From the NCBI GenBank assembly GCA_016936295.1, contig JAFGYD010000104.1, forward strand, positions 1 to 37,458: a DNA stretch of 37,458 nt. Reading direction: 5' to 3'. The notes below the pieces were generated by a model. That model saw only the letters and a program-made list of their open reading frames with translations. It had not been told where the DNA came from and did no database searches. The stretch comes from Spirochaetales bacterium. Lineage in GTDB: Bacteria; Spirochaetota; Spirochaetia; DSM-2461. Made by a program: the position numbers and the translations under genes. Positions 1 through 37,458 of the stretch are shown here, in pieces (position 1 is the stretch's first letter; every line of letters begins with the position of its first letter).

Positions 1-13
1 GAAGTAAAAATGT

Positions 14-802
14 CTATAATTCTTCTAAGTCTTCGGATTGGTCTATCTGCTGTTTCTGTGCAATTTTCATGTATTTTGATAAAATATGAATAAATTCCAT
101 ATTAAAGTCTATTGAAATTATGTAAGTTGCATCATTTTCTTCTTCAACTTTACCTGCAAGTTTTATTTTTTGCATATTGTAGTAAATTTTAAAGCTATAT
201 ACTTTATCTTTTTCAAGGTTTAAGTTATTTGAGCCCTTACTAATTTCGAGAAATCCGGGAGATATACCCTTGATAGCTGCATTTAATATAGATTTATTTG
301 GATAAGAAATCTCTATAAAAGTTATAGGTATCTTTTTCTCGGAAGTAATATACCCAGATTCCTTACTACTACTATGTAATTTTTTGTAAATAGAAGAAAC
401 CTCGGAAAGGTATAGAAAAAGTTCTCTGTAAAAGTCTGATATTGAAGAAAGGTCGAGATTTACACTATATATTGAGTCTCGAATATTTGTTAATTTACTA
501 AATTTACCCTTTAAGTAAAAAGAGACTTGTCGCCCAAAGTATGTAGAGTCGAATGCAAGGTTTAAAGCTACAATTTTATCTTCGAACTGGTTGAAATATT
601 TTATCTCCTGTTTACCTAGAACTAGTAATAAATTGCATGTTTTTAAAGAGAATGAACCAGGAGTACAGTGTAAAAAATAGTTACCTACTTTTAATCTTGA
701 TTCTTGTGGATTATAACCTGATATCCTTAATAAAAAAGGTTCTAATTTAAGAATACTTTGTTTATGTTTTTCTTCTAGTTTTTTAATCTGATATTCTAAC
801 AC
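14..802 (-). CDS. hypothetical protein, possible PilZ-like C-terminal domain
   Basis: ORF track 262 aa. C-terminal part (KIPITFIEISYPNKSILNAAIKGISPGFLEIS...) is loosely PilZ-like; no clear hallmark motif. Confidence 0.5.
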   Translation of the reverse strand: MLEYQIKKLEEKHKQSILKLEPFLLRISGYNPQESRLKVGNYFLHCTPGSFSLKTCNLLLVLGKQEIKYFNQFEDKIVALNLAFDSTYFGRQVSFYLKGKFSKLTNIRDSIYSVNLDLSSISDFYRELFLYLSEVSSIYKKLHSSSKESGYITSEKKIPITFIEISYPNKSILNAAIKGISPGFLEISKGSNNLNLEKDKVYSFKIYYNMQKIKLAGKVEEENDATYIISIDFNMEFIHILSKYMKIAQKQQIDQSEDLEEL

Positions 803-872
803 ATATCCACCTGTAAAAATTATACCTCAATAACCATTGAAGGGCAATTTTTTTAAATATAGACTATATGGT

Positions 873-1547
873 ATGATTAAGGAAATAGATATTGCAAAAC
901 CTGTTGAAGAATTTTTTGAAGATTTAGGTTTTACTGTAAGAAGTGAAGTTAAAGGGTGCGATATAACAGCATTTAGAGGTGAAGAACTAATAGTTATAGA
1001 GTGTAAAAAAATGGTAAATCTTAAATTAATTTATCAAGCTGTGGATAGACAGGAGTTTTGTGATAGTGTCTATTTAGCAGTACCTAGTGGTGCAGTAACT
1101 AGAAGTAATAAAAGAAGTTTGAATAAACTTTTAAAAAGATTAGAGTTGGGACTTATCTTTGTACATTTCATGAAAAATAAAACAAAGGTTGAAGTTATTT
1201 TTGAGCCAAAAGAAAATAGACGAATTAAAAAACACAGAAAAAAAATTAATATTATAGACGAAATAAAACAGAGAAGTGGGAATTATAATGTTGGTGGAAG
1301 TGTAGGTAAAAAACTTATGACAGCGTATAAAGAAAATGCTTTAGAAATAGCTTTACAGCTAAAAGAAAAGGGGGCTCTTAGCTGTAAAGAATTAAAGGAT
1401 TTAGGAACTTCTGTAAAAACATATTCCATACTCTACCAGAATCATTATGGATGGTTCTTTAAGGATTCCGGTTATGGTAAGTATGGATTGTCGGATAAAG
1501 GAATTATTGCCGTGGAAGACTATATAAAATTAAAGAGACTTAATTAA
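873..1547 (+). CDS. DUF2161-like putative PD-(D/E)XK nuclease-fold protein
   Basis: Pattern D-ITAFRGEELIVIECKK resembles a PD-(D/E)XK core. The track start (837) is a TTG; ATG at 873 (MIKEIDIAKPVEEFFEDLGF) looks more likely. Confidence 0.65.
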   Translation: MIKEIDIAKPVEEFFEDLGFTVRSEVKGCDITAFRGEELIVIECKKMVNLKLIYQAVDRQEFCDSVYLAVPSGAVTRSNKRSLNKLLKRLELGLIFVHFMKNKTKVEVIFEPKENRRIKKHRKKINIIDEIKQRSGNYNVGGSVGKKLMTAYKENALEIALQLKEKGALSCKELKDLGTSVKTYSILYQNHYGWFFKDSGYGKYGLSDKGIIAVEDYIKLKRLN

Positions 1548-1895
1548 TTTCTCCATTTTAAATTTAGTTCCAGCGTTGTATACGTTAGTAAACCCATCGG
1601 ATTTTAAAGTACTACATGCAACCGAAGATCTAGACCCACTAGCACAGTATAAAATTAATGGAGTTTCTTTTTTTATTTTATTTTTTTTCACACCATTTAG
1701 TATGCTTCCATGCTCTATATTTAGTGCATTTTTAACATGACCACTTTTATATTCCATGCTTGATCTAACATCAATAATTTTACCACCATTAGCCATAACT
1801 TCTTTTAGTTGAGCAGGTTTAATATTCCCTTTACTACTTACTATTTTAAATAATACAAGAATAGCAACAGGTACTATTAAGGTTATTGGATCCAT
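1530..1895 (-). CDS. membrane-anchored rhodanese-like domain protein
   Basis: N-terminal hydrophobic segment, then IIDVRSSMEYKSGHVKNALNI and the active-site loop CASGSRS. Confidence 0.85.
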   Translation of the reverse strand: MDPITLIVPVAILVLFKIVSSKGNIKPAQLKEVMANGGKIIDVRSSMEYKSGHVKNALNIEHGSILNGVKKNKIKKETPLILYCASGSRSSVACSTLKSDGFTNVYNAGTKFKMEKLIKSL

Positions 1896-2020
1896 TATAT
1901 CTCCTTATTTGAATATATAAAACATTGTATATTTAAGCAATTGTTAAATCAAGATTAAAAGAAGGTAAATTTTTGTAAAAAATACTTTTGAGTTGCTTTA
2001 ATATATATTACAGTAGAGGA

Positions 2021-2584
2021 ATGATATTATTTATAATTTCAGCGGTTGTTTTTTTTGCAATTTTTTCATTTATAGCTGAAAGAAAAGCCCCTGAAGAGTA
2101 TAGTAAGAAGATAAACACACTAGATGAACTGGCTTGCCAAAACTATGAAAATAGAACCATTATGCAATGGGGATATTGGGGATTTGGCATATTGATAGTA
2201 GTAGGTATATTAATTAACATAAACAGTTCTATTAAGGAATTTCACTATAGTATTCCTCTTCTCTTCTATTCTGGTTTTATGATTTTGGCGGGACTATTCT
2301 CGGCAAAACCGTTTGAACATTTGGTATTCTATTCTATAAGTGAAAGCAAAAAACATACTATATTTATGCAATTGGCTGAATTTAGTATAGGTCTGCTAAT
2401 AATGATGAAACTAATTATAGAAGTTGGCACTTTTAATAGGGTTTTTAATGTTATAGTGCTTATAGTGGTGTTATATTCGTCTATAATGGGTGGGAGAAGT
2501 TCAAATAAAAGAGGTCTTTACGAAAGAATGAAATATTTTGCCCATTTTTTTTGGTTAATTTATGCAAATTCAAGTTTAATGTAG
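2021..2584 (+). CDS. small multi-pass membrane protein, uncharacterised
   Basis: Several hydrophobic segments. Track start 1988 is TTG; ATG at 2021 (MILFIISAVVFF) is a plausible start. Confidence 0.6.
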   Translation: MILFIISAVVFFAIFSFIAERKAPEEYSKKINTLDELACQNYENRTIMQWGYWGFGILIVVGILININSSIKEFHYSIPLLFYSGFMILAGLFSAKPFEHLVFYSISESKKHTIFMQLAEFSIGLLIMMKLIIEVGTFNRVFNVIVLIVVLYSSIMGGRSSNKRGLYERMKYFAHFFWLIYANSSLM

Positions 2585-2595
2585 AAAGGGAAATT

Positions 2596-3078
2596 ATGAG
2601 AAAGTACTTATTATTATTTTTAATTGTGGTGTCATTTAATTTGTATAGTGAAAATAAGGTTTCATTTAAAACTATGAGTAATAGAATTGAAGCAACAATA
2701 ACATTAGATAATGAAGAATATATAACTTTAAATGAAGATTTTTTCTATTTAATGGTAGAATCGGATAAATATACTTTTAAGTTTTCAGGTTATCCAAAAG
2801 GTGAAATCAATATTAATGGTGAAACTGTTTATTTTGGTAAAGTTATTCTGGCTGGAGAGCTTGAGCTTAAAGAAAATATTCTCCCAGATGATTATTTAAT
2901 AAATGTGATATTGGGATATCAATCATGCACAAAAGATGGGATGTGTAATATTCCTGTTGAAGTTTCTGAAAATATTTTAGTGAAAAACAACCAAAAAATT
3001 TTATATATCCCAATAGGTATTGGACTTTTAATTATTTTAATAGTGATAGTATTACTTGTTAAAAGAAGAAAAAATTGA
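2596..3078 (+). CDS. DsbD N-terminal (alpha) domain-like protein with signal peptide and C-terminal TM anchor
   Basis: MRKYLLLFLIVVSFNLYS signal; LGYQSCTKDGMCNIPVE resembles the DsbD-alpha YQxCxxxGxCxPP region; C-terminal IPIGIGLLIILIVIVLLVKRRKN. The track start (2551) overlaps the upstream gene; ATG 2596 has an upstream AAAGGGA. Confidence 0.6.
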   Translation: MRKYLLLFLIVVSFNLYSENKVSFKTMSNRIEATITLDNEEYITLNEDFFYLMVESDKYTFKFSGYPKGEININGETVYFGKVILAGELELKENILPDDYLINVILGYQSCTKDGMCNIPVEVSENILVKNNQKILYIPIGIGLLIILIVIVLLVKRRKN

Positions 3079-4070
3079 AAGAGGAAAATCGAATTACTGT
3101 AGATTTAACTGCAGTCATTTACAGGATTAAAGATTCAGAACCTCAAATAATGACAATCCCATCTCCTTTATCTCTTCCTAGTGGTGCATTTGATCCAGAA
3201 AACCACAGAACAATGGAGTTAGGTTTAAGAAGTTGGGTTCAAGAGCAAACTGGGCAGAAATTAGACTATGTAGAACAAATTTATACCTATGGGAATTGGC
3301 ATAGAAATAAGAGTAATCGACAAGGTAGCAGGAATGTTACTGTTGGTTATTATGCATTAATGCCCTATGTAAAAACTGATATGTCTCTACCAGGAAGATG
3401 GATGAATTTATATAATTTCTTTCCTTGGGAGGATTTTAGAAGTGGAATCCCTGGAATAGTAACAGATATTATTGAACCTAATTTAATTAAGTGGAGTAAA
3501 GATTGTGATCCTTTAGAAAGAAAGGATAGGGAAGAGAGAATCAGATTAAATTTTGGTGATTTTAGAAACTGGGATATGAGTAAGGTCCTTTTTAGATACG
3601 AGATATTATATGAGGCTGGTCTTGTTTCAGAAGCGCATAGGGATTGGGATGACTGGGCAAAAGATGCTAAATATAGGTTACCTATAAGTTCATCTTTTAT
3701 TGACGATATGAATTATAGAAATTTATCAAGAGATCTTGGACTACCCATGGCTGGTGATCATAGAAGAATTTTAGCATCTATGACTGCAAGAATTAGGGGG
3801 AAAATACCTTATAAACCTATAGCCTTTAAATTACTACCTAAGGAATTTACTCTTTTAGCTGTTCAGCATGTATATGAAGGAATAACAGGAATGCAACTTC
3901 ATAAACAGAATTTTAGAAGATATATTAAGCAGGGAAATTTTGTTATAGAAACAGGAGATGAGGATGCTACTGGTCCAGGTAGACCAGCAGCTGTATACTC
4001 ATTTAGGAGTGATGTTGAAGCAGAAAGAGTAAATGTAGGATTAAATTTACCCTTTAAGAGAATTGAGTAG
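3075..4070 (+). CDS. nadQ: NadQ/NrtR-like Nudix-related transcriptional regulator (COG4111-type)
   Basis: N-terminal Nudix-like fold with degenerate Nudix box (GAFDPENHRTMELGLRSWVQEQTGQ); C-terminal wHTH (FKLLPKEFTLLAVQHVYEGITGMQLHKQNFRRYI...GRPAAVYSF) typical of NrtR/NadQ proteins; located next to nadABC. TTG start overlaps the upstream stop by 4 nt. Confidence 0.7.
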   Translation: MKEENRITVDLTAVIYRIKDSEPQIMTIPSPLSLPSGAFDPENHRTMELGLRSWVQEQTGQKLDYVEQIYTYGNWHRNKSNRQGSRNVTVGYYALMPYVKTDMSLPGRWMNLYNFFPWEDFRSGIPGIVTDIIEPNLIKWSKDCDPLERKDREERIRLNFGDFRNWDMSKVLFRYEILYEAGLVSEAHRDWDDWAKDAKYRLPISSSFIDDMNYRNLSRDLGLPMAGDHRRILASMTARIRGKIPYKPIAFKLLPKEFTLLAVQHVYEGITGMQLHKQNFRRYIKQGNFVIETGDEDATGPGRPAAVYSFRSDVEAERVNVGLNLPFKRIE

Positions 4071-4721
4071 ATCATTAGCCCTAATATTTTTGGGGTATAG
4101 TTTTAAGGCTTCGTTGCAATATTTTATTGCTTCATTTTTATCTTTTTTTGTATAAGCTATTGAAAGAGCAAGATAGGTGTCAAAGAGTGTTTCCATGTCA
4201 TCTGCATTAGTAATAATGTTTTTTAGTGACTCTATTCCTTTATTAAAATCTCCGCCAAAGATGGCCGGGGCATTAATCAGACCATTAGCAATTATAAATT
4301 CAGCTCTATAATTACTTTTATCCATTTCAAGGGATTTTATTGCGTAGTTATTAATATCTTTAGAGTTTGCTATAATATAACTAACACCTTTTTGTAGCAT
4401 TAAATAAGTTCCAGCTTCTGACAATATTCTTAATTGATTTGATGAAGGATCTCTTTTTATCTCCATTTCTGAAATTTCAATAACCTCTTCCAAGACTTTT
4501 ATAGATTCTTTTTTGTTATTTATCAAATAGAGAGCCTTCCCTTGATAGAGAAGAATTTCACACTGCTCTTCAACATCTTTTCCTTGAATATTTGTTAGTT
4601 TTTCCACAAATTCTGTTGAGTCAATACTATTATTTAGCCAACTTTCTTTTAATGAATTTAAATTATTACTGTAAATTGTTAATGGAAATATAAGTATCAA
4701 TATTGTAAAAATGTACCGCAT
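4047..4721 (-). CDS. TPR-repeat protein with signal peptide
   Basis: MRYIFTILILIFPLTIYS signal; TPR-like repeats (AIKYCNEALKLYPKNIRANDLL). Confidence 0.7.
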   Translation of the reverse strand: MRYIFTILILIFPLTIYSNNLNSLKESWLNNSIDSTEFVEKLTNIQGKDVEEQCEILLYQGKALYLINNKKESIKVLEEVIEISEMEIKRDPSSNQLRILSEAGTYLMLQKGVSYIIANSKDINNYAIKSLEMDKSNYRAEFIIANGLINAPAIFGGDFNKGIESLKNIITNADDMETLFDTYLALSIAYTKKDKNEAIKYCNEALKLYPKNIRANDLLNSLKG

Positions 4722-4767
4722 TTATTCCTCCTAATTAATAGTATAGTCATTTTTGAATAAACTTCTA

Positions 4768-4796
4768 TTGACTTTTTTTTTTATGAGGAGGATTAT
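4768..4796 (+). promoter_or_regulatory. putative nadA promoter (-35 TTGACT, 17 nt spacer, -10 GATTAT)
   Basis: TTGACT at 4768-4773; GATTAT at 4791-4796; upstream of a good SD (AAGGAG) and ATG 4827. Confidence 0.5.
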
Positions 4797-4813
4797 GCTC
4801 ATTATGAGTATAA
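4793..4813. promoter_or_regulatory. inverted repeat, candidate operator for NAD biosynthesis regulator
   Basis: TTATGCTCAT-T-ATGAGTATAA: 10-bp arms, 9/10 complementary, 1-bp centre, overlapping the -10/TSS region of nadA. Confidence 0.6.
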
Positions 4814-4826
4814 ATAAGGAGTTTTT

Positions 4827-5828
4827 ATGATTTTTAATCCGGAATTTACAAAAGAGGTTCAAGAGGGAACAGAACACCTCTACTCACTTGTTAAAGACGT
4901 GATACCTAGAATGGAGTGGGAAGTAAAGGCTCCGTATATATATAGAATTAATCAGATTAAGAAAGAGAAAAACGTTGTAATTTTGGCACACAACTATATG
5001 ACATCGGATATATTTCATTGTATTGCTGATATACAGGGAGACTCATTAGGTTTAGCAAGAGAAGCTGCAAAAACCGATGCCGAAACAATTTTAGTTTGTG
5101 GTGTTTATTTTATGGCCGAGACTACAAAGGTTTTAAATCCAAATAAAAGGGTTTTAATTTCTGATCCTACCGCAGGGTGTTCATTGGCCGATTCAATAAG
5201 TGGTAATGATATTAAAAAACTAAGGGAAGAGTACCCTGGAGTACCTGTTGTTACTTATGTTAATACAACAGCAGAGACAAAAGCAGAAGTTGATATCTGT
5301 TGTACATCTGGTAATGCTCTTAAGATTATAGAAAGCATAGATAGTGATAGAATCCTTTTTGTTCCAGACCGATTTTTATGTAGAAATATGCAGACACAGA
5401 CAGATAAAAAACTTATTGAGTGGTCTAAAGGAAGTTGTGAAGTTCATGAATTATTCACAGTAGAGAGTATTAATGAGTTTAGAGCTGCCCATGACAATTT
5501 AGTTGTTATTGCTCACCCGGAGTGTCCACGGGAAATTGTGGAGGCATCCGATTTTTCTGGTTCAACCGCAGATATGATTAATTTTGTTGAAGAAAATAGA
5601 CCTAAAAAAATATTAATGGTTACTGAATGCTCCATGAGTGATAACTTGACAGGGTTATACCCAGATGTTGAATTTATTAGGCCATGTAACCTATGTCCGC
5701 ATATGAAGAAAATCACAGTTGAAAATATTTTAGAAACCTTAGAAACAATGTCCCCAGAAGTTATAGTTTCATCAGATGTTATTGAAGGTGCTAAAAGATC
5801 TGTTGAGAGAATGTTAGAGGTTAAATAA
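4827..5828 (+). CDS. nadA: quinolinate synthase NadA
   Basis: ILAHNYMTSDIFHCIADIQGDSLGLAREAA, CGVYFMAETTKVLNPNKRVLISDPTAGCSLADS, MVTECSMSDNL; Fe-S ligand cysteines present. Confidence 0.95.
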   Translation: MIFNPEFTKEVQEGTEHLYSLVKDVIPRMEWEVKAPYIYRINQIKKEKNVVILAHNYMTSDIFHCIADIQGDSLGLAREAAKTDAETILVCGVYFMAETTKVLNPNKRVLISDPTAGCSLADSISGNDIKKLREEYPGVPVVTYVNTTAETKAEVDICCTSGNALKIIESIDSDRILFVPDRFLCRNMQTQTDKKLIEWSKGSCEVHELFTVESINEFRAAHDNLVVIAHPECPREIVEASDFSGSTADMINFVEENRPKKILMVTECSMSDNLTGLYPDVEFIRPCNLCPHMKKITVENILETLETMSPEVIVSSDVIEGAKRSVERMLEVK

Positions 5829-7381
5829 TGGATAGTGATCCTGTTTTCGATATTATTGTAGTTGGTTCCGGTGCTGCAGGTTTAACTGCAGCCATAGAGT
5901 CTGGTAGTAAGCGGGTTCTAATTGTTACAAAAACTGGATCTTTTACTAGTGGGAGTTCTCCATTAGCACAGGGTGGTATTGCCGCATCTACTGGTTCCGA
6001 TGATTCTCCGGATTTACACTACGATGATACGATTAAAGCAGGAGTCTTTTCGGGAATATCGGATCAAATATCCTTTTTAACACAGAACGGTGAATCGGCT
6101 ATTGAAAATTTAATTAAACTAAATATGCAGTTTGATAAAAATGAACATGGTGATTTAGATAGAAATAAAGAGGCTGCCCACTCTCGAAGAAGGGTTTTAA
6201 AAGCTGGTGGCGATGCAACAGGAAGAGTTCTGGTTGAAACACTTTATAGCGAAGCAGTTAAAAGAAGTAATATTCACTGGAAGTCTAATTTTTTTGTTTA
6301 CGATCTAGTTCTTGATGGGGATACCGTACAAGGTGTTGTTGGCTACTCTAAAGATAGTGGATGGCAGTTTATTAGATCCCAAAGGGTTATTTTGGCAACA
6401 GGTGGCCTTGGTCAGCTATTTGGACATACTACGAACCCTAAGGAAGCTACAGGAGATTCTATGGCTATTGCTTTAAGATCTGGTTTAAGACTTAAAGAGA
6501 TAGAGATGGTTCAGTTCCATCCAACTGCACTAAATGTTAAAAATGGAGACTCTTTAATGCTACTCACCGAAGCATTAAGAGGTGATGGTGCAATTCTTGT
6601 AAAAAAAGATGGAACACCTTTTATGGGGAAGTATTCTCCTTTAAAGGAATTAGCACCTAGAGATGTTGTTTCCAGAGGTATTTGGAGTGAGATAATTAAT
6701 GGCTTTGATGTTTTTCTCGATTTAACCAAAATTGATAATATTGGAGATAAATTTCCTACAGTTACATCCTTTTGTTTAAAAGTTGGATTAAATCCAAATA
6801 TTGATCTTATACCCGTTACTCCAGCTGTTCACTATGTAATGGGTGGAGTGGATATAAATTCCATTCTTCCTAAAGGTCTGGGTGTTGCGGGTGAAGCTGC
6901 ATACACTGGAGTTCATGGGGCAAATAGATTAGCAAGTAATTCTCTTCTTGAATGCTTAGTTTATGGAAAATCCGAAGCATTGAGGGTTTTGAAAGAAAAT
7001 CATGAACTTATCGATTTTATACCTGAATATTTAAGTTTATCAAATATTAAGTCTGGCGAAATTATAAAAAAATATAGATCAGATTTACAAAAAATTATGT
7101 ATACATATTGTGGAATTATACGTAATGAAACGCTTTTAGAAAAAGGCAAAGTAGAGTTAAAGGATTTAAAAACTCGTCTTTATAAAGAGAAGGATGATAG
7201 TGAATCCTTGGAATACAGTAGAGTTGTATGTTGGCTTGAATTATTAAATATGATGGATCTTGGACTAAGTATGATTGACTCTGCACTGTACAGAAAAGAG
7301 AGTAGAGGAGCACATTATAGGGATGATTATCCTGAAAAATCTATTAAATGGGACAGAATTATTGTTAAGGAGTTAGGGTGA
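5828..7381 (+). CDS. nadB: L-aspartate oxidase NadB
   Basis: FAD motif VGSGAAGLTAAIESG; HSRRRVLKAGGDATGR; GANRLASNSLLECLVYG. Confidence 0.95.
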   Translation: MDSDPVFDIIVVGSGAAGLTAAIESGSKRVLIVTKTGSFTSGSSPLAQGGIAASTGSDDSPDLHYDDTIKAGVFSGISDQISFLTQNGESAIENLIKLNMQFDKNEHGDLDRNKEAAHSRRRVLKAGGDATGRVLVETLYSEAVKRSNIHWKSNFFVYDLVLDGDTVQGVVGYSKDSGWQFIRSQRVILATGGLGQLFGHTTNPKEATGDSMAIALRSGLRLKEIEMVQFHPTALNVKNGDSLMLLTEALRGDGAILVKKDGTPFMGKYSPLKELAPRDVVSRGIWSEIINGFDVFLDLTKIDNIGDKFPTVTSFCLKVGLNPNIDLIPVTPAVHYVMGGVDINSILPKGLGVAGEAAYTGVHGANRLASNSLLECLVYGKSEALRVLKENHELIDFIPEYLSLSNIKSGEIIKKYRSDLQKIMYTYCGIIRNETLLEKGKVELKDLKTRLYKEKDDSESLEYSRVVCWLELLNMMDLGLSMIDSALYRKESRGAHYRDDYPEKSIKWDRIIVKELG

Positions 7382-8217
7382 GTTTACGTGAAATACAATA
7401 TAGAGAGATTATAGAAAGAGCTTTACTCGAAGATTTTAGTAGGGGAGGGGATTTAACAACTGAGTCTTTAATTCCTGAAAATGCAAGGGGTACGACAGTA
7501 TTAAGAGCCCGGGAAAATGGCGTTATTGCAGGCTTGGAGGCATCGTTATATGCATTTAAAGTATTAGATAAATCTGTTGAATTTATCTTTAATAAAAAAG
7601 ATGGAGATGAAGTATTTCCAGGTGATATTATTGTTAAAATATCTGGTAATGTACGTGCTATGCTATCGGCTGAAAGAACTTGTTTAAATCTATTAGGTCG
7701 ATTATGTGGAATAGCAACATTAACAAATAAACTTGTAAAAGCAGTTGATGGAACAAAAGCCAAGATTGCAGATACACGAAAAACGACACCAGGTTTAAGG
7801 GCATTAGAAAAATATGCTGTTAAAACAGGCGGAGGAATAAATCATAGATTTGGTTTAGATGATGCGGTTATGATAAAAGATAACCATATTGCTTTTAGTA
7901 ATTCTCTAACCGAAGCTGTAGAAAAAGTTAGGAATTTTGTAGGTCATACTGTAAAAATTGAGGTAGAAGTTGACAGCCTTGTACAGCTGGAAGAGCTTCT
8001 AAAATGCCCTGTAGATATTGTTTTATTAGATAATATGTCTCCTGAAATATTAAAAAAAGCAGTTGAAATGGTTAATGGGAAAATGATAACCGAGGCTTCG
8101 GGTAATATTTCCCTTGAGACTATTAAAGAAGTAGCTCTAACAGGTGTAGATATAATTTCTAGTGGAGCTTTAACTCATTCCATTAAAAATTTTGATATTG
8201 GGTTAGACAGAGAATAA
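7378..8217 (+). CDS. nadC: nicotinate-nucleotide pyrophosphorylase (carboxylating) NadC
   Basis: LLEDFSRGGDLTTESL, KIADTRKTTPGLRALEKYAVKTGGGINHRFGLDDAVMIKDNH, ASGNISLETI. GTG start overlapping the nadB stop. Confidence 0.95.
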   Translation: MSLREIQYREIIERALLEDFSRGGDLTTESLIPENARGTTVLRARENGVIAGLEASLYAFKVLDKSVEFIFNKKDGDEVFPGDIIVKISGNVRAMLSAERTCLNLLGRLCGIATLTNKLVKAVDGTKAKIADTRKTTPGLRALEKYAVKTGGGINHRFGLDDAVMIKDNHIAFSNSLTEAVEKVRNFVGHTVKIEVEVDSLVQLEELLKCPVDIVLLDNMSPEILKKAVEMVNGKMITEASGNISLETIKEVALTGVDIISSGALTHSIKNFDIGLDRE

Positions 8218-8232
8218 TTATTTGAAAATAAA

Positions 8233-8757
8233 ATGCTTGCCAAATCTTATTTAGCATATTTATTATTAGTTATGAAAGCAACAAGATTTGGAATAGTTTT
8301 ATCTATTTTTGGAATTTGTTTTTTTATATATCTCTCTTTTACTAGTTTTAGGGAATTAGGCTTAAAAACAACTTCGGTTGTATTTATTTTTATTTCCATA
8401 ATTCTTCTGGTTTTCTCTCTTTTTAAATATTATAAAGCAAATTTATCTAATTGGATAAAAAGAGAGTTAAGACTTCGTAGAATGATTGAGAATCTTACAA
8501 ATTCAATTATAGAAAGTGATTTTAGTCTGTGTGGAAAAAACCAGATAGACATTAATGAATTAGAGTTAAGTCGAGCGGAATATGAGTTACTGGAAGCTCT
8601 TTGTATATATAAAGAATCAAATCTTGATTTAGGACTTAGGTTAAATAAATCACCTAATACTATAAAAGTTCAATTAGCCAGTATTATGACAAAAACAGGA
8701 ACAGAGACCAGACATCAATTGACTGATCTCTGTAGAAGTTATTTTGTTTCGTTCTGA
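8233..8757 (+). CDS. membrane-anchored LuxR/GerE-type HTH protein
   Basis: Two N-terminal hydrophobic segments; C-terminal LSRAEYELLEAL...LGLRLNKSPNTIKVQLASIMTKTGTETRHQL matches the LuxR HTH pattern. Confidence 0.7.
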   Translation: MLAKSYLAYLLLVMKATRFGIVLSIFGICFFIYLSFTSFRELGLKTTSVVFIFISIILLVFSLFKYYKANLSNWIKRELRLRRMIENLTNSIIESDFSLCGKNQIDINELELSRAEYELLEALCIYKESNLDLGLRLNKSPNTIKVQLASIMTKTGTETRHQLTDLCRSYFVSF

Positions 8758-9536
8758 ATATTTAAAAATTTAGTTACAATATATTCTGGTAGAGTAAAGG
8801 GGAAATCAACTTCCGATGATGTAGCCGGGTAGCTATTACCAACTTTATTGTAAATAATTAGTGAACTATGACTATCCCCCGTGATATTCAAAGCTAATAG
8901 TTGTTCGTTTCTTTCTACATCTTCAAATGTTAAAGCTTGTAAATCTTTTAAAACCGGAGCTAATGTTGAAATTTGATCTGCTGATAGCTCGACCTCATTT
9001 TGATCTTTAATTAGCTCTATTTTATTTATATTATTTACAGCAATTACAGTTTTATCCCTTAAAGAGTCTTCTGATTTATTAAATAATTCGGAAAGATCTC
9101 CACGAACAGAGTAAACATTGTCATCTCCTGGTACTAAAACATAGGTATAATTTCCTGTATTTGAAGTATTTCCAATTTTTATACTTAATAGATCTTTATC
9201 TCCATTTTTTACTTTCAGTTCCTTAGGTGTATCCAATCCAAATCTTTGATAATCTTTTGATTGAGAAATCATATCAATTAGTTGGAAATTTGTTATACCT
9301 GCAATAATCCTGTCCATAGCGGTAGGTGATGCTTTATATCCAGAAGGTAAAATCCATTTTTCATCTGTTTTGTTTAGATCAAAGCCATTAAACTCAATTT
9401 TTGTAATATCTTCAGCTTTGATTGTCTCTGTTTTAGGTAGTACATAGTTAATATTATTATCTTGCCTAAAAATAATATAACTGAATAGGAGTATAATAAT
9501 CCCTGCTAGAATGTATATATCTTTTTTATTTTTCAC
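8739..9536 (-). CDS. DUF4340 domain-containing protein
   Basis: N-terminal TM; IKAEDITKIEFNG, RFGLDTPKELKV, LFNKSEDSLRDKTVIAVN typical of DUF4340; linked to a Gld-type ABC cluster. Confidence 0.75.
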   Translation of the reverse strand: MKNKKDIYILAGIIILLFSYIIFRQDNNINYVLPKTETIKAEDITKIEFNGFDLNKTDEKWILPSGYKASPTAMDRIIAGITNFQLIDMISQSKDYQRFGLDTPKELKVKNGDKDLLSIKIGNTSNTGNYTYVLVPGDDNVYSVRGDLSELFNKSEDSLRDKTVIAVNNINKIELIKDQNEVELSADQISTLAPVLKDLQALTFEDVERNEQLLALNITGDSHSSLIIYNKVGNSYPATSSEVDFPFTLPEYIVTKFLNIQNETK

Positions 9537-11592
9537 TTCTATCCTCCATAAAAAGTCCCATTATTTTTTTCTTTCTGTTTAACCAAATAAAGTAGCTGGT
9601 AATACCGGCAATTGCGACTAGAAGAGGTAACCCTAAAATATTGAAGTATTTAATAAAATTTCTCTGAATTGAAGAAGTTGTTATCATTGGTCTATTAAGC
9701 ACACCTTTACTTCTCATTTCTATATATTCCCCTCTACCTGATGCATAATCTATAAGATTTTGAATAAGAAGGGTATTTGAAGGAAATGAATTCCCAATTA
9801 ATGAATCTGTTAGTAAATCGGATGATCCTAAAACTATTAATGTCCCTTTAGATGATTCAGAAATTAGTTTTTCTTCATCTTTTACCCCAGCAATTAAAGA
9901 TTCATTAACATCTGGTTCATTATCTTTAATCTCTTTTTGTGGAATTTCTGTATTGGCAAAATAACTTTTAAATGAACCCTCTTTTATTACTCCAAGAGAG
10001 TAGCTTGATTTCTCCGATGCAGGGAAAATTCTTGATGGATTGAGTGATAATCCTTCAATTTGCTGCGCCCAAGCTTTATCAGATGTTGAAAATAGTGTTT
10101 TTATACTATTTTCATTATTATCAACTGGAGAAATTTCTGACATTCTAAATGTGATTAATTCTGTCAAACCCTTTAGAAATGGAAGTTTAGTATTTATGTT
10201 TTGGGAACTTATAACCGGTGCAAAATAGATTTGACTCTCTTTTAGGCTACCGTTACTATCTTTTTGAACCTGTTTAAAGGAATTAACATCCATAATCATG
10301 GATTCACTTACATTTATTCCGTAATTTTTTAACAGATTAATTAAACCGTGATCCATTAATTTATAAGCTTCCTGACCATAATTAGGATTACTTTTTTCCA
10401 TATCCATTGTAATCTGATCAAGGGCCAGAAGTATTGAATTTCCTTTTAGCAGGAATTGATCCAGTAGAAAAAGCTCTCTATCTGTAAACTTTTGGGAAGG
10501 TCTAGCAATAATAAGTGTTTTTATATCATCCCTTATTTGACCATCTTTTAGATCGATTGCTGACAAAGTATAATTGGAATTAATTATGGATGTTAATGAG
10601 TTTAAACCTGGTTCTTGATTTCCAGAAAAAATTGCCATTTGATCTTGAGTTAAAGGTATTGTTCCGTTTGAAGTTAAGTATCCAACTCTTGTCTCTGTAC
10701 CAATCATTTTTTCAATGTTTGATTTAATTCCATCTTGTAATTCATCTATACCAGAAACAACGGTTCTACCAAATATATCTTGTCCTATTAGGTTAATAAC
10801 ACTGCTTTCAGACCCATTATTAATAACTACAGAAGCAATAGCTGTTGTTGTATTCTCGTTTTCGTCCTGTAATTTTAGAGTAGAGATTCCAAATTTAGAA
10901 CTAATATCATCAATTTCCATTTCTGATGGTTCTACAAGTTTAAAATCAACTCTGTTATAAAACTCCTTGTTTAATGTTCCAATAACTTTCTCTAGTTCAT
11001 CCGAGTATTTTTCCAGATCTGAACTTAAACCATAAAGAGCAGGAGAAATATATAATATTGTATGTATGTTTTCTTCCATACCGAGTAAAAAGGTTGTTTT
11101 TTCTGTTAATTTTCTAATTGTGTTTGTAATAATTAGTTCAAGGTTTTTGTTATAATCAATTGCAGGAATTGTCTCTATCATATCTCCATGTATAAAAGCC
11201 ATACCTAAATAGGCCGATACAACTTTCATCTCATCCTGCTCTATGTTTTGTATATTAACAGGATAGATATTATAAGTTGATGGGTCATTTTTAGGGGTTT
11301 CATCTTTTTTAATAATATCAATTGTGTAGTTAAAGTGTTTGTTGGCCTGTAATTTATATTCCATAAGGATATCCCTAATATCTCGCTCTAGTGAATTGTA
11401 TGGAACAGGTAGATTTTCAGAAAGAAATACCTTAATTGTTAGCGGTTCTTCAAGATTTTTTACTAATTCTGTACTTGAATCTGATAGTGAGTAAGATTTA
11501 TTCTCTGTAATGTCAACTCTAAAAAAAAGAGTAGTAGCTGCAATATTAAGCAGTACTAATACAGCAACGTATAAGATAAATTTTAATTTCAT
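9526..11592 (-). CDS. GldG-like ABC-type auxiliary component
   Basis: N-terminal TM, FRVDITENKSYSLSDSSTELVKNLEEPLTIKVFLSENLPVPYNSLERDIRDILMEY, C-terminal TM; 688 aa. Confidence 0.85.
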   Translation of the reverse strand: MKLKFILYVAVLVLLNIAATTLFFRVDITENKSYSLSDSSTELVKNLEEPLTIKVFLSENLPVPYNSLERDIRDILMEYKLQANKHFNYTIDIIKKDETPKNDPSTYNIYPVNIQNIEQDEMKVVSAYLGMAFIHGDMIETIPAIDYNKNLELIITNTIRKLTEKTTFLLGMEENIHTILYISPALYGLSSDLEKYSDELEKVIGTLNKEFYNRVDFKLVEPSEMEIDDISSKFGISTLKLQDENENTTTAIASVVINNGSESSVINLIGQDIFGRTVVSGIDELQDGIKSNIEKMIGTETRVGYLTSNGTIPLTQDQMAIFSGNQEPGLNSLTSIINSNYTLSAIDLKDGQIRDDIKTLIIARPSQKFTDRELFLLDQFLLKGNSILLALDQITMDMEKSNPNYGQEAYKLMDHGLINLLKNYGINVSESMIMDVNSFKQVQKDSNGSLKESQIYFAPVISSQNINTKLPFLKGLTELITFRMSEISPVDNNENSIKTLFSTSDKAWAQQIEGLSLNPSRIFPASEKSSYSLGVIKEGSFKSYFANTEIPQKEIKDNEPDVNESLIAGVKDEEKLISESSKGTLIVLGSSDLLTDSLIGNSFPSNTLLIQNLIDYASGRGEYIEMRSKGVLNRPMITTSSIQRNFIKYFNILGLPLLVAIAGITSYFIWLNRKKKIMGLFMEDRSEK

Positions 11593-12296
11593 TTTTTTTG
11601 TAATCTCCTTTCTGTGGATAAAACCGCAAGAAAAATTATGGATAAAAAGTATAGAATGTCTCTTGAATCCAATATTCCCTTAGAAATATTCTGGAAATGA
11701 AATCCTGTTGAAATATATTCAATAATTGATGCAATGAAATTAGGAAGTAGTATAACCATTCCATCAATTATTGTTAAAAAGAAACAGATAACAGCTCCTA
11801 TAAGAAAAGCAATTATTTGGTTTTGAGTTAATGTTGATGTAAATACTCCAATTGCAGTAAAACTACCGCTTAGGAGTAAGGCTCCAATATAACCACTCAA
11901 TACAACACCAGAATCCAAGTCTCCTAATGTTGAAAGGAATAGAGGGTATGAAAGTGTTGGTAAAATCATAACAATAACAAATAGCCAGGTTGCTAAAAGT
12001 TTACCTATAATAATATCCATTGTTGTAACTGGTTGTGTCCCAAGCATTTCGTATGAACCAGTTTTATACTCTTCTGCAAAACTTTTCATTGTAAGGGCTG
12101 GTATCATGAATGAAAGAATCATAGGCATTAAATTAAAGAAATCTCTTAATGATACAGATTTAGTTAAAAAAATTGTTGAGAACAAAAACCACCCTGAAAC
12201 AATTAGGTAGATTCCAATTACAATATAGCCAACAGGTGAAAGAAAAAATGATAGAAATTCCTTTTTACCTATGCTGAGTATAGATCTATTTTTCAT
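11589..12296 (-). CDS. ABC-2 type permease (GldF-like)
   Basis: MPMILSFMIPALTMKSFAEEYKTGSYEMLGTQPVTTMDIIIGKLLATW; six hydrophobic segments. Confidence 0.85.
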   Translation of the reverse strand: MKNRSILSIGKKEFLSFFLSPVGYIVIGIYLIVSGWFLFSTIFLTKSVSLRDFFNLMPMILSFMIPALTMKSFAEEYKTGSYEMLGTQPVTTMDIIIGKLLATWLFVIVMILPTLSYPLFLSTLGDLDSGVVLSGYIGALLLSGSFTAIGVFTSTLTQNQIIAFLIGAVICFFLTIIDGMVILLPNFIASIIEYISTGFHFQNISKGILDSRDILYFLSIIFLAVLSTERRLQKK

Positions 12297-13218
12297 TGAT
12301 TTCCTCCTGTGTTAAGGTTCTAAAGATGTTTTCCAAGGATTTTATTTCTAATGATAGATTTAAAATTATCCAGTCTGTATTTTTTATATAGAGATATAAC
12401 TCTTTTCTAATATCTTTTGTAGAATATATAGTAACTTCTTTATTATCATTGAATTCTTTTTCTTCAATAGAATCAATTCCTTCAAAATCCTTAAGTTTTT
12501 CGGTTACATTATTTGCATTTGCTAAGGTAATTTTTATTTTAATATCACCTTCCATTATTTTTTTTAATTCATCGGGTGTTCCGTCAGCAACAACTTTTCC
12601 ACTGTTAATAATTACAATTCTGTCACATGTCGCTTCTGCTTCACTTAGAATATGTGTGGAAAAGATTACTGTTTTTCTTTTACCTATCTCTTTAATGATG
12701 TTTCTAATTTCAACAATTTGGTTAGGATCCAGACCAGTTGTAGGTTCATCCAGTACTAAAATTTCCGGATCACTCATCATTGCCTGAGCTAACCCCACTC
12801 TCTGTTTATAACCTTTGGATAGAGAATTTATAGTTTTATGCATTACATTTTTAATTCCACAGAGTTCTGCCAGTTCCTTTAATCTCTGTTCAATTTTCTC
12901 TTTATGGATCTCACGCAACTCTGCAATATATTTTAAATAATCATAAACTAACATTTCGGAATACAATGGAGCAGACTCTGGTAGATATCCAATTAATTTT
13001 TTAACTTCTAATTCGTGTTCATTTACATCAAAACCTTTTACAGAAACAGTTCCAGAAGTTGACTTTAAGTATCCGGTTAGAATTCGTAGCGTTGAACTTT
13101 TTCCTGCACCATTTGGCCCTAGTAACCCCAATATTTCTCCGGATTTTATACTGAGGTTTATTCCTTTTACGGCATTAGTAGAACCATAGCTTTTTACAAG
13201 TTCTTTAATCTCGATCAT
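12286..13218 (-). CDS. ABC transporter ATP-binding protein (GldA-like)
   Basis: Walker A GPNGAGKSS; signature LSKGYKQRVGLAQA; Walker B ILVLDEPTTGLDP. Strong SD AGGAGG. Confidence 0.95.
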   Translation of the reverse strand: MIEIKELVKSYGSTNAVKGINLSIKSGEILGLLGPNGAGKSSTLRILTGYLKSTSGTVSVKGFDVNEHELEVKKLIGYLPESAPLYSEMLVYDYLKYIAELREIHKEKIEQRLKELAELCGIKNVMHKTINSLSKGYKQRVGLAQAMMSDPEILVLDEPTTGLDPNQIVEIRNIIKEIGKRKTVIFSTHILSEAEATCDRIVIINSGKVVADGTPDELKKIMEGDIKIKITLANANNVTEKLKDFEGIDSIEEKEFNDNKEVTIYSTKDIRKELYLYIKNTDWIILNLSLEIKSLENIFRTLTQEEINEK

Positions 13219-13315
13219 TTATCCTCCTATTTTTATATAGGATAAAGATATCAATAAGAATTCAATCCATCAATATTTTTTATTTGATGTAATGAATTTG
13301 TAATGTGGATTTAAT

Positions 13316-14473
13316 TTACATGAAATCTTCTTTAAATTTTTCAAGATTAAAGTGCTTTTTAAATGCTGAAATAATAAGATCATTTTTTGAATTATCATAG
13401 GACTGAAGTTTGGTATTTTTTATACATTTATAAAGAATTTCATCTGCTGTAGAGCTGTCTTCTGGTACATAAATAGCAGGAATTCCACTTTCTAAAACCA
13501 GATCCATACTTTTATTAAGTATTTTATTCATTTCGGTGCATGTAAAAATTATACCAGTAATCCTCTCGGATTCCCCTCTCTTTTTATTAAACTCAACAAT
13601 TTTTTTTAGTCTTCTAATAGATTTAGCAGAAATAATTACCACATCGCCTGGGTTCAAATCCTTTTCCGGAATAAAATATCTATGAGATTGTGAAACGATT
13701 GAGACTCCGGTTACAGGTATACCCCAGCAATCTTTAGTTGTATTTCCAATAGGTCTTCCTTTTGGAAAACCCTTCGAGATTAATCTCATTGATGGCTTAT
13801 TAAGACCTTTTATCTCAGGCATCCAGCCAAGAATATGTATAGGTTTCCCATCTTTACTAAATCGTTGTGTTAAATAATCTTCGGTAATATACTTTTTCAT
13901 CTCTTCAATTTTATCCGGTATAAGTTTATTAAAAATAATACCCTTAATTCTTGCACCTTTTGAATGGAAATAATTAATATCAACCTCTAGCATATCCAGG
14001 GTTTTCCCAATACCACCTCCAGCCAAATATATAATATCTGCATTTAATCTTATACTGACATCACTATTTGAGAGATTTACTATACCTCCTACACCTGGAT
14101 GGCCAGTCCCCTCTGCAATTATAATTTTTTTATCACTTAATTGGGAAATAGCTTCATCTATGGAGTTACAATATCCGGTAATTATTTCTTCCTTTTCTTC
14201 AGAAATCAAAAAATTCTTTGTTACACCTTTTCCTAGTCTCACAGGTGATACTATATCCATATTTAAAGTTGGTAATATAAACTCTTTTATAATTACAGCA
14301 TCTTTATCAATCATTTTCCCATTTGGAAGTGTAAATAACTCCTGTCCAACCGGTTTTATATATCCAATTTCTTCGGGGGAGTATATCTCCCGTAACCTTG
14401 AAATTAACCCTATGCTTGTAAAAGTTTTTCCCGCATGTTGTCTAAAACCTGCTATATATACAATTGTTGGCAT
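13316..14473 (-). CDS. BioD-like P-loop NTPase with DRTGG-like C-terminus (Pta N-terminal-like, no Pta catalytic domain)
   Basis: GFRQHAGKTFTSIGLISRL (P-loop), IIAEGTGHPGVGG, GRPIGN and GDVVIISAKSIRRLKKIVEF. Confidence 0.7.
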   Translation of the reverse strand: MPTIVYIAGFRQHAGKTFTSIGLISRLREIYSPEEIGYIKPVGQELFTLPNGKMIDKDAVIIKEFILPTLNMDIVSPVRLGKGVTKNFLISEEKEEIITGYCNSIDEAISQLSDKKIIIAEGTGHPGVGGIVNLSNSDVSIRLNADIIYLAGGGIGKTLDMLEVDINYFHSKGARIKGIIFNKLIPDKIEEMKKYITEDYLTQRFSKDGKPIHILGWMPEIKGLNKPSMRLISKGFPKGRPIGNTTKDCWGIPVTGVSIVSQSHRYFIPEKDLNPGDVVIISAKSIRRLKKIVEFNKKRGESERITGIIFTCTEMNKILNKSMDLVLESGIPAIYVPEDSSTADEILYKCIKNTKLQSYDNSKNDLIISAFKKHFNLEKFKEDFM

Positions 14474-15249
14474 TAGGCTATCCCTAAATGTTTATTAAAC
14501 CCTTCAATTGAACATTGGGCACTACTCATTGGGTATGGAACGACTCCTGTTTCTCGAAATTTATCCCCTAATTTTTTATTAAAACACTGGTTTGAAGTTA
14601 AAAATTGCCCCCAAAATCCTAAATGCCACTCAATATCAAATCTTCTATTTGTTATTGAGTCATTCCACTCTTTTGGCATTTTTGACTTCCAGGAAGGTAG
14701 TTCATTTAACCAACTTTGGGTTTTTAATCCTTTAAATCCGTGGGCTTCCGCATCTAAAACAACTTTTTTTAGTCTTGAAAAGAAGTAATCTTCATCGGCT
14801 AGAAAAGACTTTGGATAGATAGAGTTTGCCATATGTATTTCTAAATATTCATCCTTCGATGTTAAGTCGTATCTAGCCCAGCTATCTTTATACTGACAAA
14901 ATGGATCTGGTCCATTTATTCCTTCAAGGTCTTCTTCGGCTCTACCATAGATATATGGTTCTAATAGTTTAAAGCCCTTTTCTTCAAAGTTATTAGGGTC
15001 ATTATTCTCTTCATATATAGCTCTTAATTCCTTTTTTAGTTCTGGCCATTTGGAGCCTTCATAAGTTGGGAAGTCATATAATGTTGCTGGGTTTAAAATT
15101 GTATGATTTACTAAGGCAGTTCTTGCATCCATTGTCCAGATTATATCTTCCTGCGGGTTTTTGTTTTTCCAATCAGCGATAACCCACAGGCTTAATTTAA
15201 CACACTCTCTTAAATACTCTTTATGTTCCTCTAGTGTCTTCTTTTCCAT
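14473..15249 (-). CDS. conserved-looking hypothetical protein, uncharacterised
   Basis: 258 aa ORF, overlaps the downstream NTPase by 1 nt (shared A of ATGA-type junction); no family recognised. Confidence 0.75.
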   Translation of the reverse strand: MEKKTLEEHKEYLRECVKLSLWVIADWKNKNPQEDIIWTMDARTALVNHTILNPATLYDFPTYEGSKWPELKKELRAIYEENNDPNNFEEKGFKLLEPYIYGRAEEDLEGINGPDPFCQYKDSWARYDLTSKDEYLEIHMANSIYPKSFLADEDYFFSRLKKVVLDAEAHGFKGLKTQSWLNELPSWKSKMPKEWNDSITNRRFDIEWHLGFWGQFLTSNQCFNKKLGDKFRETGVVPYPMSSAQCSIEGFNKHLGIA

Positions 15250-15294
15250 TATATATCCTCTTACATTATAATTAATTTATTGATAATCTTAAGT

Positions 15295-16461
15295 ATGAAT
15301 AACTTTATATTTTATAATCCAGTAAAAATTGTTTTTGGTAAAGAGACAATTTTAGAGTTAAAGAATCTTCTTCCTCAAAATAGTAAAATTTTATTAGTTT
15401 ATGGTGGTGGTTCAATTAAGAAAAATGGTGTTTATAATCAGGTATTACAGGGTCTTGAAGGTTTTAATTATATTGAATTTTCCGGGATAGAAGCTAATCC
15501 TGAATATGAAACATGTATGAAAGCAGTTGAAATTGGGCGTAAGGAATCAATTACCTTTATTTTAGGTGTTGGTGGTGGTTCTGTTGTAGATGCTGTAAAA
15601 TTTATTGCAGCGGCAATTCCGTGTTCAACCCAAGACCCTTGGAAAACTATAGTTAGGGATAAAATTGTTGAAAAGGCAATTCCATTTGGTGCTGTATTAA
15701 CCCTACCGGCAACAGGTTCTGAGATGAATAACTCCTCGGTAATATCCAACAGAAATTTAGAGGAGAAGTTTGCTTTTGCATCGGATTTAGTTTATCCAGT
15801 TTTTTCAATCCTAGATCCAGAAACAACATATTCTCTACCGGAAAAACAGGTTGCAAATGGGATTGTTGATTCATTTGTTCACGTTTTAGAACAATACTTA
15901 ACATCTAATATTGATACACCAATTCAAGATAGATGGGCTGAATCCATTCTTTTAACATTAATAGACCTTGGAAAATCTATTATAGATGATAAAACAGATT
16001 ATAATAAAAGAGCCAATTTAATGTGGGCTTCAACTTCAGCATTAAATGGATATATAGGTGTGGGTGTAGTTCAAGACTGGGCAACACACCAGATAGGACA
16101 CGAAATTACAGCTTGTTATGGTTTAGACCATGCAAGAAGTTTAGCAATAGTATTACCCGGTTTACTTAGTATTCAAAGAAAGCAGAAAAAAGAGAAGCTT
16201 ATACAATATGCTAATAGGGTTTGGGGGGTAACAATGGGTGATCCTAATGTTATAATTGATGAAGTTATAACAAGAACAACACTCTTTTTTCAATCCTTAG
16301 GTATTTCTGGTAGATTTGTTGATTACGGTATTAACCCAGAAGAAGCTGCAGAAAAAATAGGAAATATTTTTATTAGTCGAGATTCTCTACTAGGTGAAAA
16401 TAGAGATATCTCTGGTGAAGTAGTTAAGAAAATATTATTAAATCGACAGTGTCTGTATTAA
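15295..16461 (+). CDS. iron-containing alcohol dehydrogenase (BDH/YqhD-like)
   Basis: NFIFYNPVKIVFGK, GGGSVVDAVKFIA, LPATGSEMNNSSVISN, WATHQIGHEITACYGLDHARSLAIV. Track start 15280 is TTG; ATG 15295 preferred. Confidence 0.9.
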   Translation: MNNFIFYNPVKIVFGKETILELKNLLPQNSKILLVYGGGSIKKNGVYNQVLQGLEGFNYIEFSGIEANPEYETCMKAVEIGRKESITFILGVGGGSVVDAVKFIAAAIPCSTQDPWKTIVRDKIVEKAIPFGAVLTLPATGSEMNNSSVISNRNLEEKFAFASDLVYPVFSILDPETTYSLPEKQVANGIVDSFVHVLEQYLTSNIDTPIQDRWAESILLTLIDLGKSIIDDKTDYNKRANLMWASTSALNGYIGVGVVQDWATHQIGHEITACYGLDHARSLAIVLPGLLSIQRKQKKEKLIQYANRVWGVTMGDPNVIIDEVITRTTLFFQSLGISGRFVDYGINPEEAAEKIGNIFISRDSLLGENRDISGEVVKKILLNRQCLY

Positions 16462-18272
16462 TAAGTTACTAAAATTTCTTCTCTTATATTTGTATGATTT
16501 GGTAAGAAATAGAGCATTTGGGATGTTTGGTCATAATAATAACCAACATTCCATTTCTCAAAGTTTACATCGGCTCTCCATGGTTTTCCCTTAAAATAGA
16601 GTTGTGCATAGGGTTTTATTCCGGAAATATAGAGGAAGTGAGAATTAATATTGGTTTTACTATCCACTGGATAGGTTATAGAGATTCTTGTACTATTTGG
16701 AGTTTGCTGGATTTGAACACTATCGGATATCGTCCAGACTTTAACTCCATAATCCTGGTAATAGTGAGGTATATGCTTGTTTGTTGAAAGTTTTAAGTAG
16801 GACTCTTCTGGTGTAATTTTTTCCTTGGAGAAAATTTTATCCTTTATATTATATGTAAGGCTTACACTTGAAGATCGATCACTGTTTCTTATATAAGTGC
16901 TTATTAAAGCTTCTGCAACAGGTTTTGTATACTCACTAGTTTCATGTTGAGCTGCTTTTAAAAGGATTTTTGCAATATCCAGGTTAAGTCTTTGATTTGA
17001 AATATCGTTTTCTACCAGGTATAAACCTGTTTCATCCCATTTTATCTGATTAATTATAAAGTCTGATGCAATTTTTACACTATTAAATGTACCTTCGGTT
17101 GGTTTACCATACTGAATTATACCAAGTAAATTATTTAAATAAATTGCTTTTTGCTCCAGTGTTAAATCCTTAACCGAAAGTGTAACAAGATCTTCTTGCA
17201 ATTTAATTAAGTCTATCTGATTCCCTGGAAAATAGTGTTCTGGGATCCATAGATTAAGTAGTTCCGATGTTGAATATTTTACAATTCTTTCAATGTTTTC
17301 TAACTCTCTTTTCTGATTTAAATGCTCTTTTGAACCATTTTGAACAATATTCCCAAGGAATGGCATTGATTTAAACCCAAAATCCGATGGATATAAACTC
17401 TTTAGTCCATTAATCTTTATCAAACTACTACTATAATTACCTTTAGACATAGCTTCAGCTAAGTAAACAATGACAGAATCTTGGGTATATTTATCTCTAG
17501 AAGGTAGGTTTTTCCATGTCCCACTATCAGAATTATACTCAATAAACTTAAATATTTGGGATATTGAAGTGGAAATATTATCTATAAAATTATTAATTAG
17601 CTCATCGGTAAGTTTTTGTTCCGGCTTTCTATATTTCATATACCACTGTTCTGCAATTGGAAGGTCAGAACTATTTAGTGGGCTAAATGTAAGGTTTGAA
17701 AGATTGTCATCTTCTGCATAAAGAATAATATGATTATTGCTTCTGTTTACAGTATAGTTATCGTTATATTTTAAATGGAATTCATCTTTACCTGATTTTA
17801 TTATATAGGATAACTCACCATTACTCATTGTAAAATCTTTTATTAAGGTAAAAGGAATTTCAATCTCTTTAATTTTGGGGAAAACCTTTGGTATTGTACT
17901 TGTTATAGTTAATCTGTCACCATAGTTATCCACTTTTATATTTAATATTGTATTGTTTTCAAGATGAAGGTTTACTGATTGTTCATCAATTTTAATGCTA
18001 ACAACTTTTGAAGTCCTTCGAATATTATCATCACTTTTTATTAGGACAGGAGTTTCCCCTGAAATTGTTAAATCAAGACCTTTGTACGTTATTTTAAGGG
18101 ATTTAATTCTTTTAGGAATGAGAGGATACTCAATAGAGGATGTTTCATAAACGTCCATTTCACCAATATTGTAATGGTAAATTTTATGTTCAGAATAAAA
18201 AAAATAGATGAAAGATATAGTTATAGTTAGGTATATTAACTTATATAATGACGTTATTTTAAATATTTTCAT
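16458..18272 (-). CDS. hypothetical protein with N-terminal signal anchor
   Basis: 604 aa; hydrophobic SLYKLIYLTITISFIYFFY near the N-terminus; remainder predicted extracytoplasmic by composition. Confidence 0.6.
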   Translation of the reverse strand: MKIFKITSLYKLIYLTITISFIYFFYSEHKIYHYNIGEMDVYETSSIEYPLIPKRIKSLKITYKGLDLTISGETPVLIKSDDNIRRTSKVVSIKIDEQSVNLHLENNTILNIKVDNYGDRLTITSTIPKVFPKIKEIEIPFTLIKDFTMSNGELSYIIKSGKDEFHLKYNDNYTVNRSNNHIILYAEDDNLSNLTFSPLNSSDLPIAEQWYMKYRKPEQKLTDELINNFIDNISTSISQIFKFIEYNSDSGTWKNLPSRDKYTQDSVIVYLAEAMSKGNYSSSLIKINGLKSLYPSDFGFKSMPFLGNIVQNGSKEHLNQKRELENIERIVKYSTSELLNLWIPEHYFPGNQIDLIKLQEDLVTLSVKDLTLEQKAIYLNNLLGIIQYGKPTEGTFNSVKIASDFIINQIKWDETGLYLVENDISNQRLNLDIAKILLKAAQHETSEYTKPVAEALISTYIRNSDRSSSVSLTYNIKDKIFSKEKITPEESYLKLSTNKHIPHYYQDYGVKVWTISDSVQIQQTPNSTRISITYPVDSKTNINSHFLYISGIKPYAQLYFKGKPWRADVNFEKWNVGYYYDQTSQMLYFLPNHTNIREEILVTY

Positions 18273-18305
18273 ATAGAGTTATCCTTATTAGCCGAAAATT
18301 ATCTT

Positions 18306-19700
18306 ATGATATCAAGATATGTACCCATGGGTCTACTTTGTATTCTTCTTTTTTTTAGTTGTAATACAATTAACATTAAAGAAAATACTATAGAGGATGA
18401 GGATCCTGTACCCCTATTAATAGAAGAGTTTAGCTCTAATCCCCAAAAATTACTAGAAAAAATATTGGAATTAGATTCAAAGTATCAAAGTAAATATAGC
18501 ATTCTTATTTCAAGACTCTACTTAAGTCTTGGAGAATACATAAATTGCGAAGATAGTATTCAAACTATTCCCCAGTTTGAAAGTAGTGTTGAGTGTTTAG
18601 AAATTCTAAGTATATGTGAATATTCTCAAGGTCGAGATGCTACAGATTTATTGGAACAACTTATAGCTTTAGATATAACAAATAGTATTGGGAATAAATT
18701 ACTTATTAATACACTTATAAGTAGTAGAGATTTAGAAAATGCAGAAAAGATTTTGAAAACCTATTTTGAGAATGGTGGGCATGATGATTTTTCATATATA
18801 GCACTAGGTGATATCGCCTTGGTGAAGGTAGAAAATTTAGGTCTAGAGAAGAAAAAAGTTCTAAGTTCTTTGGAAGAAAAAATTATTTATGGGTATTATA
18901 AAGATGCACTGGAAAACTATAAAAAAATAGAAAGTAGTAACGATCCTTCATACTATGTAAAACTTTCAAATATATATAAAAAGTTGGGAAAGCGAATGGA
19001 TGCCGTAGAGGCAATGAGCGTTGCTATACAACTTGAACCTCAGAATGAGTGGAATTATTATGATAGAGGAAGATTATACTTTTATTTAGATGCACCAGAA
19101 AGAGCAAAAAAAGACTTTTTATCCGCTTTAAACATTAATCCTGACCATTTCTTTTCAAATATATTTTTAGGACGACTATATTTTATGAGTGGTGAAAACA
19201 CAGTGTCAAAAAAATATTATTTAAAAGCACTGGAAATCACCCCCGATTACTTACCTGCATATAAAGATTTAAGTGTTCTTTTTATGGTTGAAGGAGATAA
19301 TAATACAGGATTGAAATATTTAAAGAAACTTTACAATAGTAAAAGTGATCCCGATGAACTGCTACCTCTATATTTAGTTGACTCTTTAATTAATAATAAT
19401 GAGATGAAGGAAGCTCAAAATCTTTTGGAAAAACTTGTCAAATATGAAAAAAACAGTACAATGAAAAGGCTTTATCAATACTATCTCTCTCCTTCATCCT
19501 CTGGAGATCAGATTTTAAACGATATTTTGCATTTGGATAACAATACACAGCGTCTACGACTGACCTACTACGTTGCATCAATATTAGAACGGGAAGGTGT
19601 AAAGTTTGCTTCTTCTTCCCTGTTTGGTGAAGTAAGAGATTCATATAATGGGTTTGAGTCAATGTTGTCCCTATATAAATTAGGAGAAATAAATGAATGA
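18306..19700 (+). CDS. TPR-repeat lipoprotein
   Basis: Lipobox-like LLFFSC near the N-terminus; TPRs (AVEAMSVAIQLEPQNEWNYYDRGRLYFYLDAPERAKKDFLSALNINPDHF). Confidence 0.75.
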   Translation: MISRYVPMGLLCILLFFSCNTINIKENTIEDEDPVPLLIEEFSSNPQKLLEKILELDSKYQSKYSILISRLYLSLGEYINCEDSIQTIPQFESSVECLEILSICEYSQGRDATDLLEQLIALDITNSIGNKLLINTLISSRDLENAEKILKTYFENGGHDDFSYIALGDIALVKVENLGLEKKKVLSSLEEKIIYGYYKDALENYKKIESSNDPSYYVKLSNIYKKLGKRMDAVEAMSVAIQLEPQNEWNYYDRGRLYFYLDAPERAKKDFLSALNINPDHFFSNIFLGRLYFMSGENTVSKKYYLKALEITPDYLPAYKDLSVLFMVEGDNNTGLKYLKKLYNSKSDPDELLPLYLVDSLINNNEMKEAQNLLEKLVKYEKNSTMKRLYQYYLSPSSSGDQILNDILHLDNNTQRLRLTYYVASILEREGVKFASSSLFGEVRDSYNGFESMLSLYKLGEINE

Positions 19701-20895
19701 AAAAGTAATAGTAAATAAGGAAGGAAACACAATAACAAGAATAAATATTGGGGATAGAGAGATAACTTTAATAGGAACTGCCCATGTATCACCCGAAAGT
19801 GTCGAAGAGGTAAAAAAAGTTATTGTAGAAGAGAGACCCGATCATGTTTGTGTAGAGATAGATGCTATAAGATATAAATCTATGACCCAAGAACAATCAT
19901 GGAAGGAGATGGATATTGTAAAAGTAATCAAGGAGAAGCGGAGTTTTCTTCTTATTGCAAACCTTATGTTATCCTCATTTCAGAAAAGAATGGGCTCTTC
20001 TGTTGGTATGAAACCTGGAGAAGATATGAAAATAGCAGTCCAAACAGCAGAAGAAAATAATATTAATTTTTCATTTATAGATAGAGAGGTTCAAACTACA
20101 CTAAAAAGAGCATGGGCAAAAAGTAGTTTTTGGAATAAAAACAAGGTACTTGCTGTTCTTCTTTCATCTGCATTCTCATCTGATGAAGCTAGTGCCGAAG
20201 ATATAGAAGAGTTAAAAGATAGAAACGAACTTGAAGGTATGATGGATGAATTAGCAAAAGAACTGCCTAAAGTAAAAGAGGTATTAATTGATGAACGAGA
20301 TCAATTTTTAGCTACCTCAACCTATAATCGACCTGAGAAAAAAGTTTTAGCAGTTGTTGGTGCTGGGCATGTTCCCGGAATGATTGAGTGGTTCAAAGGC
20401 CTTGAAAGCGGAGAAAGAGCTAACGATATTTCAAAAATTTCTATAATACCTCCAAAATCTCTTCTATCAAAATCTTTGCCCTTTGTAATCCCTGTAATTA
20501 TTATAGCCTTAATTACTCTTGGATTTATCTTTAATGGTAAAGACGTTGGCTTTGATATGATAAAAAATTGGGTATTAACAAATGGTATATTATCTGGTTT
20601 TGGTGCGTTATTAGCTTTGGGTCACCCGCTAACAATTATTGCAGCATTTGTAGCTGCTCCAATTACTTCGTTAAACCCTTTAATTGGAGTTGGAATCGTT
20701 ACAGGTATAGTTGAAACAGCATTAAGAAAACCAAGAGTAGAAGATTTTGAAACACTTTCAGAGAGTATTTCTCATATTAAATTATGGTATAAAAATAGAG
20801 TACTAAGAATCCTGTTAGTTGTACTTCTTTCAAGTTTTGGAAGTGTTGCTGGAACATGGATTGGAGGAGCATTTTTAGCTACAGTATTTGGCTAA
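19693..20895 (+). CDS. TraB/PrgY family membrane protein
   Basis: ITLIGTAHVSPESVEEVKKVI, VCVEID, VVGAGHVPGM; C-terminal multi-TM region. Confidence 0.85.
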   Translation: MNEKVIVNKEGNTITRINIGDREITLIGTAHVSPESVEEVKKVIVEERPDHVCVEIDAIRYKSMTQEQSWKEMDIVKVIKEKRSFLLIANLMLSSFQKRMGSSVGMKPGEDMKIAVQTAEENNINFSFIDREVQTTLKRAWAKSSFWNKNKVLAVLLSSAFSSDEASAEDIEELKDRNELEGMMDELAKELPKVKEVLIDERDQFLATSTYNRPEKKVLAVVGAGHVPGMIEWFKGLESGERANDISKISIIPPKSLLSKSLPFVIPVIIIALITLGFIFNGKDVGFDMIKNWVLTNGILSGFGALLALGHPLTIIAAFVAAPITSLNPLIGVGIVTGIVETALRKPRVEDFETLSESISHIKLWYKNRVLRILLVVLLSSFGSVAGTWIGGAFLATVFG

Positions 20896-22210
20896 TAGCT
20901 TTTTTTATAGTATCAACCTCTCTTATTTCAAGGGAGGTTTTTTTTACATTTCCTGGAGATATAAAGAGTTTAAATCCCATATCCTCTGCGGTTTTTACCC
21001 TTCTTTCAATATGTGGAACATTTCTTATCTCCCCAGCAAGAGAAAGTTCTCCAGATGATATAATTCCATCTTTTAAAGGTAGATCTGTTCTTGATGAATA
21101 AAGAGCAAGTGCTAATGGCAGGTCAATACCCGTCTCTTTTACCTTAATTCCACCTGCTATATTTACATATATATCTCTATCTGAAAATTTTAAACCACCA
21201 TGTTTTTCTAAAATGGCAGCTACCCGGGATACCCTATTGGGGTCGACATTATCGCTAATTATTCTTGAAGAAACCCCTTTAGCCGGAACAGTTAATATTT
21301 GAATTTCAATTAAAATAACCCTTGTTCCTTCCAGAGTTGCACCAATTGCTATTCCTGGGGGTAGACCAGATTCCCTTTTGGTTAGAAATACACCTGAAGG
21401 ATCTTTAAGTTCAATTAAACCTCTTTCTTCCATAGAAAATAGTCCTACTTCATCAATAGAACCAAATCGGTTTTTTACAGAACGCAAAATCCTTATTTGT
21501 GAAGCTGAATGGTCAAAGTAAAGAACGGTATCAACCATGTGTTCTACTACTTTAGGACCCGCTATTACACCTTCTTTTGTTACATGTGCTATAAAAAATA
21601 TAGATGCTTCAATCTCTTTAACAGCCTGGATTAAGTGGCTACAGCAATATTTTAACTGGTTTACACTTCCCGGGATATTTCCTGCCTCATCGCTTTGAAG
21701 GGTTTGAATAGAGTCTATAATAACAAGTTCCGGTTTTTGGGTTTTTATACTTTCTATAATAGTTTCGAAGTGACTATTACAGAGAATTGAGATCCCCTCT
21801 CCTTTAATGTTTAATCTAGTTGCTCTTATTTTAATCTGGTTTGCAGACTCTTCACCCGAAACATATATAACTTTATGGTTTTTACTAATAGAATCTGCTA
21901 TTTGTAATAAAAGTGTCGATTTCCCAATTCCGGGTTCTCCTCCTATAAGAACAGAGGAGCCTTTCATTAATCCGCCACCTAAAACCTGATCAACTTCTTT
22001 TATATTTGTTGTATACCTATAAGATTCCTCTATTTGAATCTCGCTAAGAGGCAGAGACGTTACTGATTTTACTTCTGTTCCTTTAGAGGTTTTACTAACT
22101 TTTTGTTCTGAGAAGCTATTCCATTCACCACAATTGGGACATTTCCCTTGCCATTTACGTTCTTCGTGCCCACAATTGGTGCAAAAAAATTGTATTTTTT
22201 CCTTAGCCAT
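20879..22210 (-). CDS. radA: DNA repair protein RadA
   Basis: Zinc finger CTNCGHEERKWQGKCPNCGEW; Walker A GEPGIGKSTL; KNRFG motif; Lon-like C-terminal domain. Start refined from 22237 to 22210 (MAKEKIQFFCTNCG). Confidence 0.95.
   Translation of the reverse strand: MAKEKIQFFCTNCGHEERKWQGKCPNCGEWNSFSEQKVSKTSKGTEVKSVTSLPLSEIQIEESYRYTTNIKEVDQVLGGGLMKGSSVLIGGEPGIGKSTLLLQIADSISKNHKVIYVSGEESANQIKIRATRLNIKGEGISILCNSHFETIIESIKTQKPELVIIDSIQTLQSDEAGNIPGSVNQLKYCCSHLIQAVKEIEASIFFIAHVTKEGVIAGPKVVEHMVDTVLYFDHSASQIRILRSVKNRFGSIDEVGLFSMEERGLIELKDPSGVFLTKRESGLPPGIAIGATLEGTRVILIEIQILTVPAKGVSSRIISDNVDPNRVSRVAAILEKHGGLKFSDRDIYVNIAGGIKVKETGIDLPLALALYSSRTDLPLKDGIISSGELSLAGEIRNVPHIERRVKTAEDMGFKLFISPGNVKKTSLEIREVDTIKKAISQIL
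20915..20945 (+). terminator. intrinsic terminator for the traB-like gene, inside the radA 3' coding region
   Basis: AACCTCTC (20915-20922) pairs with GGGAGGTT (20932-20939), with one wobble, followed by an 8-T run (20938-20945). Confidence 0.7.
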
Positions 22211-22736
22211 TAATTCCTTCTTGAACAAATAAATCATTTTCTATGTCTAAAAGTTTTTTCTTTGCACTTAAACCACCAGCATAACCGGTCAGATTTCCAT
22301 CGCTACCAATTACTCTATGACATGGTACTATTATTGAAATTGCATTAAGTCCGTTAGCTGAAGCTATAGCACGTACAGCCTTCTCTTTATTTAAATTTTG
22401 GGCCTGTTTTTTATAACTGATGGTTTTACCAAATGGAATTTCTAAAAGTGAGTTCCATACTTCCTTTTGGAAAGGGGTTCCAATAAGGAGTATTGGGATG
22501 GTAAATTTTTTTCTTTTGTAAGAGAGGTATTCCTGAATTTGGGAGATACATTCATCGATTACTTGTGTAGAGCCTTCTAAATATTGAGCATTTAATTCAG
22601 ATTTTATTCTTGAATCAATTTTATCCCTTAATTTTCTGTATCTCCAATCACATAAGCAAATTTGACTTTTATAGTCTCCAATTATTAATTCGCCAATAGG
22701 AGATTTAAAGTATTTTATTGTAATTATGTCACTCAT
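22203..22736 (-). CDS. ogt: methylated-DNA--[protein]-cysteine S-methyltransferase
   Basis: Active site IIVPCHRVIGSDGNLTGYAGGLSAKKKLLDIE; IPFGKTISY. Confidence 0.9.
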   Translation of the reverse strand: MSDIITIKYFKSPIGELIIGDYKSQICLCDWRYRKLRDKIDSRIKSELNAQYLEGSTQVIDECISQIQEYLSYKRKKFTIPILLIGTPFQKEVWNSLLEIPFGKTISYKKQAQNLNKEKAVRAIASANGLNAISIIVPCHRVIGSDGNLTGYAGGLSAKKKLLDIENDLFVQEGING

Positions 22737-22757
22737 TTACTTTAAATCCCCCTAAAA

Positions 22758-23798
22758 TTATTTTATTTCAACTAATTCTACTTCAAAAATTAACCATGCA
22801 TTTGGAGGAATTGCTCCCGGGTAACCTCTTTCACCATATGCAAGACTTGGTGGAATTACAACAACTCTCTCTTCGCCTACATTCATATCAAGTATGGTTT
22901 CATCCCAACCGGCAATTACGTGTCCCATTCCTACAGGGAAATCTATAGGCTCACCCCTGGATACCGATGAATCAAAAACCTGACCATCCATAAATTTACC
23001 AGTATAGTGTACAGATACGGTTGCTCCTTTTTCAGGTTTTGCACCATTCCCTTCTTCTATAACAGTGTAATATATTCCTGATTCAGAAACTTTTGCTTCC
23101 GGGTAATCTTTTTTTATCTGTTCAATTGTAGCTTGATTTGCTTTTTTAAAAGCCTCTTGTGCTCTTTGTGCCGATGTATTTTTTAACTCATTAAAAGTTG
23201 CTTGTGTAGCTTCAAAGTTTTTTGCCTTTTCTCCAACCCTGATTATTTCTATATGGTTAATTTTATCACCCTGTTTAATAGAATCAACAACATCCTGTCC
23301 ATCAACTACATACCCAAATACTGTATGCTTTCCATCTAAATGTGGTGTAGGTCCGTGGGTAATAAAAAATTGACTACCATTTGTTCCCGGGCCAGCATTA
23401 GCCATTGATAGAGTTCCAGCTCGGTTGTGTTTAAGTGAAGGGTCTATTTCATCTTCGAATTTGTATCCAGGATTTCCTGTTCCCGTTCCAAGAGGACAAC
23501 CACCCTGTATCATAAAGTTTGCAATTACTCTATGAAAATTTAATCCATCGTAATATTTACCCTTTCTTGTAGCTTCGGTCATTGTTCCTTCTGCTAAAGC
23601 AACAAAGTTTGTTACTGTCATTGGTGTTTTTTCATATTCAAGTTCCAAGGTAATATTACCTTTATCTGTTTGAATTTGTGCATATAAACCATCTTTTAGT
23701 TCTAATTCTGTCATTAATTTCTCCTTATTTTGAGTACATGATATGGTTGTAATAGATATAAATACCATTAAAAACCATATAAGTTTCTGTTTTAACAT
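22758..23798 (-). CDS. cyclophilin-FKBP fusion peptidyl-prolyl isomerase, lipoprotein
   Basis: Lipobox ITTISC; cyclophilin ([19 protein letters not shown]...[23 protein letters not shown]) followed by FKBP ([43 protein letters not shown]). Confidence 0.92.
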
Positions 23799-23811
23799 CT
23801 TTACCCCTATC

Positions 23812-24363
23812 TTATTGAGTTATATTGAGATAAGCAACTGGTTCAATTCTATAACTAGCACCTGCAAAAAAATCGTAGGTTTGCTCAATTGCAAAAGCTC
23901 CAGACTCAATTCTTATTGTATGTCTTCCCGGTATAGCCTGAAAATTGAAGCCTGACATTAATACACCGTTATCAAATATTCTTACTTGGGAGAGTGTATT
24001 TGGCATTGAGTAATTTAAGATATTTTCAGGAATATAAACAGAAACATATGCATTTTGGGATATCATTTTAGTTTCCATTTGTAGTGTAGCATTAATGATC
24101 ATATCTCTGTTCAAATTAACATTTGTGATAAAATCTGTGAAACCTTTAGACTTTATAACAATTGAGTATGTTCCTAAAGGCAGGGTAACTCTGTTCCCTT
24201 TTATTAAGTTTCCATCAACATAAAATAAAAAAGATTTTACATTTGAGTTTACTGTAATAGTATAGTTTGCTGGTGTTTTAGCCCTAATGATTTTACCTGT
24301 TTGAGCAAAAACATTTGATGTTAATAAAATTAACATGACTAAAAGGTATATTTTCTTTTTCAC
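23812..24363 (-). CDS. secreted PEGA-like domain protein
   Basis: Signal peptide [48 protein letters not shown] resembles PEGA. Confidence 0.6.
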
Positions 24364-24398
24364 TATATAATCTCCTTGGAAGTATTATATATTAAAAT

Positions 24399-26093
24399 TT
24401 ATAAATCATTCCAGCTTATATACCTATTAATGACCTCTTCCACTTTTATAGGGTCAAAGGGTTTTGGTAGATATTCGTTCATTCCTGCTAAAGAGTAGTT
24501 CTCTTTGTCTGTTTGTGTATAGTTTGCCGTTAATGCAATTATTGGGATATCCTTATTTTTATAACCTGCTTTCTGGTTTCTTATTTCGCTTGTTGCTTGT
24601 AATCCATTCATTACCGGCATTTGAATATCCATTAGGACTAAATTAAAATCCTGTTTTTTTAACATCTCTATGGCTTCAAGACCATTTTCGGCCTTGGAAG
24701 AGTGGAACCCCATTTTTGACAATAATTTCTGGGCAACCATTATATTTATATTGTTATCGTCTACTACTAAAATATGGATTTTAGATCTTTTGTTTTCTAT
24801 AATAGTGTGGCTTGTTATCAGTGAATTTTCTTTAGAATCTCTACCTACAATTAATGAGATCCCTTCCAGGAAAATATTTAATTGAATTGGTGTTACAAAA
24901 TATCCATCTATACCTAAATTTCTACATAATTCACCATCACCCCTATTCCCTTCGGATGTTATAGCAACTGTTTTTAAAGTAGGAAAATTTGCTTTTACAT
25001 TTATTATAAAATTTTCCATTTCCAAATTTGAATTAAAAAAAGCAAAATCAAAGATTAGCATATTTGATACTTTTAAATTATTAAAAGTATTTGGTAAATT
25101 ATCATTTATTTCTATTCTACTAATCTCATTTTTTAGTTCTTCTATAAATTTAATGTTGTAACCACTATTATTTGATAAAAAGGAAATTTTAGCATTTGAA
25201 TAATCATGGGAAGCCATAGGTTTTAGAAGCATATTTCCTTTTGGTAGTGTTATATTGATCCAAAATGTAGATCCTTCACCAAAGGTACTATTTACACCAA
25301 TGGTTCCATTCATTTTTTTTATTAACTGTTTGGATATTGCCAGTCCAATACCAATACCTTCGTGATTTCTATTTATTGAAGAATCTCCCTGCTCAAAAAC
25401 TGAAAAAATTTGATTTAATTGTGTTGTTTTAATTCCAATTCCTGTATCCCTAATTGAGAATTCAATAGTTGATTCATTATCCAGATCCTGTATTAATGTA
25501 CAATTCAACTCAATCTCACCGGATGTTGTAAATTTTAGTGCATTATTGAAAATGTTAGAGAGGATTTGTCTAATTCTTCCCGGGTCTCCTATAAAGTAGT
25601 TATGAAGTTCCGGATCGATTTTATAACTAAATTTTAAATCTTTCATGGTTGTTGATATTCTGTTAATATAGTAAAAATCTCTACATAATTTTCTTAAATC
25701 GAACTGAATTCCTTCTAATTGAAAGTTATTATCTCCAATTTTGGTATAGTCTAAAATATCATTTAATGTAGTAAGTAGTATCTCTCCACAGCTACTTATA
25801 GTTTTTGTGAATTCAAATTGCTCATTAGTTAGGATCGATGCCTTTAATAGATTATTCATCCCTAAAATACCATTTAAAGGAGTTTTTATCTCGTGGGATA
25901 TATTCGTTAAAAGTGAATTTTTAAAATTCTTAATATTTCTCTTTTTTTTGTTATCAAAAATAGTTTGAATAATATTAATAAGTAAAAGAGTTAGAGATAT
26001 AACTACTAAAATTTTGTAAATATCTTTTAACAAAAGAGTTGCTAATAGTAATATAAATGTTGCTGTATAGGTAACTGCTCTGTATCTATTCAT
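24399..26093 (-). CDS. hybrid sensor histidine kinase / response regulator
   Basis: H-box LLTNISHEIKTPLNGILGM; HATPase motifs; C-terminal receiver (ILVVDDNNINIMVAQKLL...NLVLMDIQMPVMNG...PIIALTAN...YLPKPFD). Internal degenerate receiver-like segment. Confidence 0.93.
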   Translation of the reverse strand: MNRYRAVTYTATFILLLATLLLKDIYKILVVISLTLLLINIIQTIFDNKKKRNIKNFKNSLLTNISHEIKTPLNGILGMNNLLKASILTNEQFEFTKTISSCGEILLTTLNDILDYTKIGDNNFQLEGIQFDLRKLCRDFYYINRISTTMKDLKFSYKIDPELHNYFIGDPGRIRQILSNIFNNALKFTTSGEIELNCTLIQDLDNESTIEFSIRDTGIGIKTTQLNQIFSVFEQGDSSINRNHEGIGIGLAISKQLIKKMNGTIGVNSTFGEGSTFWINITLPKGNMLLKPMASHDYSNAKISFLSNNSGYNIKFIEELKNEISRIEINDNLPNTFNNLKVSNMLIFDFAFFNSNLEMENFIINVKANFPTLKTVAITSEGNRGDGELCRNLGIDGYFVTPIQLNIFLEGISLIVGRDSKENSLITSHTIIENKRSKIHILVVDDNNINIMVAQKLLSKMGFHSSKAENGLEAIEMLKKQDFNLVLMDIQMPVMNGLQATSEIRNQKAGYKNKDIPIIALTANYTQTDKENYSLAGMNEYLPKPFDPIKVEEVINRYISWNDL

Positions 26094-26125
26094 ATTACTC
26101 CCTTATAATTAACGATAAACAAATA

Positions 26126-26137
26126 TAAAACGTTTTA
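26126..26137. promoter_or_regulatory. perfect palindrome TAAAACGTTTTA, candidate LacI/CcpA-like operator
   Basis: 12-bp perfect palindrome in the divergent intergenic region, overlapping the -35 of the HPr-domain gene. Confidence 0.5.
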
Positions 26138-26162
26138 CAATAAAAAATCTAAGTTCTATAAT
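26134..26162 (+). promoter_or_regulatory. putative promoter TTTACA-17-TATAAT for the HPr-domain gene
   Basis: TTTACA 26134-26139, 17 nt spacer, TATAAT 26157-26162; ATG only 8 nt downstream. Confidence 0.65.
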
Positions 26163-26170
26163 TATTAAAT

Positions 26171-27667
26171 ATGAGTTCATCTGATGCGTTCAACCAATTA
26201 ATTTCTGTTCATTGTGCAAGATTATATAATCTATGTAGTTTTATTTTAGATAAATCAAATAAAGACATTGTTTTAAATAGAAGGTTTTTGGGTAATTTGA
26301 ACCTTGAAGCTACCTGGATGGAGGAGACTCTCGATAGTTCAGGTGCAAGACATAGCGAGCAATGGTTTCCATTCCGCGAGGGAGTCTCAGCTATTAAATT
26401 ATTCTCCTCTGTAGCCTACGACTTAAATCATGTAATTAGAAGTTTTCCCTATTATAACCTGATAAAATCGGAAAATGAATTTAGCAATAATGCAATTTCT
26501 GTACTAGATGAAATATATAGTGCTATAATTAATGCTTCGGAATATCTTGTTAAAAAAGCACGAAAATGTGGATTACATTCCGAGGCTTCTCCTGTAAAAA
26601 GAGAACATTTTGTAGATTTGGATGCAACTAATATGTTGGAAAACGATAGAAAACTTAGACATATTGAAAATCCGGGAAAAACCCTTATATATTTAGCTAC
26701 GGAGTTTATAAATTTAAAAGCAGAAATGAATTTATTAGATAGAAGATCTGCACTTAAAAAGAATGAATTTAAGAAATTTATACCAGATACAGTTAGTGAA
26801 GAGAAACTTAGACTTATTTTGGTTAGGTATCATAACCTGCAATCCCTCTATGATACATATCTTTCAGAGTCTGATATAGAAAATGCTGACCACAGGTTAA
26901 GATCATTAAGAGGACATATAAGTTTTATTTTTCATATGCTTAAATCTGCAACAGAATTTTCTCATTATTATGAAAGACATATCCTTCCAAGACAGAACTC
27001 CATCTTCTTTAAAACACTACTACCCATAGAGGAAGATCGATTCCTTGAAATTACCATAGACTTTTTCTTAAAGTATTTTGAAGTTTATTTTAATGGTGCT
27101 AAAGAGTTATGTTTTGATGTTATAGAGAGTTATGCAGAAATTTGTGAAAGAGATATAAAAATTCCAGAATACAGGGGATTCCATGTTAGACCATCCTCCC
27201 TTGTTTCTAAAATCGTAAATTATTATGGAGGAAGGGTTAAAATGATTGTAAATGGAATAGAGTACGATCCTTCTTCTCCACTTGAGTTATTTAGGGTTAA
27301 CGAGGAGATTAATGCACAAAAAAGGGTAAAGTTATTTGAAATAATACATTCTCAGGGGCATAAGATTACAGATGTAAATGAATTATTAAAAAAATTATCA
27401 AAAAAAGGCCATGTAATTATTTATAAAAATCCCCTAGAGAATATCCCAAATAAAGAGAATCTTTCTGACCAGGAGCATTTAAAAAATACAATTGCATATC
27501 TTTTGGCATCTGGTCAGATTGATATTAAGATGAATTTAACTGTTAAATTTGTAGGTGATATTAGAACTGTAGGAGATATAGAGATTTTATCTCAAAATGG
27601 TTATGGAGAGGATAAATACGGTAATAATATTACCCTACCTAAAAAATTAAATTATTTAAAAAGGTGA
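26171..27667 (+). CDS. large protein with embedded HPr-like phosphocarrier domain
   Basis: YRGFHVRPSSLVSKIVNYYGGRVKMIVNGIEYDPSSPLELF resembles the HPr GLHARPA region; His codon at 27182-27184. N-terminal ~335 aa unrecognised. Confidence 0.75.
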   Translation: MSSSDAFNQLISVHCARLYNLCSFILDKSNKDIVLNRRFLGNLNLEATWMEETLDSSGARHSEQWFPFREGVSAIKLFSSVAYDLNHVIRSFPYYNLIKSENEFSNNAISVLDEIYSAIINASEYLVKKARKCGLHSEASPVKREHFVDLDATNMLENDRKLRHIENPGKTLIYLATEFINLKAEMNLLDRRSALKKNEFKKFIPDTVSEEKLRLILVRYHNLQSLYDTYLSESDIENADHRLRSLRGHISFIFHMLKSATEFSHYYERHILPRQNSIFFKTLLPIEEDRFLEITIDFFLKYFEVYFNGAKELCFDVIESYAEICERDIKIPEYRGFHVRPSSLVSKIVNYYGGRVKMIVNGIEYDPSSPLELFRVNEEINAQKRVKLFEIIHSQGHKITDVNELLKKLSKKGHVIIYKNPLENIPNKENLSDQEHLKNTIAYLLASGQIDIKMNLTVKFVGDIRTVGDIEILSQNGYGEDKYGNNITLPKKLNYLKR

Positions 27668-27742
27668 ATATTTGATTGAATATTAATAAAATTTAAACAA
27701 ATATTAACATAAATACGTTTCTATTAAAAAAAAGGAGTTATA

Positions 27743-29281
27743 ATGAGTTTTTTAAAAAAAACAATGGCTTTAATTGCTGTTTCTTTGTTTTTTACGGGTA
27801 TTTTGTTTAGTGCAGAATATGAATTAAAAGTGCTGCACACCAACGATCATCACGGTCACCCAATTGCATTCTACGACTATCCATCAGATGGGCAGGGGGG
27901 ATTAGCAGCTAGAGCTACGTATGTTGCACAAATGAGAGCATCAAATAAAAATGTACTTGTATTAGATGCTGGTGATTTTAATACAGGTAGACCAGAATCT
28001 ACATTTTTTAAGGCTGAGCCAGATATATTAGGTTATAACTATATTGGCTACGATGCTTTATCTATGGGTAACCACGAGTTTGACAACGACTGGGCTTCTA
28101 TGCAAAAACAGATTGCAGATTCAAAATTCCCATGGATAAATGCAAATATTAAGAAAAATGGTTCAACTCTGGATAATGTTAAACCATACATTATTAAAGA
28201 ATATAACGGTTTTAAAGTTGCTGTTTTTGGTCTTTTAACTAAAGAAACAGTGGAAACTGGAAATCCTGATTATGTTAAAGGTTTAACTTTTGAAGACGAA
28301 GTTGCTACAGCAAAAAAACTTGTACCTGAGTTAAGAAAAAAAGCTGATATTGTTATAGCACTTGTTCATATGGGGCTATATGATAACGATTTAGAAGGAT
28401 CAAGAAAATTAGCAGCTAATGTTCCAGGAATTGATTTAATCATTGACGGACACTCTCATACAATGATTAAAGAACCTGTTGTTGTTAAAGGTATACCAAT
28501 TGTTCAAGCTAGACATTGGGGTCTTTATATGGGTAATGGAACTTTAAAAATTAAAGATGGTAAAGTAGTATCTTTTAACTGGCAGTTAGATCCAATCAAT
28601 GTAAAAAATAAAGAGGGATTTGTTGGAACAGAATATAAAGAAGATCAAGTTCTTTTAGGAAAGCTAGCACCATTTAATGAAAAAGTAACAGCGGTTTTAA
28701 GCGAAGTTATTGGAACAGCAACAGATGTATTCTTAAATGATAATACAAGAAAAGAAGAGACAGCTATAGGTGACATTGTTTCTGACTCTCAAGAGTGGTT
28801 TATGGAAAAAATGGGTATGGATGTAGATTTTGCATTCCAAAATGGTGGTGGAATTAGAGCTACTCTTCCTGCAGGTACTATCCAAAAGCAAACAGTTTAC
28901 GAAATTTTACCTTTTGATAACTCTATAGCTGTTATTACACTAACAGGTAATGACGTTATTGCTCTTTTCGATAAAGCAGCCACAAATATTGGAGCTGGTT
29001 CTATGCCACAGGTTTCAAAAGGGGTTAAAGTTACAATTAATGCTGAAACAAAAAAAGTTGAAAAACTTACTATTGATGGAAAACCTGTTGATCCTGTAAA
29101 AAATTATAAAATTGCAACAAATTCTTACTTAGCAGCTGGTGGAGATGGATATAGTGTGTTTAAAAATGGAACAAACTATTACGACTCATCTTTAATGCAA
29201 AGAGATGCGTTTATTGATTATGTAATCTTTTTAGGTGGAAAAATTTCACCAAAAACCGATGGACGTATAACAATTAAATAG
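27743..29281 (+). CDS. 5'-nucleotidase / UDP-sugar hydrolase (UshA-like), secreted
   Basis: Signal peptide; LKVLHTNDHHGH, GNHEFD, IIDGHSH, NGGGIRATLPAG, ILPFDN. Confidence 0.92.
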   Translation: MSFLKKTMALIAVSLFFTGILFSAEYELKVLHTNDHHGHPIAFYDYPSDGQGGLAARATYVAQMRASNKNVLVLDAGDFNTGRPESTFFKAEPDILGYNYIGYDALSMGNHEFDNDWASMQKQIADSKFPWINANIKKNGSTLDNVKPYIIKEYNGFKVAVFGLLTKETVETGNPDYVKGLTFEDEVATAKKLVPELRKKADIVIALVHMGLYDNDLEGSRKLAANVPGIDLIIDGHSHTMIKEPVVVKGIPIVQARHWGLYMGNGTLKIKDGKVVSFNWQLDPINVKNKEGFVGTEYKEDQVLLGKLAPFNEKVTAVLSEVIGTATDVFLNDNTRKEETAIGDIVSDSQEWFMEKMGMDVDFAFQNGGGIRATLPAGTIQKQTVYEILPFDNSIAVITLTGNDVIALFDKAATNIGAGSMPQVSKGVKVTINAETKKVEKLTIDGKPVDPVKNYKIATNSYLAAGGDGYSVFKNGTNYYDSSLMQRDAFIDYVIFLGGKISPKTDGRITIK

Positions 29282-29327
29282 ATTGTAGATATTTTTACCC
29301 CTTGATATAATTAAATCCGGGGGTAAT

Positions 29328-30086
29328 ATGAATTTTAGACCATGTATAGACTTGCATAACGGAAAGGTTAAACAGATAGTTGGTAGTTCCTTATCCGATG
29401 GGGATAGTCTTCCAGATACAAATTTTGAAAGTTCGTATGATTCTTCGTATTATGCAGAGATGTATAAAAAAGATAATTTATTTGGTGGACATATAATTAA
29501 ATTGGGCCCGGGAAACGAAGATGCTGCTAAAAGAGCATTAAGTGCTTGGCCGAATGGTATGCAGATAGGCGGGGGAATAAATTCAGAAAATGCTAAAGAG
29601 TACCTTGATTATGGAGCAAGTCATGTTATTGTTACATCCTATGTTTTTAGCGATGGTCTAATAAATTATGAAAATTTAAAAAAACTTGCAGCTGCTGTTG
29701 GAAAAGAACGATTAGTTCTTGATTTAAGTTGCAAAGAGAGAGATGGTGAATATTTTATTGTCACTGACAGATGGCAAAAATGGACCGAAGTTAAAATAAC
29801 ACCTAAAACCCTGGAATATTTTAGTAAATTCTGCGATGAATTACTTATTCATGCAGCATCGGTAGAGGGAAAAATGATGGGACCCGACCTTAAACTTGTA
29901 AAAATTCTGGGTGATTCATGGTTTATTCCTGTTACTTATGCTGGTGGTATAACAACTATAGATGATGTGAAAAAGATAGCTTTAACTGGACAAAATAGAG
30001 TTGATTTTACAGTTGGATCTGCACTTGATATTTTTGGTGGTAAGTTAAAATATTCCAATGTTGTAAAATATTGTACGTCGCTTTAG
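29328..30086 (+). CDS. hisA: eukaryotic-type HisA (ProFAR isomerase)
   Basis: FRPCIDLHNGKVKQIVG, GGHIIKLGPGNEDAAKRAL, QIGGGI, GASHVIVTSYVFSDG, KERLVLDLSCKERDGEYFIVTDRWQKW, PVTYAGGI, VDFTVGSALDIFGG match the eukaryotic HIS6 pattern. Confidence 0.88.
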   Translation: MNFRPCIDLHNGKVKQIVGSSLSDGDSLPDTNFESSYDSSYYAEMYKKDNLFGGHIIKLGPGNEDAAKRALSAWPNGMQIGGGINSENAKEYLDYGASHVIVTSYVFSDGLINYENLKKLAAAVGKERLVLDLSCKERDGEYFIVTDRWQKWTEVKITPKTLEYFSKFCDELLIHAASVEGKMMGPDLKLVKILGDSWFIPVTYAGGITTIDDVKKIALTGQNRVDFTVGSALDIFGGKLKYSNVVKYCTSL

Positions 30087-30137
30087 CCATTTTGATAGTA
30101 GTAGATTTTTATCAAATCTGTTAATATTCATATCAGT

Positions 30138-31271
30138 ATGAGAATATCCAGGTTAAAAAAACGTCTCCGTGGCGATCATGATTTTAAAGGGCACACAATT
30201 CTTGGTTCAATGTGTTCTGAACCACATCCAATTGCCAAAAGAACCTATAAAAGGTTTTTGTCTACAAACGTTGGAGATCCTGGACTATTCCCAAAATTAA
30301 TAAAACTTGAAAAGGAATTTATTTCTAATTTAGGAGTGCTTCTTTCAAATCCAAATGCAAAAGGAAATGTTGTTTCTGGTGGGTCTGAAGCAAATATTTT
30401 GGCAATGTGGACCGCTAAAAATATATGTAACGCTGGTCAAAATGAAATAATTATATCTGAAAACTGCCATTTTTCCTTTGATAAAGCTGCTAGTTTATTA
30501 AGTTTAAAATTGATAAAAATTCCTGTAGATAGTAGACAGAGGATTCGAGTTGATTTGGCCGAAAAAGCTATCAATAGCAATACTGCTGCAATAGTAGGGA
30601 TTGCAGGTACTACAGGATTAGGAGTTTGTGACCCAATAGAAAAACTATCTGAAATAAGTTTTAAAAATAATATATATCTACATGTAGATGCCGCTTTTGG
30701 TGGTTTTGTCTTTCCATTTATGGATAATGGACCAAAATTTGATTTCTCACTACCAGGTGTTAAATCTATTACAATAGATCCTCATAAAATGGGAAGAGCT
30801 GCTATACAGTCTGGTTGTATTATTTATAGAGATGAAAATATTGCAAACTACGTTAGAACTCCTGTTTCTTATTTAAGTGGAGGAAGTACAGTAAACAATA
30901 TGATTATGGGAACCAGAAGTGGAGCATCTATTGCGGCGGCCTGGATGGTTTATAACTATTTAGGTGTAAATGGATATAAAAAAATTGTAAAAAAAGCAAT
31001 GTCTCTAACGTGGTGGTTTATTACCGAAGTAAAAAAAATTGATGGATTATGTGTTAAGGTCGAGCCTGAATGTAATGTTGTTGGAGTTTGCGTTAATGAT
31101 AATTATGATATTAAGAAGCTAATTAATGGAGTTAGAGAGCTGGGTTGGGCAGTTTCTGAATGGCCAGATTACATGAGGATTGCAATAATGCCCCATGTAA
31201 CCCAAAGAGCTTTAAAAAAATTCCTAAATGACCTTAAGAAGCTCCTTCTTATCCAGTCTCTTCATTCTTAA
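30138..31271 (+). CDS. MfnA-like group II PLP decarboxylase (tyrosine/aspartate decarboxylase)
   Basis: VSGGSEANILAMWTAKN, LHVDAAFGGFVFPF, SITIDPHKMGRAAIQSGCIIYRD (PLP Lys), GTRSGASIAAAWM. Confidence 0.85.
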   Translation: MRISRLKKRLRGDHDFKGHTILGSMCSEPHPIAKRTYKRFLSTNVGDPGLFPKLIKLEKEFISNLGVLLSNPNAKGNVVSGGSEANILAMWTAKNICNAGQNEIIISENCHFSFDKAASLLSLKLIKIPVDSRQRIRVDLAEKAINSNTAAIVGIAGTTGLGVCDPIEKLSEISFKNNIYLHVDAAFGGFVFPFMDNGPKFDFSLPGVKSITIDPHKMGRAAIQSGCIIYRDENIANYVRTPVSYLSGGSTVNNMIMGTRSGASIAAAWMVYNYLGVNGYKKIVKKAMSLTWWFITEVKKIDGLCVKVEPECNVVGVCVNDNYDIKKLINGVRELGWAVSEWPDYMRIAIMPHVTQRALKKFLNDLKKLLLIQSLHS

Positions 31272-32420
31272 TATAAGTATAACAAGTGTTACTGTGGACG
31301 TAACTGCAGGTATACCCCAAAAAAGTTTAAAATCGATATTACCGTTAGCCATAACATTTTCGGCAATATAACCTGCGAAGAGATTTCCAAGGAATCCAGC
31401 TATTCCAACATAAATTAATGAAAACAACTGGTGAACACCTCCTCTTGAATTAATATCTGTAAAATTATCCAGATATATTGTGGATCCGGCATATAAAAAT
31501 GCATATATAAACCCATGAATTGTAATTCCTACAAGGGTTAACGGTAGTGGCCCATTGATATAGAAAATTGTATACCGTGCAATTTGTAGAATAAGAGCTA
31601 TTATAAAAATATTTTTGAAACCAAGCTTTCTAATAAATGAAGATAAAACAAAAAGCATAATAATTTCAGGAAACTGTCCTAATGATAGAATTATCATTAC
31701 ATTATCCCTTGGGGTTCCATTAGACGTTAAGAACATTGGCATTCCGTAGGATATAAATTTATCAACAGTAGCCATAATAAATATTAAGATAAATAGGAAT
31801 GTAACCTCTGGTTTTTTAATTACATCTATTGCTTCGTGGGGAATTAAAGTTACTTTTTTATCCCTATCCAGTTTTAATCTAGGTAACTTTAATGTTAATA
31901 CAACAACAATTACAGAGAAGAGAGCTGAGAGTTTTAGTGCCAATGACATGTCCGAACTATTGGTAAATTTCCAAAAGAAACTAATTAGCCAACCAGAAAC
32001 AACCCAACCAATTGATCCCCAAACCCTAATTAAACCAAATGAATTTCTATCATCCATATAGTGGAAAACAACTGCATTTACTAATGCATAGGTTGGTACT
32101 AACATCATTGTATAGATAAAATATGTAATTAAAACAGGGTAGTAGCCCTTTTCAAAGGATAGAACTGATATTAAGATAGCAGCCCCTACATGACAAAGTG
32201 CAAGAAATCTTCTTGATGTGATTAATCTATCAACTATCCATGCGCTTAAAAATGGAGCTAAAACACTAGGTAGTGATGTTAATGAGAGAATAATTCCCGC
32301 TTGTATAGCTGAAAACCCAAGGTAATCTTTAAAATATATACTTATAACCGGAATATATGTTCCTACTGCTGCTAACTGGAAGAACATTAGTAATGAAAGG
32401 TGTAAATTTTTTGATTTCAT
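31224..32420 (-). CDS. MFS transporter (MFS_1 / LacY-NHS-like)
   Basis: About 12 hydrophobic segments; SLPSVLAPFLSAWIVDRLITSRR, GLIRVWGSIGWVVSGWL. Confidence 0.85.
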   Translation of the reverse strand: MKSKNLHLSLLMFFQLAAVGTYIPVISIYFKDYLGFSAIQAGIILSLTSLPSVLAPFLSAWIVDRLITSRRFLALCHVGAAILISVLSFEKGYYPVLITYFIYTMMLVPTYALVNAVVFHYMDDRNSFGLIRVWGSIGWVVSGWLISFFWKFTNSSDMSLALKLSALFSVIVVVLTLKLPRLKLDRDKKVTLIPHEAIDVIKKPEVTFLFILIFIMATVDKFISYGMPMFLTSNGTPRDNVMIILSLGQFPEIIMLFVLSSFIRKLGFKNIFIIALILQIARYTIFYINGPLPLTLVGITIHGFIYAFLYAGSTIYLDNFTDINSRGGVHQLFSLIYVGIAGFLGNLFAGYIAENVMANGNIDFKLFWGIPAVTSTVTLVILILRMKRLDKKELLKVI

Positions 32421-32514
32421 CTTTGGAATCTACCCTTATCTTTATATTATTGCAATATTATACTTGAGTTTTTTATTTTTAAATCTTAAGTTATAGACAG
32501 TTAAGGAGTTGAAC

Positions 32515-32997
32515 ATGAGTAGTTGTCCATGTGGTAGTGGAAAAGAGTTGGATGTTTGCTGTAAACCATATATTTCTGGTTCAGCTAAAGCACCTACAGC
32601 AGAGGCTTTAATGAGGTCTAGATATACAGCTTATACCTTGGTTGAAGTTGATTATATTGTAAAAACCCACGATTCAAAAACCAGGGATGAAATTTCTAAG
32701 GAAGAGACAAAAAACTGGGCAGAAAATTCCCAATGGATGGGTCTTGATATTGTAAGAGTTGTAGATGGTCAAGATAAGGATTCAACAGGTATTGTTGAGT
32801 TTAAAGCTTACTATAAGCAAAACGGTATTAAATATACACACCATGAAGAGGCACAGTTTACTAAAAAAAGAGGTGATTGGTTTTTTACAGATAGTAAAAT
32901 AGTTAATAAACCAGTTGTTAGGGATGGTGAAAAAGTTGGAAGAAACGATCCTTGTCCTTGTGGAAGTGGAAAAAAATATAAAAAATGCTGCGGCTGA
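32515..32997 (+). CDS. YchJ-family SEC-C motif protein
   Basis: [13 protein letters not shown] at the N-terminus and [18 protein letters not shown] at the C-terminus; [15 protein letters not shown] 32515 preferred over TTG 32509. Confidence 0.92.
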
Positions 32998-33015
32998 TGT
33001 AGCTGTTTAAATAGT

Positions 33016-33049
33016 AAAAGTCACTTTTTAAAAGTGGCTTTTTTATTTT
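33016..33049 (+). terminator. intrinsic terminator after ychJ-like gene
   Basis: AAAAGTCACTTTT-T-AAAAGTGGCTTTTTTATTTT hairpin with T-rich tail. Confidence 0.75.
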
Positions 33050-33069
33050 AGAACGTTTATAATGATTTT

Positions 33070-33513
33070 ATGAAACTCTATTTATTAAGACATGGGGATG
33101 CCGAAATTTACTCTCAAAATGGAGACCGGGGTAGAGAACTCTCGGATTTAGGTAGAAACCAGTCAAGAAAAGCGGGACGTTATTTAAAGGATGTTCATCC
33201 TGGAGTCGTTCTAATGTCAACATTTGTTCGGGCTAAACAAACTCTTGAAATAGTTAATCGAGAGGGGGGTAGTTGTGCTTTAAGGGAATTTGTAAGCCTG
33301 GATGTATCACCTTCTGGTTCATTAGAAGACTTAATGATTGAGATTAATACTTATAGAGAAGACTCTGTTTGTGTTGTAGGACACAACCCTCAGTTGTCTA
33401 ATCTAATCGAGTATTTAACCGGGGAAAAGAGAACTATGGGAAACTGTAGTTTTGCAGAGATAGATCTGGAAAGTAAAAAATTGATTGAATTTAAAACAGT
33501 AGAAGAGATGTAA
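33070..33513 (+). CDS. sixA: phosphohistidine phosphatase SixA-like
   Basis: LYLLRHGDAE (RHG motif), LSDLGRNQSRKAGRYL, VVGHNPQLSNL. Confidence 0.9.
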   Translation: MKLYLLRHGDAEIYSQNGDRGRELSDLGRNQSRKAGRYLKDVHPGVVLMSTFVRAKQTLEIVNREGGSCALREFVSLDVSPSGSLEDLMIEINTYREDSVCVVGHNPQLSNLIEYLTGEKRTMGNCSFAEIDLESKKLIEFKTVEEM

Positions 33514-33514
33514 A

Positions 33515-33991
33515 ATGTACGAATTAAATAATAAGGGTGTAATGTTTTCCAAAGAAGGAAAACTTGATGAAGCTATTAATCTTTTTAATGCTGCATTAGT
33601 TGAAGATCCAAACGATCCCAATGTTAACTATAATATGGCATTGGTTTATATGAAAAAAGAGGATTTTAAAAAAGCTATTGAATATTTAGAGAAATCTGTA
33701 GAATCTCAACCATGCGATGATAATTTAAGAGAGATAGCTGTTTGTTATATTCGGCTAAAAGATTTTAAAACAGCAAGAAAATATTTAATACAAGCTGTAA
33801 CCGATTTTGGTTCATCGGATACTGAAAATGTTTTAGGGGTTCTATTTTTTCAAATGGCTCATTTCGAAGAAGCCATGCGACATTTTGAACACGCAACCAA
33901 GCTAAATGAACTAAATAAGGATGCTTGGTTTAACTTAAGCGATACTCTTGATCAATTAGGTCTAGAGAAGGAATCTAAAGAAGGCTCGTAG
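33515..33991 (+). CDS. TPR-repeat protein
   Basis: AINLFNAALVEDPNDPNVNYNMALVYMKKEDFKKAIEYLEKSVESQP repeats. Confidence 0.85.
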   Translation: MYELNNKGVMFSKEGKLDEAINLFNAALVEDPNDPNVNYNMALVYMKKEDFKKAIEYLEKSVESQPCDDNLREIAVCYIRLKDFKTARKYLIQAVTDFGSSDTENVLGVLFFQMAHFEEAMRHFEHATKLNELNKDAWFNLSDTLDQLGLEKESKEGS

Positions 33992-33999
33992 GAGATTTA

Positions 34000-34659
34000 A
34001 TGAGATTTAAATGTTTAATATTGGATCATGATGATACAGCAGTGCATAGCACAGCTGATATTCACTATCCAGCACATATAAAAACAATGGAAAAACTAAG
34101 ACCCGGAGTTGAAGTTATATCCCTTGAGGGGTGGTTTTTAAAAAACTTTCATCCTGGAATTATGGAGTATATGACTGATGAGTTGAAGTTTACAAATTTT
34201 GAAATTGAGGAAGAGTATAGTATTTGGCAAGATTTTGTTGCTACAAGACATCCAGAGTTTTACCCAGGATTTATAGATTTAGTACGGGAATTTAAAAACC
34301 GTGGTGGACGGGTAGCCATTGTTTCTCATTCTACAAAAGAGGTCATTCAAAGGGATTATGATAGTGTTGGAGCTGGCGATATTCCTGAATTAATATTTGG
34401 GTGGCATAATAACGAAAATCTTAGAAAACCTGCACCATATCCCATTGAAGAAATATTGAAAAATTTTAACTTAAAGCCAGAAGAAGCATTAATTATTGAT
34501 GATTTAAAACCTGCAGTAATAATGAGTAGAAATACAGGTGTCCCTGTCGCTGGAGCTGGGTGGGGTCATCGAATACCTGAAATTATTGATTATATGGAAA
34601 AAAATTGCCATTTTTATTTAAAAGAGTTAGACGATCTTAGAGCCTTAATTTTCCCTTAA
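34000..34659 (+). CDS. HAD-superfamily hydrolase
   Basis: LDHDDTAVHS (DxDxT), VAIVSHSTKE, KPAPYPIEEIL, ALIIDDLKPAVIMSRNTGVPVAGAGWG. Confidence 0.88.
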   Translation: MRFKCLILDHDDTAVHSTADIHYPAHIKTMEKLRPGVEVISLEGWFLKNFHPGIMEYMTDELKFTNFEIEEEYSIWQDFVATRHPEFYPGFIDLVREFKNRGGRVAIVSHSTKEVIQRDYDSVGAGDIPELIFGWHNNENLRKPAPYPIEEILKNFNLKPEEALIIDDLKPAVIMSRNTGVPVAGAGWGHRIPEIIDYMEKNCHFYLKELDDLRALIFP

Positions 34660-34669
34660 AAAATTTATG

Positions 34670-34719
34670 TTGACAGTTTTAAAATTTCAACTGTAATATT
34701 ACTTAAAACGTTTACAGTT
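34670..34719 (+). promoter_or_regulatory. promoter/operator region of the sugar ABC operon
   Basis: TTGACA (34670-34675), 18 nt spacer, TAATAT (34694-34699); AAACGTTT palindrome (34706-34713); perfect inverted repeat AACTGTAA (34689-34696) / TTACAGTT (34712-34719). Confidence 0.65.
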
Positions 34720-34739
34720 ATTTTACAAGAGGAGAGAAA

Positions 34740-36095
34740 ATGAAGGGAATAATTAAATTTGCATGTTTAAGTTTATTGCTAATGGTTTCGTTTAATGTTT
34801 TTGCTAACGGAAATGGAGAGAAAAAAAGTAGTTCTTCAAAGGATGAAAAAGTGGTTTTAACATGGTGGACATGGACAATTCCTACAGTTGAAGATTTTGA
34901 AGTAATTAAAGCTGGGTTTGAGGCAAAATACCCATATATAGAGTTGCAATCAAGTGTTAACCAAATGGATGATTATAAAACAAAATTACAAGCTGAATTT
35001 TCATCAGGTGCTGGTCCAGATATTCTATGTGTACAGCCAGGATCTTTATTAAATAAATATAATTCATTTTTAATGGACTTGGAAACACCTGCGAAAGAGA
35101 CTTTAAGACAGTTAGTTCCAGCAGTTGTTCAAGATGCTAAAGTTCGATCTGGTGGAGATAAAATTGCAATGGCTCCATTGGGTTCAGCTTCTACAATGTT
35201 TATTTATTACAACGCAACATATTTTGAACAGGCAGGAATTAAAGAAGTTCCTACCGATTTAGAATCATTAAAAATTGCAGTTGAAAAATTAAAAGCAACA
35301 TTTCCAAATAAGTTACCTTTAACAATTGGTTTAAAAGACGGATGGTTTAATGGAGATGTTTTCTCTCTATTTGCAAATATGGTTGAACCAGGAATAACAG
35401 AGAGAGCAGATAATGGTTCAGTTAAATGGAATTCTCCTAAATTTGTAGAAGCTATGGAGCTTTTAAAAATGTTGGTTAATGAAGGTTTAATTGAAAAAGA
35501 TGCTTTAGGTGTTTCTGTTTACGAAGATTCAATAGGTATGTGGGCAGATGGAAAAGCAGCAATGCATATAAATGGAGGTTGGGCAATTGGTATGTTATCT
35601 AACCCTTCTAATGTAAATGCAGAAGGTAAACCTTATGCGGACAGAAGAGGTGATAGAGCTACAGACAACGATGTTTTTGGTGCATTCCCTGTACCCAACT
35701 TTGCAGGAGGAGCTCCAGTTGTATTAGGTGGTATTGATGTTGGTATTGCTATCAATAAGAATGTAGAAAAAGATCCTGCTAAATTAGATGCTGCTCTCAA
35801 ACTACTTGATTATATGCTTGTTGGAGAAGGACGGGAGTATCAAACAGGAAGACCAGGTGCAGGTTTAATTCCTTCAAAAATAGGAACTTCTCTAAATAAA
35901 TCTATATACCAGGATGAAGCATCATCTAAGGGTGTAGATGCAATAGTAAATGCTACAAACAATAATATGGCCGCTCCACGAGGAGTTTCTAACCCTGCAG
36001 TTTTTACTCAAATGGGAATCGTTGTTCAAAATGTTGTTGCAGGTAACGACATTCAAACAGAACTTGATAATTTACAATTAACATCTGAGAAATAA
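34740..36095 (+). CDS. ABC sugar transporter substrate-binding protein
   Basis: Signal peptide LLLMVSFNVFA; VLTWWTWT, EFSSGAGPDILCVQPG, WADGKAAMHINGGWAIGML; adjacent MalF/MalG-type permeases. Confidence 0.93.
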   Translation: MKGIIKFACLSLLLMVSFNVFANGNGEKKSSSSKDEKVVLTWWTWTIPTVEDFEVIKAGFEAKYPYIELQSSVNQMDDYKTKLQAEFSSGAGPDILCVQPGSLLNKYNSFLMDLETPAKETLRQLVPAVVQDAKVRSGGDKIAMAPLGSASTMFIYYNATYFEQAGIKEVPTDLESLKIAVEKLKATFPNKLPLTIGLKDGWFNGDVFSLFANMVEPGITERADNGSVKWNSPKFVEAMELLKMLVNEGLIEKDALGVSVYEDSIGMWADGKAAMHINGGWAIGMLSNPSNVNAEGKPYADRRGDRATDNDVFGAFPVPNFAGGAPVVLGGIDVGIAINKNVEKDPAKLDAALKLLDYMLVGEGREYQTGRPGAGLIPSKIGTSLNKSIYQDEASSKGVDAIVNATNNNMAAPRGVSNPAVFTQMGIVVQNVVAGNDIQTELDNLQLTSEK

Positions 36096-36101
36096 TTTTA
36101 T

Positions 36102-36124
36102 AGAGCTGTCTTTATGGCAGCTCT
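36102..36124 (+). other. intercistronic RNA hairpin
   Basis: AGAGCTGTC-TTTAT-GGCAGCTCT: 9-bp stem (one G:U), 5-nt loop, no T-run. Confidence 0.65.
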
Positions 36125-36142
36125 CTTAGTATGGAGAAATTT

Positions 36143-37054
36143 ATGATAAAGCAGAATACTGGTTCATTAATTAAAATGAAGAGAGCTGAAATTGTATCCG
36201 GGTACCTATTCCTTGTTCCCGTTATAGCTCTTTTAGGGCTTTTTGTATTTTATGGATTAGGTTATGTAGTTAAATTAAGTTTTTATAAATGGGATGGGTT
36301 TATACCTGAAACCAGGGAATTTAGAGGACTTAAAAATTATTTAATTCTGTTTTCCGATCCAATCTCATTAATAGCATTCAAAAATGTTATTATTTTTATG
36401 ATAGCAACAGTAACTATACAAATGTTTTTAGGATTAACATTTGCAATGCTTTTAAGACCAGGTTTATGGGGTAGTTCTGTATTTAAAGCTATTATTTACA
36501 TCCCTGTAACACTCTCAACTGTTGTTATCGCACGAATTTTTATGGGGTTATATGAACCATATTTTGGGATTATAAATACTTTATTAAGAACAATAGGTTT
36601 AGAAAATTTAACAAGAACATGGCTGGGAGACCCAAATACCGCTCTTTGGTGTATTATTGCAGCAAATGTTTTTCAGTGGACCGGGGCTCAAATGATATTC
36701 TACATTGCCGGGTTAACTACAATTCCCGAAGAGGTGTTTGAAGCTGCTCAAATTGATGGGGCAGGTTTTTGGAGAACATTTACTTCTGTGGTCTGGCCGG
36801 GGCTATGGTCAACCCATACAACTGTTATTGTTTTAGGAATTGTTGGTGCAATTAAAACATTCGATATAGTTTGGCTTTTTACTCAGGGCGGTCCGGGAAA
36901 TGCAACTCAGTTCCCTGCAACTCTTCTTTACCAATCGGTGGCTCAAAATTCACAAGCCGGTTATGGTGCAGCTATAAGTGTATTAATGATTATTTTAAGT
37001 GTAGCTTTATCAGCTTTTCAAATATCTTTTAACAAAAAAAGGCAGGATGCTTAG
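36143..37054 (+). CDS. ABC sugar transporter permease (MalF-type)
   Basis: EAAQIDGAGFWRTFTSVVWPGL EAA loop; six TM. Track start 36131; ATG 36143 follows GGAGAAATTT. Confidence 0.92.
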   Translation: MIKQNTGSLIKMKRAEIVSGYLFLVPVIALLGLFVFYGLGYVVKLSFYKWDGFIPETREFRGLKNYLILFSDPISLIAFKNVIIFMIATVTIQMFLGLTFAMLLRPGLWGSSVFKAIIYIPVTLSTVVIARIFMGLYEPYFGIINTLLRTIGLENLTRTWLGDPNTALWCIIAANVFQWTGAQMIFYIAGLTTIPEEVFEAAQIDGAGFWRTFTSVVWPGLWSTHTTVIVLGIVGAIKTFDIVWLFTQGGPGNATQFPATLLYQSVAQNSQAGYGAAISVLMIILSVALSAFQISFNKKRQDA

Positions 37055-37458
37055 ATGAAAAATAGTGTAAATTTAAAAGAAAAAATTATAACTCAGACTG
37101 TTTTAATTGTTTTATCAATAATTTTTTTATTACCAATGGTTTATGTTCTAATATCATCTTTTAAGGTTGCTGGAATAGGAAACTACACATATCTTTTTAC
37201 TTCGGGATTTCCTATTGTCAGAATGATTTTTAATAGTGTGCTTGTCTCTTTTCTTCAGGTTTTTTTAATTGTTGCTGTATCGTCCCCTGCCGCATTTGCT
37301 TTTTCAAAAATTAAATTTCCAGGACGAGATATTATTTTTTTAATTATTATGCTAACTATGTCCATCTCTCTACTCTGTTTTATAACACCGTTATTCCAGA
37401 CAATGAAAGCATTAGGATGGATAAATACATATGCCGCTTTAGTTCTTCCTGCTGCAAC
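37055..37458 (+). CDS. ABC sugar transporter permease (MalG-type), truncated at window edge
   Basis: MKNSVNLKEKIITQTVLIVLSIIFLLPMVYVLISSFKVAG... open to the window end; not in the ORF track because there is no stop. Confidence 0.88.
   Translation, partial: MKNSVNLKEKIITQTVLIVLSIIFLLPMVYVLISSFKVAGIGNYTYLFTSGFPIVRMIFNSVLVSFLQVFLIVAVSSPAAFAFSKIKFPGRDIIFLIIMLTMSISLLCFITPLFQTMKALGWINTYAALVLPAA

Follow-up and report, generated by a model that had tools for sequence, protein, structure and literature searches.

What is the function of the inverted repeat just upstream of nadA in this 37,458-nt stretch of DNA (the window), and which protein would recognize it? The repeat, TTATGCTCATTATGAGTATAA, was located at 4793-4813, with arms at 4793-4802 and 4804-4813 around a single central base at 4803. 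Nine of the ten pairs were complementary, exactly as described in an earlier sequence-only reading of a near-perfect 10-bp inverted repeat. Four 9/10 palindromes of this size were found in the window, and 3.2 ± 1.8 were expected from dinucleotide shuffles of the window. This meant that the bare palindrome was no evidence of function, and that the evidence had to come from its position and motif. A functionless palindrome in AT-rich DNA would agree with such a count, since about three similar ones arise per window by chance. With regard to position, a promoter scan of the region gave a single candidate on the forward strand, which consisted of the -35 hexamer TTGACT (4768-4773) and the -10 hexamer GATTAT (4791-4796), separated by 17 nt. 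These predicted hexamers were consensus matches only and no commoner than in shuffles; TTGAC was found at the same place in the alignment with two other NadQ spirochaetes (G001 and G002). The repeat overlapped the predicted -10 and ended just 5' of the Shine-Dalgarno sequence AAGGAG (4816-4821) and the nadA ATG (4827), which agreed with the proposed overlap with the -10/start region. The predicted controlled operon consisted of nadA (quinolinate synthase, 4827-5828), nadB (L-aspartate oxidase, 5828-7381), and nadC (quinolinate phosphoribosyltransferase, 7378-8217), all on the forward strand like the promoter and Shine-Dalgarno elements. Directly 3' of nadC, a small ORF (8233-8757) was hydrophobic in its N-terminal half and showed, at the C-terminus, a weak match to a LuxR-type (GerE) helix-turn-helix (17.2 bits, Pfam cut-off 23.5).

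The motif was compared with the NadQ consensus of Proteobacteria, ttATRCTCannntGAGYATaa, which was obtained by comparative genomics in 2016 (PMC5343134). The unstranded site at 4793-4813 fitted this proteobacterial consensus at 18 of 18 specified positions. The sole unpaired pair of the repeat, arm position 5 (G vs T), corresponded to the R/Y degenerate position of the consensus. The exact core, ATRCTCANNNTGAGYAT, occurred once in the 2.85-Mb draft genome, at this very site. On base composition, the number expected per 2.85 Mb was approximately 0.08 for the exact core and 0.001 for the full consensus. The exact core match was likewise unique, and likewise at nadA, in each of four other genomes (G001, G002, G029, and G037). 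The full fit to a published 21-bp consensus and the uniqueness in the genome argued against a chance palindrome. Similar sites at other NAD genes were also looked for in the genome scan. The near-consensus sites elsewhere in the source genome, including all four with one mismatch, were within ORFs, and none was at a second NAD operon. A second match to the literal pattern, with two mismatches (C105:44315), was rejected as it was inside a long ORF, and a scan with three mismatches gave chiefly background. Since the source genome is an 81%-complete draft in 284 contigs, other members of the regulon could be missed.

The adjacent gene at 3075-4070 (forward strand) was identified as nadQ. Its 331-aa product is a predicted repressor with a Nudix-like domain and an NrtR-type winged helix (PF21906, 75 bits). 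It matched Agrobacterium tumefaciens NadQ (PDB 7q91) over both domains with a phmmer E value of 1.1e-63. The AlphaFold2 model, for which one alignment row with a stop codon was left out, had a mean pLDDT of 90 and a pTM of 0.90. In the Foldseek search with this model, the best 14 matches were A. tumefaciens NadQ crystal structures, and the native, ATP, NAD, and DNA complexes (7q91-7q94) gave E values of 1e-21 to 1e-27. NrtR and AraR resemble it in overall fold, and their C-terminal winged helix (PF21906, PF19368) is homologous. However, the protein was much closer to NadQ than to NrtR/AraR, both in sequence (E 1e-63 vs 1e-15) and in Foldseek (1e-27 vs 1e-13). With the NCBIfam NtrR equivalog model, the score was 68 bits (cut-off 400) and only the C-terminal part was covered, which did not place the protein in NrtR. 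NadR of enterobacteria and NiaR are other protein families, and no match to them was found in profile searches. By sequence and predicted fold, the protein is NadQ. Across 28 NadQs, most of which came from Spirochaetota and Proteobacteria, the winged-helix residues H276, K277, N279, F280, R281, and R282 were invariant. An operator identical across phyla fits these invariant residues of the DNA-binding region. The 3' end of nadQ was 756 nt upstream of nadA, so that nadQ was clustered with nadABC, and the same order was found in G001 and G002. A 175-aa ORF with no Pfam match (2551-3078) overlapped the start of nadQ by 4 nt. A relative of this ORF was also just 5' of nadQ in G001 and G002, and nadQ may be co-transcribed with it.

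The site was then followed across genomes together with the regulator. NadQ was rare in Spirochaetota and was found in 5 of 393 genomes of an even sample. These five, with G002 and G029, gave a set of seven NadQ spirochaetes, and one contig (L098) served as the eighth. Some other spirochaetes gave weak matches to nadQ (E ~1e-9 to 1e-16) that were confined to the C-terminal winged helix; these may be NrtR/AraR-type proteins and were not scored as NadQ. All seven NadQ genomes carried a site upstream of nadA with 16-18 of 18 positions. None of the 25 nadA regions of spirochaetes without a full-length NadQ match had one, the best score being at most 12/18. The difference in site scores was significant by a Mann-Whitney test (p = 1.5e-5), a statistic that ignores relatedness. 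The contig L098 carried nadQ-nadABC with sites of 17/18 and 15/18. Thus, the conservation expected of a genuine operator was seen at nadA in all eight NadQ spirochaetes. The same trend was observed in a wider set of 80 genome-contig loci with NadQ, most of them from Alphaproteobacteria. In 47 of these, nadA was in view, and all 47 had a site scoring 15/18 or better no more than 300 nt 5' of nadA. Conversely, 53 sites in 1.37 Mb of these loci scored 16/18 or better, and every one was in this 300-nt interval upstream of nadA. In G029, nadQ and nadA were on separate contigs (L036 and L007), and two operators were still found at nadA. This footprint, in which no examined genome with NadQ lacked a site at nadA, refuted the chance palindrome, whose probability we regard as negligible. 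In the NadQ tree, the spirochaete proteins formed one branch with support of 100/96. This fits a single origin of NadQ in the phylum; the unrooted sequence tree would be compatible both with transfer and with ancestral presence followed by losses.

The repeat could also act as an RNA hairpin in the nadA leader, as an attenuator or in translational control. It is just 5' of the Shine-Dalgarno sequence and would be foldable if fully transcribed. However, the start predicted from the -10 at 4791-4796 falls inside the repeat, which would leave most of the left arm untranscribed. In addition, G029 and L098 carried the first copy of the site in the gap that separates the apparent -35 from the -10, a position that is sensible only for a site acting as DNA. 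An RNA hairpin is therefore very improbable. Another regulator might bind the site, or the operator might also control the divergent TPR-repeat gene (4047-4721, reverse strand), as the sequence-only reading had considered. The intergenic region is common to both genes, and the order nadQ / TPR / nadA was kept in G001 and G002. However, the consensus and the co-occurrence indicated NadQ rather than another regulator. For the TPR gene, the site was on the nadA promoter, and the TPR start was 72 nt downstream of it. In L098, nadQ was directly 5' of nadA with no TPR gene between them, and the operators were still there. These results suggested that the TPR gene is probably uncontrolled by the operator, and we consider either form of this explanation unlikely, although a little less so than the hairpin.

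Based on the above results, we consider 4793-4813 to be the predicted operator of the NadQ encoded at 3075-4070, through which nadABC would be repressed by occlusion of the -10 and start, with a probability of about 0.94. The assignment of the repeat to the adjacent NadQ-like protein was thus upheld by the 18/18 consensus fit, the identity of the protein, and the co-occurrence across genomes. NadQ is listed as a repressor (PMC12421817). A NadQ dimer would recognize both halves of the operator through its C-terminal winged helices and, once bound, would cover the nadABC -10 element and transcription start. RNA polymerase would be kept off the promoter when the NAD/ATP status indicates no need for de novo NAD synthesis. 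NadQ was reportedly termed ATP-responsive by Minazzato et al. (2022, J Struct Biol 214:107917). For this organism, we infer that NadQ binds the site and represses nadABC, and we likewise infer the sign of its response to ATP/NAD.

The number of operators differed among the eight NadQ spirochaetes. Two tandem operators were found at nadA in six of them (L004, L005, L007, L008, L092, and L098), with a variable centre spacing of 22-32 nt, and a single operator was found in the window and in G423. In G029 and L098, the first operator took up the spacing from TTGACT to the apparent -10, and the second copy came after it. When the window was aligned to G001 and G002, one repeat unit was missing. The left flank of the window operator resembled that of the first operator of G001/G002, and its core was identical to the core of the second G001 operator, as would be left by a deletion between direct repeats. 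On this alignment, in which the polarity is unproven and an assembly effect in the 284-contig draft is possible, the single operator looks like the product of a repeat deletion. A broader reading is tentative, and we give it somewhat less than an even chance. It holds that, in a spirochaete NadQ regulon absent from the literature searched, the tandem pair recombined into a single hybrid operator of full consensus, which would alter how deeply or how cooperatively nadABC is repressed.

The repeat is almost certainly a NadQ binding site, and the system is a clear, essentially ordinary case of known NadQ regulation. It shares with the NadQ regulon of Alpha- and Betaproteobacteria (COG4111; PMC5343134) an orthologous regulator, the same 21-bp palindrome, the target nadABC, and nadQ-nadABC clustering. 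In contrast to that regulon, the host belongs to Spirochaetota, and a TPR gene convergent to nadQ lies between nadQ and nadA. The spirochaetes usually have two tandem operators and the window has one, although tandem pairs also occur in Bradyrhizobium. No paper was found in a literature search for spirochaete NadQ. What is new is modest: a NadQ regulon in Spirochaetota, where it is rare, with the usual tandem pair down to one copy in the window. A regulon that was predicted and structurally studied in Proteobacteria is thereby extended to Spirochaetota with its operator sequence unchanged, and the regulator and its target both gain a confident annotation. Close relatives that differ in having a single operator or a tandem pair offer a modest natural contrast in operator copy number.
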